DNA of 64,000 nt from Flavobacteriales bacterium (GTDB lineage: Bacteria > Bacteroidota > Bacteroidia > CAIKAF01). Each line of letters opens with the position of its first letter. The first letter of the stretch is position 1. The stretch spans positions 132,957 through 196,956 of the forward strand of contig JAOABX010000001.1 in assembly GCA_026418175.1 (NCBI GenBank), in the 5' to 3' direction. A program made the position numbers and the translations under genes. Under the pieces are notes generated by a model. That model saw only the letters and a program-made list of their open reading frames with translations. It was not told the origin of the DNA and made no database searches. Of the stretch, positions 1 to 64,000 are shown in pieces.

Positions 1-246
1 TTTAATATTGGCACAGCAACCGGATCGTATGATATGAGTTTATTAGAAGGGCAATTTCAACCATTTGTATACACGCCAAATCTTACAAATACCAATGAAT
101 ATTATATTGGTTCTGCGGGTACTATAAACCTTACTTCTGTTGCTAATAACCGCTTAACCGGAAATTTTAATATTACTGCTACAAGTACATCATTAGGTAC
201 AATTATTGTTTCCGGTTCTTTTTCAAATATTATGGCAACCAATTAA
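1..246 (+). CDS. C-terminal fragment of a secreted protein, DUF6252-like
   Basis: The reading frame is open from the first base of the window and stops at 244-246, so the gene begins upstream and only about 81 residues are visible. The fragment is rich in Thr, Asn, Ser and Gly and alternates in a beta-strand pattern, ending with a 'LTGNFNITAT...IIVSGSFSNI' type pattern. That ending resembles small Bacteroidota beta-rich lipoproteins of the DUF6252 kind, whose last strands read 'GTF.FTA...VTNGSF'. No signal peptide or lipobox can be assessed because the N-terminus is missing. An internal ATG at 34 is unlikely to be the start because the frame stays open and similar in composition before it. 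A strong terminator follows directly. The family call is by pattern only. Confidence 0.5.
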   Translation, partial: FNIGTATGSYDMSLLEGQFQPFVYTPNLTNTNEYYIGSAGTINLTSVANNRLTGNFNITATSTSLGTIIVSGSFSNIMATN

Positions 247-277
247 TTGTATTTATTTTTAATCAACAATGATTTTG

Positions 278-303
278 AAAAGCCAGAAATTCTGGCTTTT
301 TTT
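278..303 (+). terminator. Intrinsic terminator after the first gene
   Basis: The stem AAAAGCCAG / CTGGCTTTT has a 5-nt AAATT loop and is followed by a T-run ending at 303. It separates the truncated first gene from the M16 peptidase gene. The stem is near-symmetric, but the T-run lies on the plus-strand side. Confidence 0.85.
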
Positions 304-310
304 ATATTTG
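303..310 (+). promoter_or_regulatory. Putative -7 box (TATATTTG) for the M16 peptidase gene
   Basis: TATATTTG matches the Bacteroidota -7 consensus TAnnTTTG. It lies immediately after the upstream terminator and 19 nt before the ATG at 330. No clear TTG -33 element is present at the usual spacing, so the call rests on one box plus position. Confidence 0.45.
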
Positions 311-329
311 TTAATAAACAAAATATCTA

Positions 330-3170
330 ATGAAACAATTTAGTTTACGATTTTTTTATTCTGCCCTAGTTCCATTTTTATTCGCTATACCGGTTTTTTC
401 ACAAGCCAAGTTGGTGCAAGAAGTTACAGCATCGGGCAATGAATTAGTGATTCCCTTTAAAAAATTTATTTTACCCAATGGGCTTACTTTACTAGTACAT
501 GAAGATGATTCAGACCCCATCGTACATGTAGATGTTACCTATCATGTAGGTTCAGCTCGTGAATTAGTAGGACGTTCCGGCTTTGCCCACTTCTTTGAGC
601 ATATGATGTTTCAAGGTTCAGAGCACGTAAGAGATGAGGAGCATTTTAAAATTGTAACAGAAGCTGGTGGTACATTGAACGGTACCACCAATTTAGATAG
701 AACCAACTATTTTGAAACTATGCCATCAAATCAACTGGAAACGGCTTTATGGCTGGAAGCAGATCGTATGGGCTGGTTCCTTGATTCGGTTACCCAACAA
801 AAATTTGAGATTCAACGAGCTACTGTAAAAAATGAACGCGGGCAAAATTATGATAATCGTCCGTATGGATTAGTTTATGAAAAAACTATTGAAGCCTTAT
901 ATCCCTTTGGTCATCCTTATTCCTGGTCAACTATAGGATACATAGAAGATTTAAATGCGGCTACGTTAGATGATTTGAAGCGTTTCTTTTTGCGTTGGTA
1001 TGGCCCTAACAATGCCACATTGACGGTGGCCGGTAATGTTAAAACAGACGAAGTAGTTCGTTTGGTAGAAAAATATTTTGGCAACATTCCACGTGGACAA
1101 GAAGTAAAGAATATGGCACCACAACCGGCTAAGCTTGACCAAGATCGCTATATTTCTTATGAAGATAATATTCGTTTCCCTATGATTCGGATTACATTTC
1201 CAGGCGTAGAAGCCCGGCATAAAGATGAAGCTGCTTTGGATATTTTAGCAAATATTATTGGAGGGGGAAACAATTCAGTGTTATATCAACACTTTGTAAA
1301 GACACAAAAGGCAATTCAGGCTACTGCTACCAATCCTAGCAATGAACTGGCGGGTGAATTTGTAATTACAGTTTTGCCTTATCCAAATACTTCGCTGGCA
1401 GAAATAGAAAAAGAAATCCGTCAACTATTGGTAGATTTTGAAAAACGTGGTATAACAGATGACGATTTGAATCGCTTTAAAGCACAACATGAAGCTGATG
1501 AAATTCGTGCACTACAAAGTGTTTCCGGAAAAGCAAGCAAGTTGGCTTATTATCAAACTTTTACTGGTAATCCAAATTACCTGAAGCAGGATTTAGATCG
1601 TTACAGGGCTGTAACCAAAGAAGATGTAATGCGTGTTTTTAATACCTACGTAAAAAATAAACCAGCTGTTATTCTAAGTGTGGTTCCAAAAGGCAAGCCT
1701 GATCTTATTGCCCGAACAGATAATTACAAACGCCCTGAGGTTCCCATCGGTTTTAAAAACGATCTCCGTGAATATGAAAATCTGAAATACAATAAGGGTC
1801 AATACCCATTCGACCCTACGTATCGGCCACAGCCGGGCCCTAATCCCGAAATTAAACTACCAGACTATTGGACAACCGAATTTGAAAATGGTCTTAAGCT
1901 CATTGCTACTGAATATGATGAATTGCCCGTAATAGCCATGCGCATAATGCTGGATGGGGGTAAGCTACTGGATGGTATGGATAAAGTTGGATTAGCCTAT
2001 CTCACAGCAAACCTAATGAATGAAGGAACAAAAAATTACACAGCCGAACAAATGAGTCTAAATTTGGAATTGCTGGGTAGCGATATTAATGTCTCTGCAT
2101 CTTCGGAAGGAATTGAGATTAGTGTTTTTTCATTGAAGAAAAACTTTGATAAAACACTTGAATATTTAAAAGAAATTATGTTCTCCCCCCGTTTTGACGA
2201 AGCTGATTTTGAACGATTGAAAAAAGAACAGTTGGAGGCAATTGCAAATCAAAAGAATCAGGCTTCTACAATTGCCAATAATGTTCTAAACCGTGTAATG
2301 TATGGGGATGAAAGCATATACAGTATACCCACCATCGGTACAGAGATAACAGTATCATCCATTACGTTGGACGATGTGAAAAAGTATTATCAGCAATATT
2401 TTAGTCCTTCAATTGCCGGTGTAGTTTTGGTAGGGAATGTTGGTAAAAAAGAGGTGCTGAAAAAATTGGAATTCTTAAAATCATGGAAAGGTAATGCTGT
2501 AAAGTTACCCACATTTGCTGCACCCAAAGGGGTTAATAAAACTACCATTTATTTTGTGGATAAACCTGGAGCTGCACAAAGTGAAATTCGGGTAGGATTG
2601 TCTGGTTTAGCCTGGGATGCAACCGGCGATTTTTTCCGTGCAGGAATAATGAATTATCCATTTGGTGGAGCATTCAATAGTCGTTTAAATCTAAATTTAC
2701 GTGAAAAAAGGGGCTATACATACGGTGTTCGTTCTTACTTTAACGGTTCTAAGTTTACCGGAACGTTTGTGGTTTCAGGTGGATTTTTGGCGCATGCAAC
2801 AGATAGTGTTGTGATGGAGATTCTAAATGAAATTACTAATTATAAAGAAAACGGAGTAACAGAGCAAGAATTAGTATTCACAAAAAATTCAATTGGTCAG
2901 CGTGATGCGCTTAAATATGAAACACCTTTGCAAAAAGCAGGCTTTATGAGTAATATTATTACCTATAATCTGGATAAGAATTTTGTAAAGATGCAAAACG
3001 AAATACTCAAAAAGCTAAACAGTTTTGATATAAATCAATTATCCAAGCAATTGTTTAAATTAGATAGATTAGCGATTGTTGTTGTAGGGGATAAAAAGAA
3101 GGTGTTTGATAAATTATTAATGTTGGGAATTCCTGTTGTTGAATTAGATTATAATGGTAAAAAATTGTAA
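330..3170 (+). CDS. Secreted M16 family zinc metallopeptidase (two-repeat, pitrilysin-like)
   Basis: A 946-residue protein with a signal peptide of about 24 residues ending in FSQ, so it probably acts in the periplasm or at the outer membrane. The inverted zinc motif HxxEH of M16 peptidases is present as H87-F-F-E90-H91, with a downstream conserved acidic segment (KNERGQ) that would supply the third ligand. The N-terminal M16 unit spans roughly residues 45-480. A second unit (about 515-930) has no HxxEH motif, as expected for the inactive half, and contains the R/Y-rich 'NLREKRGYTYGVRS' segment typical of M16 C-terminal domains. The length is normal for fused two-repeat M16B proteins of Bacteroidota. 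Family members degrade peptides inside a clamshell chamber; the substrate here is unknown. It appears to be a single-gene unit between a terminator and the lipid genes. Confidence 0.93.
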   Translation: MKQFSLRFFYSALVPFLFAIPVFSQAKLVQEVTASGNELVIPFKKFILPNGLTLLVHEDDSDPIVHVDVTYHVGSARELVGRSGFAHFFEHMMFQGSEHVRDEEHFKIVTEAGGTLNGTTNLDRTNYFETMPSNQLETALWLEADRMGWFLDSVTQQKFEIQRATVKNERGQNYDNRPYGLVYEKTIEALYPFGHPYSWSTIGYIEDLNAATLDDLKRFFLRWYGPNNATLTVAGNVKTDEVVRLVEKYFGNIPRGQEVKNMAPQPAKLDQDRYISYEDNIRFPMIRITFPGVEARHKDEAALDILANIIGGGNNSVLYQHFVKTQKAIQATATNPSNELAGEFVITVLPYPNTSLAEIEKEIRQLLVDFEKRGITDDDLNRFKAQHEADEIRALQSVSGKASKLAYYQTFTGNPNYLKQDLDRYRAVTKEDVMRVFNTYVKNKPAVILSVVPKGKPDLIARTDNYKRPEVPIGFKNDLREYENLKYNKGQYPFDPTYRPQPGPNPEIKLPDYWTTEFENGLKLIATEYDELPVIAMRIMLDGGKLLDGMDKVGLAYLTANLMNEGTKNYTAEQMSLNLELLGSDINVSASSEGIEISVFSLKKNFDKTLEYLKEIMFSPRFDEADFERLKKEQLEAIANQKNQASTIANNVLNRVMYGDESIYSIPTIGTEITVSSITLDDVKKYYQQYFSPSIAGVVLVGNVGKKEVLKKLEFLKSWKGNAVKLPTFAAPKGVNKTTIYFVDKPGAAQSEIRVGLSGLAWDATGDFFRAGIMNYPFGGAFNSRLNLNLREKRGYTYGVRSYFNGSKFTGTFVVSGGFLAHATDSVVMEILNEITNYKENGVTEQELVFTKNSIGQRDALKYETPLQKAGFMSNIITYNLDKNFVKMQNEILKKLNSFDINQLSKQLFKLDRLAIVVVGDKKKVFDKLLMLGIPVVELDYNGKKL

Positions 3171-3228
3171 ACTTTTTATATCAAGGCAATTATAGCTACT
3201 GTTCAAATCATCTATTATCATTTTCAGT

Positions 3229-4947
3229 ATGATAGATATTAATTTGTTTTTAAGAAAAAGAGACATAAATCAATTGTATAAATATGTAGTTGATGATGAA
3301 GAGAAGTGGCCTATTTTTCGTTATAATAAAAAGCGTAATCAGGTTATTCAGTTAGTTAAAAAATATACGTTAAAACATTTTATAGAAAACAATTCTGAAA
3401 ATATTCATGAATTAATAGCTGAATGTTTATACCTAGAGCAAATACGAATAAAAGAGCAACCATGGCGCGTTGACCCTTCTGATGAAAAAGAATTTTGGAA
3501 AGATGTAAAGTACAAGTTAAAAGAAATAAAAAATAAATCAGTATTAGGAGAATCAACCAAGCAATTAGAAGAGGAATTATTGCTTAAAATTATTGATCGC
3601 TATGCTCAGGAAATTGCGGGGAATTTTAAAATATCTACATATCGTATTGCTACAATATTAGTCCCTTTTGTATTGACTAAAATATTTAATGCATCTATTC
3701 GAATTAGAAACAGGAAAGAGTACCATTTACATAAAAACAAATCATATTCGCTTAATGATAAAGTAAAAGTAATTGGTGATATTGAATTAATTAGAAAGTT
3801 ATCTACAAAAGGTACAATACTTTTGTTACCAACCCATTTCAGTAATCTGGATTCTATAGTAATGGGATGGACCATTCGTACCATTGGTTTATCTCCATTT
3901 ATGTATGGGGCCGGATTAAATTTATTTAATATGCATTTATTTGCCTATTTTATGGGAAGATTAGGTGCATATAAAGTAGATAGACGCAAGAAAAATCAAA
4001 TATATTTAGAAGCATTAAAAACATATACTAAAATTTCCATTGATTATGGAGTACATCAATTGTTTTTTCCGGGAGGCACACGTTCACGTTCTGGCAGTAT
4101 TGAAAAAAAACTAAAGCTTGGATTATTAAGTACTGCCATTGATGTACAATGTGAAAATTGTAGAAAAAATCCAGATAATCCGCGTAAAATTTTTGTTGTT
4201 CCTGCCGTAATTAATTATCATTTTGTACTTGACGCTGCATCATTAATTCATCAGGAATTAAAAAACATAGGGAAAGAAAAATATTTAACAATTAAAGATA
4301 AAAGTGGCAGTACTTGGAATATATTAAAAACCATTGTAAAATTTTTCACAGCATCCAGCGATATGATCATTAGTTACGGTGCACCGATGGATGTGTTTGG
4401 GAATCGAGTAGATGAAAACGGTGTGAGTTATGATAAACATAATCGGCCTATACGATTATTTGACTACTTTTCATTTAATGATAAATTCTTATTGGATGAA
4501 CAACGAAATTCTCAATATACAATTGAATTAGGCGACAGAATTCTTAAAGAATTTTTACGAACTAATGTAGTTATGACTAGTCATCTTGTTGCATTTACAG
4601 CATTTGAAATGATAAAAAATCAATTTAAATTATCCTTGTTTGACCTATTGAGTGTTCCAACTGAAGAAATTTCTTTAGAAATGGAAGATTTTGTTTTCAC
4701 CATTGAAAAAACAAAATCAAAAATTTTAGAGCTTTATCAAAAATCAGAGCTGAAAATTAGTGAAGAGTTAAATAGCTCAACAAATGATTTAATTACTCAT
4801 GGATTATATAATTTAGGTTTATATAACGAAAAAAAACCTTTGATGATTAATAAGGAAGGAAAATTAGTAACTCAAGACTTGGCTCTGCTTTATTATTATC
4901 ATAATCGGCTAGATGGTTATGGACTAGAAAAATTGTTTCATATATAA
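3229..4947 (+). CDS. PlsB-like glycerol-3-phosphate/lysophosphatidate acyltransferase
   Basis: A 572-residue protein of the 1-acyl-glycerol-3-phosphate acyltransferase superfamily. Motif I is H203-FSNL-D208 (HX4D, catalytic) and motif III is FFPGGTRSRSG, which binds phosphate. That form is closer to PlsB 'EGGRSRTG' than to PlsC 'PEGTR'. A long N-terminal helical domain of about 190 residues and a C-terminal region of about 200 residues flank the catalytic core, again a PlsB-like layout. The likely reaction is acyl transfer to the sn-1 position of glycerol-3-phosphate in membrane phospholipid synthesis. The next gene, 8 nt downstream, is gpsA, which makes glycerol-3-phosphate, so substrate supply and acylation are probably co-transcribed. 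Acyl donor and exact substrate are inferred. The codon usage is markedly AT-rich. Confidence 0.82.
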   Translation: MIDINLFLRKRDINQLYKYVVDDEEKWPIFRYNKKRNQVIQLVKKYTLKHFIENNSENIHELIAECLYLEQIRIKEQPWRVDPSDEKEFWKDVKYKLKEIKNKSVLGESTKQLEEELLLKIIDRYAQEIAGNFKISTYRIATILVPFVLTKIFNASIRIRNRKEYHLHKNKSYSLNDKVKVIGDIELIRKLSTKGTILLLPTHFSNLDSIVMGWTIRTIGLSPFMYGAGLNLFNMHLFAYFMGRLGAYKVDRRKKNQIYLEALKTYTKISIDYGVHQLFFPGGTRSRSGSIEKKLKLGLLSTAIDVQCENCRKNPDNPRKIFVVPAVINYHFVLDAASLIHQELKNIGKEKYLTIKDKSGSTWNILKTIVKFFTASSDMIISYGAPMDVFGNRVDENGVSYDKHNRPIRLFDYFSFNDKFLLDEQRNSQYTIELGDRILKEFLRTNVVMTSHLVAFTAFEMIKNQFKLSLFDLLSVPTEEISLEMEDFVFTIEKTKSKILELYQKSELKISEELNSSTNDLITHGLYNLGLYNEKKPLMINKEGKLVTQDLALLYYYHNRLDGYGLEKLFHI

Positions 4948-4955
4948 TTAAAGTT

Positions 4956-5999
4956 ATGTATGCCATAGAAAAAGTTGGTGTTTTAGGGTCCGGTTCATTT
5001 GGTATATGCCTTGCAAATCTTCTAAGTGAGAATTATGAGGTGATGCTGTATGCTCGAAGGCAGGAAGTGTTAAATACTATTTTGACAACACGTGAATATG
5101 CAGGCCAGCGTCTTACAGAGAAAGTACATGTAACTAATGATTTAAAGTTAATAGCCGATTCTTGTAAATTAATTTTCCCGGTTGTATCATCGGCTGGATT
5201 TAGGGATGTAATGCAAAAAATTGGTCCATATCTCACACCGGGGCATGTATTGATTCATGGTACGAAAGGGTTAGATGTAACATTATTAAACGATAATATT
5301 CCGGAGAATGATTTTTCAGAATCCAGAAAATATATTTTTACAATGAGTGATGTGATTTTACAAGAAACATCTGTAAAACGCATAGGTGTGATATCTGGTC
5401 CTAATCTTGCAACTGAAATTGCACATGGCCTGCCAGCTGCTACGGTTGTTGCTAGTAATTATGATGATGTAATTCAATTGGCCATTCAGGCGTTAAAAAG
5501 TCCACGATTTAAGATCTATACATCCAAAGATTTGGTGGGGACAGAGCTTGCTGGAGTTTTAAAAAATCCTATTGCTATTGCTAGCGGTATTCATGCTGCG
5601 ATGGATTTAGGGCACAATGCACGTGCTTTTTTGATTACTCGAGGCTTTTCTGAAATGATAAAAATCGGCAAAGTTTTAAAAAGTGATATGACCGGATTTT
5701 TGGGGCTTGCAGGGATTGGTGATTTAATTGCTACCTGTTCGGGTAATTTAAGCCGTAATTTTTCTGTGGGTTATCGTATTGGCAAAGGAGAAAAACTAAA
5801 AGATATTCTTAACAGTATGCAAGAAACTGCAGAAGGTATTAATACTGTAAAAATTGCTCATTCTGTTTCAAAACATTATAAATTAAGAACTCCATTGTTT
5901 GATGCATTATATGATGTACTTTTTCAGGAGGCCTCACCTTACGATGCTATGAAAGAATTATTAAATGGCCCAACGGTTAAAGATGTTGATTTTATTTAG
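4956..5999 (+). CDS. gpsA: NAD(P)-dependent glycerol-3-phosphate dehydrogenase
   Basis: A 347-residue cytosolic enzyme that reduces dihydroxyacetone phosphate to sn-glycerol-3-phosphate, the backbone of phospholipids. The N-terminal Rossmann motif is G11-S-G13-S-F-G16. Further family motifs follow in order: GTKGLD, SGPNLATEIA, the catalytic-lysine segment VLKNPIAIASG, and FLGLAGIGDLIATC with the conserved SRN of the substrate site. Length is close to the family norm of about 335. It sits 8 nt after the PlsB-like gene and 12 nt before a DUF212 gene, forming a likely three-gene lipid operon. An insertion around residues 108-130 after GTKGLD is slightly longer than usual but does not touch a motif. 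Confidence 0.96.
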   Translation: MYAIEKVGVLGSGSFGICLANLLSENYEVMLYARRQEVLNTILTTREYAGQRLTEKVHVTNDLKLIADSCKLIFPVVSSAGFRDVMQKIGPYLTPGHVLIHGTKGLDVTLLNDNIPENDFSESRKYIFTMSDVILQETSVKRIGVISGPNLATEIAHGLPAATVVASNYDDVIQLAIQALKSPRFKIYTSKDLVGTELAGVLKNPIAIASGIHAAMDLGHNARAFLITRGFSEMIKIGKVLKSDMTGFLGLAGIGDLIATCSGNLSRNFSVGYRIGKGEKLKDILNSMQETAEGINTVKIAHSVSKHYKLRTPLFDALYDVLFQEASPYDAMKELLNGPTVKDVDFI

Positions 6000-6011
6000 A
6001 ATCATAATATC

Positions 6012-6470
6012 ATGAGCAATATTTTAAATACCGGTACAGAAGTAATTATTAGCATGATTGCTTCCAATTTATTGGCTCAATTTATCAAAATGGTTAGATA
6101 TTATGCAAAAACAAAAAAATTTAGTTTGAAATTAATTTTTGCATCCGGTGGAATGCCATCTAGTCATACTTCTACGGTGGTGGCTATGGCTTGTTCGGTT
6201 GGATTAGTGGAAGGATTTAATTCTACGTTTTTTGCCATTGCTTTATGTGTAATGCTTATCGTAATGTATGATGCTACTGGCGTAAGAAGAGCAGCTAGTC
6301 ATCAGGCGAGGGTTTTAAATGATATATTAGAAGAATTGTTTTCTGAACATCCTACTTTAAGTACGCAAAAGTTAAAAGAGTTTTTAGGACATACTCCATT
6401 GGAAGTACTGGCTGGAGCTATTCTGGCTGTTGGCGTAAGTTTGGCATTTCATTATTATTTGCTAGCTTAA
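6012..6470 (+). CDS. Divergent PAP2 family (DUF212) membrane protein
   Basis: A 152-residue membrane protein with the DUF212 signature: GGMPSSHTSTVVAMA near residue 50, an ATGVRRAASHQA stretch, and a late FLGHTPLEVLAGA segment. The family is distantly related to PAP2 acid phosphatases and vanadium haloperoxidases, and the SSH motif corresponds to part of the PAP2 active site. Three to four hydrophobic segments are visible. Its position behind gpsA and the PlsB-like gene makes a role in lipid-phosphate metabolism plausible, but its substrate is not known. It follows gpsA by 12 nt and is probably the last gene of that operon. Confidence 0.88.
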   Translation: MSNILNTGTEVIISMIASNLLAQFIKMVRYYAKTKKFSLKLIFASGGMPSSHTSTVVAMACSVGLVEGFNSTFFAIALCVMLIVMYDATGVRRAASHQARVLNDILEELFSEHPTLSTQKLKEFLGHTPLEVLAGAILAVGVSLAFHYYLLA

Positions 6471-6610
6471 ATTTTCATATTTCAATGAGTTAATGCTTTA
6501 TTGAAGGCATTGCTTTATGAAAGATTGGGTTATTAACCAGCCTCGTTTTATTATTCTTAAATTCAACTACAAAAGTTCATTAACTTTTTAATCAGTGCTA
6601 TTTCTTCTCT

Positions 6611-6618
6611 TATCTTTG
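6611..6618 (+). promoter_or_regulatory. Putative -7 box (TATCTTTG) upstream of aspS
   Basis: TATCTTTG matches TAnnTTTG and lies 17 nt before the aspS ATG. The gap from 6471 to 6635 otherwise holds no recognisable feature. A -33 TTG at normal spacing is not obvious. The same octamer precedes pssA and metH. Confidence 0.45.
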
Positions 6619-6635
6619 TTCACATTTTTTAAGCA

Positions 6636-8381
6636 ATGTATAGAACACACACTTGCGGAGAGTTGCGCCCTGCGCACATCGGACAAACCGTTACCCTGGC
6701 TGGATGGGTTCAACGTAGTCGTGATTTAGGAGGGATGACTTTTGTAGATCTTCGGGATCGCTATGGCATCACCCAGTTAGCTTTTAATATGGAAGTTCAT
6801 CCGGAGCTTTGCGAACAAGCCCGTAAACTAGGCCGGGAATTTGTTATTCAGGTTACTGGTACAGTAGTAGAGCGTACTAGCAAAAACTATCAGATGGATA
6901 CCGGAGAAATAGAAGTGGTAGCTAGCAGCCTTACCATTCTTAACGCTTCGCTTACTCCTCCTTTTACAATCGAAGAACAAACCGATGGAGGCGATGAGCT
7001 ACGTATGAAATACCGCTACTTAGACCTACGCAGGCCTACTCTAAAAAATAATTTGATTCTCCGCCACAAAATGGCTCTCGAAACTCGGAATTATTTGTCT
7101 TCATTGGGGTTTATGGAAATTGAAACCCCATTTTTAATTAAATCTACACCGGAAGGGGCTCGCGATTTTGTTGTACCTAGCCGCATTCATCATGGAGAGT
7201 TTTATGCATTACCGCAATCTCCGCAAACCTTTAAGCAGTTGCTTATGGTTAGCGGATACGACCGTTATTTTCAAATAGTACGTTGTTTTCGTGATGAAGA
7301 TTTGCGGGCTGATCGTCAACCGGAATTCACTCAAATTGATTGTGAGATGTCTTTTGTGGAGCGTCAAGATATATTGCAAACTTTTGAAGGCCTTACTAAG
7401 CATTTGTTTAAAACCATTAAAGGAATTGATATTGGAGAAGTGCCTCGCATGAGTTATGATGATGCAATGAAATACTATGGTTCTGACAAGCCTGATATTC
7501 GTTTCGATATGAAGTTTGTCGAACTTACCGATATTGTTAAAGGGAAAGGATTTTCAGTTTTTGATACTGCTGAGTTAGTGGTAGGGATTTGTGCAAAAGG
7601 AGCAGCAGGATATACTCGCAAACAACTGGATGAACTTACCGAGTTTGTTAAAAAACCACAGATTGGAGCCAAAGGACTGGTGTATGTGCGTTATAATGCA
7701 GATGGTACATTAAAATCTTCGGTCGATAAATTTTATACAGAAGAACATTTGAAAGATTGGGCACATCATTTTGGTGCAGTGCCTGGCGACCTGATGCTGA
7801 TTCTGGCCGGCGAAAAAGACAAAACCCGCAAGCAGCTTAATGAACTTCGCCTTGAAATGGGGAATCAACTGGGCTTGCGAAAAAAAGATGAATATAAATT
7901 GCTGTGGGTACTTGATTTTCCAATGTTTGAATACAACGAAGAAGATGGCCGCTATTATGCGATGCATCATCCATTTACATCGCCCAAAAAAGAAGATATT
8001 CCACTCATGGATTCCAACCTGGCTTTAGTAAAGGCCAATGCCTATGATTTGGTTTTAAATGGCTCTGAAATTGCTGGCGGTTCCATTCGTATTCACGATA
8101 AGAAGTTACAAGCTAAAGTTTTTGAAGTCCTTGGATTTACTCGTGATGAAGCAGTGGAGAAATTTGGATTTTTAATGAATGCGTTTGAATATGGCGCTCC
8201 GCCTCACGGGGGAATTGCCTTTGGATTTGACCGATTGTGTGCACTGATGGGAGGGAGTGACTCTATCCGTGATTTTATTGCTTTCCCTAAAAACAATGCA
8301 GGACGCGATACCATGATTGACAGCCCCAGCAGCATAGACCCATTGCAGCTAAAAGAATTGGGAATATATTTCAACAAATAG
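6636..8381 (+). CDS. aspS: Aspartyl-tRNA synthetase, bacterial type
   Basis: A 581-residue class II synthetase that charges tRNA-Asp. The N-terminal OB-fold anticodon-binding domain (about 1-110, starting [11 protein letters not shown]) is followed by class II motif 1 ([12 protein letters not shown]), motif 2 (the [20 protein letters not shown] segment), the bacterial GAD insertion (about 280-410), and motif 3 ([14 protein letters not shown]). Length fits the bacterial form. GatC is encoded just downstream, which raises the question of whether this enzyme is non-discriminating and works with GatCAB to make Asn-tRNA-Asn. The sequence alone does not decide that. It is followed 9 nt later by plsC. 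Confidence 0.97.
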
Positions 8382-8390
8382 GTTGCAGTC

Positions 8391-9158
8391 GTGAAATTAC
8401 TCAAACATTCACTTACTGTAGTATGGGAAGTACTTTTTGTACTAAATTTTCTGTTTTGGCAAATTGTATTGTATTTCCCTCTCCGATATTTATTTTCTAA
8501 TGAATCGCGATGGAAAACAGCTTTGAAAGTGCAACGCTTTTGGGCTGGATGGTTGAGATTTACTATGGGCATTCGCACCATCATTGACTATGAGGAACCG
8601 CTCAATCCAAACGGAGTGTATATATTTACCCCCAACCATACAAGCTTTTTGGATATATTGGTGGCCTATAAATTTATACCTACATATTTTCATTTCTTGG
8701 CCAAAGCCTCGTTAGCTAAAGTACCTTTGTTTAAGATCATGTTTTGGCGCACACATATACCGTTTGATCGGAGTAGTAAATTAGAATCATCAGAAGCTTA
8801 TCATCGAGCATGTAACGATTTAAAGAAAGGGTACAGCATTCTTATCTATCCCGAAGGAACGCAAAATAAAGTAAAAGGGACAGTATTACCATTTAAAAGT
8901 GGAGCATTTCGAATGAGTGTTGAATTGCAGATACCTGTAGTGCCGGTTGTTTGTTTAAATAATTTGGAAATATTACCTCATCAATCAGAATTATTTAAAC
9001 CAAGACCAGGTGGACCTGGAAAGGTTTATATAAAAGTTGGAAAACCCTTATATCCCAAAGATTTTAATAACGACCCATATTTATTAAGTGATTTTGTTCG
9101 TAACTTTATGATTCAACATTTAAATGCATTTTATGAAAATCGATCTGCAAACCGTTGA
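8391..9158 (+). CDS. plsC: 1-acyl-sn-glycerol-3-phosphate acyltransferase
   Basis: A 255-residue membrane-associated acyltransferase that adds the second acyl chain to lysophosphatidic acid, giving phosphatidic acid. Motif I is H83-TSFL-D88 and motif III is YPEGTQNK. A hydrophobic N-terminal segment (about residues 8-32) would anchor it to the inner membrane. The start used is a GTG 9 nt after the aspS stop. The 3' end overlaps the start of gatC, so translation of the two is likely coupled. Together with the PlsB-like enzyme at 3229-4947 it could supply both acylation steps of phospholipid synthesis. Confidence 0.9.
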   Translation: MKLLKHSLTVVWEVLFVLNFLFWQIVLYFPLRYLFSNESRWKTALKVQRFWAGWLRFTMGIRTIIDYEEPLNPNGVYIFTPNHTSFLDILVAYKFIPTYFHFLAKASLAKVPLFKIMFWRTHIPFDRSSKLESSEAYHRACNDLKKGYSILIYPEGTQNKVKGTVLPFKSGAFRMSVELQIPVVPVVCLNNLEILPHQSELFKPRPGGPGKVYIKVGKPLYPKDFNNDPYLLSDFVRNFMIQHLNAFYENRSANR

Positions 9159-9423
9159 AAAATTGGCGGAATTGGCTAAATTGGAATTTAACGAAAGGGA
9201 AAAGGCAGAAATCTTAAATGACTTGAATCGTATTTTAGAGTTCATGGATAAATTGAATGAGCTGGATACTAGCGGCGTAGAGCCGTTGGTTTATATGAAC
9301 GACGAAGTGAATGTTTTGCGTGCAGATGAAGTAATTCAGGAGCTAACGCACGAAGAAGCTTTGTTGAATGCACCCAAAAAAGATTCTGATTATTTCCGCG
9401 TACCCAAGGTATTGGAAAAATAA
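9133..9423 (+). CDS. gatC: Asp/Glu-tRNA amidotransferase subunit C
   Basis: A 96-residue protein using the ATG at 9133, which gives the family-typical N-terminus MKIDLQTVEKLAELAKLEF. An ATG three codons upstream is also in frame. GatC is the small linker subunit that stabilises the GatA-GatB complex, which transamidates Glu-tRNA-Gln and/or Asp-tRNA-Asn. The conserved later segments LDTSGVEPLVY and LRADEV are present and the end 'FRVPKVLE' is characteristic. The gene overlaps plsC by 26 nt. gatA and gatB are not in the window. Confidence 0.93.
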   Translation: MKIDLQTVEKLAELAKLEFNEREKAEILNDLNRILEFMDKLNELDTSGVEPLVYMNDEVNVLRADEVIQELTHEEALLNAPKKDSDYFRVPKVLEK

Positions 9424-9440
9424 ATAACCGAATATTAAAT

Positions 9441-9875
9441 TTATTTATCAGCTACTTTATGTTTCTCGAGTAAACATTGAATGGTAATTTTACAAATTTG
9501 TTCTAGTATATTAAGATTTAGGTCATCGAGTTTTTTAAAATAGATGCAAGATTTGCCCATTTTGAATTTTCCCAATCCTTGAAGCAGTTGATTGTAATTA
9601 CATTGCTCAGCAATTACATAAAGAGAAAATTCTGATTTTCTCGGAGAAAATCCAATCAACGGTGCATTGCCTTCATGCCCACTGGCGTATTTATAATGAT
9701 AACTTCCAAAGCCAATGATTGATGGTCCCCACATTTTAGGTTCATAACCAGACCATTGCTGCATCAGTTCAATGAGTTTAAAACTATCTTGTTTTTTCTG
9801 TTCATGTGTTACAAAAGCATGAATGAATACTGTAACATCTGTATTCGTTTCGGTAGTTTTATTTTTTCTTGGCAT
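9441..9875 (-). CDS. DUF1801 domain protein
   Basis: A 144-residue cytosolic protein of the DUF1801/YdhG-like family, recognised by the middle motif 'MWGPSIIGFGSYHYKYASG', followed by 'PLIGFSPRKSEFSLY' and a C-terminal 'KSCIYFKKLDDLN' segment. The fold is related to the frataxin-like YdhG domain; no enzymatic role is established. It is transcribed convergently toward gatC, with only 17 nt between the two stop codons. The upstream interval 9876-10083 holds nothing I can recognise. Confidence 0.85.
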   Translation of the reverse strand: MPRKNKTTETNTDVTVFIHAFVTHEQKKQDSFKLIELMQQWSGYEPKMWGPSIIGFGSYHYKYASGHEGNAPLIGFSPRKSEFSLYVIAEQCNYNQLLQGLGKFKMGKSCIYFKKLDDLNLNILEQICKITIQCLLEKHKVADK

Positions 9876-10083
9876 GTTTTATTGGATTAGTGTTTGTGTT
9901 AAAAAAATGGGATTTGGGAACTTATTGCTTCCATGTACTGAACCTATTGGAATATTTTCATAATAGGTGTTAAGTAGGAACTAACATAATTTTAGTAATT
10001 TTAATGGAGTATACAGGTAACTATATCACAAGGTGTATCTTGAAAATGTTTTGATAGCTATAAATTAAAGTTAAAAAACACTA

Positions 10084-10287
10084 TTAAAACTTATATTTTT
10101 TAATTCGGTCATTTCTTATTAAAAATTTATTGTCAAAACAAATAGGTATTCCATTGCCATTCATAATTTTACTTGTATCTGTTCCTGAAATTGCATGAAT
10201 ATGTAAATGAGGCTCTGATGTGTGGCCTGAATTGCCAACACGAGCTACAGGCTGGCCTCGTTTAACAGAATCATTAGGTAATACCAT
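10084..10287 (-). CDS. M23 peptidase-like protein, C-terminal part in the shifted frame
   Basis: A 67-codon frame carrying the C-terminal half of an M23 (LytM-like) peptidase domain: VKRGQPVARVGNSGHTSEPHLHIHA, containing the HxH zinc motif. It has no signal sequence and cannot be a complete protein. Its ATG overlaps the stop codon of the upstream frame (TAATG), so it could be reached by reinitiation. A -1 shift in the upstream frame at 10296-10302 would instead join it seamlessly. The fused product would be about 229 residues, a normal length for a membrane-anchored M23 protein. Either this is a broken or mis-sequenced gene, or expression needs recoding. Confidence 0.7.
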   Translation of the reverse strand: MVLPNDSVKRGQPVARVGNSGHTSEPHLHIHAISGTDTSKIMNGNGIPICFDNKFLIRNDRIKKYKF

Positions 10288-10772
10288 TATAGAATTTTTA
10301 AAAGATGCGCAAATACAATGAGACTGTTTTTATATTCAAAAATAATATGATTCCCTGCAAGATTAACGGTGTCCATTGATCCAGGAGGAAGATCATTCAA
10401 TCCATTTTTTACTTTTACAATTTTGCAATCGCAGGGACTAAAAATTGTATCTCCATAAATTTCATATTTATTTAAATCCTTTGGGAAAATACCATAAGCC
10501 CTAAGTCCCCAAGTATTCAAATTTGTAATATCTAAAGCATATTGTTGCGCTGTAGTATCTGCATGATGATAATTAATTATTGTAGAATTACCTCCATGTG
10601 AAATATATCCTTCTTTGAGAGGAAAAGATAGGTATATGTTCTCCTCTGTGGCTTTAAAGCCTTTTATAATTTCAAAACATGCCAATGTGATCAAAGCAGC
10701 AATCATCAATTGGCCTAAAAGTTTTAGCCAGCTCCAAACACTTTTATTTTTAAAAAAAACTAAGTTTTGCAT
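10287..10772 (-). CDS. M23 peptidase-like protein, membrane-anchored N-terminal part
   Basis: A 161-residue frame with a transmembrane segment at about residues 17-39 followed by an extracytoplasmic region. Around residue 82 is YALDI, which matches the Asp-containing zinc-ligand region of M23 peptidases, although the usual first His is replaced (QQYALD). The frame later reads IFSPCDCKIVKVKNG and IVFAHL, typical of the LytM beta-sheet core, then runs into a stop after LLKIL. The rest of the domain is in the -1 frame (10084-10287). M23 enzymes cut peptidoglycan cross-links, but the altered first ligand leaves activity uncertain. The gene sits in a sparse AT-rich stretch together with a small membrane protein. 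Confidence 0.7.
   Translation of the reverse strand: MQNLVFFKNKSVWSWLKLLGQLMIAALITLACFEIIKGFKATEENIYLSFPLKEGYISHGGNSTIINYHHADTTAQQYALDITNLNTWGLRAYGIFPKDLNKYEIYGDTIFSPCDCKIVKVKNGLNDLPPGSMDTVNLAGNHIIFEYKNSLIVFAHLLKIL
10296..10302 (-). other. Possible -1 frameshift site (T TTA AAA) in the M23 gene
   Basis: In the zero frame the codons read CTT TTA AAA ATT CTA TAA. The heptamer T TTA AAA fits the X XXY YYZ slippery pattern in the correct phase, and slipping back one base gives AAA AAT TCT ATA ATG, continuing into the rest of the M23 domain. The five-A run is also where a one-base deletion or sequencing error would be expected. The sequence alone cannot choose between these. Confidence 0.4.
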
Positions 10773-10814
10773 ATGAATTAATGCTTTGATGCTAACTACG
10801 ATTAAAAGAATTAT

Positions 10815-11021
10815 TCAAATATATCGTAAATAGAATGGAATGAAACTCCATTGACCAGCATAATAGATAAAGATAAAAAATGGCCAAGCTGTTAGAATTT
10901 TAAATATAGTATTAATTTTTGATTTGCTCTTTGTGAATCCTAACCAATAAATGAATAGTATAGGAGTTACCAGTTGCATAGTTGTCAATAAAATGATACT
11001 AATTATTTGAAGAGAGTTCAT
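10815..11021 (-). CDS. Small hydrophobic membrane protein of unknown function
   Basis: A 68-residue protein using the ATG at 11021 (MNSLQIIS). A longer frame from a TTG at 11075 adds an unconvincing polar N-terminus. It has two hydrophobic segments, about residues 5-28 and 40-60, separated by a short basic loop (TKSKSKIN), consistent with a two-pass inner-membrane protein. I do not recognise a family. It lies 43 nt upstream of the M23-like gene on the same strand, so the two may be co-transcribed. Confidence 0.45.
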   Translation of the reverse strand: MNSLQIISIILLTTMQLVTPILFIYWLGFTKSKSKINTIFKILTAWPFFIFIYYAGQWSFIPFYLRYI

Positions 11022-11375
11022 ATTGAATTTTTTTATTAAATGTTGTAAATCTAAGGTATGATTTTTAATGATCAAGCCTTTATGAACTTGCCATTATTAT
11101 CAAATTTAATTCAATATGTTTTTGAGCTGTATAATAAATATTCGGACAATACAGTAGATTATTTTTAATCGATTTTAAATATTAATATTTTCTAAGGTCA
11201 TTTATTATAAATAGTTAATTCCTTTTTCTTTTTTTCCTTTTTCGTTTTTATTTTTTTACATATTTCTATCCATAGTAAAGATTTTATTTCATACATTAGA
11301 ATTCATGGGTATTTTATAAAGAGCTTATAGCTTATTAAATTAAGATACAATAAGCTTCAGGGGAGATATAAAAAA
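11022..11375. other. AT-rich intergenic stretch with a pyrimidine tract
   Basis: No credible coding frame is seen. The interval is strongly AT-rich and contains a plus-strand pyrimidine tract from about 11220 to 11262, interrupted by only a few purines. No hairpin with a T-run is evident. Confidence 0.6.
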
Positions 11376-11963
11376 TCAAAAGCAGCTTTCAATGAAATCC
11401 AGCAGCTGATTGCGGCCTTGTTGGGTTTTTGAAGAGGTAATAATCATGTGAGGAATTCTTTCCCATTCTGCCTTCAGCGTTTCTTTCATCCCTTTAATGT
11501 TTTGCATCAGTTCGCGTTGCGTAACTTTATCGGCTTTAGTAATTACAATCACAAACGGAATTCCGTTAGCTCCCATCCAGCTAATCATATCATGATCTGA
11601 CTGCTGAAACGAAATACGCCCATCTACCAGTATAAATATGCAATGCAGGTTTTGGCGATTTTCCAAATAACCCTTTATCATTTTTTGCCATTTATCGCGT
11701 TGCGCTTTGCTTACCTTGGCGTAGCCATAGCCGGGCAGGTCTACAAGGTACCATTGCTTATTGATAAGAAAATGATTGATAAGTTGTGTTTTGCCTGGAG
11801 TAGAAGAAGTTTTAGCCAATCCTTTCTTCCCGGTAAGCATATTGATTAATGAAGATTTTCCTACATTCGATCGGCCAATAAATGCAAACTCAGGGTATTT
11901 GGGAGGAGGGCATTTTTTATAATCAGCAGTACTAGTAACAAATTCAGCGACCTTGATGTCCAT
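11376..11963 (-). CDS. engB: Ribosome biogenesis GTP-binding protein EngB (YsxC/YihA)
   Basis: A 195-residue TRAFAC-class GTPase needed for late large-subunit assembly. Visible motifs are G1 GRSNVGKS, the switch I region with TSSTPGKTQ, G3 DLPGYGYAKV, G4 TKAD, and a C-terminal ITSSK resembling G5. Length is typical. It starts 1 nt after the stop of the alpha/beta hydrolase gene, so the two are probably co-transcribed. Confidence 0.96.
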   Translation of the reverse strand: MDIKVAEFVTSTADYKKCPPPKYPEFAFIGRSNVGKSSLINMLTGKKGLAKTSSTPGKTQLINHFLINKQWYLVDLPGYGYAKVSKAQRDKWQKMIKGYLENRQNLHCIFILVDGRISFQQSDHDMISWMGANGIPFVIVITKADKVTQRELMQNIKGMKETLKAEWERIPHMIITSSKTQQGRNQLLDFIESCF

Positions 11964-11964
11964 C

Positions 11965-12738
11965 TTAGGTAATAACCAATTTATTACGAAGTATCAGCCA
12001 TTCTGTAAGTATTCGATTAAATTCTTCGGGCTTTTCCATCATGGGTGCATGTCCGCATTGATCAATCCAGTACAAATCAGAGTTGACTAATTTTTCATGA
12101 AATTCTTCTGCTACTTCAGGGGGGGTAATGTTGTCATTTCTTCCCCAAATCAAACATACCGGGACTTTGATATTGGGTAATTCATGCCGCATATTATGCC
12201 TAATGGCTGATTTGGCTAATGAAATACTTCGAATGGCTTTTGATTTATCGTTTACCAATGCAAACACTTCATCCACCAATTCTTTGGTAGCAACTTTCGG
12301 GTCATAAAATGTATATTCTACACGGCTCTTTATAAATTCATAATCATTTTTTCGGGGATAAGTACTACCAAACGCATTTTCATATAAACCCGAACTGCCT
12401 GTGAGAATCAAGGCATCTACTTTTTCTTGGCACATTGTAGTATATATTAATCCTACGTGGCCACCCATGGAATTACCCAATAAAATTACTTTATCAAAGC
12501 CTTTCTGATTAATGAAACGTTCGATATACTTAGCTAGGTTTTTCAGGTTCGTATCAATGATGGGTAAAGTGTATACCGGCATCAATGGAATAATTACCCG
12601 ATAATATTTACTAAAGTGGTGAACTACATGCTGGAAATTGCTCAATGCACCAAAAAGCCCGTGTAATACAATCATCACTGGGCCCTTGCCTTCGTCCAGA
12701 TATTCAAATTCTCCATCTTTTTTGAGTTCAAAATGCAT
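11965..12738 (-). CDS. Alpha/beta hydrolase
   Basis: A 257-residue protein with the full alpha/beta hydrolase signature: an oxyanion-hole HGLFGALSNF segment near residue 26, the nucleophile elbow GNSMGG (Ser about residue 94), an acid in WGRNDNITPP, and a catalytic His in CGHAPMMEKP. The closest general resemblance is to MhpC-like C-C bond hydrolases or esterases, but the substrate cannot be assigned. There is no signal peptide, so it is cytosolic. It directly precedes engB. Confidence 0.88.
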   Translation of the reverse strand: MHFELKKDGEFEYLDEGKGPVMIVLHGLFGALSNFQHVVHHFSKYYRVIIPLMPVYTLPIIDTNLKNLAKYIERFINQKGFDKVILLGNSMGGHVGLIYTTMCQEKVDALILTGSSGLYENAFGSTYPRKNDYEFIKSRVEYTFYDPKVATKELVDEVFALVNDKSKAIRSISLAKSAIRHNMRHELPNIKVPVCLIWGRNDNITPPEVAEEFHEKLVNSDLYWIDQCGHAPMMEKPEEFNRILTEWLILRNKLVIT

Positions 12739-12834
12739 GTACCGAAAGGTTTTACTGAACGAATATAGTTTTTTATTTCCAATTACAAATTTGATATAAA
12801 AACAGTAAACTACTTTCTACTTCAAACAATTCCG

Positions 12835-14238
12835 TTAAATATTGATGGCACGATTTTCACTGGCTGCCAAACATGCATCCTTAAAGCTTTCAGAGAAAGT
12901 GGGATGTGCATGGCATATACGGCCAATGTCTTCGGCGCTAGCCCGGAATTCCATGGCCACGGTGGCTTCCATGATCATATCAGCAGCCCGTGGTCCAATC
13001 ATATGTACTCCTAAAATTTCATCTGTATCTTTATCGGCAAGTACTTTGATAAGTCCATCGGTATCCATACTTGCACGGGCACGACCGCTGGCTTTGAATG
13101 GGAATGAGCCGGATTTGTAAGCCTTTCTCATTTCCTTAAGTTGTTCTTCAGTGTAGCCCACAGCTGCTACTTCGGGCCAGGTATATACTACGTTAGGTAT
13201 AAGCAGATAATTAATATGTGGTTTTTGCCCGGCAATGATTTCAGCCACTGCCACGCCTTCATCTTCGGCTTTATGTGCCAACATGGCACCACGAACTACA
13301 TCACCAATAGCATAAATATGTGGAACAGCCGTTTGCAGGTGGTCATTTACAGGTACTTTCCCCCGTTCATCAGTTTTCAGACCGGCATTCTCCAAATTTA
13401 ATCCATTGGTATAAGCACGACGTCCTACGGCTACTAAGCAATAGTCACCTTCCAATTGTATTTCTTTGCCATCTTTGTCAAGAGCTGTAACCGTTACCTT
13501 CTTGGAAGAACTTTTAACAGCGGTTACTTTATGATTGAAATAAAAATCAAATTCCAGCTTTTTCAATACTTTTTGTAATTCTTTGCTTAGGGTGCTGTCC
13601 ATGGTAGGAATCAAACGATCCATATACTCAACAACCGATACTTTTGCACCGAGACGTGCATAAACAGAGCCCAATTCAAGCCCAATGACCCCACCGCCTA
13701 TTACAATCAAATGCTTTGGAATTTCTTTTAACTCTAATGCTTCAGTAGATGTAATGATGCGTTTTTTGTCTATTTCAATGCCGGGCAGGATAGCCGGCTT
13801 ACTACCCGTGGCAATTACAATATTTTTTCCACTTATTTCCTCCGTACTGCCATCATCTTTTTTAATGGTAATAATATGTTCATCTTTAAATGAACCATGG
13901 CCATGATATACATCAATTTTATTTTTTTTCATCAGGTATTGAATCCCGTCTGTAGTTTGTTTCACAACCTCAGCTTTCCGTTTTATCATTTGTGCAAGAT
14001 CCGGCTTCAGATCCTTTAGCAATATACCATGTTCTGCAAAGGTGTGGCTGGCATTATAATAATGTTCAGAAGAATCGAGCATTGCTTTGGAAGGAATACA
14101 CCCCACGTTGAGACAGGTTCCGCCCAGAGTTTTGTATCGTTCTATAATGGCGGTTTTGAACCCAAGCTGGGCTGCACGTATAGCACCCACATATCCTCCA
14201 GGACCGGAACCAATAAATATCACATCGTATGTATTCAT
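12835..14238 (-). CDS. lpdA: Dihydrolipoyl dehydrogenase (E3)
   Basis: A 467-residue flavoprotein that reoxidises dihydrolipoamide in 2-oxoacid dehydrogenase complexes and the glycine cleavage system. The ATG at 14238 gives MNTYDVIFIGSGPGG, the FAD-binding motif; upstream in-frame codons add an unrelated hydrophobic leader and are unlikely. The redox disulfide is GGTC42LNVGC47. The NAD-binding motif is VIGGGVIGLELG, the second FAD motif is YAIGDV, and the C-terminal HAHPTFSE supplies the active-site His-Glu. Length matches the family. A well-formed promoter lies just upstream. Confidence 0.97.
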   Translation of the reverse strand: MNTYDVIFIGSGPGGYVGAIRAAQLGFKTAIIERYKTLGGTCLNVGCIPSKAMLDSSEHYYNASHTFAEHGILLKDLKPDLAQMIKRKAEVVKQTTDGIQYLMKKNKIDVYHGHGSFKDEHIITIKKDDGSTEEISGKNIVIATGSKPAILPGIEIDKKRIITSTEALELKEIPKHLIVIGGGVIGLELGSVYARLGAKVSVVEYMDRLIPTMDSTLSKELQKVLKKLEFDFYFNHKVTAVKSSSKKVTVTALDKDGKEIQLEGDYCLVAVGRRAYTNGLNLENAGLKTDERGKVPVNDHLQTAVPHIYAIGDVVRGAMLAHKAEDEGVAVAEIIAGQKPHINYLLIPNVVYTWPEVAAVGYTEEQLKEMRKAYKSGSFPFKASGRARASMDTDGLIKVLADKDTDEILGVHMIGPRAADMIMEATVAMEFRASAEDIGRICHAHPTFSESFKDACLAASENRAINI

Positions 14239-14256
14239 GAAGTAAGAATTTTGTTG

Positions 14257-14286
14257 CAAAATTAGCAGGATAATGATAAGAGACAA
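14257..14286 (-). promoter_or_regulatory. Bacteroidota-type promoter of lpdA
   Basis: Read on the minus strand, TTG (14284-14286) is followed by 19 nt and then TAATTTTG (14257-14264), matching the -33/-7 consensus exactly. Transcription would begin around 14250, leaving a leader of about 10-15 nt. Confidence 0.75.
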
Positions 14287-14356
14287 GTTAGAAGAAATGT
14301 GAATTATCAGGCAAAAACTATTGAAAGTTATATCTTGGTTAAATGTCTCAAAAAAT

Positions 14357-15967
14357 TTATCTGAATTTCTTTTTTCTAAGAAACCAGCGGATATAGGTAA
14401 ATGTAATCAGCATGATCCCGAACAATACCGAAAGCCTTCCCAGAAAGTCGCCATGACGGGTATAGAATGTGAGGGCATCATTAGCATTGATGATTCCGCT
14501 TACTGCATCGGCTGTCCAAAATTTTGTGGGCATTAAAATATCTCCACGTTGGTTGATAAAGCAACTAATGCCGGTATTTGCTGAGCGTGCTATACTTCGG
14601 CGAGTTTCTATAGCTCTTAGACGCGTGTATGCCAGCAATTGCTTGTATCCGGGCGAATCGCCCCACCATGCATCGTTTGTGCTAACCGAAATAAAAGTGG
14701 CACCGTTGCGTATATACTCCGAAACAAATTCTCCATAAATTGATTCATAACAAATTACCGGTGCTGCTTTTTGATTTTCATTATTACTGCTAAATACAGT
14801 ACGTTCTTTTTGTGTACCCATATCGCCAATTTGCCCACCCAGTTTTCCAAATAGTTTATGTTGAATAGGTTTTAACACTTCGGCAAAAGGCATCATTTCA
14901 GGCCCAGGTACCAGCTTTGATTTGTGATAAATCTGGAAACCAGCCCGCCGGTCAACTTGTATGGCTGAATTATGGTCATCGTAATACAAATCTCCATTTC
15001 TGAATTTTTCGGCAGTAGGTGGAATATTTTGTCCGGGTTCATATATCTGTAAATGCGAAATTCCAGCAATGATATGAAGTCTGGGATATATATTGGTAAG
15101 TTCTTTCAATCGTAAATATTCCTGCGAATAAATGAGCTCATGATCCCAAATTCCATAAGGGAATATAGATGTTTCAGGAGTGATGAGGTAATCGGTCGTT
15201 GAATCAATTTTGGGTAATGCCAATTGAAGTATGTTTTCAAACTGTTGATTGGCACTAATACCACCGAATTTATCCCAGGGATCGATGTTAGGTTGTACTA
15301 CCAGCACTTTTATGGGTGATTCTTTTTCAATATACGTAATGTATCGGATGTATGAAATAGCTGGAGGTGTAAGTAATACAACAAACCAGATCATAGCACC
15401 TGGAATATAGTTTGATTTTGAAATTATTCGTTTTATTACCCTGAATCCTAAAATATTTGATATTAATACCCATAAACTACCTCCTAATGCACCGGTGTGT
15501 TCATACCATTGAACAGTTTGTGGATAATTAGCAAAGGCATTGCCTAAATGTAGCCAGGGCCATGATAAATCCCAATCAAAGTGTAGAAACTCAAAAGCAA
15601 GCCAATAAGTTATTAAACCAAAATAACCTCTTTGTGTACCAAGTATAATTTTAGTTTTTTGAAATAACACCCAAAGGCATGCCATGAGAAATGCATTGAG
15701 TAAAATGGCTACATAAGCCCCTTCGGGTGAAGAAAAATAAATCCAGTAAGTAGTAAGTAAATTCCATGTAAAAAATGCAAGGTAAGTATGCCCTAACAGT
15801 TTCCTCCCTTTTCTTTTTACCTCTGAATTTGCAAGTTGGTCTTCAATCCAAAGTAGTGGAATAAAGGCAATGAGCATAAGAAACGGGAAACCATTGGCGG
15901 GCCAAGCTGCTGAAAGTAATAATCCACTAAGCAATGCCAGCAGAGAATGTATATACCATTTGTTCAT
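14357..15967 (-). CDS. lnt: Apolipoprotein N-acyltransferase
   Basis: A 536-residue inner-membrane enzyme that adds the third acyl chain to the N-terminal cysteine of lipoproteins. About six to seven transmembrane helices occupy residues 1-215, followed by a periplasmic nitrilase-like domain and one last helix near residue 510. The Glu-Lys-Cys triad is visible: Glu265 in TPETSIF, Lys349 in HKSKLVPG, and Cys406 in VICYESIYGE. Several lipobox proteins in this window would be substrates. The length is typical of Bacteroidota Lnt. It lies just upstream (in minus-strand direction) of lpdA but is separated from it by about 70 nt carrying the lpdA promoter. Confidence 0.95.
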   Translation of the reverse strand: MNKWYIHSLLALLSGLLLSAAWPANGFPFLMLIAFIPLLWIEDQLANSEVKRKGRKLLGHTYLAFFTWNLLTTYWIYFSSPEGAYVAILLNAFLMACLWVLFQKTKIILGTQRGYFGLITYWLAFEFLHFDWDLSWPWLHLGNAFANYPQTVQWYEHTGALGGSLWVLISNILGFRVIKRIISKSNYIPGAMIWFVVLLTPPAISYIRYITYIEKESPIKVLVVQPNIDPWDKFGGISANQQFENILQLALPKIDSTTDYLITPETSIFPYGIWDHELIYSQEYLRLKELTNIYPRLHIIAGISHLQIYEPGQNIPPTAEKFRNGDLYYDDHNSAIQVDRRAGFQIYHKSKLVPGPEMMPFAEVLKPIQHKLFGKLGGQIGDMGTQKERTVFSSNNENQKAAPVICYESIYGEFVSEYIRNGATFISVSTNDAWWGDSPGYKQLLAYTRLRAIETRRSIARSANTGISCFINQRGDILMPTKFWTADAVSGIINANDALTFYTRHGDFLGRLSVLFGIMLITFTYIRWFLRKKKFR

Positions 15968-15997
15968 GGGATAAAACTACGCAAAATGGCAATATGC

Positions 15998-18900
15998 TTA
16001 CCGCATAATGTACATTTTGCCAAATCCATTTTTGAAGTATTTATCAGCTGATGTGCTTTTCTTTTCCAACGGTTCTTCATTCAGTTTAGTAATTACCCGA
16101 TACAAATAAACCCCGGTAGCCAGCTTATCGCCGTATTCATCAGTGCCATCCCAGGCAAATTGGGTGATGTTTCTTCCGATATGAATGGGGCCCAGTTCAT
16201 TCAACGTAATTTCTCGAACTACCACACCGCTTATTGTGAGAATTTGAATGGTAAATTCTGAAGGAATTTCGCTACCGGTAAGTGTAAATACAAATCGGGT
16301 AGATGTAGAAAACGGGTTGGGATAATTCAATACATTGGTGATGGTAGGTTTACTAATTATTTCAAATTGTATGCTGTAATCAAAGGAGCCGTTTCCATAT
16401 CCCGAAACATTGCCCGATTTATCTGTGGCACGAATCAATAATTCATACATTCCATCCTGATTTGTAAAATCTGGCTTGTATTCAATTCTACAATAATTTT
16501 GATTGTTGGTAGCAGGAATAAACGTAAGTTCTGGATTGGAGAAATACAATCGTTGAGGTGTAGATGAATTTGGTTTTTTCAGGTATAATTCTACATCCGA
16601 TGTATCGTCCATCCACAGCAATTGATTTTCATCTTTAAGTTGAATGAGTATATCTGGTTTTGCAGAAACAATGTCGCCGTTCATGATATGAATTCCATCA
16701 AACGTAACATCTAGTATGGGGTTAATTTTGTCGTTCCCTACCACAAACAATCGTTGGCCAATGTTATTAAAATGGGTTTGTTCCAATTGATAATAAGGGG
16801 TGTTGATAGGGTTAACTTCAATCCAAAGGCTGTTAAGGCCGGGGTAATTGGTTGTTGAAATTGTAAACGTATCAACTAAAATTTGACCTACTCGAAGCGA
16901 ATCATTTTTCTGATAGAAATTATGAAGTTGGTTGTTTCGGTCAATAATGAAGTAACGTATCCAAAGACTATCCATGTCGTAATCACCAATGTTTTCAATT
17001 GCTGTAATAAGTCGAAGTTGTTCACCTTGTTGCAATGTATCTTGATAAAAACTATATTGAATGGATGGGTTTAGGGCTGCTTCCGGAACTCCTTCATACA
17101 AAACATGCCAACTTCCCAGCTGGCGAGGCGTTAAGTTAATATCATCCCGTGTAAAGAAAAACAATTTTAAGTATGGATAAACAGCTGCATCAATTGTATT
17201 GAATAAGTCAGGAATCATTGCCGTTGAGGGTTGAATATCGTTGAATAATACATCTTGTTGGCCGCTAGCTCGAATTCCGATAATTTTAGCAGAAACAGAA
17301 TCATGTGTTGGGTCTGCATCTATGGAATAAGAATTCCAGTGAAAAGATCCCCAGCGGCTGGCAGGTCCTATCACTGGTGATGTAATTGTTCCAAACATCC
17401 AGTCGTTTTCAAGATAGGTAATAAGTTCTGCTGGCAGTAAATTGCTAGGACCAACGGCTTCTTGAGTAAGTTGATTAAAACCTTTGCGGGTAAAGAAAAT
17501 GTATGAACGAGAGTAGGCGCTGTCCACCAGTGTTCGTAATGTATCAGCTCCCAAATTTTCAAAGGTTGTTATGAGGCTGTTGGGCCAAAAAGATGGGTTG
17601 TAAAATGGAGGAGTATGATTAGTGTATGCTAAAATATAGTGGCCGTTTGGAACGATATTAGATATTAGATTTTCTAGTGCAGCACGCTGTGAAGGAATGC
17701 TGAGATTATAAAAGAAATAGTTTTCCGGCCTATTGCGGCAGGCACAGTTATCGTTGGCATTTCCAAAGCTGTTCAGCGGATTAAAACCATTGCAACGGGT
17801 TTGCCAAGGTGTAAGGGTGATCGGATCAATTATGGCTACATATAAACCTGGATTAAATCCACACGGATTTCCTCCGGTTCCTTCTTCAATTACCGATCCG
17901 TCAATTGTAAATTCAGTATTAAACTGGCAGCAATCGCCGGGCTGAAGAACCGGGTACGTGATACATCGTAATTGTTTGATGTTGGGGACAAACTCAAAGG
18001 TTCGATTACTTCGGTTGTCGTCAATATATACATAATTATTGTCTTTAAACTGAAAGAAATGGTCTTGCCCCCAGCCATATTTCCCCGGTATGTATTGAAA
18101 TGAGCTTTCTTTCCAACGATGATAAATGCCTGTATTGGCTGAATCTACTCCTGTTCTCCAGAAATATACCGTACTATCGGTAAAGTTGAACGGAGGCTTC
18201 CATTTAACCACACCGCCAGTTTGTTGTATTACGGTGTCTCTTAAAAATGGACTATTGAATAAATCAGTAGTATCAATCTGAATTTTATAGCGTTTCAGAG
18301 GGGCAAACGGATCACCGGTGGAAGCTTTTAAAAATAGCGAAGCGGTGGGTACAACCTGAAACTTGAATGGATATATGGGTATGATTTCGGAAGAGCTAAT
18401 GTTAAGTTTAACGATTACTTCGTTATTAGTTTCACTAAGTTCTTCTACAAATCCAAATGGATCAGCTGTTATGGTAAATATGTTTTCTCCAAAACTATTG
18501 ATGATATTTACTGGAAGGTTAAACCGAATGGTATCAGAATAAAGCAAACCATTTCGGGTAAAGTAATACACGGTGTCTGCTACACCCTGTCGTGGAAAGT
18601 CGCGTCGAATACTAAGCAATACGGGACCTGACACTGAACGTCCCAAGTTGTGAAGCACAATTTCCATTTCAAATGAATCAATCTCGCTGGTTACTACACC
18701 CGGTATAAAACGCACATCAGGAGGGGTAATGGCAATATCCGGTTTTAGCCAAGTATTTAAGCGCAATGCCGGATCTCCATGTATTTGTGGCTCTATGGCA
18801 GTAAATCGAAGAATAGAATTTGGGGGAGTGCCTTGTGCCACTTCACTAATAGCATGTTGAATGGCTTTCCCTACGGTATTTCCATAATCATGAAGTGCTA

Positions 18901-21130
18901 AATTTGTATAGATGGAATCTGTAAGTATTTTCATCAATGAGGAAATTCCAAGTGCAGGCGAAGCAATGAACGCAATGGCTGCCTTGTTGGGTTCAAACAC
19001 AAATTTTTCGCTGATGAGTGGTACATTTTGAAAAATATCGCCTGATAGGCAGGAATTGGCCATAATAATTGGGAGCTTCCCCTGATTATAGTAATTTTGA
19101 GGTTCATCTATGTTTTGATCAAATCCTTGCCCTGAGCCATGTCCAAAGATGGTCATTAAGGTAATTCCTTCTTCATTGATTAATTTTCTTACAGAGTCCG
19201 CTAAAGCTAATTGTAAAGGTTGGGAGCTTTGTTTCAAAATGGTATAAACTTTTCCTCCAAACAAGGAGTCTTCAATGATGGTTTTGAAGCTGTTAAGATA
19301 ACTTGCTAATTGTTGTTGTTCAGCTAGTCCGCCTCCACCTCCCAAGTGTAAAATGTTTTTCATCCATAAAGCAGGCAGATTACTTTCATGGGTTTGTACT
19401 TTGGCCAAATAGTCTAATACTTGTTGATTACTAATAGCAGCTAAGCGTCCTATAGCAATATCTTCACCATCTGGATCAATTAAACGAAATCCATAGAGAT
19501 GATCAACCGGAGGGACACCAATAGGTGGTAGCAGGTTGGCTTGATACTGCGTTGAATAATTTCCGGCATTTGGATTTATGAGTGGATTTCGAAGTCCTTT
19601 TCCGATTAAGAATAAATGTTCAGGCTTCACATTCCAGCTATTCAGAGCCATTTGCAAAAAATTGCGAATAGCAACCGGATGTTTATTTATGCCATATGCA
19701 AATTGATCATACAATTCATCAACATTAATTAGCAAGGTATTGTATCCGGTTTGCTGCCGGTAGTTTTTATAAGCCTGGGCAGAACTCCATAGTGATGAAT
19801 GCGTAATAATGATATAATCAAAGTCGCGAAATTCATGTTGGTAATTAATAAATCGGGCAAATGAGGCAGGAAGGGTATTTACAGGTTTAATTACATTGAT
19901 GTTTTGAACTTGATTTTCGGCTGTGATATAACAAGTTTTTAAGCCTCCACCGTTGGGCACTAATGCCTGGAATCCAGGGCCTCCGGGATATACAGCAATT
20001 TTTCTGCGGTTTGTAATATCGTAAATCCAAACATTGCTACCACCTGAACTAAAATTGCTAATATCTAAACGGGCTTTGGTTTGTGAGGTGGCATCAGGAA
20101 TAAGCATGAACTGGCGATTACGATTGCTTAAATTAAAAGTTTGTGGAAGTCGTAACCGAACGAATGATATCCCTGAACGAACATTCGTAGTGAATGTACT
20201 CATAAATTCAAGCGAGTAGGGGGTAGGTGCAGAGCTAACAAGGCCGGCATTAGCCTGATAAGTAACTTTATATGATTTATATCCATCCAGAATTGTATCC
20301 ATTTGAATGGTACCGCCAAATGTAAGTTGGTGCCGATGTTCAGGGCCTCCCAGGGGATTATTCCCAGTTAATGCATGAATGGTTATTATAGCATTTTCAC
20401 TACTAAAAGTTGTGGTTCTATAATCACTAAAAGGACTTATCCATCCTGGGTTTACAATGCTTGCAGTATTAAATATCTGAGCCCAACCTTCTCCATTATC
20501 GTAATCAGGATTTAGTTTTCCACCTGCATATATCGGACCTTCGTAGTATGATGATGAAAATTCTTGGGTAAGATCAACAAAATAATGGGTGGATGGTGTA
20601 TAACTCCCAAATGCATTATCGGTCTCTAATGTATATCGTAAATTATTTGTTGAATTATTCCAGGTGATAAAGTAATATGAGGTATCAGAAAATAAGCTAC
20701 GGCCTTTGGCAAGATGATGCTGGGTATCGGCATATAGTGAAGAATCAAGCCAGCCGTCATTTCTTCTTCCCATAAATTCAATAAAGTCGGTATTGTTGAA
20801 TACACCATCATTTTCACCTTGTATAAAAATTGGAATTTCTTGCCCCCGCCAAAACATTTGAATGTTTCTTGGATTTACCGTATTAACCGGGAACCCTGCA
20901 TTTAGCAAGGTGTTGTATGAAATACGGTAAATACCATCGCTTCCCACAGCCAATTTAAAATATTGTTGATTATAATTAATCCAATGATTGGCATATTGGG
21001 CATTGAGCGGTGTTGATATTATCAACATGCCAAACACCCAATACAATACATGGATTAACTGATTATGGATTTGGTGTTGGTTCAACTTCTTTTTTCTTTT
21101 TATGAAAATCAACACGTAGTGAAAATACAT
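15998..21130 (-). CDS. porU2: PorU2-like C25 (gingipain-type) sortase of type IX secretion
   Basis: A very large (up to 1710 residues) exported protein with a C25 caspase-like peptidase core at about residues 440-800. The catalytic dyad is His664 in FGHGSGQGF and Cys694 in NSCLSGD (numbered from the ATG at 21130). N-terminal beta-rich domains precede it. CARDB-like and other beta domains follow, and the C-terminus (NYPNPFSTSTRF...ITQFAWDGTDEYGDKLATGVYLYRV) is a FlgD-Ig/sorting-like domain. Standard PorU sortases are about 1100-1300 residues, so this matches the longer PorU2 group. PorU cleaves sorting domains from type IX cargo and attaches the cargo to lipid. The start is uncertain: the ATG overlaps the upstream gene by 68 nt, while a TTG at 21085 preceded by an A/G-rich tract leaves a cleaner signal peptide ending in LNAQ. 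Confidence 0.85.
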   Translation of the reverse strand: MYFHYVLIFIKRKKKLNQHQIHNQLIHVLYWVFGMLIISTPLNAQYANHWINYNQQYFKLAVGSDGIYRISYNTLLNAGFPVNTVNPRNIQMFWRGQEIPIFIQGENDGVFNNTDFIEFMGRRNDGWLDSSLYADTQHHLAKGRSLFSDTSYYFITWNNSTNNLRYTLETDNAFGSYTPSTHYFVDLTQEFSSSYYEGPIYAGGKLNPDYDNGEGWAQIFNTASIVNPGWISPFSDYRTTTFSSENAIITIHALTGNNPLGGPEHRHQLTFGGTIQMDTILDGYKSYKVTYQANAGLVSSAPTPYSLEFMSTFTTNVRSGISFVRLRLPQTFNLSNRNRQFMLIPDATSQTKARLDISNFSSGGSNVWIYDITNRRKIAVYPGGPGFQALVPNGGGLKTCYITAENQVQNINVIKPVNTLPASFARFINYQHEFRDFDYIIITHSSLWSSAQAYKNYRQQTGYNTLLINVDELYDQFAYGINKHPVAIRNFLQMALNSWNVKPEHLFLIGKGLRNPLINPNAGNYSTQYQANLLPPIGVPPVDHLYGFRLIDPDGEDIAIGRLAAISNQQVLDYLAKVQTHESNLPALWMKNILHLGGGGGLAEQQQLASYLNSFKTIIEDSLFGGKVYTILKQSSQPLQLALADSVRKLINEEGITLMTIFGHGSGQGFDQNIDEPQNYYNQGKLPIIMANSCLSGDIFQNVPLISEKFVFEPNKAAIAFIASPALGISSLMKILTDSIYTNLALHDYGNTVGKAIQHAISEVAQGTPPNSILRFTAIEPQIHGDPALRLNTWLKPDIAITPPDVRFIPGVVTSEIDSFEMEIVLHNLGRSVSGPVLLSIRRDFPRQGVADTVYYFTRNGLLYSDTIRFNLPVNIINSFGENIFTITADPFGFVEELSETNNEVIVKLNISSSEIIPIYPFKFQVVPTASLFLKASTGDPFAPLKRYKIQIDTTDLFNSPFLRDTVIQQTGGVVKWKPPFNFTDSTVYFWRTGVDSANTGIYHRWKESSFQYIPGKYGWGQDHFFQFKDNNYVYIDDNRSNRTFEFVPNIKQLRCITYPVLQPGDCCQFNTEFTIDGSVIEEGTGGNPCGFNPGLYVAIIDPITLTPWQTRCNGFNPLNSFGNANDNCACRNRPENYFFYNLSIPSQRAALENLISNIVPNGHYILAYTNHTPPFYNPSFWPNSLITTFENLGADTLRTLVDSAYSRSYIFFTRKGFNQLTQEAVGPSNLLPAELITYLENDWMFGTITSPVIGPASRWGSFHWNSYSIDADPTHDSVSAKIIGIRASGQQDVLFNDIQPSTAMIPDLFNTIDAAVYPYLKLFFFTRDDINLTPRQLGSWHVLYEGVPEAALNPSIQYSFYQDTLQQGEQLRLITAIENIGDYDMDSLWIRYFIIDRNNQLHNFYQKNDSLRVGQILVDTFTISTTNYPGLNSLWIEVNPINTPYYQLEQTHFNNIGQRLFVVGNDKINPILDVTFDGIHIMNGDIVSAKPDILIQLKDENQLLWMDDTSDVELYLKKPNSSTPQRLYFSNPELTFIPATNNQNYCRIEYKPDFTNQDGMYELLIRATDKSGNVSGYGNGSFDYSIQFEIISKPTITNVLNYPNPFSTSTRFVFTLTGSEIPSEFTIQILTISGVVVREITLNELGPIHIGRNITQFAWDGTDEYGDKLATGVYLYRVITKLNEEPLEKKSTSADKYFKNGFGKMYIMR

Positions 21131-22163
21131 GCGATAATCCTACTATTTCATTTCCAAAATTTGCAAGTGTATAATCTACACTAATTCCCCAATATTTAAA
21201 TCCAAGTCCAACAGTTGGCAAAGCAGTTATATTTTTTCCTCCGCTGGGGTCTTTCAGGTATTGAAAACGGCCAACGCCACCACGGATAAAAACCAGGTCA
21301 TGGTATTCAAATTCTACTCCGGCCATTGGGTCAAAACTTACCGGGCCTGCCGGAATTAGTACGTTACGTCGGCCATCGGTAGTCATGGCAATATTTACTT
21401 CAGTTAGAATCCGAAAATTTTTAGGAAGATTAAATTTATGGGAAGTAGCCAAAACAAGGCGTGGTACAGCAATTTCAGTGGAACTGGAAATGATTTCATT
21501 GCCGGTTGCCGTAAAAACTAATCTGAATTTTTCTGTATTGTAACTAAAGTTAGTTATTGTAGAAGTAGCATCACGAAGCATGGCAGCAAATGTCCATCCT
21601 TTTAGTTTGTATTGTAATCCGAAATCAAAACCAAATCCCCAGCCACTTCCAAATTCTCCAATGTGGCGGTAAATGATTTTTACAGAACCTCCGTAATTGA
21701 GTCCAGTGATTTTGGGAATAGTTCGAGCATAGGTTAACATGAAGGCATAATCAGCAGCTGAAAAGCTTTTTACCCGGTCATAATCAACATTTCCATTGGC
21801 ATCAATTAGTTCTAATGTATTCGGAATGTCATCCACACCACTTCGGATGAAGGTAAATGCTCCTGCACTTTTTTCATTGAATTTTACACCAATGCCTCCA
21901 TAATCAAATTTTACAATACCGGCAAAATGCTCATTGTGCATAAATCCAACCTGCACGTCACGCTGCATATTTATCAATCCAGCAGGATTCCAAAATGCAG
22001 AAGTTATATCAGCAGAAGAAGCTGTTACTGCATTCGACATTCCCAATGCCCTTGCGCCTATCCCAATATCCAAAAAGGCATTGGCATATTTATTCACCTG
22101 TGCATTGGCAACTGATATGACAAATAGCCATACAATTATTCCAACAAGGGTTCTGTGTAACAT
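21063..22163 (-). CDS. porV2: PorV/PorV2-like outer-membrane beta-barrel
   Basis: A 366-residue protein with a signal peptide of about 22 residues (ending VANAQ), then the PorV-type N-terminus 'FLDIGIGARALGMSNAVTASSADITSAFWNPAGL', a FadL-related beta-barrel pattern, and alternating strands to the end. PorV shuttles type IX cargo from the translocon to the PorU sortase on the cell surface. The gene overlaps the PorU2-like gene by up to 68 nt, so the two are translated from one message and very probably act together. The C-terminal tail is charged and proline-rich (KKKKEVEPTPNP), unlike a typical aromatic barrel terminus. A strong promoter sits immediately upstream. Confidence 0.85.
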   Translation of the reverse strand: MLHRTLVGIIVWLFVISVANAQVNKYANAFLDIGIGARALGMSNAVTASSADITSAFWNPAGLINMQRDVQVGFMHNEHFAGIVKFDYGGIGVKFNEKSAGAFTFIRSGVDDIPNTLELIDANGNVDYDRVKSFSAADYAFMLTYARTIPKITGLNYGGSVKIIYRHIGEFGSGWGFGFDFGLQYKLKGWTFAAMLRDATSTITNFSYNTEKFRLVFTATGNEIISSSTEIAVPRLVLATSHKFNLPKNFRILTEVNIAMTTDGRRNVLIPAGPVSFDPMAGVEFEYHDLVFIRGGVGRFQYLKDPSGGKNITALPTVGLGFKYWGISVDYTLANFGNEIVGLSHVFSLRVDFHKKKKEVEPTPNP

Positions 22164-22173
22164 ACTATTTTTA

Positions 22174-22204
22174 CAAAGTTAATAAACCATACTGAATTCA
22201 TCAA
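22174..22204 (-). promoter_or_regulatory. Bacteroidota-type promoter of the porV2-porU2 operon
   Basis: On the minus strand TTG (22202-22204), 20 nt, then TAACTTTG (22174-22181). The expected start point is about 22167, only a few bases before the ATG at 22163, implying a very short leader. Confidence 0.75.
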
Positions 22205-22288
22205 GGTTTATTATAGAGACTTATACTGCAGGTTCTTAATGCTTTTAAGTATTTATAAAAGTTTATTCACATTGCTAACAGAATGCTT

Positions 22289-22296
22289 TATCTTTG
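22289..22296 (+). promoter_or_regulatory. Putative -7 box (TATCTTTG) of pssA
   Basis: TATCTTTG ends 9 nt before the pssA ATG at 22306. A TTG at 22272-22274 is only 14 nt upstream of it, short of the usual spacing, so only the -7 element is convincing. Confidence 0.45.
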
Positions 22297-22305
22297 AGGC
22301 CTTTT

Positions 22306-23121
22306 ATGGCTATTTTAAAATATATACCTAATTTTTTGACGTTAGCTAATTTACTGAGTGGATGCACTGGCATTGCCATTGTTTCGATGGGATATTTTCG
22401 GTTAGGGGCTTTGTGTGTTATTTTGTCGGCATTATTAGATTTTTTTGATGGTTTGGCAGCCCGTGCTTTTAAAGCACAATCTGTTATCGGTAAAGATTTA
22501 GATTCGCTGGCTGATGTGGTTTCGTTTGGGGTGTTGCCTTCGTTTATGATTTTCTCCTATTTAAAAGTTATGGATCAGGCTGTGAATATTGATATTAAAT
22601 TCACAAATCAAATCCTGACCTTTCAGCTGATAAATTTGAGTGTATTTGTAATGGCTGGATTCTCGGCGCTTCGGTTAGCCCGTTTTAATCATGACCCGGG
22701 ACAACAAACTTCATTCAAGGGATTACCTACGCCAGCGAATGGATTGTTTTGGGCAGCTATGTTTATGGGTTTGTTTTTTTCTTATAGTGTTTCTAAGTTA
22801 GACTTTCATCAACCGGATGCAAATCAATTGATAGAAGCTATAAATGCTGAGGGACAAATTTTTTTATGGAAAGGGCTTTTTAAAAATAAAATATCACTTA
22901 TTGTAATGACTTTTTTTATGTCGTTGCTTTTAATTGCCCCCTTTCGGCTAATTTCTTTTAAACTTAATCAATGGAATTGGCAAAAAAATAAATTTATCTA
23001 TCTTTTTATTTTTACCTCAGTTATTTTAATTATTTACCTGGGTTTTGAAGCCGCCCCATTTATATTAATTTTGTACATAATATTTTCAATATTAACTTTT
23101 AGAAAATCATTTTTAACATGA
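22306..23121 (+). CDS. pssA: CDP-diacylglycerol-serine O-phosphatidyltransferase
   Basis: A 271-residue integral membrane enzyme that makes phosphatidylserine, the precursor of phosphatidylethanolamine. The CDP-alcohol phosphotransferase signature DxxDGxxARx8GxxxDxxxD is fully present in DFFDGLAARAF...GKDLDSLAD, and 'NLLSGCTGIA' near the N-terminus fits the PssA subfamily. Seven or so hydrophobic segments are visible. The ATG at 22306 is preferred over an in-frame TTG at 22294 because the latter lies within the putative promoter. The gene overlaps purS by 4 nt (ATGA). Confidence 0.93.
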   Translation: MAILKYIPNFLTLANLLSGCTGIAIVSMGYFRLGALCVILSALLDFFDGLAARAFKAQSVIGKDLDSLADVVSFGVLPSFMIFSYLKVMDQAVNIDIKFTNQILTFQLINLSVFVMAGFSALRLARFNHDPGQQTSFKGLPTPANGLFWAAMFMGLFFSYSVSKLDFHQPDANQLIEAINAEGQIFLWKGLFKNKISLIVMTFFMSLLLIAPFRLISFKLNQWNWQKNKFIYLFIFTSVILIIYLGFEAAPFILILYIIFSILTFRKSFLT

Positions 23122-23372
23122 AATTTAAAGCTGAAATAGATGTTATGCCTTTAGAAGCTTTGCTTGATCCGCAGGGAAAAGCGGTAACAGGATCAATGAA
23201 GAACATTGGGTTGCCAGAAATAGAAAATGTACGTATTGGAAAGCATATTACTCTTCTGATCGAAGCATCTGGCGAAGAAGAGGCACGTACTAAGGTCGAT
23301 CAAGCTTGCCAAAAATTATTAGCTAACCCTATAATGGAATATTATTCGTTTAAAATATCGGCAGTAAATTAA
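23118..23372 (+). CDS. purS: Phosphoribosylformylglycinamidine synthase subunit PurS
   Basis: An 84-residue protein matching PurS, the small subunit that bridges PurQ and PurL in the fourth step of purine synthesis. Family marks are KFKAEIDVMPLEALLDPQGKAV near the start, the 'IENVRIGKHI' strand and 'ANPIMEYYSFKI' at the end. It is translationally coupled to pssA by ATGA, an odd metabolic pairing since purL and purQ are not nearby. A strong terminator follows. Confidence 0.93.
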   Translation: MKFKAEIDVMPLEALLDPQGKAVTGSMKNIGLPEIENVRIGKHITLLIEASGEEEARTKVDQACQKLLANPIMEYYSFKISAVN

Positions 23373-23392
23373 TTGTAACAAAATAAAAATTT

Positions 23393-23419
23393 AAAAGCCC
23401 GGAAAAACCGGGCTTTTTT
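23393..23419. terminator. Bidirectional terminator between purS and the choice-of-anchor I gene
   Basis: The stem AAAAGCCCGG / CCGGGCTTTT with a five-A loop is followed by T6 on the plus strand, and flanking A's give T's on the minus strand. It lies between two convergent genes and can serve both. Confidence 0.9.
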
Positions 23420-23438
23420 GTTTAAATATTAAAACTAT

Positions 23439-26400
23439 TTATCTGGCAATCAATATGATTTTAGATAGCAATGATGTGCCTGAATTTATTTGAATTATGT
23501 ATGTTCCTGAGGTTAACGTGGAAACATCCATGCGATACAGTGTGCTTTCATTCCATGAGTAGGTTTGAATGGATTTTCCATCAGTACTCAATAATCGAAT
23601 CATCATAGGTTGATCTAAATCTTCCGGAAATTCTAGCTGAATAAATTCATCAGCAGGAATGGGATAAATTTTCAGCGAAGAAAATAAATCTGACTCTTCA
23701 ACGGAGTTACAGTTTAATATTTCAGCATATACAAAATTAGTGTTAGTACATCCTTCCTGATTAGTTGCTGTTACTGTATAAACTCCTTGTTGGTTAGATG
23801 TTGCATTGATAATAACAAAATTTTGTAGTTGTGAATAGAAATTGTTTGGCCCGATCCATTCATATTCTATACCACCTTCTGCTTGTATGATTAAATTATC
23901 ACCTTCACAAATAGGGGCATTTGTGTATGCAACAACATCGGGTAGTGAATAAATTATTACTTGCGTCGTATCAACATTTGTACAACCATTGGCATCTGTA
24001 ACATTTACAATATACAATCCAGCATTATCAGTGATGGCATTATCTATTATCGGATTTTGTAAACTATTATGATAGCCTTGAGGCCCTGACCAATTGTATG
24101 ATATTCCTCCTGTAGAATACAATTCCAAATCGTCACCCGTACAAATAGGTGAATTATTTTGAGCTACTACAACTGGAATGCTATTTACAGTGATGTTTAT
24201 TGTTGCTGTTGTTGAACAATTATAGATGTTTGAAATATTTACCGTATAATCACCAGCATTATTTAGAGTTGAATTAACAATAATAGGATTCTCCATATTG
24301 TTTACAAATCCATTCGGACCAGACCAAGAATAGAAATCACCCCCACTTGCATTCAAATGAATATTTTCTCCTTCACACACTGGCGAGTTACTGGCAACTG
24401 ATGCTACCGGAGTAGGATTAACCACAATCGAAATTGACTGAGAGGCACTACAATTGTGTGCATTTACCACGCTAACCGTATATATTCCTGAATTATTTAA
24501 TGATGCATTGGAAATAATAGGATTTTGTAAATTACTATTAAATCCTGCAGGACCATACCAGCTATAATTTGTGCCCCCTCCAGCATTTAAATGAATATTA
24601 TCACCTTCGCAAATTGGAGTAGTACCTCCGATTGTTACATTAGGCAATGGATTTACCTGAATAAAATTATTTAATGTAATTGAATTGCTGCCGTAAGCAT
24701 TAGTTACTGTTAAAGTAACATTGTACGTTCCCGGATTATTATAAGTTACCAAAGGATTGGGGTTAAATGAAATGGAGGGTTGCCCACCTGGGAATGACCA
24801 TACCCAGGAAGTAGGATTATATTGACTAGCATCATTAAACTGTATTGTACCCCCTGCACAAATCACTTGATTATTTACATTGAAATTTGCAATTGGATCA
24901 GGTTGGAAATAATGGTTTACCTTATAAACAGATATCGTTGAACTAACCTCATTGGATATAATTACTAACCCGGTATCAATTGGGCTTTGAGTATATGGTA
25001 TATATATTATTCCTTCTGCTCCACGATCACCAAGGGTTGCATTGGTTGTGCTTCGGTTATTAATGTATTGTACAAATTGTGGGTTGGCAGGATTTGTAAT
25101 ATTATATATCATAATTCCACCAATTCGTTCCATCGAAACAAAGGCATATACCGTATCATTGATTGTAGCTAATACAACTCCTTCGGGTTCCGGGCCTTTG
25201 TTGTCACTTCTGTTTTTAATTGTAACACCAGAGTGGTCTGCATTAAAAATAGCTCCATATACAGGATCTGCAAGTGTTATTTGTTCAAAATCATCTCCAC
25301 TATCATATACCAGCGAACCGGTTGTTGCATTCCATATAGAGAATGAGCGTGTACCAAAAACATGTATTTCTTCAAATTTTCCATTGTTATTTGCATCTCC
25401 GGTAGCATTAGTTACTGTTAGTCTGCCGGCATTTAAATTCGGTTTTAATACCTTGGTCATATCGCCAAAAATTGCTGTATCTAAAATATAAGAACTGTTT
25501 CCTAAGCGAATTTCTTCAGAATATGCTGGTGGATAGTCTCTTGCATCTCCTTCATTGGCAGTTACTAAGTACAGTTGTCCTGCAAATTCATAAGATGCAA
25601 TTGCATCGGGCATGTACATGCCTTTGATAGGCCAGTTTGCAATATGTATATTTCCTCCTTGATCGGATATATCTAGGGCATTGCCTGGCAATGAATGGTC
25701 TTTATAACCAAGAGGATAAATGTTGGTGATAGTAGCAGTAGGAATGTCAAGTACAGCAATGGCGTTGTTTTCTTGTAGCGTGATATATGCTTTAGTATTC
25801 GTGGGATCAATCGTAATATATTCCGGCTCAAAGTCTTTAGCTACAGTAGCACTTGGACCATAAATTCTTATACCGGCATTACGAAGACTTGTTATGTTGG
25901 CATTAAATGATGTAAATCCAACTGTGGTAACATTTGCCTGTGTAAGCGTTGTAATTCCGCCAGATATATCAATAATACTTACAGAGCCTTCCGGATCAAC
26001 TGTATAGTTGGCATTGGGTTCACCTTCATTGGCCGTAAGTATTTTTGAATAATCATGGGTAAATGTGAGCATATCAGGCATAGCACCTACCGTTACCTGA
26101 TTCAAATAATTTCCGTTTTGATCCATAAATACAACAAATCCGTTCAGTTGTGGATTATTATTTTCTAAAGCTAATGCTACAATCCCATTATGAGCAATTA
26201 CACTATTTATTTTTCCATAGGCTCCTAGTGGAATAGAGGCAATAGGCGTGATGTTGTATGGATTACTCATATTTAGAATTTCTAATTTATTGGCTACCGA
26301 ATTAGCAATATATAAACGCTGATTGGATGCATCATAGGCAGAAATTTCTGATGAATTTGTTCCGGCTGCACCAACTTGGTAACTATGTATGTGCTGTAAT

Positions 26401-27425
26401 TGAATGGTATTGTTTCCAACAGGTGGTGTGTAATCATCATCTTTTATATAAATAGTACTAACTTTTGTTCCAGAGATAAGAGCATTAAGAGAATCCAACA
26501 ATTCAAAGGCAAAATATTCAGTGCGTTCAGCTAATGCATCGTTTATGATGGGGAATGAAACTTGTGCAATGCTATCTTGTAAACCTGAAAAACTTACAGT
26601 GGTAATATTAGAGGCTGTTACATCTGTACCCATGGTAGCAGTAGTTCCTGATAACCATTTTAATTTTACTTTCACAGGTGAACCACCGGCTGCCGTAAGT
26701 GAGACTCCAACATTTACTGAGCCTACATTTTCGAGCACGGAGTAACTAGCATTTGTTAATGAAACATTTGATGGATTAGGTGCAGCGTAAATTTTAATTA
26801 AATCAAATCGGGATGTACCGGCTGTATTATATGTACTTGTAGAACGAGCCGCCAGATATTGTCCAGCTAAAGGGTCAAAAGCTGATACAATTCGAAAAGC
26901 AGCGTTTGGATTATTGTTTAATCCATTAACAGTTGAAAAATTATAAGTGCGAAAATACCAGGTATCACCTGTCCCTGTTGGCTGAGGTGTAAATGTATAA
27001 GTTTGTGCATCTACCCAAACTGGAACGGGTTGAGTTACATCTAAGGTATATTGTAATACCCAGGTATTTGCTGCGGTGTTACTTAATCGTTGCCAAAATT
27101 CAATTTGAATATCATCTAATCCGGTTGTGTTTACATTAATTTGAATTCCTGCTGTTTTAGGATTGGTGCCTTGTGCCGGATAGTTTGTGGTATTATATCC
27201 AGAATTATCATTTGTATTAGGGTCATTTGAATGGCCGGTTGCAAAGGTAGCTGTGGTGCCACCTACTAAGGCTATTGAACCCGAACCTACAGCAGGCAAT
27301 GTTGTTCCAGTAGAAACATTGTTATCATTTCCGAAATTAAAATTCCAAAAACCTATCGTAGTTTGAGAAATTGCATGGATGTAAGAGAAAATGCTTAATG
27401 CAGTAAGTGAAAGTAATTTTTTCAT
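23439..27425 (-). CDS. Secreted choice-of-anchor I protein with PKD, Ig-like repeats and type IX sorting domain
   Basis: A 1328-residue multidomain protein. A signal peptide (1-21, ending HAISQ) is followed by a jelly-roll-like region (about 25-215) and a Calx-beta-like domain (about 222-330). Next is a choice-of-anchor I beta-propeller-like domain (about 340-840) with 'TANEGEPNANYTVDPEGSVSIID' and 'EGDARDYP' motifs. A PKD domain (about 843-925), four tandem Ig-like repeats (926-1237) and a type A sorting domain (from about 1250, SLKIYPIPADEF) complete it. It should be exported by type IX secretion and fixed to, or released from, the surface. The choice-of-anchor I family is related to phytase/alkaline-phosphatase-like surface proteins, but activity is unproven. 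A TATTTTTG box lies at 27443-27450. Confidence 0.9.
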   Translation of the reverse strand: MKKLLSLTALSIFSYIHAISQTTIGFWNFNFGNDNNVSTGTTLPAVGSGSIALVGGTTATFATGHSNDPNTNDNSGYNTTNYPAQGTNPKTAGIQINVNTTGLDDIQIEFWQRLSNTAANTWVLQYTLDVTQPVPVWVDAQTYTFTPQPTGTGDTWYFRTYNFSTVNGLNNNPNAAFRIVSAFDPLAGQYLAARSTSTYNTAGTSRFDLIKIYAAPNPSNVSLTNASYSVLENVGSVNVGVSLTAAGGSPVKVKLKWLSGTTATMGTDVTASNITTVSFSGLQDSIAQVSFPIINDALAERTEYFAFELLDSLNALISGTKVSTIYIKDDDYTPPVGNNTIQLQHIHSYQVGAAGTNSSEISAYDASNQRLYIANSVANKLEILNMSNPYNITPIASIPLGAYGKINSVIAHNGIVALALENNNPQLNGFVVFMDQNGNYLNQVTVGAMPDMLTFTHDYSKILTANEGEPNANYTVDPEGSVSIIDISGGITTLTQANVTTVGFTSFNANITSLRNAGIRIYGPSATVAKDFEPEYITIDPTNTKAYITLQENNAIAVLDIPTATITNIYPLGYKDHSLPGNALDISDQGGNIHIANWPIKGMYMPDAIASYEFAGQLYLVTANEGDARDYPPAYSEEIRLGNSSYILDTAIFGDMTKVLKPNLNAGRLTVTNATGDANNNGKFEEIHVFGTRSFSIWNATTGSLVYDSGDDFEQITLADPVYGAIFNADHSGVTIKNRSDNKGPEPEGVVLATINDTVYAFVSMERIGGIMIYNITNPANPQFVQYINNRSTTNATLGDRGAEGIIYIPYTQSPIDTGLVIISNEVSSTISVYKVNHYFQPDPIANFNVNNQVICAGGTIQFNDASQYNPTSWVWSFPGGQPSISFNPNPLVTYNNPGTYNVTLTVTNAYGSNSITLNNFIQVNPLPNVTIGGTTPICEGDNIHLNAGGGTNYSWYGPAGFNSNLQNPIISNASLNNSGIYTVSVVNAHNCSASQSISIVVNPTPVASVASNSPVCEGENIHLNASGGDFYSWSGPNGFVNNMENPIIVNSTLNNAGDYTVNISNIYNCSTTATINITVNSIPVVVAQNNSPICTGDDLELYSTGGISYNWSGPQGYHNSLQNPIIDNAITDNAGLYIVNVTDANGCTNVDTTQVIIYSLPDVVAYTNAPICEGDNLIIQAEGGIEYEWIGPNNFYSQLQNFVIINATSNQQGVYTVTATNQEGCTNTNFVYAEILNCNSVEESDLFSSLKIYPIPADEFIQLEFPEDLDQPMMIRLLSTDGKSIQTYSWNESTLYRMDVSTLTSGTYIIQINSGTSLLSKIILIAR
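23715..24650 (-). repeat. Four tandem Ig-like protein repeats of about 78 residues
   Basis: The repeats start at residues 926, 1004, 1082 and 1161 of the encoding protein, with lengths 78, 78, 79 and 77. Each holds P(I/V)C(E/T)G(D/E), a W.GP..(F/Y) segment, (L/M)(E/Q)N..I, a G.Y.V strand and a second Cys near the end, so one disulfide per repeat is likely. The DNA has diverged more than the protein, which argues against very recent duplication. Confidence 0.85.
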
Positions 27426-27530
27426 GAAATGTAGCTTTTGGGCAAAAATATTCTCATTCCGTTAGCTAAAATAAAATGAAATATAAAGCTTATATTAATA
27501 TTACATTAATGGATGTATTTTAACGTGGCG

Positions 27531-28265
27531 TTAACTTTGTGTTTTTCTGAGTACAAAATTTTGTCCTAAATATACTCTACGAACTTGTTCATCTGCAGCC
27601 AACTCCTCGGCTGTGCCTTGTTTCAAAATTTTTCCTTCGAAAAGTAAATAAGCCCTGTCAGTAATGCTTAGTGTTTCGTGTACATTATGATCTGTAATAA
27701 GAATACCAATGTTTTTTTTCTTCAGGGAATATACAATTTGTTGTATATCTTCTACAGCTATTGGATCTACTCCTGCAAAGGGCTCGTCTAGCAAAATAAA
27801 TTTAGGGTCAACGGCTAGGGCTCGGGCAATTTCTGTTCTTCGTCGCTCACCCCCTGAAAGTAAATCGCCCCGATTTTTTCTCACACGGGTTAGTCCAAAT
27901 TCTTCTAATAAGATTTCGCAGCGTTCTTTTTGCTGTTTTTTTGGAAGGTTGGTCATTTCTAGCACTGCCAAGATGTTATTCTCAACACTTAGTTTTCTAA
28001 AAACTGAAGCTTCTTGTGGCAAATATCCAATTCCTTTACGGGCACGCTTATACATGGGTAGCCTGGTAATAATCTCATTTTCCAAATATATTTCGCCGGC
28101 ATTTGGTCGAATCATTCCAACCATCATATAAAAGGTAGTGGTTTTCCCTGCACCATTGGGCCCGAGCAATCCAACAATTTCACCCTGATTTACATGCAAG
28201 GTAACATTGTTTACCACGGTTCTACTTTTATATGTCTTAATTAAATTTCTGGCTCCAAAAATCAT
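27531..28265 (-). CDS. lptB: LPS export ABC transporter ATPase
   Basis: A 244-residue ABC ATPase using the ATG at 28265 ([12 protein letters not shown]); the longer frame reads into the upstream gene. Walker A is GPNGAGKTT, the signature is LSGGERRR, Walker B is [13 protein letters not shown], and the H-loop is ITDHNV. These and the overall length match LptB, which powers lipopolysaccharide extraction from the inner membrane with LptFG. The gene overlaps the preceding DUF5686 gene by 4 nt (ATGA), so translation is coupled. lptFG are not in the window. Confidence 0.93.
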
Positions 28266-30811
28266 AACTGCAAAAATACACCACCTTGAATGCCCCAATT
28301 TATGGCTTGAGGAAATAAAAGCTGTCCGGGGTTATTGGGATCGGCTTCTCTTCTGTAAGTGAGTCGCCAATTAAATTGTATATACAAAATATTAAATATG
28401 TTTTCAATGCCGGCATTTAATTCTATGTAAGGAATATGTTTTCCAGTAACAGGATGTTTCAATTCATATGTATTTGCCGGAAGCCTTATAAAGTTTTTAT
28501 TTTCATCAGAAATACTACCCATCAATAATTTTATTCCCATAAACTCTCTAAGTTTCAGCTTTCTAACGCCAGGTATTTTATTAAAGAAAAATCCATCAAA
28601 GTAATGTTGATATTTAAAAGAAAACCATTGGTCGCTTACAAATTCAAAATAATTCATGATGTTAAAAGAGTTAATCATATCAGCCATGTATGTGTCGTTC
28701 CCTAAATGTATTTCCATAAATGGATAAGGTACTTGTCCGAAAATTTTTCCGGCAGCAAATTCATAAAAACCGGTACCTAATGGTTTAATTCGAATTTTAT
28801 CGTAAATACTAAATTTTAAATTGTGATATGTAAAATCAGAACCTAAAACATCTTTAATACTAACGGCATAGGTGAATTTAATGGTGGGCCATCGGCCCCG
28901 AACCGCCCTGCGTTTGTTTCTGCCAACTAAAAATTTTTGTCCATATGCAAAGGTTGTTTCCAATTGAATTTCTGTTTTTCTGAACTTGTCAATATTTGTT
29001 ATTCCGTTATTATCCGGAGTAATTCTATCAAACCGAAGAGTGGGTGTTTGATAGATTTCAAACCAGGTAAAAGAAATTCGGTTGTTTAATCCGCTAAACC
29101 AGTCATGCTCATAAAATATATTCACTTTGTTTACATAAGATAAATCGTTTAATGAACGTCGCCTTAAAAATGACCCTAAAAAGTTATCGGCCCTCCATTG
29201 CGTACTGCTAAGCCCAAGTTGCTCTACATCCATTTGGGCTTTAATACCAATCATTCGCCAAGGATTTTTTGACTTATTAAAATGATAAGTAGAATATACA
29301 TCCCATTTCCACCGATTGTCTTTTGTACCGTAAGTAATGTGTCCTTCTAAAATCCATCGTTTACTTACCTTGTTTCCAGTTCGGCCCCCCAGCCTGATTC
29401 GATGACCTTCTAATCCATTGTAGCTGTACATTTCATATACCGGGCCTATGGCAAACCATCCTAAGTCTAAATATCCGCTTCCCACCAAATCGCCAACTTT
29501 GTAAAAGAATTTAAACAATGGAATTTTTTTTACAGAATCTGCATTTTCATATATTTTCTTTTCTTTTTTTGTTAGTGTATCATGCCGGTTTTCTTTCCAG
29601 AAGTTTTCATCCTTACGTATCTCTTCACTTAGTGTTATATCATCCGGAAGCTTGGTAAAAAGTTCAGAAGGGGGTTGGTTGATTTTATAATTTTTAAAGC
29701 TGCTGGTTTTAATAATAACTATTCTGAAATTTTCTGATTTGGGTGCAATATTCATTGTAAAGTCCACAAAATCCCTGGGATTTAAATCTACTCTTGCTAC
29801 TTCTTTATCAATTACCCATTTCCCATTTACTTGTTTGTAATCTACTGAAATTTCAAAATTTGCCATGATATTGATGTTGGCTTCCGGGTTCATTTTTAAA
29901 TGCAGTGATTTAATTGCAAACGTAGTATCATGAATCCATACATGACCAACATAAATTTGTTCTTTCGGTAATCGGGGTTTTAACTCAATTTTATAACAAT
30001 AATGATTGTCTATAAAGGCAGTATCCGTTAAATAGAATTTGTAAAATGTTAACCCAACCGGCGAAAGAGGACCAATGAAGTTTTTCCCCAAAACTAACTG
30101 GTTATCGTCATAAAAATTAAATTCAGTATAAACAGAACCCAACAACTGAAAAAAATTATTATTCTCAACTCCTGAAATATTGGCTGCTTTGATATATTCT
30201 TTAACTTCTGTGCCTAGTTTTTTATAAATATCAGAGAGCGTTTCTGAAATTAAAAATGGATAATGGGGCTCACCATTCACAGTATCTGCATTATCAAATA
30301 TGAACTTGAAAGGTTTCAGTAATTTTTGATTTTTAAATTTCTCTGTAAGCCGGTATAAATTAAATTGTGTTTTTACATACGATTCTGCTTCGTAGCTTTC
30401 GTATCGTTTCATGTCATTTTCCCAACGATGTGTTCTGGCGCTGTCTATCAGCATTTCTGCCGGATTGCCTGTATATTTGATTTCTATGGTTTGTAGTTCA
30501 ATTCCTTCATCTTCCAGTTCAATGGTTAGTTCTTGTTTTTTGCCATATTCAATGGGTACAACTTTGGGTTTATATCCTAAAAAACTTACACGTATTGAGC
30601 TTACTTTTTTTGTGGTAGTAAGTGTAAAATAACCATTTTCATCGGTTACGGTTCCAATGGTTGTTCCGGTAAAAATCACATCAGCAAACGGTATGGAAAC
30701 ATCTTTACCTTTTTCCATTACCCTGCCTTTTACAATTGTAGTTTGTTGCGCAATGGCTGTAAATGCCAGCGTGAAGAATAAAATGATGGTATGTATTATA
30801 CGATTATTCAC
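28262..30811 (-). CDS. DUF5686 outer-membrane protein with carboxypeptidase-regulatory-like domain
   Basis: An 849-residue protein: a signal peptide (about 1-21, ending AIAQ), a CarboxypepD_reg-like domain (about 25-105, '[19 protein letters not shown]...[12 protein letters not shown]'), then the large DUF5686 region with many amphipathic strands, probably an outer-membrane barrel. A GTG start at 30811 is used because it gives a complete signal peptide; it overlaps the upstream AhpD-like gene by 8 nt. The downstream overlap with lptB suggests an envelope role, perhaps in surface glycolipid or outer-membrane assembly. That is inference from gene order only. Confidence 0.87.
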
Positions 30812-31166
30812 CGGATGGCTGACTAGTTTCTTCCAATTCTTCCCAAAATTCTACTGCTCTTCGGGTATGTGGTATAACAATTGTTCCGCCAACAATATTC
30901 CCTACTGCAAGTATTTCAAATAATTCTTTACGAGTTACTCCTTGTTCGTAACATCGAATGAGATGATATTTTACACAATCATCACAACGCAATACCAGCG
31001 AAGCCACCAAGCCAAGCATTTCTTTCGTTTTAATACTGAGTGCTCCTTGCTGGTAGGTTTGCATATCCAAATTGAACAAACGTTTAATTACCAAGTTGTC
31101 TTCAGCCAGAATTTTTTCATTCATCCGGCTTCTATATTCATTGAATTGTTCAATACTTTTTCCCAT
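30804..31166 (-). CDS. Carboxymuconolactone decarboxylase / AhpD-like protein
   Basis: A 120-residue all-helical protein of the CMD/AhpD superfamily, with the redox motif CDDC followed by VKYHLIRCYEQG (the Cys-x-x-Cys...His arrangement of AhpD-type disulfide reductases) and 'RKELFEILAVGNIVGG'. Such proteins typically have peroxidase-linked or reductase activity. The true role here is unknown. It is the first gene of the overlapping AhpD-DUF5686-lptB set. Confidence 0.88.
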   Translation of the reverse strand: MGKSIEQFNEYRSRMNEKILAEDNLVIKRLFNLDMQTYQQGALSIKTKEMLGLVASLVLRCDDCVKYHLIRCYEQGVTRKELFEILAVGNIVGGTIVIPHTRRAVEFWEELEETSQPSGE

Positions 31167-31215
31167 AATATTTGCTGCTAAAATACCTCAAATATTTAGT
31201 TGTTTTTATTAGTTA

Positions 31216-32211
31216 TTATTGATTTTTCATATTTTTTTGAATATAGCCTGTTATTTTTCCGCTCCAGTTAATTATGGGTGCTTTTTCATACTTCTGCAAT
31301 AAGGGATGACTAAATCCGGTATGTTTTTTTACTAAATCGTAAGCTATAAAATATTGTGGTCCCATTTTTCCATCATCTGTTTTTATGCCAGCTCCCAGTT
31401 TCTTTTGATGAAACGTGATTCCATATACGCCTTCTGCGCCGGTTTTTCCTATAACCTGGTTGCCTAATACGTCAGATAATTCTGTGCAAAAGCGTTCTGT
31501 ACCTGCTACCATCATAGGATAAGCTTTGATGCTATTTATTACCTGGGTGGCTGCTTCTGACCATTTGGAATTGATTCTATCGGGTGTTGAAAGATTTTTA
31601 AATGCTACTGCTAATTGATAAAGTGTTAATGCAAAGTTGGGTGCCGAGCATCCATCAATGCCCAAATGAAATTGGTTGGGTGTTGTTTCAGCAAACTCTG
31701 CAATGCACTTTTTAATTTCCTGTTGTAAGGGATGATTGAAATCTAGATAGTTTTCAGTAGCATAATTTTTTAGTTTGCAGTAAGCTAAGAAGCCTGCATG
31801 TTTGCCAGAGCAGTTATTAAAAAGTGGAGAAGGTTTTATTTGATTTATAAAGAATTTTTGGCTGTCTTGCTCCCGGTAAGGCGGATGAAATCCACATTGC
31901 AGCATATGTTCGTTTATCCCTGCTTTTTCCATAATAGAATGGACTACTTCAATATGACGCTTCTCAGCATTGTGCGATGCACACATCACTGCAATCTCTT
32001 CATCCGTAAAATTGAAATAGCTTTTACCACCTGCTGCCAGTAATGGCAAAACCTGGAAGAATTTTAAGGCAGAACGTGGAAAGATAGGAGTGAAAATTTC
32101 TCCAGCCTGATCAATAATTTCATTATGTTCATTAACTACACAATAGGCTCCCCTGTAATAACTTTCAATTAGTTCGGCCCGGGTACTAATAACAAGAACC
32201 GGATTTATCAT
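31216..32211 (-). CDS. L-asparaginase, rhizobial (class II-like) family
   Basis: A 331-residue protein of the Asparaginase_II family (Rhizobium etli AnsA-like), which is unrelated in fold to E. coli AnsA/AnsB. Family marks are FPRSALKFFQVLPLL, 'CASHNAEKRHIEVV', 'NNCSGKHAGFL', GIDGCSAPNFAL, and 'GKTGAEGVYGI'. The two serine/lysine segments (PRSALK and SGKH) correspond to the proposed catalytic residues. It hydrolyses asparagine to aspartate and ammonia in the cytosol. A candidate structured RNA lies 75 nt upstream and might be either independent or part of its leader. Confidence 0.92.
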   Translation of the reverse strand: MINPVLVISTRAELIESYYRGAYCVVNEHNEIIDQAGEIFTPIFPRSALKFFQVLPLLAAGGKSYFNFTDEEIAVMCASHNAEKRHIEVVHSIMEKAGINEHMLQCGFHPPYREQDSQKFFINQIKPSPLFNNCSGKHAGFLAYCKLKNYATENYLDFNHPLQQEIKKCIAEFAETTPNQFHLGIDGCSAPNFALTLYQLAVAFKNLSTPDRINSKWSEAATQVINSIKAYPMMVAGTERFCTELSDVLGNQVIGKTGAEGVYGITFHQKKLGAGIKTDDGKMGPQYFIAYDLVKKHTGFSHPLLQKYEKAPIINWSGKITGYIQKNMKNQ

Positions 32212-32285
32212 GATATAGATTAGAATAAAGGTGAAAGATAGTGGAGAATCTGTAGAAAAAGATTTTGATGATATTAAATATATTA

Positions 32286-32466
32286 AAATAAAAAAACCCG
32301 AGGTGCCGGTAGAGTTCTCTTTTCCCTTCCTTTTTAACTTGGTTTTTATTGATTTTATCAGGGTTGGTTTTATGATAAAATCATTAAGGTTAGTTTAAGA
32401 AAAAACTACCGGACCTGCAGGTTTCCTCCCACTATGAAAACGATTGTAAGAACGGTTTTAAATTTT
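32286..32466 (-). ncRNA. Candidate structured RNA with 3' U-tract
   Basis: The 341-nt gap between the LytTR and asparaginase genes contains paired elements read on the minus strand. The outer arms 32406-32424 and 32294-32312 pair through a 7-bp CCGGTAG helix and an outer AAACC/GGGTT helix with a small internal loop. Nested inside is a perfect 10-bp hairpin (32373-32382 with 32351-32360, 12-nt loop). The 3' arm ends in a T6 run (32291-32296). A -7-like TACATTTG at 32473-32480 would start transcription near 32466, giving an RNA of about 180 nt. The layout (closing stem, asymmetric purine-rich bubble, terminal hairpin) loosely recalls 6S RNA, but I cannot assign a family. An asparaginase leader is the alternative. 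Confidence 0.45.
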
Positions 32467-32552
32467 ACATCACAAATGTAGCTCAACCAATTTTTTAGTT
32501 TTTACACTAATTATTAAACCTTTAATTCGAATTAGTAAACCGGTAAAAATTC

Positions 32553-33305
32553 TTAGAATTTATTAAGGATCATTAAAAAGTTATCTCTATAATTTTTTGA
32601 AAGTGGTACGTTAGAGTTATCTGAAAGAATAAGGTATCCACCGTCTGCTTTTTGATATTGAACCACATGGTCAATATTTACCAAGTGTGATTGATGTACT
32701 CTAACAAAGCCATGGTCGCAAAGCATTTCATCATATTCTTTTAGCGTTTTGCTAATAAGAAATTCCCGATTTCGTGTAAGATAAAAGGTAGTATAATTAC
32801 TTTGTGATTGTAAGCGGATAATTTCATCCAATGCAAAAAACTGAATGCCTCCTTGAATGGGAAGCCCTATTCTTCGTAACTTCTTATCTTTTGTATCGCT
32901 GAGGTTATTGAGTAGAAAATCCAAACGATGGTTCAGTTTATTCCCTTTAATTCGTTCTTCAGCGCGCTGAACAGCTTCTTTCAACTCTTCAATATCAATG
33001 GGTTTTAATAGATAATCAATAGCAGAAAATTTGAATGCCTTAATGGCATAATGATTAAATGCAGTGGTAAATATTATCTCTGTTGAAGTGTTTTTAATGG
33101 CTTCTAAAACATCAAACCCACTTCCTTCACCAATTTCAATATCCAAAAAAATCAAATCTGGATGGGTAGATTGAATTAATTCAACCGCCTCTGTTACAGA
33201 TTCTGCACTTCCGATAATTTGTACTTGAGGGCAATAATTGCTGAGAAAAAAAGTAAGGTTTTCTCTAGCATTTAGCTCGTCGTCTACTATAACTGCTCTA
33301 ATCAT
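32553..33305 (-). CDS. LytTR-family response regulator
   Basis: A 250-residue regulator with an N-terminal receiver domain (acidic pair in VDDE, phosphoacceptor Asp55 in LIFLDIEIGEG, Lys in LLKPI) and a C-terminal LytTR DNA-binding domain (about 145-250, 'EIIRLQSQSNYTTFYL...FVRVHQSHLVN'). Such regulators usually pair with a LytS/YehU-like histidine kinase. None is adjacent, so it is an orphan in this window. Targets are unknown. Confidence 0.94.
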   Translation of the reverse strand: MIRAVIVDDELNARENLTFFLSNYCPQVQIIGSAESVTEAVELIQSTHPDLIFLDIEIGEGSGFDVLEAIKNTSTEIIFTTAFNHYAIKAFKFSAIDYLLKPIDIEELKEAVQRAEERIKGNKLNHRLDFLLNNLSDTKDKKLRRIGLPIQGGIQFFALDEIIRLQSQSNYTTFYLTRNREFLISKTLKEYDEMLCDHGFVRVHQSHLVNIDHVVQYQKADGGYLILSDNSNVPLSKNYRDNFLMILNKF

Positions 33306-33353
33306 AAATGGGATGGATTGGATGGTTAATTTTAACTTAAATATAATATTTTT

Positions 33354-33992
33354 TTATTGAAAGAATGGATTTGTTCGTATTTCTTCTCCAATTTTTGTAG
33401 GAGGGCCATGCCCCGGATATACTTTTGTTTCCGGTGGAAGTACAAAAAGTCGGGTTCGAATATTTTGTATCAACGTATTGTAGTCTCCTCCAGGAAGGTC
33501 TGTTCGCCCAATGCTACCGGCAAATAAAACATCCCCTACCATGGCAATCCCTGATTCGGGTTGATAAAAAACAATCCCGTCAGCAGAATGGCCGGGGCAA
33601 TAAATAACTTCAAAAATTATATTCCCCAGCATTATCTGGTCTCCATGATTTAACAACTTATCGGGTAGAGGGCATGCCTCAGAAGGAATTCCATACATTT
33701 GTGATACAAGTGGTTGCATACGAATGCCTTCTGGGGCCATTTGATGAGCAATCACAGGGATATTATATTGTTGCTTTAAAAATGATACTCCAAATATATG
33801 ATCCAAGTGGCTATGTGTGAGCCAAATAGCTTGAGGTTTGAGCTGGTTTTTTCGAATGTATTTGGCCAGCTCTTCTTTTTCATAAGCATTATAGCACCCT
33901 GGATCTATTATAATGCAATGATTTTCATTATCACTTAGAACATAAGTAATTTCAGCAAAAGGGTTAAATTCAAAAGATTTAACGTTGATCAT
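33354..33992 (-). CDS. MBL-fold metallo-hydrolase (glyoxalase II-like)
   Basis: A 212-residue metallo-beta-lactamase-fold protein with the binuclear metal motif H60-S-H62-L-D64-H65, a further His in CPGHSADG, Asp in VGDVLFAGSIGR, and a terminal His in VYPGHGPPT. It resembles the YcbL-type glyoxalase II-like enzymes that cleave thioesters such as S-lactoylglutathione analogues. The exact substrate is not determinable. It has no signal peptide and stands alone 48 nt from the LytTR gene. Confidence 0.9.
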   Translation of the reverse strand: MINVKSFEFNPFAEITYVLSDNENHCIIIDPGCYNAYEKEELAKYIRKNQLKPQAIWLTHSHLDHIFGVSFLKQQYNIPVIAHQMAPEGIRMQPLVSQMYGIPSEACPLPDKLLNHGDQIMLGNIIFEVIYCPGHSADGIVFYQPESGIAMVGDVLFAGSIGRTDLPGGDYNTLIQNIRTRLFVLPPETKVYPGHGPPTKIGEEIRTNPFFQ

Positions 33993-34084
33993 AAAATTTC
34001 TTTAAGCTCAAAATTCTATAAATCATTCAATAACTGAAAGAATTTTATCTTAGTGCATTCGTTAAACTTTCTGAAATTGTGAAA

Positions 34085-34462
34085 ATGGATATTACAACAG
34101 TTTTAATTCTTGCCTTAACGGGCATTTTGGCTGGATTTTTAGGAGGAATGGTTGGTGTAGGTGGGGGAATTATTATGGTTCCTATGATGGTGTATGCAAT
34201 GCATTTACCTCAACTTACTGCTCAAGGTATTAGTCTATCGGTATTGATGATTCCGGTGAGTTCATTTGCTGTTTACAATTATTACAAAGCTGGAGCATTA
34301 ACCAAACAGCATTTTATTTATACATTAATAATAGCAATATTTTTTGCCATCGGTACATTTTTGGCATCGCGTATTGTGGTAAAGCTTGATCCGCTAATGG
34401 TAAAAAGAATATTTGGGGTGTTTATGATTGCAGTAGCTATTAAAATGATTTTAGGAAAATGA
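34085..34462 (+). CDS. Half-size TauE/SafE (TSUP) family transporter
   Basis: A 125-residue membrane protein with the TSUP-family motif 'GGMVGVGGGIIMVPMMV' and four predicted helices. Standard TauE/SafE proteins are about 250 residues with two such halves, so this one should function as a dimer. TSUP members export or import sulfite, organosulfonates or related anions; the substrate is unknown. An in-frame GTG lies two codons upstream. It overlaps the next gene by 4 nt (ATGA), so it is translated together with an M20 amidohydrolase. Confidence 0.85.
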   Translation: MDITTVLILALTGILAGFLGGMVGVGGGIIMVPMMVYAMHLPQLTAQGISLSVLMIPVSSFAVYNYYKAGALTKQHFIYTLIIAIFFAIGTFLASRIVVKLDPLMVKRIFGVFMIAVAIKMILGK

Positions 34463-35619
34463 AAGCATCTGATTTTTTAAACGCTGCTACTCGAATTCAT
34501 CCCAGATTGATTGAAATTCGAAGGCATTTGCACATGTATCCGGAACTTTCTTTTCAGGAAAAAGAAACTTCTAAATACATTACCCATTTGCTCGAAGAAT
34601 TAGGAATATCTTATACTTCCGGAATTGCAGGAACTGGTATCATCGCAGAATTACCGGGCAAAACAAGTAAGATCATTGGAATTAGGGCTGATATGGATGC
34701 CTTGCCCATATTTGAAAAAAACACTCATGAATATGTATCGAAAAATCCGGGAATAATGCATGCCTGCGGGCATGATGTGCACATGGCTTGTGCTTTGGGA
34801 GCATTGTTGTTGCTTCGTGAATGGGAGCTACCTCACCATATACGATTTATTTTTCAACCGGGGGAAGAAAAACTTCCTGGTGGAGCTACCCTTATGATTG
34901 AAGAAGGTGCAATTTTGGGGATTGAAAAAATGTTGGCACTACATGTTTATCCGCATTTATCAGCAGGGCAGGTGGGGTTTAAGCCTGGAAAATATATGGC
35001 ATCTAGTGATGAAATATATATAAAAGTGATTGGTAAAGGAGGTCATGGGGCATTGCCTCACTTAAATCAAGACCCGGTAGTTGCTGCCTCACAAATGGTC
35101 ATTGCTTTACAGCAGGTTGTATCCCGTTTGGCGCCTCCGTTTGTGCCTTCGGTGTTATCTTTTGGTAAATTTATGGCCGAAGGCTCTACCAATGTTATTC
35201 CAGACCTGGTTGAATTAGAAGGAACATTTCGTACCATGGATGAATCATGGAGAACTAAAGCACATGATTTAATTCGTCAAATTGCTCAGCATACAGCTTT
35301 GGCATGGGGGGTAAGGGCAGATGTTGAAATTGTGAAAGGGTATCCAACCTTAATTAACGACGAAGCTTTTACAAATCATTGTGTAGGATTAGCCAAAGAA
35401 CTTTTAGGCGAAGAACAAGTAAAAACGCTTGAAATTAGAATGACAGCTGAAGATTTTGCGTTTTATTCTCAGCAAATTCCTTGTTGCTTTTTTCGGTTAG
35501 GTACTGGAAGCGAGGAAAAAAATACGCTTCATTCAGTGCATACACCGTATTTTGATGTGGATGAAGAAGCTCTGATTACTGGAAGTGCGCTGCTTAGTTG
35601 GTTAGCTTATTATGCTTAA
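34459..35619 (+). CDS. M20 family amidohydrolase (N-acyl-amino-acid/hippurate hydrolase-like)
   Basis: A 386-residue cytosolic metalloenzyme of the M20D group. Metal-binding motifs are HACGHDVH (about residues 99-106), FQPGEEKLPGG with the catalytic Glu, ALHVYPHLSAG, and a late 'MTAEDFAFYSQQIPCCFFRLG'. The lid/dimerisation domain begins near residue 178 with the typical 'KVIGKGGHGALPHLNQDP'. It should cleave amide bonds of N-acylated or hippurate-like amino acids. Overlap with the TauE-like gene hints that the transporter moves its substrate or product; that is inference. Confidence 0.93.
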   Translation: MKASDFLNAATRIHPRLIEIRRHLHMYPELSFQEKETSKYITHLLEELGISYTSGIAGTGIIAELPGKTSKIIGIRADMDALPIFEKNTHEYVSKNPGIMHACGHDVHMACALGALLLLREWELPHHIRFIFQPGEEKLPGGATLMIEEGAILGIEKMLALHVYPHLSAGQVGFKPGKYMASSDEIYIKVIGKGGHGALPHLNQDPVVAASQMVIALQQVVSRLAPPFVPSVLSFGKFMAEGSTNVIPDLVELEGTFRTMDESWRTKAHDLIRQIAQHTALAWGVRADVEIVKGYPTLINDEAFTNHCVGLAKELLGEEQVKTLEIRMTAEDFAFYSQQIPCCFFRLGTGSEEKNTLHSVHTPYFDVDEEALITGSALLSWLAYYA

Positions 35620-35958
35620 TTATTCATTACCGTTGGCCAAATAGAATAAGCTTACCGACAATGGCCATAAATAAATTAGATAGCCCAAGTGTATTTCTGC
35701 AGGAAAATGAAGGTATAAAAAATACAAAGTAATTAGAAAAATTAATGCAGCAGAGAGAATGGTTAGTGTAGAATTTTTAAGAAAGCCCCCACCAATTAGC
35801 AAAATTCCTCCTACCACATAAGCAAACGAAATTACATCAGCCGTCTGTTGAAAATTCACTGTTTTTATAGCCGGCCATTGCATATATAATAAAATAATAG
35901 CTAAGGAGCAACGCATGATCCAATGAGCAGCAGGTAGTGCAACATGAAATGGCTTCAT
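35620..35958 (-). CDS. Small four-helix membrane protein, DoxX-like pattern
   Basis: A 112-residue hydrophobic protein with about four membrane segments and little else. The opening 'HWIMRCSLAIILLYMQWPAIKTV' and the glycine-rich second segment (GGILLIGGGFL) are vaguely DoxX-like. I cannot place it in a family with confidence. It runs convergently into the amidohydrolase gene with no space between stops. Confidence 0.65.
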   Translation of the reverse strand: MKPFHVALPAAHWIMRCSLAIILLYMQWPAIKTVNFQQTADVISFAYVVGGILLIGGGFLKNSTLTILSAALIFLITLYFLYLHFPAEIHLGYLIYLWPLSVSLFYLANGNE

Positions 35959-36011
35959 AAAAAATAAATATCAAATATCGAATATACAGGGCTGTATTTA
36001 TTCAAAAATAA

Positions 36012-36044
36012 TTAAGCCCTACAGTTTATTAACCGTAGGGCTTT
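36012..36044 (-). terminator. Terminator of the coiled-coil lipoprotein gene
   Basis: On the minus strand a 13-bp stem (AAGCCCTACGGTT with AACTGTAGGGCTT, one G-U pair, AATA loop) lies 21 nt after the stop of the gene at 36065-36925 and is flanked by short T-rich sequence. Confidence 0.8.
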
Positions 36045-36064
36045 AATTAATTCACTAAATAAAG

Positions 36065-36925
36065 CTAGTTTAGCATAATTACACAGTAACGTGAGTTTTT
36101 CCAAAACTTTTGGCCATCTGTAATTACAAGTTTTTCTACTTTCCCGTTTACAGTTTCCAGTTTATAGGAATCTTGAGGGTGCGATGATTTTAAGGTTACT
36201 TTCTTCGCTCCAATTTTAATTTCATTCAGCGAACGCAAATCTGCTTTTGTAAAATAATTGATATTTACATCAGATGATAGTTTTGCACCGGCTTTTACTG
36301 CAAAAGCGCCTCCTTTATCCAATACTTTATTTTCAACTAATTCTTTAAAAGTACCTATAGCGAAGTAAACAGTATTTAATTCTTCCGTTTGTTTGGCAAT
36401 GGTTTCTTTATTGGATGCATTTTCTAAAGCCAATTTATCGTACGATGCGGTTAGGTTTTCAAGTTCTATATTCAAGCTTTCCAATTGGGCTTTTAAGCTG
36501 GCAATCTCCTGATCTTTTTCATCGATTAATTGCTGCATGTTGGCAATCATTTTTTCTAATTCTGCCATTTTTTTATCACCTTTTTTTACTTTACTTCGCA
36601 AAGCTTCAAGTTTCTGTTTGTTTTCAGCCATGATTTGATCAATGAGCAAAATATCTTCCTGAATTAGCGTCTTTTTGTCAGCTGAAATTTCTCCTCCACC
36701 GGATGAAGACCTGGTAATTATACCTTGTTTGCGTTTAACTTCCTGAAGGTTTTCGAAAATTTCATTTATATCTGCATAATACATGTCTGACGTTGCCATG
36801 GCATCAGCACTTAGGCTTTTCAAGCTGTCGTTTTCACGACGAATACGCTCCAATTCAGCATTAGAGGCACCTCCGCACGAAGCAAGGGTTATTGCAGTTA
36901 ATAATAGAAAGATGTAATTTTTCAT
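36065..36925 (-). CDS. Coiled-coil lipoprotein of unknown function
   Basis: A 286-residue lipoprotein: a signal peptide and lipobox LASC with Cys17 (followed by GG), a short helix, then a long Glu/Lys/Leu-rich coiled coil from about residue 85 to 195 ('KMIANMQQLIDEKDQEIASLKAQLESLNIELENL' region), and a C-terminal globular domain of about 90 residues. The C-terminal part contains 'LKSSHPQDSYKLE' and ends 'FWKNSRYCVIMLN', which I cannot assign. The Gly-Gly-Ala after the lipidated Cys says little about final membrane location. It is monocistronic, with its own good promoter and terminator. A structural or adhesive envelope role is possible but not shown. Confidence 0.8.
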   Translation of the reverse strand: MKNYIFLLLTAITLASCGGASNAELERIRRENDSLKSLSADAMATSDMYYADINEIFENLQEVKRKQGIITRSSSGGGEISADKKTLIQEDILLIDQIMAENKQKLEALRSKVKKGDKKMAELEKMIANMQQLIDEKDQEIASLKAQLESLNIELENLTASYDKLALENASNKETIAKQTEELNTVYFAIGTFKELVENKVLDKGGAFAVKAGAKLSSDVNINYFTKADLRSLNEIKIGAKKVTLKSSHPQDSYKLETVNGKVEKLVITDGQKFWKNSRYCVIMLN

Positions 36926-36940
36926 ATATTATTTTTTTTG

Positions 36941-36972
36941 CAAAGGTAAATAGGTTTAAGTTATTTTATCAA
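36941..36972 (-). promoter_or_regulatory. Bacteroidota-type promoter of the coiled-coil lipoprotein gene
   Basis: On the minus strand TTG (36970-36972), 21 nt, then TACCTTTG (36941-36948), a close match to consensus. The implied leader is about 10 nt. Confidence 0.72.
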
Positions 36973-37032
36973 AATATTTAATGGATTAAATAGGCTGAAT
37001 AAGAAATAATTAAATATTTTTCACCTTTATGT

Positions 37033-37437
37033 ATGAATTTAAATCATCCGATTGTTCTATTTGATGGAGTGTGTAACTTTTGTAACGCATCCGTTCAATT
37101 TATTATCAAACATGACTCAAATGCAATATTTCGTTTTGCTTCGTTGCAGTCTAAATTGGCGATGGATATAATTCGAGAGGTGGGCTTAGAAGAAAACAAG
37201 GTAAATTCAGTTGTTTTAGTATATAAAAATAAAGTGTACATTCAATCTGATGCAGCATTAAATATTGTAAAAATGTTGTCTGGAATTTGGCCGGTTTTTT
37301 ATCTATTAATTATAATACCTAAACCAGTACGTGACTTTTTTTATAATGTTATAGCTCGAAATCGTTATCGTTGGTTTGGAAAAAAGGATCAATGTATGGT
37401 TCCACCTCCAGAACTTAAATATCGTTTTTTAGATTAG
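37033..37437 (+). CDS. DCC family thiol-disulfide oxidoreductase (DUF393)
   Basis: A 134-residue protein with the family signature DGVCNFCN at residues 11-18, giving a CxxC pair, followed by 'FIIKHDSNAIFRFASLQS' and a C-terminal 'RNRYRWFGKKDQCMVP' stretch. DCC proteins are thioredoxin-fold, probable disulfide oxidoreductases of unclear physiological role. The last 23 nt overlap the 3' end of uvrC on the opposite strand. Confidence 0.92.
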   Translation: MNLNHPIVLFDGVCNFCNASVQFIIKHDSNAIFRFASLQSKLAMDIIREVGLEENKVNSVVLVYKNKVYIQSDAALNIVKMLSGIWPVFYLLIIIPKPVRDFFYNVIARNRYRWFGKKDQCMVPPPELKYRFLD

Positions 37438-39241
37438 GTATCTCTGAATGAAAGTAAGTCCATACCAATTGCGCTTTTTGAATACCAATAACTTCGGCTA
37501 GTTCTTCAATTGGAGTTACTTTTATTCGTTTTACAGATTTAAATTTTTTTAAAAGTGTTTCTGCTGTTTTATTTCCGATACCTTTGATAGATTCTAACTC
37601 TGATCGAATTAATGCTTTTTGATGTCTTTTTCGATAATGTGTAATACCAAATCGGTGAGCTTCATTTCGTAAGTGCTGAATTACTTTAAGGGTTTCTGAT
37701 TTTTTATCTAAATATAAAGGGAGGGGATCTTCAGGATAATAGATTTCTTCTAGGCGTTTGGCAATTCCAATCACTGTAATTTTTCCCCGTAAACCCAACT
37801 GATCCAATACTTCTATAGCGGCACCTAATTGCCCTTTTCCGCCATCAATTACAATTAGTTGTGGTAAATCACCTCCTTCATTTAAAAGTCTGCTGTACCT
37901 TCGGTATAACACCTCCTTCATTGTATCAAAATCATTAGGCCCTTGAACTGTTTTTACATTAAAGTGCCGATAGTCTTTTTTGCTGGGACGGGCATTTTTA
38001 AAACATACCATGGCTGATACCGCATAAGCTCCCTGAAAATTTGAGTTGTCAAAGCACTCAATGTGTACCGGTAATTCTTGCATTCGCAAGTCTTTCATCA
38101 TTTGTTCTAAAATTCGCCGGTTATGTGCTTCCGGATCTTTTATAGATAATTGCTTAATTTTATCTTGGATGAAGTATTCCAAATTTCGATAGGATAAATC
38201 CAGCAAAGTTTTTTTTTCGCCTCGTTGTGGAATAATATAAGTAACCCCTGGTATTTCAGATTCAGGTAAAAAAGGTACTATAATTTCATTCGATTGGCTT
38301 TGAAACATATTTCTCAATTCAAAAATTCCAAGTGATAGTAATTCAGCAGGTGTTTCATCCATGCGTTTTTTCAGTTCCAGGGTGTGCGACTGTACAATGC
38401 TTCCACTTAGAATGCGTAAATAATTTATGTATATAGAATTGCCATCTTCTTTAGCACTGAATACATCTACCTGATCAATATCAGGGTTTACCACCGTTGT
38501 TTTTTGTTTGAATTTTTCTAGCTGTTCCAGTCTCAATTTAATAATATGAGCTTGTTCAAATTCATAATTAGCTGCATATAATTGCATTTGTTGTTTTTGA
38601 TATCTAATTAAATCCTGAATGTTTCCTTTTAGAATCTGCCGGATGTCATTCACCATTTCCAGATATTCTTGCTCTAACTGGCGACCTTCACATGGTCCCT
38701 TGCAGTTGCCTATGTGATATTCTAAACATACTTTAAATTTTTTTTTTGAAATATTCTCTGGTGTTAAATTTAAATTGCAGGTTCGAATCGGATAAAGCTG
38801 TTTACAAAGATCCAATACTGTGCGCATCATTTTTACTGATGCATAAGGCCCATAATATTCCGATCCATCTTTTACAATTTGTCGGGTAGGAAATATTCGA
38901 GGGAAAGGTTCTTTTTTAATGCATATCCAAGGGTAGGTTTTATCATCTTTTAGCATTACATTAAATCGAGGCTGATGTTTTTTTATCAACGTATTTTCAA
39001 GCAATAATGCTTCCAGTTCATTGTTTACTACAATCCATGAAATATGGGCTATGTTTTTTACTAACAATCGTGTTTTTCCATTTTCAAAAAGTTGTTTACT
39101 GAAGTAGCTACTTACTCTGTTTTTTAGATTTTTCGCTTTCCCAACATATAGTATTTTTCCCGCAGCATCAAAAAACTGGTAGATGCCCGGTGCTTCGGGC
39201 AACGATTTTAATTGCTCAGCTATTTTTGGGTCATTATTCAT
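37415..39241 (-). CDS. uvrC: Excinuclease ABC subunit C
   Basis: A 608-residue nuclease of nucleotide excision repair using the ATG at 39241 (a TTG three codons upstream is less likely). In order are the GIY-YIG domain (PGIYQFFDAAGKILYVGKAKNL, 3' incision), a Cys-rich segment (CLEYHIGNCKGPC), the UVR motif that binds UvrB (YEFEQAHIIKLRLEQLE), the RNase H-like domain for 5' incision (ECFDNSNFQGAYAVSAMVCF and VIDGGKGQL) and C-terminal HhH motifs (ESIKGIGNKTAETLL). Length is normal. It runs into the convergent DCC gene by 23 nt. Confidence 0.97.
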   Translation of the reverse strand: MNNDPKIAEQLKSLPEAPGIYQFFDAAGKILYVGKAKNLKNRVSSYFSKQLFENGKTRLLVKNIAHISWIVVNNELEALLLENTLIKKHQPRFNVMLKDDKTYPWICIKKEPFPRIFPTRQIVKDGSEYYGPYASVKMMRTVLDLCKQLYPIRTCNLNLTPENISKKKFKVCLEYHIGNCKGPCEGRQLEQEYLEMVNDIRQILKGNIQDLIRYQKQQMQLYAANYEFEQAHIIKLRLEQLEKFKQKTTVVNPDIDQVDVFSAKEDGNSIYINYLRILSGSIVQSHTLELKKRMDETPAELLSLGIFELRNMFQSQSNEIIVPFLPESEIPGVTYIIPQRGEKKTLLDLSYRNLEYFIQDKIKQLSIKDPEAHNRRILEQMMKDLRMQELPVHIECFDNSNFQGAYAVSAMVCFKNARPSKKDYRHFNVKTVQGPNDFDTMKEVLYRRYSRLLNEGGDLPQLIVIDGGKGQLGAAIEVLDQLGLRGKITVIGIAKRLEEIYYPEDPLPLYLDKKSETLKVIQHLRNEAHRFGITHYRKRHQKALIRSELESIKGIGNKTAETLLKKFKSVKRIKVTPIEELAEVIGIQKAQLVWTYFHSEIPNLKNDI

Positions 39242-39247
39242 ACTTTG

Positions 39248-39278
39248 CAAAGGTAAATGATTTGATAGGGTTCATCAA
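39248..39278 (-). promoter_or_regulatory. Bacteroidota-type promoter of uvrC
   Basis: On the minus strand TTG (39276-39278), 20 nt, then TACCTTTG (39248-39255). The box ends 6 nt before the ATG, so the transcript is expected to be leaderless or nearly so. Confidence 0.72.
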
Positions 39279-39346
39279 CATTTAATTTTTCATAACCTTT
39301 TATTTTTATTAAATGTTTTACATTATAGTTAATGTAAATTTAGCTT

Positions 39347-39913
39347 ATGAACTTATTAAAAAACATATCGTTTCTATTTAATAATCGGATACTTTTAATA
39401 TTTTTTTTAAATTCTTTTTTAATATATTTTTTTAGTGCATGTACTTCAAAAAAACAAGTTTTAAAAAAAGATATTTCAACTCATAAAGTTAACAAGCAAT
39501 TTCTTGAAACATATTCTGCCCGCTTAGGAATTGCATTAAAACCAGATTGTAATAAAAAATTAATTGAGACAGTTTCTTCCTGGCTAAATACGCCCTATAA
39601 ATATGGTGGTAATACTAAACAAGGAACAGATTGTTCTGGTTTTGTTCAGCAAGTTTATGCAGAGGTATATGGAGTTTCTTTGGCACGTTCTGCAGCTGAT
39701 ATTTTTGTACAGTGTAATAAAATACAACGTTCAGATTTAAAAGAAGGAGATTTAGTTTTTTTTAAAATAAATACTCCAAAAGTCAGTCACGTTGGGATTT
39801 ATCTTACCGATGAATATTTTATTCATGCTTCTACTAAGAAAGGTGTTATTGTAAATAGCCTTACAGAAGAATATTATGCTAAATATTTTTTTTCAGCCGG
39901 TAGAATCCCTTGA
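39347..39913 (+). CDS. C40 (NlpC/P60) family lipoprotein peptidase
   Basis: A 188-residue lipoprotein: a hydrophobic signal with a lipobox-like FSAC and Cys32, then an NlpC/P60 domain. The catalytic Cys96 is in GTDCSGF, His148 in KVSHVGIYL, and His160 in YFIHAST, giving the Cys-His-His triad. The fold cuts gamma-D-Glu-diamino acid bonds in peptidoglycan (Spr/MepS-like), so it may open the sacculus during growth. It stands alone, and a TAnnTTTG match is not seen upstream. Confidence 0.92.
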   Translation: MNLLKNISFLFNNRILLIFFLNSFLIYFFSACTSKKQVLKKDISTHKVNKQFLETYSARLGIALKPDCNKKLIETVSSWLNTPYKYGGNTKQGTDCSGFVQQVYAEVYGVSLARSAADIFVQCNKIQRSDLKEGDLVFFKINTPKVSHVGIYLTDEYFIHASTKKGVIVNSLTEEYYAKYFFSAGRIP

Positions 39914-40064
39914 AATTGAAATGTTTAAATAAAAGAAATTAACAATTTGTAGTTAGTATTTATTTAATTAAATAAAGTTTAAAATGAAGTAGATAGCAAT
40001 TAATTGCTAATTTTGCCACTTAGGTATAATGTATATTAAACCAGTGAAAATAAAAAAATCAATC

Positions 40065-42047
40065 ATGAAAATATCAACCGCCCTGATTTTCGTACTGGCA
40101 TTTTCTGCATTTTTTTCTATTTCTGCTCAAAATGTGGATTTTTCCAAAGAAAATTTTTCTGGAGATAAGAAAGGATTAAGAAAAGCAATTAAAAATTTGA
40201 AAAAAGGGGATGCTTATTACTATGGAACCGATCGGGGCTATAATGAAGCGGTGTTGTATTACCTTCAGGCATATGAATTTAACCCGAATAATGCCTTTTT
40301 GAATTATAAAATTGCTAATTGTTATCTTAATTCTCTTGAAAAATATAACGCATTAAAATATGCCGAAAAAGCGTATGAGCTTGATCCAAATGCAGCACCA
40401 GACCTTGATTATGTACTTGGAATGGCCTATCAGCAAAAGTTAAAGTTTGCAGAAGCGATGCTTGCTTATGATCGTTTTTTGCAAAAGACCCAAAATCCCG
40501 ATACTATTAAAATTGTACAAAAGAAAATTGACGAATGTAAAAATGGTAAAGAGTTTATTAAAAAGAAAGAATATGTTGTAGAAAATATCGGCGATGTTAT
40601 TAATACTCCCTATGCTGAATATGTTCCGTTAATTAAAGCTGACGAATCAGTTCTTGTATTTACTTCTCGTCGGCCTGAAGAAAGCAATAAAAAAAGAAAG
40701 AAAAGTAAGATATCTAATTTTGATTATGATTATTATGAAAACATATTTCGTTCAATCAATAAGGGAGTAAATGGATGGGATACCCCTACAAGGCTTCCCT
40801 CACCAATTAATGTTCCTAAAAAACATAGTGCATCAGTGAGTTTGTCATTAGATGGCTCTGTCATTTATATGTACAAATCAACTAACAATGGTGATATTTA
40901 TTTCTCGAAGTTAAATGGCAACGATTGGTCTAACCCCAAAGAGCTTCCAGGAAAAATCAATACAAATAAATATACAGAATCACATATTACAGTTTCGTTT
41001 GATGGGAAAACAGCCTACATCGTATCTGATCGTCCGGGGGGATTGGGAGGAAAGGATATTTGGAAATCAGAACTCCAAGATGATAATACATGGAGTGAGC
41101 CGGTGAATTTAGGTCCTACTATTAATACGGAATATGATGAAGATGGCCCGTTTTTACATCCTGATGGAAGAACTTTATATTTTAGTTCTCGTGGCCATAA
41201 CACGATGGGAGGCTTTGATATTTTTGAAACAGAATTTAAAAACGGCGAATGGACGAAGCCTTTAAACATGGGTTATCCTATCAATAGTCCGGATGACGAT
41301 GTGTTTTTTGTACTTACTGCCGATGGAAAGAATGCCTATCTTTCATCTGTAAAAGAGAATGGATATGGGAAACAAGATATATATTCAATAAGACCTTTTG
41401 AAAAGAAAGTTTTTAAAGAATTCCAAATGGTATTGTTTAAAGGAATTCTTAAAGACAAAGAAACTCACCTTGAGATTGGTGGAAAAGTAAATATTACAGA
41501 TAATAAAGCCAGCAAAGAGATTTTTGAAGCGGATGTGAATTCTAAAGACGGAACCTTTTTGGTTTCTTTGCCTAGTGGGAGAAATTATGGTATTGCAGTA
41601 GAATCTGAAGGGTACCTATTTCATTCAGAAAATTTTGATTTAATTATACCTGAAGGGTATAAAGAAGTAGTAAAAATAATATATTTAGAAAAAGTAAAGG
41701 CAGGTACGAAACTAACGTTAAACAATGTGTTTTTTGATTTTGATAAATCTGATTTAAAACCAGAATCTACTGTAGAGTTGAATCGTGCTATTGAATTATT
41801 AAATAAGTATCCTAATTTAAAAATTGAAATTGCTGGGCATACCGATAATATTGGTAATGATAGCTATAACCAAAAACTTTCAGAACGACGTGCTATTGCT
41901 GTTCGTGATTATTTAGTTAAAAATGGATTCCCTGAAAATAGAATTGTGAAAGTTGTTGGTTATGGTTCTAAGATTAATCTTGAATCAAATGATACCAAAG
42001 AAGGAAGAGCAAAAAACCGAAGAGTTGAATTTATTATTAGTGAATAA
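40065..42047 (+). CDS. OmpA family protein with TPR and PD40 repeats (PorE-like)
   Basis: A 660-residue exported protein using the ATG at 40065 (an in-frame ATG at 40029 adds a basic non-signal stretch). In order: a signal peptide ending SISAQ, TPR-like helices (about 35-150), PD40/WD40-like beta-propeller repeats with 'SLDGSVIYMYKS', 'FDGKTAYIVSDRPGG' and 'HPDGRTLYFSSRG' blades (about 170-445), a carboxypeptidase-regulatory-like domain (about 455-545) and an OmpA peptidoglycan-binding domain (about 550-660, with NVFFDFDKSDLKPES and NRRVEF). This order matches PorE, which tethers the type IX machinery to peptidoglycan, but Bacteroidota carry many paralogues. A TAATTTTG box lies at 40008-40015. 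Confidence 0.88.
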   Translation: MKISTALIFVLAFSAFFSISAQNVDFSKENFSGDKKGLRKAIKNLKKGDAYYYGTDRGYNEAVLYYLQAYEFNPNNAFLNYKIANCYLNSLEKYNALKYAEKAYELDPNAAPDLDYVLGMAYQQKLKFAEAMLAYDRFLQKTQNPDTIKIVQKKIDECKNGKEFIKKKEYVVENIGDVINTPYAEYVPLIKADESVLVFTSRRPEESNKKRKKSKISNFDYDYYENIFRSINKGVNGWDTPTRLPSPINVPKKHSASVSLSLDGSVIYMYKSTNNGDIYFSKLNGNDWSNPKELPGKINTNKYTESHITVSFDGKTAYIVSDRPGGLGGKDIWKSELQDDNTWSEPVNLGPTINTEYDEDGPFLHPDGRTLYFSSRGHNTMGGFDIFETEFKNGEWTKPLNMGYPINSPDDDVFFVLTADGKNAYLSSVKENGYGKQDIYSIRPFEKKVFKEFQMVLFKGILKDKETHLEIGGKVNITDNKASKEIFEADVNSKDGTFLVSLPSGRNYGIAVESEGYLFHSENFDLIIPEGYKEVVKIIYLEKVKAGTKLTLNNVFFDFDKSDLKPESTVELNRAIELLNKYPNLKIEIAGHTDNIGNDSYNQKLSERRAIAVRDYLVKNGFPENRIVKVVGYGSKINLESNDTKEGRAKNRRVEFIISE

Positions 42048-42064
42048 TTACAGCGATTATTAAG

Positions 42065-42088
42065 AAGGGAATTTCATATTCCTTTTTA
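42065..42088 (+). terminator. Weak intrinsic terminator after the OmpA family gene
   Basis: AAGGGAAT pairs with ATTCCTTT (one G-U) over a 5-nt loop and is followed by a short T-run ending at 42087. It directly precedes the GTG of the Ppx/GppA gene. Confidence 0.5.
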
Positions 42089-42090
42089 TT

Positions 42091-43014
42091 GTGGAAAAAC
42101 GAATTGCAATAATAGACTGCGGTACCAATACCTTTAATCTTCTTTTAGCAAAAGTTAATACAAGCACCCGAGAAGTTTCTTTCTTGTATGAGGAAAAAAG
42201 GCCTGTTAAAATTGGCAAAGGTCTTACAGAAAAGGGTGTATTTACTGATGAGGCTATGCAACGTGCTATGGAAGCACTTACAATTTATGCTGCACAAATT
42301 AAAGAATGGAATGTTGATAAAGTAAGAGTTTTAGCAACAGCAGCATTTAGGTTAAGTAAAAACGCTACTGTGTTTATAGAGCAAGTATTTTGCCATACTG
42401 GATTAACTATCGAAGTGATTAGTGGTGAACAAGAGGCTAAACTAATATATCAAGGTGCAAAGCATGCTTATTTGATGAATGAAAAACCTCATTTGATAAT
42501 AGATATAGGCGGGGGTAGTACCGAATTTATATATTGCAGTATTGTTGGTATGTACCAATGTTGGAGTTTTGAAGCAGGTGCCAGTCGTCTATTAGAAATT
42601 TTATCTCCCTCTGATCCACTATGTGAGCAAGATATTCAAAGAATAAAATCATATTTGCAGGTTTTATTAAATCCACTTACAAATTCGCTTCCAGAAATTA
42701 TTCCCGTTTTAGTTGGAACTTCTGGTTTTTTTGATACATTAGAAGATATGGCTGTAGCAGGTAATTATATTCCAGAACAGAATGGTTCTTTGTATCGTGA
42801 AATTCCAACAGAATTGTTTCATCAGTTGTATCAATTAATGTTACCATTAGATGTACAAGAGCGGGCTGTCTTTCCTGGTATGATACCTTTTCGGGCAGAG
42901 ATGATTATGATGGCATTTGAACTTACTCGTTTTATTATTGAACGATATAAGGTTGAGAAAATAATTACCACGCCTTATTCTATGAAGGAAGGTGCAATAT
43001 TTTCAATGTTATGA
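42091..43014 (+). CDS. Exopolyphosphatase / GppA family phosphatase
   Basis: A 307-residue protein of the ASKHA Ppx/GppA group. The phosphate-1 motif is DCGTNTFNLLLA at residues 8-19, the second is IDIGGGSTEF near residue 139, and a third glycine-containing segment (VGTSGFFDTLE) lies near residue 208. It releases phosphate from polyphosphate and/or converts pppGpp to ppGpp. The length is that of the short form with only the catalytic domains. The start is a GTG. It overlaps the next gene by 4 nt. Confidence 0.92.
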   Translation: MEKRIAIIDCGTNTFNLLLAKVNTSTREVSFLYEEKRPVKIGKGLTEKGVFTDEAMQRAMEALTIYAAQIKEWNVDKVRVLATAAFRLSKNATVFIEQVFCHTGLTIEVISGEQEAKLIYQGAKHAYLMNEKPHLIIDIGGGSTEFIYCSIVGMYQCWSFEAGASRLLEILSPSDPLCEQDIQRIKSYLQVLLNPLTNSLPEIIPVLVGTSGFFDTLEDMAVAGNYIPEQNGSLYREIPTELFHQLYQLMLPLDVQERAVFPGMIPFRAEMIMMAFELTRFIIERYKVEKIITTPYSMKEGAIFSML

Positions 43015-43493
43015 AACATTGGCAACTATATTTATTAACTTTTTGCTTACATGGCACTTTTTTGTACGCACAGAAATCAACTGAAATTGAAAGGTTTCGA
43101 TGGTTGGAAGGAGTCTGGCAGTGTACAGAATCACCACAAAATTATGAACGATGGTCTTGGAAGGATGCCACTCTTAAAGGGGTTGGGTATCAAGTGGAAT
43201 TAGGTGTTGAGAAAATCTTTGAATGGCTTGAAATAACACAAGTTGATGGAAAGTTGGTGTACAGGGTACATATTCAAAAAAGCGGGAAAAGAACTGATTT
43301 TGTTTTGGAGCGAAAAGGCTCTAAATATGTTTTCATTAATCCTCAAAACGACTTTCCACAAGTGATTATATATCAAAAAATCAATTCAAAAAAATATAAA
43401 GTTGTATTAAGCATGCTTCAGTCTAATGGGAAAAATAATACCAGCGTTTTAACTTTTACAAAGGTAAAAGCTAAAAGCTGGCATTTTAATTAA
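43011..43493 (+). CDS. DUF6265-like exported protein
   Basis: A 160-residue protein with a signal peptide (about 1-20, ending LYAQ) and a lipocalin-like beta fold: 'FRWLEGVWQC' near the start, 'WSWKDATLKGVGYQV' in the middle and 'FINPQNDFPQVIIYQKI' later. These match the DUF6265 pattern. Function is unknown. It is coupled to the Ppx/GppA gene by ATGA overlap, though no functional link is obvious. Confidence 0.72.
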   Translation: MKHWQLYLLTFCLHGTFLYAQKSTEIERFRWLEGVWQCTESPQNYERWSWKDATLKGVGYQVELGVEKIFEWLEITQVDGKLVYRVHIQKSGKRTDFVLERKGSKYVFINPQNDFPQVIIYQKINSKKYKVVLSMLQSNGKNNTSVLTFTKVKAKSWHFN

Positions 43494-43495
43494 AT

Positions 43496-45055
43496 TTATA
43501 CAATCTCTTCGTCATTGGGCGTGAAAAACCTGAATTCTAAAAACTGATAAGAATCCCTACTTTCCAACGTAAATTGTTTCTTAAATTCTTTGCGCCATTT
43601 TTTATAAATGGATGTAAACAAGCCTTTTTTAAGATAAGCTTCAACATATGGATGCACAATGAGTTTGAGCGGTTTTTTTACAGTATTGTCTTTAAGCAAG
43701 TTGTTGAGTTTGATTTTTATTTCATCAACCAGTACCAAAGATGCACTTACTTTACCTGAACCCGCACATGAGGGGCAAACTTCTGTTGTTTCAATATTGA
43801 TTTGAGGACGCACACGTTCACGGGTTATCTGTATCAAACCTATTTTTGAAGGAGGCAACACATTATGTTTGGCTTTATCATCCTTCATGGCTTCTTTCAT
43901 TTTTTTATACAAAACCTTTTTATTTTCAGCTTTGTACATGTCAATAAAATCAACCACTATGATTCCTCCGATATCACGTAAACGTAATTGGCGCGCAATT
44001 TCTTCAGCAGCTTCTAGATTAACAGCCAAGGCACTGTTTTCCTGATTTTCGCCGCTTTTTACATTATTGCCGCTATTTACATCAATTACATGGAGTGCTT
44101 CAGTATGTTCAATGATAAGATATGCCCCGCTTTTTAATGGAACATTTCTGCCAAAAAGAGTTTTTATTTGTTTATTGATGCCAAAATGTTCAAAAATGGG
44201 GCTTCTTCCTTGATATAGTTTTACATCTTTTTCCTTATCAGGAAAGTTATTATGTACATAAGAACGAATTTCTTCAAAGTAGTTCTTATCGTTTACATAA
44301 ATGTGATCAAAGGTGAAATTTTTATTTACCATATCGCGTAGCATGGTGGTGGCTCGGTTTAATTCACCAAGAACTTTCTCGGGAGCTTTGGCCACTTTCA
44401 TGTTGTTAAAAATCTCATCCCAACGCGACATGAGTTCCTGCATGTCTTTTTCCAGGTCTGCTACCGTTTGATTCTCTGCGGCTGTTCTAACAATAACCCC
44501 AAAGTTTTTGGGGACAAATGACTGGACAATTTTTTTCAGCCTGTCTCTTTCAGCAGCATCCCGAATTTTGCTAGAAACTGAAATTTTATCTGCAAAAGGT
44601 ACTAACACAACATACCTGCCTGGAAACGATAATTCACAGCTCAGGCGAGGCCCTTTTTGCGATATGGGTTCTTTGGCAATTTTTACCAATACCAAACTTC
44701 CGGGTTTAAGTACATCCCCGATTTTTCCGTCTTTTTGAATCTCCGGCTCAAACTTGAAATACATCAGGTTTGAGGATTTTTGTTTCCCAGATGTTACATC
44801 CTGCACATATTTATTTAATGACCGGATTTGTGGGCCCAGATCAAGATAATGCAGAAAGGCATCTTTTTCATAGCCAACATCTACAAAGGCTGCATTAAGA
44901 TTTGGGATTACTCGAGATACTTTGGCCAAGTAGTAATCCCCAACATTGAATGCATAATTGTTTTTTTCCTTGTTAAGTTCAACAAGGTCTTTGCCTTTTA
45001 ATAAAGCTATGGAAACTTCCTCCGGAGAAACGTTTACTATTAAATCGTTGCTCAC
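43496..45055 (-). CDS. rng: Ribonuclease E/G
   Basis: A 519-residue endoribonuclease of the RNase E/G family. An S1 RNA-binding domain near the N-terminus (about 35-130), a 5'-sensor/RNase H-like region, and the DNase-I-like catalytic part follow. The magnesium-binding Asp residues lie in HVIDVNSG and IIVVDFIDM, and the Zn-link is CPSCAGSGKV. The best start is the GTG at 45055, giving MSNDLIVNVSPEEV as in relatives; a TTG three codons upstream is also open. It acts in rRNA maturation and mRNA decay. A 31-residue basic protein is encoded immediately upstream. Confidence 0.94.
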   Translation of the reverse strand: MSNDLIVNVSPEEVSIALLKGKDLVELNKEKNNYAFNVGDYYLAKVSRVIPNLNAAFVDVGYEKDAFLHYLDLGPQIRSLNKYVQDVTSGKQKSSNLMYFKFEPEIQKDGKIGDVLKPGSLVLVKIAKEPISQKGPRLSCELSFPGRYVVLVPFADKISVSSKIRDAAERDRLKKIVQSFVPKNFGVIVRTAAENQTVADLEKDMQELMSRWDEIFNNMKVAKAPEKVLGELNRATTMLRDMVNKNFTFDHIYVNDKNYFEEIRSYVHNNFPDKEKDVKLYQGRSPIFEHFGINKQIKTLFGRNVPLKSGAYLIIEHTEALHVIDVNSGNNVKSGENQENSALAVNLEAAEEIARQLRLRDIGGIIVVDFIDMYKAENKKVLYKKMKEAMKDDKAKHNVLPPSKIGLIQITRERVRPQINIETTEVCPSCAGSGKVSASLVLVDEIKIKLNNLLKDNTVKKPLKLIVHPYVEAYLKKGLFTSIYKKWRKEFKKQFTLESRDSYQFLEFRFFTPNDEEIV

Positions 45056-45110
45056 GGTGTTCAATATTTATGGTTGTGTAACGGAATTTACCCGCTTTAC
45101 AAATAAACTG

Positions 45111-45206
45111 TTAGCGGTTTTTCTTTTTATGCCTGTTCTTACGCAGTCTCTTCTTCCGTTTGTGTGTGTTCATTTTGTGTCTTTTTCTCTTCTTACCACT
45201 TGGCAT
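45111..45206 (-). CDS. 31-residue highly basic protein, AURKAIP1/COX24-like
   Basis: A short frame from ATG at 45206 to TAA at 45111-45113 encodes MPSGKKRKRHK followed by a Lys/Arg/His-rich tail, 31 residues in total. The MPSGKKRKRHK...THKRKKRLRKNRHKKK pattern matches the tiny Bacteroidota proteins labelled AURKAIP1/COX24-domain, whose mitochondrial relative is a small-subunit ribosomal protein (mS38). It is therefore probably ribosome-associated. It lies 5 nt after the stop of the TPR gene and 55 nt before rng on the same strand, consistent with an RNA/ribosome operon. Confidence 0.85.
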   Translation of the reverse strand: MPSGKKRKRHKMNTHKRKKRLRKNRHKKKNR

Positions 45207-45211
45207 AATAC

Positions 45212-46072
45212 TTAGTTTTTATTGTTAGACTTTATTTTAATTTCCTGCATATATAGATCAATCTGATCTTTTACTGCTTGTTCCTGCTGTAATTCCTTGT
45301 ATTTGTTCAGAAATATTAAAGCAGAATCAGTTTCACCCATTTTTGCATAGGTGTCGCCAATAAAAAAATAGGTTTCATCAAGTTTCGGATCAATGGCCAA
45401 TGCCTGACGATAACGATCCAACGCTTTTTGAAACTGGCCCGAAATTACGGAAAAATGTCCTAATTGTAAAATTGCTCGGGTATTCGTTGGATCTTTATCT
45501 ACTACATCGCGTAAAAGTCCGATGCCTTCCATGGGGCTACCTTGCCCTGATTCTACCAAGCAAACTCCTAGTCCAATTTTGGCATCTGCATTTTCAGGGT
45601 CTGATTTCAAAATGGTTTCAAAAACTGTTTTTCCACGGGTATATGCCCATTGCTTGTCTTCTCCTTTTAAAAACGAGGCCATTTGCAAATACCGGTTTCC
45701 TGCTTCTAACCAATCTTCTTTGTCTTGGGTAAGCATTGCCTTATCTTCGGCATAAATAGCTGCAATGGCTGGTCGCATTTGTTTGTCCCAAAATCGGATA
45801 ATTGAATCTAAATATTGAATTTTTATACTCCCTTGAGAAATTGAAAACATGGTTTCAAACCCGTTGAGCCTAGCCACATCGATTCCAGAAAGCTCTTTTT
45901 TTACTTGGTCTATTTGCTGATGAATATCTTCTTTGGCTTTTTCGGCCTGTTGTTCTCTGATTTTAGAGGCTGGTTCAGTACGTGGAAGTATGTAAACTAC
46001 ATAAAATATTGCAAGCGATGCTGTAATAAGCATCGCCTGCATTATCCAATGTTTTTTCGACCCCTTGCTCAT
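45212..46072 (-). CDS. TPR-repeat membrane protein
   Basis: A 286-residue protein using the ATG at 46072; a TTG nine codons upstream gives an implausible N-terminus. A transmembrane segment lies at about residues 9-30, then a charged helical stretch, then TPR repeats (about 115-275), e.g. 'NTRAILQLGHFSVISGQFQKALDRYRQALAIDPKLDETYFFIGDTYAKMGE'-type helices. The TPR part probably faces the periplasm and binds a partner protein that cannot be named. It lies between HU and the 31-residue basic protein on the same strand. Confidence 0.88.
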   Translation of the reverse strand: MSKGSKKHWIMQAMLITASLAIFYVVYILPRTEPASKIREQQAEKAKEDIHQQIDQVKKELSGIDVARLNGFETMFSISQGSIKIQYLDSIIRFWDKQMRPAIAAIYAEDKAMLTQDKEDWLEAGNRYLQMASFLKGEDKQWAYTRGKTVFETILKSDPENADAKIGLGVCLVESGQGSPMEGIGLLRDVVDKDPTNTRAILQLGHFSVISGQFQKALDRYRQALAIDPKLDETYFFIGDTYAKMGETDSALIFLNKYKELQQEQAVKDQIDLYMQEIKIKSNNKN

Positions 46073-46108
46073 GAATGCTACCCTATGAAATGGGTGCAAA
46101 GGTGCGAA

Positions 46109-46393
46109 TTATTTTGTTTTCTTTTTCACCTGATTGGCAAATGATTTAGCAGGCTTAAAAGCCGGAATGTTGTGCTCAGGTATGATAATCGTAGTGTTTT
46201 TTGAAATGTTGCGGCCTTTTTTCTGAGCACGCTTTTTAATAATAAAGCTTCCAAATCCTCGTAGATAGACATTATTACCGTTTATCATAGATTCTTTTAC
46301 TACTTTCATGAAAGCTTCTACAGTTGTTTGAACTGCAACTTTTTCAATACCGGTAGATTCGGCAATTTGGTTTACAATATCTGCTTTTGTCAT
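46109..46393 (-). CDS. hup: HU family DNA-binding protein
   Basis: A 94-residue HU/IHF-like nucleoid protein: MTKADIVNQIAESTGIEKVAVQTTVEAFMKVV, the GFGSFIIKKRAQKKGRNISKNTTIIIPEH beta-arm region, then 'PAFKPAKSFANQVKKKTK'. The Pro at the arm tip that intercalates into DNA corresponds to the 'IIIPEHNIPAFKP' part. Bacteroidota encode several such proteins. It is probably the first gene of the HU-TPR-basic protein-rng set, with its own promoter. Confidence 0.95.
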   Translation of the reverse strand: MTKADIVNQIAESTGIEKVAVQTTVEAFMKVVKESMINGNNVYLRGFGSFIIKKRAQKKGRNISKNTTIIIPEHNIPAFKPAKSFANQVKKKTK

Positions 46394-46433
46394 ACAGCTA
46401 AGTATTTATTTTTGTTGAACTTAAAACTAATTG

Positions 46434-46469
46434 CAAAGTTAACTTTTTCATTGATATATATTTACCAAA
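46434..46469 (-). promoter_or_regulatory. Putative promoter of the HU gene
   Basis: On the minus strand TTTG (46466-46469), then TAACTTTG (46434-46441), with 24 nt between, slightly longer than the usual spacer. The leader would be about 35 nt. Confidence 0.55.
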
Positions 46470-46499
46470 CAAAGCATTTATTATTTTGTTTTACGATTC

Positions 46500-47540
46500 A
46501 TGAATTTTTCTGAAAAAATTATTGATTGGTACTTAAAGAATAAACGTGAATTACCCTGGAGGGAAACGAAAGATCCTTATGCCATCTGGCTTTCAGAAAT
46601 AATTCTTCAGCAAACCCGTGTAGTTCAGGGATTAGATTATTATTGCCGCTTTTTGGAGGCATTTCCAACTATTTTTGATTTGGCAAAGGCAACCGAAGAA
46701 GAAGTATTAAAACTATGGCAAGGATTGGGATATTATTCAAGAGCAAGAAACATGCATGCTGCTGCCCGTGAAATAGTTACAACTTACGGTGGAATGTTTC
46801 CTGATAATTATTCTGCCATTCGTTCATTAAAAGGGGTGGGTGATTATACCGCCGCTGCAATTTCAAGTTTTGCTTTTGGCTTGCCTTATCCGGTGATGGA
46901 TGGAAATGTAATACGGGTGATTGCCCGCTATTTTGGAATAGTAGCGTATTGTGATAAAGCGGAAGGAAAATCTCAAATTAAAAAAGCACTTAATGCGGTT
47001 TTTGATATTAAACATCCGGCAGAGTTTAATCAGGCCATCATGGAGTTTGGAGCATTACAGTGTATTCCAGTAAATCCTTCTTGTAGTACCTGTATATTAA
47101 AAGAAAATTGTGTTGCCTTTGAAAAGGCAATGGTGAAAGAATTGCCGGTAAAATCTTCTAAAACAATTATCAAACCGCGTTATTTCCATTATTTAATTAT
47201 TCATGATGGAGACGAAATAATTATTAAACAACGGGGGGCAGGTGATATCTGGCAAGGGTTGTATGAATTTCCGTTGATAGAAACTTCATCTGAAACTACT
47301 CCAGATGAAGTAATGAAGCATCCCGATTGGAAATATTTGAAAGGAAAACATTCCTGGAATATTCTTAAAATTCAAAGTGGAGTACGCCACATATTATCAC
47401 ATCGAATCTTGCATGTAACATTTTATGAAATAGCCGGAAAGATATATAGATTACCTTTCGGTGCGAAAAAAATTAAAAAAGATAATCTTCAGGATTATGC
47501 AGTACCGGTGCTGATTGAAAAATATCTTAAACAAAACTAA
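46500..47540 (+). CDS. mutY: A/G-specific adenine glycosylase
   Basis: A 346-residue DNA repair enzyme that removes adenine opposite 8-oxoguanine. The catalytic Glu is in SEIILQQTRV, the helix-hairpin-helix is LKGVGDYTAAAI, and the catalytic Asp is in PVMDGNVIRV. The 4Fe-4S cluster cysteines follow as C-x6-C-x2-C-x5-C in CIPVNPSCSTCILKENC. The C-terminal domain (about 230-346) resembles the MutT-like recognition domain. Length is normal. Confidence 0.96.
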   Translation: MNFSEKIIDWYLKNKRELPWRETKDPYAIWLSEIILQQTRVVQGLDYYCRFLEAFPTIFDLAKATEEEVLKLWQGLGYYSRARNMHAAAREIVTTYGGMFPDNYSAIRSLKGVGDYTAAAISSFAFGLPYPVMDGNVIRVIARYFGIVAYCDKAEGKSQIKKALNAVFDIKHPAEFNQAIMEFGALQCIPVNPSCSTCILKENCVAFEKAMVKELPVKSSKTIIKPRYFHYLIIHDGDEIIIKQRGAGDIWQGLYEFPLIETSSETTPDEVMKHPDWKYLKGKHSWNILKIQSGVRHILSHRILHVTFYEIAGKIYRLPFGAKKIKKDNLQDYAVPVLIEKYLKQN

Positions 47541-47542
47541 AG

Positions 47543-48121
47543 TTACTTAGCTTTTACAGAAAAGAAAACTTCTAATTTTTCCCAAACCAAGCTTATACCA
47601 TTTTTACCAATTACAAAATCCAGGCGTTCTGCAAGGGGTTCGTGTGTTTTAGGTACAACTTTTATTCGTAATACATCCTTTGATGCATCGTAATCATATG
47701 CTCCCCATTGATCCCAAACCGAATTAAAAATGATAGTCCATTCATTTTCTCCGGGTATTGTAAATAATCCATATTTACCCGCTTTTAATTCCTGACCTTC
47801 AATTAATACATCTTTTGAAAATTCAATGTTTGTTGCTTCATTGGCACCGGTTCTCCATACTTCGTTGTATGGAACCAAAGCTCCCCATATCTGACGGCCT
47901 TTAACAGCCGGTGAGCCGTAGTTAATTGTAATTTTTACACCATCAATCATCCCTGTGGTCATTTTTAGCGGACTGGGACGTTCTTCTTTTATTTCTGTTC
48001 GAGTTGTTAATGTATCCACAGAAGGTTCGTTGGAGTTTAATTGAGAACCTTGGTTTTTTTTACTACAAGCAGCAAATACAAATATGGTTAAGCCTATCAG
48101 AATAATTTGGTTGAATTGCAT
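47543..48121 (-). CDS. DUF2911 lipoprotein
   Basis: A 192-residue lipoprotein using the ATG at 48121, which leaves a clean signal ending in the lipobox FAAC (Cys19); ATGs at 48133, 48151 and 48181 are also in frame. The DUF2911 domain is marked by 'VKITINYGSPAVKGRQIWG', 'VPYNEVWRTGANEAT' and 'WGAYDYDASKDVLRIKVVP'. The fold is a beta-sandwich of unknown function common in Bacteroidota. It is transcribed divergently from the SH3 lipoprotein gene, sharing a 50-nt region. Confidence 0.9.
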   Translation of the reverse strand: MQFNQIILIGLTIFVFAACSKKNQGSQLNSNEPSVDTLTTRTEIKEERPSPLKMTTGMIDGVKITINYGSPAVKGRQIWGALVPYNEVWRTGANEATNIEFSKDVLIEGQELKAGKYGLFTIPGENEWTIIFNSVWDQWGAYDYDASKDVLRIKVVPKTHEPLAERLDFVIGKNGISLVWEKLEVFFSVKAK

Positions 48122-48171
48122 ATTTTTAGGCATTAGATTTATATGATACATCCCAAAAATATAAATATTCC

Positions 48172-49098
48172 ATGAAACCATATCTATTTTTTATGTCCTG
48201 GGTGTTTACAATAATTTGTTGGTTAGTTATATTAACGAGTTGTGGTAAAAAACTGGAAAACTCTCATATTCAGCTAAATCAAGCAGATTCACTAAAACAA
48301 GAATCTGAAGAAATTATTTATTATGTATGGGTTGATAATCTCAGGGTACGTAAAAAGCCAGGGAAGGACGGTGAAGTAATACGTGAACTTAAAAACATGG
48401 AAAAATTAATTTACCTGAATGAAAAATCAGATTTTACAGAAGAAGTAATTCTTAGGGGTCAGTTGTATAATGAGCCTTGGCTAAAGGTTAAACTACCCGA
48501 AGGTAAAATCGGTTGGGTGTATGGCGGAGGGGTTACTACAAATAAGCAAGCTGCCATCGAATCAGATGAATGGCTAATCAGGCCAGGTATTGGTGTAGGC
48601 CGTATTCGCATTGGTGAAACGATTCGTGATGTACAAGTAGCCTATGGAAAAGAACAGGTAAAAAAACAACGCTTATTTATCCCCGAAGGAGAAACGCGTG
48701 AAGGTTTTGTAGTGTTTCCAAAGCAATCCAATCAACTGGAATGTTTTATAGATAATTCGGGTAAAATTGAACTCATTCGAATTACTGGTAAACTATCTTC
48801 GTGGCATACTGTTGAAGGAATTCGAATAGGTACTACACTTGATGAGCTGGTAGAATTGAATGGAAAACCTATTCACTTTTCAGGTTTTGGTTGGGATTAT
48901 GATGGAGCAATTATATCATATAATCAAGGGAAATTAGACAAATTAAAACAGGGTCTTGATCTTACACTTGCTTATCCTGATGAGGGTTTCCCGAATTATG
49001 AAAAATATTTGGGTGATCAGATCATTACAAGCAATATAAAAGATTTAAAAGGTGTTGGTATTATTGTAAATACAATAATGGTATTTAGCAAACCATAA
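48172..49098 (+). CDS. SH3-domain lipoprotein of unknown function
   Basis: A 308-residue lipoprotein with lipobox LTSC (Cys24). A bacterial SH3 domain (about 45-120, 'VDNLRVRKKPGKDGEVI...EPWLKVKLPEGKIGWVYGG') is followed by a domain with two repeated motifs, 'GVGRIRIGETIRDVQVAYGKEQV' and 'EGIRIGTTLDELVELNGKPI', each resembling the other. These look like a duplicated small beta-alpha unit. SH3_3 domains often bind peptidoglycan or peptides, so an envelope-binding role is likely but unproven. Confidence 0.82.
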   Translation: MKPYLFFMSWVFTIICWLVILTSCGKKLENSHIQLNQADSLKQESEEIIYYVWVDNLRVRKKPGKDGEVIRELKNMEKLIYLNEKSDFTEEVILRGQLYNEPWLKVKLPEGKIGWVYGGGVTTNKQAAIESDEWLIRPGIGVGRIRIGETIRDVQVAYGKEQVKKQRLFIPEGETREGFVVFPKQSNQLECFIDNSGKIELIRITGKLSSWHTVEGIRIGTTLDELVELNGKPIHFSGFGWDYDGAIISYNQGKLDKLKQGLDLTLAYPDEGFPNYEKYLGDQIITSNIKDLKGVGIIVNTIMVFSKP

Positions 49099-49165
49099 AC
49101 TTTGATACACATTAGTTGTTATAATACATAATTTTTTTCTATCTCTTTTGCTACTTTATTTCGAT

Positions 49166-49173
49166 TATCTTTG
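49166..49173 (+). promoter_or_regulatory. Putative -7 box (TATCTTTG) just before metH
   Basis: TATCTTTG ends 4 nt before the metH ATG at 49178, so the message would be leaderless. A TTTG at 49147-49150 is 15 nt upstream, short of the normal spacer. Confidence 0.5.
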
Positions 49174-49177
49174 TTCT

Positions 49178-50200
49178 ATGAGTATTACTAAAGCTGAGCT
49201 ACAGCAATTGCTCAATCAACGAATTATGGTTTTAGATGGTGCAATGGGCACCATGATTCAACGATATAACCTAACAGAAGAAGATTATCGCGGAGAACGT
49301 TTTAAGGATTTTCCTCATGTGCTAAAAGGGAACAATGATTTGTTGTCTATCACAAAGCCAAATATCATTCGCGAAATTCATGAGGCATACTTGAAAGCAG
49401 GCGCAGATATCATTGAAACGAATACGTTTAATAGTACTTCAATTTCTCAGGCAGATTATCATTTAGAAAATATTGTATATGAATTGAATGTTCAGTCAGC
49501 ACGAATAGCCCGCGAAGCAGCTGATAAATATACTTTGCTTACACCAGAAAAACCTAGATTGGTTGCTGGGGCTTTAGGTCCAACCAACAAAACAGCATCG
49601 TTATCTCCTGATGTGAACGATCCTGGTTTTCGTGCAATAACATTTGATGAATTAGCCGAAGCCTACCGTTTGCAAGCCACCGGATTAATTGATGGCGGGG
49701 TAGATATTTTACTTATTGAAACTGTTTTTGATACTCTAAATTGCAAAGCTGCATTGTATGCTATAAATGAACTTTTAGAAGAACGAAATTTAGATATGCC
49801 AATTATGGTTTCGGGCACAATTACTGATGCCAGTGGAAGAACGCTATCTGGTCAAACTACAGAGGCTTTTTGGAATTCGGTAGCTCATGGTGAATTACTT
49901 AGTGTTGGTTTAAATTGTGCCTTGGGTGCCAAAGATATGCGGCCATACATCCAGGAGTTGTCTGAAAAAAGTTGGGTTTATATAAGTTGCTATCCCAATG
50001 CCGGATTGCCTAATGAATTTGGGCAGTACGACCAGGGGCCGGAAGAAATGGCAGCTTTGATAGAAGATTTTTGTCGTTCTGGTTTTGTAAATATAGTTGG
50101 AGGTTGTTGTGGTACCACACCAGAACATATTCAGAAAATAGCTGAGGTTGCCGCCCGATTTTCACCAAGAATAGTACCTGTGTTGGATTTAAGTGCATGA
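49178..50200 (+). CDS. metH: Methionine synthase, homocysteine-binding module
   Basis: A 340-residue protein equivalent to the first domain of cobalamin-dependent methionine synthase. It starts at the ATG at 49178 (MSITKAEL). Family motifs are [24 protein letters not shown], and the zinc-binding cysteines in '[11 protein letters not shown]' and '[10 protein letters not shown]'. It binds and activates homocysteine. The rest of the enzyme is encoded by the next gene, which overlaps by 4 nt (ATGA). The two-gene arrangement with a clean domain boundary is common in Bacteroidota and is not a frameshift. Confidence 0.95.
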
Positions 50201-52878
50201 AACGCCCATTGATGATAAAACCTTATTTACGCCTTTCCGGGCTTGAGCCACTCACCATCACCCCATTTACAAATTTTGTGAATATTGGCGAACGTTGTAA
50301 TGTTACGGGGTCTAGAAAATTTTTACGACTGATTCAGGAAGAACGATTTGAAGAAGCTGTTGAAGTTGCTTTAGAACAAGTTCGGGGAGGAGCGCAGATA
50401 TTGGATATAAATATGGATGAAGGAATGCTAGATGGCGAAAAAGCCATGGTTCGTTTTCTTCATCTTATTGCTGCTGAGCCTGAAATATCGCGTGTTCCCA
50501 TCATGATAGATAGTTCCAAATGGGAAATTATTCTTGCCGGCTTAAAATGCTTGCAAGGAAAAGGCATTGTAAACTCTATTTCGTTGAAAGGGGGAGAGGA
50601 AGAATTTAAACGACAAGCAAAAACTATTAAACGTTTTGGTGCTGCTGTAGTTGTTATGGCCTTTGATGAACAAGGGCAGGCTGATACGTATGAGCGTCGA
50701 ATTGAGATTTGCAAACGTTCGTATGATATTCTTATTCATGAGGTAAAATTCCCTGCATGGGATATCATTTTTGACCCCAATATTTTTCCTGTTGGTACAG
50801 GCATGGAAGAACATGCTAATAATGCATTAGATTTTTTTAGAGCTACTACATGGATAAAGCAAAATTTACCATATGCCAAAGTAAGCGGTGGCGTTTCTAA
50901 TGTTTCTTTTTCATTTCGCGGAAACGAACGTGTTCGTGAAGCAATGCATGCTGCATTTTTGTATCATGGGATTAAAGCAGGTATGGACATGGGGATTGTA
51001 AATCCATCTCAGCTGGAGGTATATGATGAAATACCGAAAGACCTGTTGGAATATGTAGAAGATGTATTGCTCAATAGACGTCCTGATGCCACAGAACGAT
51101 TACTTGCATTTGCTGAACAGTATAAAGGTTTAAAAAAAGAACAGGAAAAAGATGAAGCCTGGCGGAATGCTCCAGTAAAAGAGCGATTGACTCATGCCTT
51201 AGTAAAAGGGATAGTTGATTATATAGAACAAGATACTGAAGAAGCCCGGTTAATGTATGAACGGCCATTACAGGTTATCGAAGGCCCTTTAATGGATGGA
51301 ATGAATGTGGTAGGTGATTTATTTGGAAGCGGGAAAATGTTTTTACCACAAGTAGTAAAAAGTGCCCGAGTGATGAAAAAGGCAGTAGCTTATTTGCAAC
51401 CCTTTATTGAAGCTGAACAAAAAGGGAATGTGCAAAAAGCAGGCAAAGTGCTTTTAGCCACGGTTAAAGGAGATGTACATGATATTGGCAAAAATATAGT
51501 AGGTGTAGTTTTGGGGTGTAATAACTATGAGGTTATAGACTTGGGCGTGATGGTGCCTGCAGAAAAAATTCTGGAAGAAGCTAAAAAACATCAGGTAGAT
51601 ATTATTGGACTAAGTGGGTTGATTACCCCTTCGCTCGATGAAATGGTTCATGTGGCATCTGAAATGCAACGCTTAGGTTTTACAATTCCATTGCTTATCG
51701 GGGGTGCTACTACTTCGAAAATTCATACTGCTGTTAAAATTGAAGAAAAATATCCGCAAGGCGTTACTGTGCATGTTTTGGATGCATCACGTAGTGTACC
51801 TGTGGTTGAATCTTTGTTAGGAGATAAAAAACAAGCATTTGTCAAGCAGATTCGAGATGAATATGCTATGATTCGTGAACGACACCGATTACAATTGGGC
51901 ATTAAAGATTTTATATCTATAGAAGAAGCAAGGAAAAATAAACTTCAGATTAATTGGAATGAAGCACTAATCTACAGGCCTGAAAAGCCAGGGGTACATG
52001 TATTTAATAATTATGATTTAATAGAAATATCTCACTACATTGATTGGACCCCCTTTTTTCAGACTTGGGAATTAGCCGGTAAATTTCCAGGAATATTACA
52101 TGATGAGGTAATAGGTGAAGAAGCTCAAAAACTTTATGATGATGCACGTCAAATGCTTGATCAAATCATTAAAGAAAAATGGCTTTCTGCCAATGCTGTA
52201 ATAGGTATATTTCCTGCAAATTCGATTGGCGATGATGTGGAAGTTTATAACGAGCATGGACATGTTATTGCTCTATTTCATACACTAAGACAACAAAATA
52301 AAAAAGCAGAAGGATTGCCTAACTATGCATTGGCTGATTTCATAGCTCCCAGAGAATTAGGGGTGCATGATTATATAGGAGGATTTGCCGTTACTGCAGG
52401 GATTGGTATAGAAAAATACATTGAGAAATTTGAAAAAGAACACGATGATTATCGTAGCATTATGCTCAAAGCACTGGCCGATAGACTAGCAGAAGCATTT
52501 GCCGAATTAATGCATGAAAAAGTACGGAAAGAATATTGGGGATATGCCCGGCATGAATCGTTTACTAATGAAGAATTAATACAGGAAAAATACCAAGGTA
52601 TTCGTCCTGCACCCGGATATCCTGCATGCCCCGATCATACAGAAAAAGAAACCTTATTTAATCTTCTGCAAGTACAGAAAAATACTGGTATTAAGTTAAC
52701 TGAAAGTTTTGCAATGCAGCCGGCTGCATCGGTGTGTGGATTGTATTTTTCACATAAAGAGGCACGTTATTTTGGACTCGGTAAAATCAGTAAGGACCAG
52801 GTGGAAGATTATGCCCGAAGAAAACAAAAAGAATTGGCTGAGATTGAACGATGGCTTGCTCCTAATCTTAATTATTAA
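50197..52878 (+). CDS. metH: Methionine synthase, folate/cobalamin/reactivation modules
   Basis: An 893-residue protein carrying the remaining three methionine synthase modules. The pterin-binding domain (about 20-280) opens with [16 protein letters not shown]. The cobalamin-binding region (about 310-570) has the cap helices and the [11 protein letters not shown] motif with His428 as the lower cobalt ligand. The C-terminal reactivation domain (about 580-893) has '[15 protein letters not shown]', which binds S-adenosylmethionine. It makes methionine using methyl-tetrahydrofolate and B12. No metF or cobalamin riboswitch is seen nearby. Confidence 0.96.
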
Positions 52879-52917
52879 AGCTTTCATTAATTTAGTATTT
52901 ATTCAAATTAATTTCGC

Positions 52918-54432
52918 TTGAATATTTATAGGGAAAAAAAACGCTGGAAGATAATGTTGGGACTTGCGGCTGCAGTTATAGTTGTGGCCACTTTGGTTTA
53001 TACACAATATTTAGTTCAGCGTATAGCACATGAAGAAAAGGAAAAGATTGCACTTTGGGCACAAGCAATTCAAAATCGTGCGCAGTTAGTAAATAAAACT
53101 GATAGCATATTTAAAATATTTGAAGCAGAAGACCGGAAAAATATTAGCCTATGGGCTGAAGCCAATAAATTTATTGCCGAATACGAAGGAGATGGTGATA
53201 TTTATTTTCCAACTAAAATCCTTTCAAGCAATACTACCATTCCGGTAATTATTGCCAATGAAAAAAATGAAATACTTTTTTATAATAATTTCCCAAAAGA
53301 CAAGGAGCAGGATACATTGTGGTTGAAAGAACAATTATTATTATTTAAACAGAAAAATTCTCCCATTGATGTTTCTTACCGGGTACTTGGAAAAACCATC
53401 AGGCAATATTTGTATTATGATGATTCATACATATACAGAGAACTAAAAAATACCATACAAAACCTTGTTGAAAGTTTTATGTCAGAAACGGTTATAAATT
53501 CAGCATCAGTACCCGTTATTATAACCAATGAAACCCAAGACAGCGTTATTAGTTATGGAAATATTGAAGAAATTGGTTTTTCAGATGGTTTTGACCATTC
53601 CACACTTATCGATGCCATGAAAGGATATAATTCACTAGAAGTGGAATTGGTAAAAGGGAAGAAGAACTTTATATTTTATCGCGACTCATATGTTTTAAAT
53701 TTACTTAAATATTTTCCTTTTATTTTCCTTGCCATAATTGGTGCCTTTTTACTTATAGCATACTTGCTTTTCAGTACTGCTCGCCGAAGTGAACAAAATC
53801 AGGTTTGGGTGGGTATGAGTAAAGAAACGGCACATCAATTAGGTACTCCGTTAACTTCGCTCATTGGTTGGATAGAAGTTTTAAAATCCAGAAATGTTGA
53901 TTCAGAAGCACTAAGTGAAATAGAAAAAGATATTCAACGATTACAAACCGTAGCCGAGCGTTTCTCAAAAATTGGTTCTACTCCTGATTTAAAAGAAGAA
54001 GACTTAAATGAAGTGCTAATATCATTCATCGATTACATGAGAAAACGTACAAATAGTAAAATTGTCTATGAGTATTATTATAATCTACCTCCTGAAGAAA
54101 CAGTGCCTTTAAATCGTCCATTGTTTGAGTGGGTGATGGAAAATTTGATTCGAAATGCCATTGATGCTATTCAGCCACCTGGTAGAATAATTATTGAAGT
54201 AACAGATACCGGAAAATTTGTGGCCATTGATGTATCCGATACCGGTAAAGGGATAGCTAAGAATCAGTTTAAAACTATTTTCAGACCAGGTTATACTACC
54301 AAAAAGCGTGGGTGGGGCTTGGGATTATCTTTAACCAAACGAATCATAGAAAATTATCACAAAGGAAAAATTTTTGTAAAACAAAGTGAACCGGGAATAG
54401 GTACCACCTTCCGTATTTTATTAAGATATTAA
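52918..54432 (+). CDS. Membrane sensor histidine kinase
   Basis: A 504-residue kinase: transmembrane helix 1 (about 13-32), a periplasmic sensor domain of about 220 residues, helix 2 (about 258-285), then a HisKA-like dimerisation region with the phosphoacceptor His306 in KETAHQLGTPLTSLIG, and an ATPase domain with ENLIRNAIDA (N box), DVSDTGKGI (G1) and GWGLGLSLTK (G2). The start is a TTG at 52918; an in-frame stop at 52909-52911 rules out anything earlier, and the next ATG would cut into helix 1. The sensed signal is unknown. No response regulator gene is adjacent. Confidence 0.9.
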   Translation: MNIYREKKRWKIMLGLAAAVIVVATLVYTQYLVQRIAHEEKEKIALWAQAIQNRAQLVNKTDSIFKIFEAEDRKNISLWAEANKFIAEYEGDGDIYFPTKILSSNTTIPVIIANEKNEILFYNNFPKDKEQDTLWLKEQLLLFKQKNSPIDVSYRVLGKTIRQYLYYDDSYIYRELKNTIQNLVESFMSETVINSASVPVIITNETQDSVISYGNIEEIGFSDGFDHSTLIDAMKGYNSLEVELVKGKKNFIFYRDSYVLNLLKYFPFIFLAIIGAFLLIAYLLFSTARRSEQNQVWVGMSKETAHQLGTPLTSLIGWIEVLKSRNVDSEALSEIEKDIQRLQTVAERFSKIGSTPDLKEEDLNEVLISFIDYMRKRTNSKIVYEYYYNLPPEETVPLNRPLFEWVMENLIRNAIDAIQPPGRIIIEVTDTGKFVAIDVSDTGKGIAKNQFKTIFRPGYTTKKRGWGLGLSLTKRIIENYHKGKIFVKQSEPGIGTTFRILLRY

Positions 54433-54489
54433 TCAATCATTTTGTTATTTCATTGAAATTTCTCAAATTGTGTACTAAATACACTATTT

Positions 54490-55140
54490 ATGGCTAATTA
54501 TCCAGAATTAAGCTTATCTGTTGAAGCGGTTGTGTTCTCTTACGCCAATAAAACCATAAAAGTATTACTTCAATTACATGATGAAAAACCATTTCGCGAT
54601 CAGTGGGGATTACCTTTTCAGTTGGTTAAAGAAAATGAAAGCTTGGAAAAAACAACCGATAAGATTCGCCAAAAGCTTAATAAATATTCAATAGCAAGTG
54701 GTATCCAATCTTCAATTTATTCTCATCCTAAAAGGCATCCCAAAACAAGATTGGTTTCAATTTCTATGATTTTTTTTGCAAAACCTCATACCATGGAAAT
54801 AGCTGCTCCTTCTTACCGGTGGTTTGATTTAAATGAATTACCAAGCTTAATTATGGATCATTCTCTCCAAATTAAGGATGCATTAAAATTTTTACAGACA
54901 TTTACACAGAATCATACATGGGTGTATGATTTATTACCTGATCGGTTTACACTTACACAATTACAGGAATGTTTTGAAACAATTTATGGGAAGCCTTACG
55001 ATAAAAGAAATTTTAGAAAAAAAATCATGTCATATGGCTTTATAAAGCCTTCCCGTGAAAAACAGAAAGGCGTAGCTCACAAAGCAGCTACCTTATATTT
55101 TGCAGACAAAAAGAAGTTAGAGAAATTTCAAGCATTATAA
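54490..55140 (+). CDS. NrtR-like regulator (degenerate Nudix plus winged helix)
   Basis: A 216-residue protein with an N-terminal Nudix-like domain (about 1-135, 'VEAVVFSYANKTIKVLLQLHDEKPFRDQWGLPF') and a C-terminal winged-helix region (about 150-215, 'TLTQLQECFETIYGKPYDKRNFRKKI...VAHKAATLYFAD'). That layout is the NrtR family of ADP-ribose-sensing repressors. The catalytic Nudix box (GX5EX7REUXEEXGU) is absent or badly degenerate, so it should bind rather than cleave its ligand. Family members control NAD or sugar metabolism; the target here is unknown. It overlaps the next gene by 1 nt. Confidence 0.85.
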   Translation: MANYPELSLSVEAVVFSYANKTIKVLLQLHDEKPFRDQWGLPFQLVKENESLEKTTDKIRQKLNKYSIASGIQSSIYSHPKRHPKTRLVSISMIFFAKPHTMEIAAPSYRWFDLNELPSLIMDHSLQIKDALKFLQTFTQNHTWVYDLLPDRFTLTQLQECFETIYGKPYDKRNFRKKIMSYGFIKPSREKQKGVAHKAATLYFADKKKLEKFQAL

Positions 55141-55949
55141 TGAATTTTGGGTTGAGTTTTATATTCCTTTTATGGCTAAATTCAGCTATATCTTATTCCC
55201 AAATTCCTCTTCCGGGAGCTCATGCTCATAATGATTATATGAATGAACATCCGTTAATGGATGCATTGGAGTTAGGCTTTACTAGCATAGAAATTGATGT
55301 TTGTCTTTATAAAAACACTCTTCGAGTTTCACATAATCCCATTTTTTTATCGTTTAAACAAACCCTTCAAGAATTATATTTGGACCCTTTAGTCCGTCGT
55401 ATTCAACAAAATGGCGGAAGGGTATACGCAGGCTATGATGCCCCCTTGGTTTTAATGATTGATCTAAAGGGAGATGGAAACAAAAGTTATCCTGTATTAC
55501 GCCAACTATTAAAACCATACAAGCATTTACTAACAATATACCGTAAAGATTCTGTATTTCCGGGCCCTATACAAATTAACATTAGTGGCAACGTACCTGT
55601 TGATTTAATTCGTAATGAGCTAGAACGTTGGGTAACAATTGATGGTTCTGTAAGTAAGGGTCTTGATTCTATTATCAGTCCAATGTTGGTGCAACGGGTA
55701 AGTAGCCCTTATCGTCATTTTTTCAAATGGAGAGGAATGGGTAAACAACCACCTGATGAGAAAAGGGTAATGGATTCTTTAGCCCATATTGCTCAACTAC
55801 AGCATAAAGAACTTCGGTTTTATGCTGCCGGAAACAATAAAAAAGTTTGGAAAGCATTAATTGATGCCGGAGTTTACTGGATTAATGTAGATGATTTGCG
55901 TAAATTCTATGATTTTCGTTTAAACTACAAGCCTCAAAAAAACAGGTAG
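55140..55949 (+). CDS. Exported PI-PLC/GDPD-like (AIM6-type) protein
   Basis: A 269-residue exported protein (signal peptide to about residue 22). The start 'PLPGAHAHNDYMNEHPLMDALELGFTSIEIDV...LRVSHNP' matches the TIM-barrel proteins related to PI-specific phospholipase C and glycerophosphodiester phosphodiesterase (yeast AIM6-like). The two His residues of HAHNDY and SHNP, with the Glu/Asp of IEIDV, fit the phosphodiesterase active site. The substrate is unknown. Its start overlaps the stop of the NrtR-like gene (TAATG), suggesting coupled expression. Confidence 0.85.
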   Translation: MNFGLSFIFLLWLNSAISYSQIPLPGAHAHNDYMNEHPLMDALELGFTSIEIDVCLYKNTLRVSHNPIFLSFKQTLQELYLDPLVRRIQQNGGRVYAGYDAPLVLMIDLKGDGNKSYPVLRQLLKPYKHLLTIYRKDSVFPGPIQINISGNVPVDLIRNELERWVTIDGSVSKGLDSIISPMLVQRVSSPYRHFFKWRGMGKQPPDEKRVMDSLAHIAQLQHKELRFYAAGNNKKVWKALIDAGVYWINVDDLRKFYDFRLNYKPQKNR

Positions 55950-55970
55950 TAGCTTAATTTTGGGAATAAC

Positions 55971-56654
55971 TTAGTTTGCAGGGTTAGTAAAAACATATTG
56001 AATAATATTTGCACCCATTCGTAATGCTTTTAAGCGGGTTTCCTCTGAATCTTTATGTACTTCCGGGTCTTCCCAGCCATCTCCCAGATCGCATTCATAA
56101 TCATAAAATACTACTAATCTTCCATTATAAATCAGGCCAAACCCCTGAGATGGCTTATTATCGTGTTCGTGTATTTTAGGCAGTCCGTTTTTAAATTCAA
56201 ATTTTTGATGATAAATTGAATGTGTGTTGGGAAGCTCTACCAGTTCCAGTTCTGGAAAAACTTTTTTCAACTCTCTTCGAATGTAAGGATCCATACCATA
56301 GTTATCTGAAATATGTAAAAAGCCACCAGCTATCAGGTAATTTCTAAGGTTTAGAGCTTCTTGCACTGTAAAAAAAACATTACCGTGCCCGGTCATGTGT
56401 ATGAACGGATAATTAAAAAGATCCGGAGACCCAGTTTCAACTACACCATATTCGGTATCTAGTTGTGTTTTTAGTTCTTGATTACAAAATCGGGCTAAAT
56501 TGGGAAGTGAAGTAGGGTTCGCGTACCAGTCACCTCCTCCCCCGTATTTTAGTAAACCTAGTTTTATTTTTGTTTGCGCCGAACCGCTTGTGAGTAATAA
56601 TAACAATATTGTTGTTAATGATAGGTAAGTATAATTTGTTTTTTTAATAATCAT
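55971..56654 (-). CDS. DUF4159 protein, exported
   Basis: A 227-residue protein with a signal peptide of about 26 residues and a DUF4159 domain: 'LGLLKYGGGGDWYANPTSLPNLARFC', 'FIHMTGHGNVFFTVQE', 'GGFLHISDNYGMDPYIRREL', and 'DLGDGWEDPEV'. The fold resembles a class I glutamine amidotransferase-like domain. In other bacteria DUF4159 proteins occur beside MoxR/DUF58/VWA genes, but none are here. Role unknown. It is monocistronic. Confidence 0.9.
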   Translation of the reverse strand: MIIKKTNYTYLSLTTILLLLLTSGSAQTKIKLGLLKYGGGGDWYANPTSLPNLARFCNQELKTQLDTEYGVVETGSPDLFNYPFIHMTGHGNVFFTVQEALNLRNYLIAGGFLHISDNYGMDPYIRRELKKVFPELELVELPNTHSIYHQKFEFKNGLPKIHEHDNKPSQGFGLIYNGRLVVFYDYECDLGDGWEDPEVHKDSEETRLKALRMGANIIQYVFTNPAN

Positions 56655-57004
56655 AGCTTTAAAACTAATAGCATAAATCTACAATTTTGTTCAAACATTT
56701 TTTAGAAAATGAAATTTGTAAAACTTTTAAACTTCTTGCCTAAATATGAAATGTAAATATTCTGTTAATATTAAACGATAAATTTATAGCAAACTATATG
56801 AATAAATCTTAAGTTATAAAATTGTAATAAACAGATAAATAATATTATAAAAAAAACTAAAATCAAAAATGAATGGCTTTATGACTATAAAAATTTTGAT
56901 TATTCTCATTACAAGTTTTTCAAATAAATCAACTTATTAAGGTTATTTGTGTTTAACTAATATCGTTCTTTTACTCTTTTCATTAAGGTTTAGGTTAGGG
57001 TAAT
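56655..57004. other. AT-rich intergenic region without a recognisable gene
   Basis: About 350 nt with no credible coding frame and very low GC. It contains the upstream region of the DUF4159 gene on the minus strand and, toward its right end, the probable body or leader of a plus-strand transcript that ends in the hairpins described in the next entry. Confidence 0.6.
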
Positions 57005-57061
57005 GCTCACCACCCGGTGAGCGAAGACAGTAGGTAATATTTTACCTACTGTTTTTTTTTT
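57005..57061 (+). ncRNA. Tandem hairpins with a strong terminator; possible small RNA or attenuated leader
   Basis: Two perfect hairpins occur in a row: GCTCACC-ACCC-GGTGAGC (57005-57022) and ACAGTAGGTAA-TATT-TTACCTACTGT (57027-57052), the second followed by ten T's. The polarity is plus strand, yet no plus-strand gene ends upstream (the previous one stops at 55949, beyond an opposite-strand gene). It therefore ends an unannotated small transcript or attenuates the SDR gene that starts at 57110. No clear TAnnTTTG promoter is seen for it. Confidence 0.5.
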
Positions 57062-57109
57062 GCCAAATACAAACTCCTTTTGTATTCCTTTGTTTTCTTT
57101 GTAGTTTAT

Positions 57110-57997
57110 ATGAGGAGAATTGCTATTATTGGTGCATCCGGTCAGTTAGGGCGAGCTATTACCAAAGCGCTGAAAGAAAATTTTCCCAATGACGAAATTT
57201 TACCCTTAAGTAGAAAAACTCCGCTTGTTCAACATGGATATATGGTATTTGAACCATTTACTGACGATTGGAGTAAACTGGGTAAAATTGATATTTTAAT
57301 AAATAGTGCAGGAATAATTCAGGAATCACGAGATGCCGCGTTTCATCAGGTGCATATAGGGTTAATGCATACAATCATAGAAAATAGGCAGCTTATTGGC
57401 AACCCCAAAATCATTCATATTTCTGCATTGGGAGCAGACCCATCACATCCCATTGCTTTTTTAAGAACCAAAGGTGAAGGGGATCAGATTTTAATAAAAC
57501 AACAAAATGCTTATATTTTGAGGCCATCCATTGTTTGTACACCCAATGCCCTGCTGGTTCAAAAATTTAAAACGCTATTTGAATTGAGTAGTCGTTATTT
57601 ATTTAATCTCACCCTTTTGCCCACGGATTTTTCTAAAACCCGAATTCAACCGGTAATGCCTGCTGATTTGGAAAAAGTAGTAATAGCATTGTGCAATCAG
57701 TCGCCTGAACAAAAAGTTTGGAACGTAGTAGGTGCTGAAGAGATTTCGTTTGGTTGGTTGATGGAACTGGCAGCCGGTGTAAGAAATCAAAAAATTACGA
57801 CGATAGAAATTCCAAAAAATTTAGTAGCCAGTGTTACTAAAAATTTTATTTCTGTTTGGTTTCCGGGGTTAATTAATTATGATCAGTTTCAGTTGTTATT
57901 TAAAGACAATATTGCCGATAAACAACCAATGGAACAGCTAATAGGTAAAAAGGCTGACAGTACACTTTCTTTTTGGGAAAATGAATTTAAATCATAG
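57110..57997 (+). CDS. NAD(P)-binding atypical SDR protein
   Basis: A 295-residue Rossmann-fold protein using the ATG at 57110 (MRRIAIIGASGQLGRAI), with the dinucleotide motif GASGQLG. The sequence continues with 'INSAGI', 'HISALGADPS' and 'YILRPSIVC', where the canonical YxxxK is not conserved, so it belongs to the atypical, NDUFA9/NmrA-like SDRs. The function is unknown; such proteins may bind ubiquinone-related compounds or act as epimerases or regulators. It follows the strong hairpin/terminator. Confidence 0.82.
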   Translation: MRRIAIIGASGQLGRAITKALKENFPNDEILPLSRKTPLVQHGYMVFEPFTDDWSKLGKIDILINSAGIIQESRDAAFHQVHIGLMHTIIENRQLIGNPKIIHISALGADPSHPIAFLRTKGEGDQILIKQQNAYILRPSIVCTPNALLVQKFKTLFELSSRYLFNLTLLPTDFSKTRIQPVMPADLEKVVIALCNQSPEQKVWNVVGAEEISFGWLMELAAGVRNQKITTIEIPKNLVASVTKNFISVWFPGLINYDQFQLLFKDNIADKQPMEQLIGKKADSTLSFWENEFKS

Positions 57998-58004
57998 TAA
58001 TTTG

Positions 58005-58427
58005 TTATTTTTCAATGCTCCAAGTATGATCAGCCAGAAGTTTCACTTTACCTATAAACGATTGAAATGGAATTTTAGAACCCCATTCTTCAGGAGATAT
58101 CATTGAGAGTACGTGAGTTTCATCCTTTCGTTGATATAAGTAGTAGGTGTGGCCAATTAATGGGGTAAATCCCATAGAAGCATGATAAATCTTATATGAT
58201 AATTCTTTTCGTTGTATAATTTCACGAACTTGTTCAGCCAATAAATCAATTTGTTTTTTGATTTGGGTTATCTGCATCTCAGTTTGTTCTTCCATGGCTG
58301 CCAGAGCCTTCCCCTTTATTACACTTTGTTTATCGGGCTTAATTACAGCACTTCCAACATGGTGTGCGTATGGAAGCAAACCTGCTTGCTCAACTACTTT
58401 GTCTTTATCAAACAAATCCTCTGACAT
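58005..58427 (-). CDS. DUF2452 protein
   Basis: A 140-residue cytosolic protein matching DUF2452: LPYAHHVGSAVIKPDKQ near the N-terminus, a helical middle (about 48-85), then 'IYHASMGFTPLIGHTYYLYQRKD...LSMISPEEWG'. Related proteins occur in Bacteroidota and in some eukaryotes; function unknown. It converges on the SDR gene with only 7 nt between stops. Confidence 0.88.
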   Translation of the reverse strand: MSEDLFDKDKVVEQAGLLPYAHHVGSAVIKPDKQSVIKGKALAAMEEQTEMQITQIKKQIDLLAEQVREIIQRKELSYKIYHASMGFTPLIGHTYYLYQRKDETHVLSMISPEEWGSKIPFQSFIGKVKLLADHTWSIEK

Positions 58428-58484
58428 GGCTTCTGAATTCTTGTTAAAGATAACCTGAATTTTAGAATTTGGTTCGTTGTTTTT

Positions 58485-58518
58485 TTGCTTTTATAAAATT
58501 ATCAATTCGCTACTTTTG
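58485..58518 (+). promoter_or_regulatory. Bacteroidota-type promoter of the DUF4286 gene
   Basis: TTG (58485-58487), 23 nt, then TACTTTTG (58511-58518), ending 4 nt before the ATG at 58523. A leaderless or nearly leaderless message is expected. Confidence 0.65.
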
Positions 58519-58522
58519 AGCC

Positions 58523-58840
58523 ATGATTGTTTACAATGTAACCATACAAGTTGATCATGACATTGAAAAGGAATGGCTGGAATGGATGAATACTGTACAT
58601 ATACCAGACGTGCTGGCAACTGGCTGTTTTTTGGAAGGAAGAATATCACGCCTCATGGTAGATGATGAAACGGGCATTACGTTTTCAATTCAATATACAC
58701 TGGAAAATATGCAAAAACTGGAAGAATACCAGGAAAAATATGCTCAAAGACTTCAAAAGGAACATGCCGATCGTTACGAAAATAAGTTTGTTGCTTTCAG
58801 AACTGTTATGGAAGTGGTAGGGAAACATTTGCCTGGATGA
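58523..58840 (+). CDS. DUF4286 family protein
   Basis: A 105-residue cytosolic protein with the DUF4286 pattern: MIVYNVTIQVDHDIEKEWLEWM, 'HIPDVLATGCF', and 'YQEKYAQRLQKEHADRYENKFVAFRTVME'. The fold is a ferredoxin-like alpha/beta dimer; function unknown. It overlaps the next gene by 4 nt (ATGA). Confidence 0.9.
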   Translation: MIVYNVTIQVDHDIEKEWLEWMNTVHIPDVLATGCFLEGRISRLMVDDETGITFSIQYTLENMQKLEEYQEKYAQRLQKEHADRYENKFVAFRTVMEVVGKHLPG

Positions 58841-59598
58841 AAAAGTTTTTATTACTGTTGGCATTTCTAGTGGCTTTAGTGCAACCTGATGTTGCACAAA
58901 TTGTAAATATTGAAGGAAAGCGAATCAATAGTGACACTACTGGATTTGATGGTCAGCTGGAAGGAAATTTCAGCATGAATCAAAATAATACTTTCTTAGT
59001 GAGTTTAAATACCAAAGCCCAAGTGCAGTATAAATGGGAAAATGACCTTGTATTGCTGGTGGGTGATTGGCGTTTTGCAGTTGGAGATCAGCAAAGGTTT
59101 TTGAACGATGGGATGTTACATCTTCGTTATAACAGAAAAATAAATAACTGGCTGCGATTGGAAGTATTTAACCAAATTCAGTATAATGAATTGTTAAGTG
59201 TTCGTTTTAGGTATTTGCTGGGCTTTGGTCCTAGATTTAAATTAACGGGCAATAGTGAGATTTTTAAAATGTATTTAGGCCCAATGTACATGCTCGAATA
59301 TGAAGATGTAAAATCGGATGATACTATTCATGTTGATAGCAGAATGAGCACCTATTTATCTTGGACTTTGGACCCTCCCGGACCATTTTCGTTTACAGCC
59401 ACTACATACTATCAGCCTTTATTAAAAGATTGGGAGGACTTTCGTTTATCTGGTGTTTACAATGTAAAATTCCGATTAATAAAACGCTTGGATTTTAAAG
59501 TGGATTTTAATTTTATGTATGATTCCCGCCCTCCAAGCACTATCAGGAAATTTATATTTGCTTTAACCACCGGTGTAATTTTTAAATTCAGGAGTTAG
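58837..59598 (+). CDS. DUF481-like outer-membrane beta-barrel protein
   Basis: A 253-residue protein with a signal peptide (about 1-21, ending DVAQ) and alternating polar/aromatic strands through to an 'IFKFRS' C-terminus, consistent with a beta-barrel of the DUF481 type ('WLRLEVFNQIQYNELLSVRFRYLLGFGPRFKL'). Function unknown. Coupled to DUF4286 by ATGA overlap. Confidence 0.78.
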   Translation: MKKFLLLLAFLVALVQPDVAQIVNIEGKRINSDTTGFDGQLEGNFSMNQNNTFLVSLNTKAQVQYKWENDLVLLVGDWRFAVGDQQRFLNDGMLHLRYNRKINNWLRLEVFNQIQYNELLSVRFRYLLGFGPRFKLTGNSEIFKMYLGPMYMLEYEDVKSDDTIHVDSRMSTYLSWTLDPPGPFSFTATTYYQPLLKDWEDFRLSGVYNVKFRLIKRLDFKVDFNFMYDSRPPSTIRKFIFALTTGVIFKFRS

Positions 59599-59599
59599 G

Positions 59600-60919
59600 T
59601 TATCTCAATATCTGAAGGTTTTGCGAATCAAGTTTTAAAAACACCCAAATTAATAATGTAAACCCCATCAACGATGAACCACCATAGCTTAATAAAGGCA
59701 ATGGAATACCTACAGCAGGAGCAAGCCCAACAGCAGTGCCGATATTCATAAAGAAGTGAAAAAACATTATGCAGGCTACGATGTATCCATATACTTTGTT
59801 AAACATTGAACGTTGGCGTTCAGCTGCCGCAATTAGCCGTATAATAAAAAATAAGTAAATAAGTATTATTCCAGCACTTCCTACAAACCCCCATTCTTCC
59901 CCTACTGTTGAAAAAATAAAATCAGTATGTTGTTTGGGTACATACTTTAATTTGGTGAGTGAGCCTTTTAAATAACCTTTGCCTAATACTCCCCCTGACC
60001 CAATTGCCATTTTTGAATTGTTTACATTCCAACCGCTGCCTTTCATGTCTTTTTCCTGACCCAGCAAAACCATTATCCGCTTACGGTGATGTTCTTTGAG
60101 TACGTGATTATAAATAGGTTTTACTGCCAGGGTTAGCCCAGTAAAAAATAGCAGAAGCAATACGATAATTTTCCATCCTCCTATTAGATTACGCATGAAA
60201 AAAAATGCAATGAGTCCTATCAAAGCTAAAGCTGTTAAAACAAAACCTACAGGGTATAATATGGATGTAAAAAACACAACAACGCTGATTACTCCTACAA
60301 TGAAAAAAATCCAGTTTAATCCAAACCGAAAAAAGGCAAGGAAAAAAGATAGAAAAACCAGCGTTGTCCCGGTATCGTTTTCTAATAATATTAGTGCGGC
60401 AGGAATAAGAACCAGAATAATGGCCAGCATCCCATTTTTAGTAATATGAAAAGGGATGCCAAGAAATTTAAACCGGTTGTCTGACGATATACTGGGGGTA
60501 AATGAAAATTTATTATCCCCCATCACCCTAGCCAGAACTAATGCAGTAGCAAATTTTGCAAATTCACTGGGTTGTATTTTAATAGAGGATGTAATTACAA
60601 ACCATGATTTATTTCCGGCTACAGTTTGGCCAAAAATTAAAACTAATACAAGCGAAACCAAAACAGAACCGTATATAAAAAAACTAAAAGCTTGAAAAAA
60701 CTTTGTATCAAATAAAAACAGAAAAAATCCCAGTCCCAGGCTAATGCAAATCCACATAAATTGTTTTCCCTGTTCTGCAGATAAATCGAAAATAGAAGAG
60801 TGTTCATCGCTGTAAGAAGCTGAATAAATATTGATCCAACCAAAAAACACCAAAAACAAGTAGCCTGCCATCAGCCACCAGTCTATATTTCCAATTATGT
60901 TTTGATTTCTACTGCTCAT
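59600..60919 (-). CDS. rodA: Peptidoglycan glycosyltransferase RodA
   Basis: A 439-residue SEDS-family inner-membrane protein with about ten transmembrane helices. Family motifs include 'IQPSEFAKFATALVLARV', 'ENDTGTTLVFLSFFLAFF' with the catalytic-type Asp, 'PKQHTDFIFSTVGEEWGFVGS', and 'GIPLPLLSYGGSSLM'. It polymerises glycan strands during elongation with its partner PBP2, encoded immediately upstream with a 4-nt overlap. Confidence 0.96.
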   Translation of the reverse strand: MSSRNQNIIGNIDWWLMAGYLFLVFFGWINIYSASYSDEHSSIFDLSAEQGKQFMWICISLGLGFFLFLFDTKFFQAFSFFIYGSVLVSLVLVLIFGQTVAGNKSWFVITSSIKIQPSEFAKFATALVLARVMGDNKFSFTPSISSDNRFKFLGIPFHITKNGMLAIILVLIPAALILLENDTGTTLVFLSFFLAFFRFGLNWIFFIVGVISVVVFFTSILYPVGFVLTALALIGLIAFFFMRNLIGGWKIIVLLLLFFTGLTLAVKPIYNHVLKEHHRKRIMVLLGQEKDMKGSGWNVNNSKMAIGSGGVLGKGYLKGSLTKLKYVPKQHTDFIFSTVGEEWGFVGSAGIILIYLFFIIRLIAAAERQRSMFNKVYGYIVACIMFFHFFMNIGTAVGLAPAVGIPLPLLSYGGSSLMGFTLLIWVFLKLDSQNLQILR

Positions 60920-62751
60920 TTTATATTCATCAAGTTCCCTTCAAGCATTCGTTTTTCTAATGCTGGACGTGTTATTGTATCCGTGAGGTATTTTTCAATC
61001 ATCAGGCTGGCAATGGGTGCTGCCCAGGTTGCTCCAAAGCCGGCATTTTCAACCAAAATACCAATTGCAATCTTTGGATTTTCTCGGGGAGCATAAGCCA
61101 TAAATACTGAATGATCTTCGCCGTGTGGGTTTTGTGCTGTTCCTGTTTTACCGCAAATTACAATATGATTTAGTTTTCCTACCAAGGCTGTACCTCCTGG
61201 TACGTTTACAGCACCATACATTCCTTCAATTACAATATCAAAGTACTTGTCATCTATTCCGGTTTCGTGTTTTGGGAAATAGCCTTCTGCTTTAAGATCT
61301 CTATTTCCTATTTTTTTTCCTACATGTGGTGTAATATAATAGCCTCTATTTGCTACAATACAAGCCAGATTGGCTATTTGCAACGCATTAGCTTGTAATT
61401 CTCCCTGACCAATACCTAAAGAAATTACAGTTAGAGCACGCCATCCCCCTTTCCCATATCGTTTATCATAAAAATCAGAAGTAGGAACATTCCCTTTTTT
61501 AATATTAGGAATATCAGAATCGGGGAAATTTTGCCCAAAACCAAATTTTACTACGTAGTTTCGCCAAACATTATATCCTTCTCTTGCGGTTTTGTATTTT
61601 TTTACAATAGAGTTGAATACTGCACAGTAATATGCATTACAAGAGGTTTGAATGGAATAGCGTAGATCAGCATTGGGGTGTGCATGACACCCTACCCGAT
61701 GAGTAGCACTAATTCTATAACCACCCCCGCAAGGATAAACAGTATTCGGAAATAAAACGCCTTCTTGCTGTCCTATCAAGGCTTCCATAACTTTAAATGT
61801 GGAACCGGGAGGATACCCATCCATAATGGCCCTGTTGTAAAGTGGTTTAGTTTTATCTAACAATAATTCTGGGTAATATTTTCGTTTATTTCGACCTACC
61901 ATATGATTAGGATCATACGTAGGGGAGGAGATCATCGCTAGCACTTCGCCGGTTTTGGGTTCAATGGCTACAATGGCTCCTTTTTTGTTTCTCATAAGCA
62001 TTTCACCGTATTCCTGCAATTCCATATCCAGTGTAGTGGTTAGATTTTCTCCTTGAACCGAAGCTGTATCATACATGCCGTTCATAAAACTTCCTTTCTC
62101 GTTGTTATGAACATCAACAAAAACTTTTTTTACTCCTTTTCTTCCACGCAAAGACTCTTCATAAGATTTTTCTATTCCACTTATTCCAATATAATCCCCC
62201 GGCTGATAGTATGGGTTTTTTTTAGTAACTGAGGTATCCACTTCACCTACGTATCCAAGGATGTGTGCCGCAATCGGTTTAGGATATTTACGTAGCGGTT
62301 TTTTATCCAAAAAATATCCCGGAAACTTATACATTTTTTCCTGTATGGTAGAGAAATATTCTTTTGATAAATCTTTTGCAATAGGCACTGCTTGGGTTTT
62401 ACTCATTTTTCGTTCTTTAATGCGTGCCCATACTTGTGATGTGATTTTAATGAATTCAGTTTTATCTATATCAACTAAACGGCAAAGCTCCAACGTATCA
62501 ATAGGTTTTGCTTCGGCAGGAACCATTAATAAATCGTACGCATATTCATTTGAAACCATCAGGTTGCCATTTCTATCAAGAATGTTACCACGTGCAGGAT
62601 ATTTTACTACCCTGCGAATGGCATACATGTTTGCAAACTCTTTATAAGCGTTATTGGGTACCTGAAGTAAAAATAATTTGATGATAAAGGTAAGCGCTAC
62701 AAAACCAAATATAGAATAATATATATACTTAATACCTGAGTCTTGATTCAT
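60916..62751 (-). CDS. mrdA: Penicillin-binding protein 2 (elongation transpeptidase)
   Basis: A 611-residue class B PBP. A membrane anchor at about residues 8-28 is followed by the PBP dimerisation domain with 'YPARGNILDRNGNLMVSN', then the transpeptidase domain. The active-site Ser317 is in PPGSTFKV (SxxK), with SCN in 'QTSCNAYYC' and KTG in 'CGKTGTAQ'. It cross-links peptidoglycan in lateral wall growth. It lies between mreD (3 nt gap) and rodA (4-nt overlap). Confidence 0.96.
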   Translation of the reverse strand: MNQDSGIKYIYYSIFGFVALTFIIKLFLLQVPNNAYKEFANMYAIRRVVKYPARGNILDRNGNLMVSNEYAYDLLMVPAEAKPIDTLELCRLVDIDKTEFIKITSQVWARIKERKMSKTQAVPIAKDLSKEYFSTIQEKMYKFPGYFLDKKPLRKYPKPIAAHILGYVGEVDTSVTKKNPYYQPGDYIGISGIEKSYEESLRGRKGVKKVFVDVHNNEKGSFMNGMYDTASVQGENLTTTLDMELQEYGEMLMRNKKGAIVAIEPKTGEVLAMISSPTYDPNHMVGRNKRKYYPELLLDKTKPLYNRAIMDGYPPGSTFKVMEALIGQQEGVLFPNTVYPCGGGYRISATHRVGCHAHPNADLRYSIQTSCNAYYCAVFNSIVKKYKTAREGYNVWRNYVVKFGFGQNFPDSDIPNIKKGNVPTSDFYDKRYGKGGWRALTVISLGIGQGELQANALQIANLACIVANRGYYITPHVGKKIGNRDLKAEGYFPKHETGIDDKYFDIVIEGMYGAVNVPGGTALVGKLNHIVICGKTGTAQNPHGEDHSVFMAYAPRENPKIAIGILVENAGFGATWAAPIASLMIEKYLTDTITRPALEKRMLEGNLMNIK

Positions 62752-62754
62752 ACG

Positions 62755-63270
62755 TTAAATGCGCTTCTTCCTATAGAATAGCAAGGAGAGTAGATAAATC
62801 AGCAATACTGAAAAAATGCTGCTCAACGATGCCTTTAGCAAAGTTAAAGGAATGGAAGATATTTTAAAAATTTCAAGATTAAAGAATAAAATATGATGCA
62901 CAAGTGTAAGTATGAATGTATAGAATAAAAAACTGCCTTGGCCAAGCGTATAAATACCGGGTGAAATATTATTGTCTTTATCTTCCACAGAAATAAATGC
63001 AGGAAGTATGATAATTCGAAGCAATGCTAAAAAACAAGTAGCTGCAGCATGTGCACCCCCTGTATGATATATCAAATCGTAAAATAATCCAGTTAAAAAT
63101 CCTAATAAAATAACTCCATTGCGGGAAGTTCGAACCGGTAGTTGGAGAACAAAAAAATGATATATGTAAGGTGAAATATAAGTGCTTAGCGAAATACGAT
63201 TAGTAAAAACGATATCGCCAACGGCCAGTGCCAGAAAAAGCATAATGTTTTTAAACACTTGTTGATTCAT
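62755..63270 (-). CDS. mreD: Rod shape-determining protein MreD
   Basis: A 171-residue, five- to six-helix inner-membrane protein. Sequence conservation is low in this family; the assignment rests on size, hydrophobicity, the 'LLGFLTGLFYDL' type motif and its position between mreC and mrdA. It overlaps mreC by 4 nt. Confidence 0.85.
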   Translation of the reverse strand: MNQQVFKNIMLFLALAVGDIVFTNRISLSTYISPYIYHFFVLQLPVRTSRNGVILLGFLTGLFYDLIYHTGGAHAAATCFLALLRIIILPAFISVEDKDNNISPGIYTLGQGSFLFYTFILTLVHHILFFNLEIFKISSIPLTLLKASLSSIFSVLLIYLLSLLFYRKKRI

Positions 63271-64000
63271 TGGCGTTCATTTTTTATACTGTCTTCAATA
63301 GCATCCTGTTCTTTTCTAAAATGGTAGTCAACTGCGTATACTTGTCGTAACGCTGTAAAACGGGTGGTGAGCCGAACTTTGATAATATAATATCCGTCGT
63401 CCGGGTTTATTGTAAAACTTTCAATTACGCCAACATCAATTCCTTCAGGATATATTGATGAATAAGCAGAAGTTTCCAATGTATCTCCAGGTTCAATGGC
63501 TACATGTGTAGGTATGTATTTTACAGTAGAATATAAAGGTGAAACCGCATCCCATTCCAATGAACCATAATCTTTTGATTTTCTAAGCTGAACTGAAACC
63601 GGAAATGAAGTGTTTAAAACAGAGATGCACACTGCAAATCGGTCTGATACTTGGCGTACAACACCTGCAATCCCGTTAGGTGAAATAACTCCCATATCTG
63701 GCTTTATTCCATGCATTTTCCCTGCATCTATGGTGAAAAAGTTTCGGGCGTAGCGGGTTGAATTATTTATTACTTTACAAGGAATGTATGTGTATGCCTG
63801 AATAGGGTTTATTCCTTCTAAGTTTGTTGTGTAAAATCTGCTTTTACTATACTGTACTTCTGCTCTAAGCCTGGCATTTTCTTCTGCCAGCAACTCATTT
63901 TCTGCCCGAAGTTTAAAATAATCACGAGTATTGGAATAAAGTTTAAAAAAATTTCCGGTTATTTCTGATGTAGCTTCAGAAAAAATCACCCGATGATAAT
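63267..64000 (-). CDS. mreC: Rod shape-determining protein MreC, 5' end outside the window
   Basis: The frame remains open through base 64000 (reading Y-H-R-V-I-F-S before the apparent start), so the gene continues to the right and lacks its N-terminal membrane anchor here. About 244 residues are visible: a coiled coil ('LRAENELLAEENARLRAEVQ') and the two beta-barrel halves of the periplasmic MreC domain ('GKMHGIKPDMGVISPNGIAGVV', 'YPEGIDVGVIESF'). MreC links the MreB cytoskeleton to PBP2 and RodA, both encoded downstream. Confidence 0.94.
   Translation of the reverse strand, partial: YHRVIFSEATSEITGNFFKLYSNTRDYFKLRAENELLAEENARLRAEVQYSKSRFYTTNLEGINPIQAYTYIPCKVINNSTRYARNFFTIDAGKMHGIKPDMGVISPNGIAGVVRQVSDRFAVCISVLNTSFPVSVQLRKSKDYGSLEWDAVSPLYSTVKYIPTHVAIEPGDTLETSAYSSIYPEGIDVGVIESFTINPDDGYYIIKVRLTTRFTALRQVYAVDYHFRKEQDAIEDSIKNERQ

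Follow-up and report, generated by a model that had tools for sequence, protein, structure and literature searches.

On the minus strand of the window, the 64-kb stretch of a Flavobacteriales genome (G000) that was analyzed here, a structured RNA of about 180 nt lies between a LytTR response regulator gene and an asparaginase gene (Table 1). Homologs in six further genomes, a closing stem (P1) whose arms covary, a conserved promoter block and a constant linkage to the LytTR gene indicate that it is very probably an independent small RNA gene. Control by the neighboring LytTR regulator is quite likely, and on balance we consider the best explanation to be a gene for a trans-acting small RNA which, together with this upstream regulator, makes up one module. 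We infer that the gene is transcribed and that LytTR activates rather than represses it. The RNA may act by pairing over start codons, a step to which we give somewhat less than an even chance. The sequence-only reading of this stretch had proposed either an independent small RNA, with an outline recalling 6S RNA, or an ending element in the asparaginase leader. The first part stands, borne out by conservation, covariation and a promoter block in five of seven genomes; the leader part does not, and the likeness to 6S RNA is one of outline.

Table 1 Features of the small-RNA locus, in window coordinates; the ends of the small RNA were placed from the promoter box and the T-run.
Feature	Position	Strand	Evidence and remarks
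LytTR response regulator gene, 250 aa, receiver and LytTR DNA-binding domain	32553..33305	-	Pfam PF00072 3.4e-21, PF04397 2.8e-18; presumed activator of the small RNA
Direct repeat 1, TACTAATTC	32529..32537	-	Invariant and at fixed distance in 5/7 genomes
Direct repeat 2, TAATAATTA	32508..32516	-	12 nt after repeat 1; 9-12-9 spacing
Bacteroidota -7 box (TAnnTTTG), TACATTTG	32473..32480	-	Exactly 27 nt after repeat 2 in the 5/7 genomes with the box
Small RNA, about 180 nt	32286..32467	-	Fold z -4.42; homologs in 6 further genomes
Motif TTTCATAGTGGGAGGAAACC, proposed pairing region	32420..32439	-	Same in 7/7 carriers except one position, T in G002
Closing stem P1, 5' arm	32406..32424	-	Covariation with 3' arm
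Inner hairpin P2, C-rich loop (AAACCAACCC)	32350..32383	-	Predicted fold of G000; matching one in G002
Closing stem P1, 3' arm	32294..32312	-	Runs into the T-run; covariation with 5' arm
T-run, seven T	32290..32296	-	First three bases shared with P1 3' arm

The complementary arms that the sequence-only reading had placed about 100 nt apart are separated by 93 nt, and both the nested perfect hairpin (P2, TGATTTTATCA/TGATAAAATCA), there given as 10 bp and here 11 bp long, and the U-tract after the 3' arm were recovered. Positions 32286-32466 of the minus strand had a predicted folding energy of -48.9 kcal/mol, compared to -31.9 +/- 3.85 kcal/mol for shuffled versions, and none of 200 shuffles folded as well. 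Among the carriers, the z-scores were -4.27 (G000), -3.22 (G001), -2.90 (G002), -0.66 (G006), -1.34 (G010), -2.17 (G012) and -1.98 (G013); predicted thermodynamics alone provide weak support for structure in G006 and G010. P1 was part of the minimum-energy fold in every carrier. P2 was not in that of G001 and was different in other genera, and the interior of the RNA varies between genera, the distance from the motif to the end of the stem ranging from 114 to 158 nt in the seven genomes. In a model-based alignment, 104 of 105 P1 cells pair (99.0%), two-sided changes occur at 3 of 15 pairs (17 of 500 shuffles as high), and the covariation score of P1 is 0.210 versus 0.124 +/- 0.025 for shuffled alignments (1 of 500 as high), with slid versions of the stem reaching at most 0.070; this alignment was fitted to the P1 structure, and its counts are biased towards it. 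A hand-made alignment of the six distinct sequences, likewise biased, had 102 of 106 P1 cells paired and two-sided changes at 5 of 18 pairs (32 of 5000 shuffles as high). MAFFT alignments were left out of these counts because they misaligned the 3' arms, mainly those of G012 and G013. The structure is real, and P1 covaries; compensatory changes in the arms were what the sequence-only reading had proposed to look for.

That reading had also held that the arrangement is neither a simple terminator nor a coding region and had been unable to match it to a known riboswitch class. The one listed open reading frame of at least 50 codons that overlaps the stretch encodes 55 aa on the opposite strand. 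Coding on that strand was considered and rejected: the frame opening at the ATG in the complement of the motif spans 15 codons in G000, 8 in G002 and 4 in G006 (by eye) and is not conserved. A search with the Rfam covariance models identified no family over its gathering score in the 64-kb window, and the 12 permissive matches on the small-RNA stretch all fell under their own gathering scores.

Searches with blastn and sequence patterns located the small RNA in seven of the 16 genomes of the window's Flavobacteriales family (G000, G001, G002, G006, G010, G012 and G013, hereafter the carriers). A covariance model built from four carriers (R1) recovered the other three with E-values of 8.4e-10, 5.3e-8 and 5.7e-8; because the stem is long, it also weakly matched the reverse strand of several loci (E 1.9e-4 to 0.14). 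A second model (R2) matched 4 of 295 genomes of the class at E <= 0.1, all in the window's family, and the carriers G001, G006 and G010 were absent from its rows. With up to two mismatches, the motif pattern occurred in 17 of 395 class genomes: the seven carriers at 0 mismatches and ten others, without a matching arm by eye, at 2 mismatches (about 15 for a backward control, our own count from the table). At one mismatch or fewer, the motif also matched in G003, G004 and G009, in contexts that show no such RNA, and at extra places in the carriers. The exact pattern was present in nine stretches of the GTDB 220 collection, six from carriers of the family and three from elsewhere, and in none of the viral contigs. 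As far as these searches reach, the distribution of the small RNA appears narrow. One contig in the collection, JACSSC010000059.1, is titled Candidatus Competibacteraceae, yet its genome is placed in the window's family and its LytTR protein is 78% identical to that of the window; it is probably mis-titled or part of a mixed bin.

The rod with internal loops between closing stem and hairpin resembles that of 6S RNA, and no 6S RNA was found elsewhere in the window genome either. 6S RNA is near-universal within a lineage. The small RNA, by contrast, is missing from nine of the 16 family genomes, is tied to the LytTR gene, and is most conserved in a 5' segment that lies partly beyond the closing stem. 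Furthermore, RF00013 had no match at E <= 10 in the window genome, in a search of limited sensitivity whose control recovered 8 of 14 well-known genomes, and RF01685, also a model of limited sensitivity, had no match in the window genome and none over its cut-off in 60 genomes. It is very unlikely that the small RNA is the 6S RNA of the window's lineage. Sub-threshold matches to RF01685 (6S-Flavo) were seen in other families of the class (G036, E 1.5e-6; G027, 1.1e-3; G024, 4.6e-3), and these are possibly divergent 6S RNAs that score under the Rfam cut-off.

Within the 16 family genomes, a LytTR ortholog at E <= 1e-60 was present in all seven carriers and in none of the nine non-carriers. G003, a genome of the same genus, carries neither the small RNA nor a LytTR ortholog at this threshold; G006 has two further, more distant LytTR paralogs (45% identity). 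In every carrier the small RNA lies directly downstream of the LytTR gene on the same strand, and the order MBL-fold hydrolase, LytTR, small RNA is kept on one strand in all seven, the hydrolase having been checked with Pfam in the window and by eye in the others. Physical linkage alone could explain the co-occurrence of regulator and RNA. The genes that follow are less constant. The asparaginase gene starts about 75 nt downstream of the small RNA in the window and also follows it in G001, as would suit a leader (riboswitch or attenuator) of that gene. However, these are two of the six carriers with a visible next gene, the contig of G010 ending after the small RNA. The next gene is carboxymuconolactone-decarboxylase-like in G002 (by eye), a 401-aa gene to which we gave no name in G006 (by eye) and hydrolase-like in G012 and G013, where it lies on the opposite strand. 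With no constant same-strand gene downstream, we rejected the asparaginase leader on gene order and regard it as extremely improbable.

The sequence-only reading had pointed to an upstream box at the right distance for a transcript of about 180 nt, and TACATTTG does lie at coordinates that fit this length; the direct repeat upstream of it and the motif downstream had gone unreported. The box is found 25-57 nt before the motif in five of the seven carriers (G000, G001, G002, G006 and G010), in which the promoter block is intact, and TAnnTTTG is described as the flavobacterial sigma-A -7 box (PMC9723704). An ungapped 77-nt block from these five genomes has 22 invariant columns, which account for 22 of the 26 columns inside three islands whose spacing is constant (TACTAATTC, 12 nt, TRMTAAWTR, 27 nt, TACATTTG) and for 0 of the 51 outside; the islands were picked by eye and TACATTTG served as the anchor, its 8 columns being invariant by choice, which does not apply to the repeat columns and the spacing. 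Published LytTR sites are described as direct repeats of 9 bp, in most cases with 12 bp between them, that immediately precede the promoter (PMC6193735). In the same five carriers, a pair of 9-bp direct repeats separated by about 12 bp precedes the promoter. Judged by its sequence, the block combines a direct repeat of the LytTR type, with 9-12-9 spacing, and a Bacteroidota -7 box downstream of it. Across the 16 genomes, these five loci alone have the full pattern with no more than one mismatch. When up to three mismatches were allowed, it had 43 matches compared to 28 for the backward control, and the window had one such match, against none in 100 shuffles. Without the box, the repeat pair (up to two mismatches) had 1 match in the window versus 1.33 expected from shuffles, and a 7-of-9 repeat at the same spacing arose in 9-22% of shuffled regions. 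The repeat would therefore not stand out in one sequence, and its weight rests on the spacing conserved across genomes. In G012 and G013, we saw at best a degraded version of the block, faint by eye (TTCTAATAG, 12 nt, TGCTCATTT, then a one-mismatch box 20 nt further off than elsewhere).

The promoter block also bears on whether the structure could instead be a conserved 3' UTR or terminator of the LytTR mRNA, without a transcript of its own. The RNA immediately follows LytTR in the same orientation in all seven carriers, which would suit this reading, as would a T-run directly after the stem, of which G000 and G001 are the only clear cases by eye. But in five of the seven genomes a conserved promoter block separates the LytTR stop codon from the RNA, the invariant motif falls largely outside the stem, and a comparable T-run directly 3' of the stem was not found by eye in G002, G006 and G010. 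G012 and G013 have a distinct terminator-like hairpin that begins about 30 nt further down (by eye). We rejected an intrinsic terminator on the same pattern of stems and T-runs, and a 3' UTR of the LytTR mRNA is unlikely.

Similar repeat-plus-box sites were seen elsewhere in the carriers. Those in G000:C55 (1167, plus strand) and G001:C251 (1187, minus strand), with 2 and 3 mismatches, lie 86 and 65 nt before a secreted-protein-like open reading frame and are a possible further LytTR target, chosen from a list near background level. In G006:C9 and G010:C8, sites with 3 mismatches keep the TACTAACTGAAAC and ATTCTAACTAAG repeats with different sequence between them, 90 and 89 nt before a lipoprotein-like open reading frame; they are possibly a regulon member or a site for a paralogous LytTR. 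L293 and L294 form a weaker third pair of repeat sites. If LytTR does control the small RNA, other direct-repeat promoters before secreted-protein genes would be further regulon members.

The motif lies just 5' of P1 and overlaps it, and within it TTTCATAGTGGGAGGNAACC is identical in the seven carriers. Its complement reads as a start-codon region with ATGAAA, an antisense reading that was noted before any target search. In predicted folds the motif is modestly exposed, TTTCATAGTGG being 52-58% unpaired versus 41-48% for the rest, with GAGG at 92% paired in both G000 and G001. A scan of the seven genomes with a 15-mer of the motif (up to two mismatches) identified one exact second copy, in G002; our own arithmetic puts the expected number of exact copies in all seven genomes combined at about 0.04, and few of these would fall on a start codon. 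The complement of this copy makes up the start region of a gene for a GH25 lysozyme, CTTCCTCCCACTATGAAAAGA (Pfam PF01183, 6.2e-47), and the predicted duplex of G002's own RNA with this mRNA has 16 nt of pairing across the AUG (-28.7 kcal/mol). The target is not conserved as judged by sequence: the complement was not found in the GH25 orthologs of G000, G006 and G010, with start sites uncertain in the latter two, and no GH25 gene was matched at E <= 1e-15 in G001, G012 or G013.

Near matches as a whole were not enriched. The 15-mer scan had 37, including the seven RNAs themselves, compared to 50 for the backward control. Among the 23 examined of the 30 outside the RNA, L145 (GH25) and L152 (lpxB), both in G002, alone put the AUG of a convincing long open reading frame in register; at L165 the AUG is in register for an 87-aa frame opposite a 731-aa open reading frame. 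We put aside lpxB of G002 as a target, a similar match being present in G003, without the RNA. Wobble-tolerant matches numbered 147 in the 16 genomes, including 68 non-self matches in the seven carriers and 72 in the nine non-carriers, and start-region matches of this kind in carriers were not enriched (75 versus 95 for the control). A likely open reading frame start was seen for 7 of the 68 carrier matches and for 2 of the 13 examined among the 72 in non-carriers, and we claim no enrichment. L243, at a secreted-like protein of G006, is a weaker candidate (-27.1 kcal/mol, computed, like the duplex energies other than that of the G002 GH25 match, with the G000 form of the motif). Collectively, these matches provide weak support for targets of the small RNA.

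The small RNA might instead be under LytTR control and bind a protein through the invariant GUGGGAGG, as a sponge or scaffold, with no mRNA pairing. An invariant 20-nt motif in an RNA that has mostly diverged is also compatible with a protein site, and the seven genomes yielded one convincing mRNA match. Two of the GTDB matches outside the family could point the same way: the exact 19-nt pattern occurs in two Bacillales genomes (L115 3604 and L119 5610) just upstream of a gene, named by eye, that is likely rplA, and it may sit in a ribosomal-protein leader. However, the Bacillales stretch is predicted to fold as a small hairpin of its own and not as the long-range stem, and no Rfam family matched it at E <= 1. 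Moreover, by our own arithmetic about 7 chance matches are expected in that collection (257 Gb x 2 / 4^18) versus 3 seen outside the family, and the Bacillales matches are probably chance. The reading as a ribosomal protein L1 mimic, suggested by the rplA matches, was rejected on these same grounds of fold context, Rfam and chance. Binding of a protein in place of mRNA is an unlikely account of how the RNA works.

We return to the module of LytTR regulator and trans-acting RNA. In this model, the active regulator would bind the TACTAATTC-N12-TRMTAAWTR direct repeat and switch on the promoter at TACATTTG, producing an RNA of about 180 nt in the window genome. A 5' part with the invariant UUUCAUAGUGGGAGG would be followed by the long rod closed by P1, and the 5' part would pair across the mRNA start codon (complement CCUCCCACU-AUG-AAA) and block translation, the GH25 lysozyme of G002 being the clearest candidate target. 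LytTR and the small RNA are probably a regulator-plus-small-RNA switch. More tentative, and in our estimate rather less than evenly likely, is the full proposal of a self-contained Bacteroidota module: a dedicated antisense RNA under LytTR control, with an invariant seed made to cover start codons (CCUCCCACU-AUG-AAA). To our knowledge, the regulator is known for few Bacteroidota regulatory RNAs; in this case the sequence itself points to one, through an adjoining gene and a conserved site at a fixed distance from the promoter. Bacteroidota mRNAs are described as lacking Shine-Dalgarno sequences (PMC6847099), and a start-codon seed, if true, would suit a phylum in which masking such a sequence is no option. 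Among the titles and abstracts listed in searches of the open-access literature, none describes a pair of LytTR and small RNA in Bacteroidetes. If the module is real, signaling of the FasX or RNAIII kind, from regulator to RNA to mRNA, would extend to a phylum that uses another promoter code and has no Shine-Dalgarno sequences, and the locus would supply one concrete seed and one concrete candidate target.

Several known systems share parts of this arrangement. In the AgrA-RNAIII system of Staphylococcus, a LytTR regulator switches on a regulatory RNA via a direct repeat; RNAIII, of about 510 nt, is transcribed divergently and encodes a peptide as well. The window RNA, unlike RNAIII, is about 180 nt, lies on the same strand as the LytTR gene and shows no conserved reading frame. 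The direct repeat resembles the sites described for LytTR regulatory system operons, where 9-bp repeats with a 12-bp gap immediately precede the promoter (PMC6193735), but those sites target the regulator's own operon and here the presumed target is the RNA downstream. The half-site also differs, ACTAATT here versus sequences mostly like ACCACTT as described there (PMC6193735). By description, the RNA is like the Rfp sRNAs of Flavobacterium psychrophilum, which are independent RNAs with a median of 176 bp and TAnnTTTG promoters, although the term LytTR is absent from the main text of that report (PMC9723704). The nearest known arrangement is FasA-FasX, and as far as sequence can tell the locus looks like a module of that kind. 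ComE-like regulators are LytTR-type, and FasX is about 200 nt in size. In the FasBCA-FasX system of group A Streptococcus, FasX is described as a small RNA that lies beside a ComE-like response regulator and acts on mRNAs, and the binding site proposed for FasA precedes the promoter of this adjacent small RNA (PMC12675982). In contrast to that system, no kinase genes were seen beside the window locus, the promoter is of the Bacteroidota type and the proposed pairing covers the start codon. The likeness to FasX is one of arrangement: here too, the small RNA gene is adjacent to and co-inherited with the gene of its putative regulator, in seven of seven carriers and none of nine non-carriers.
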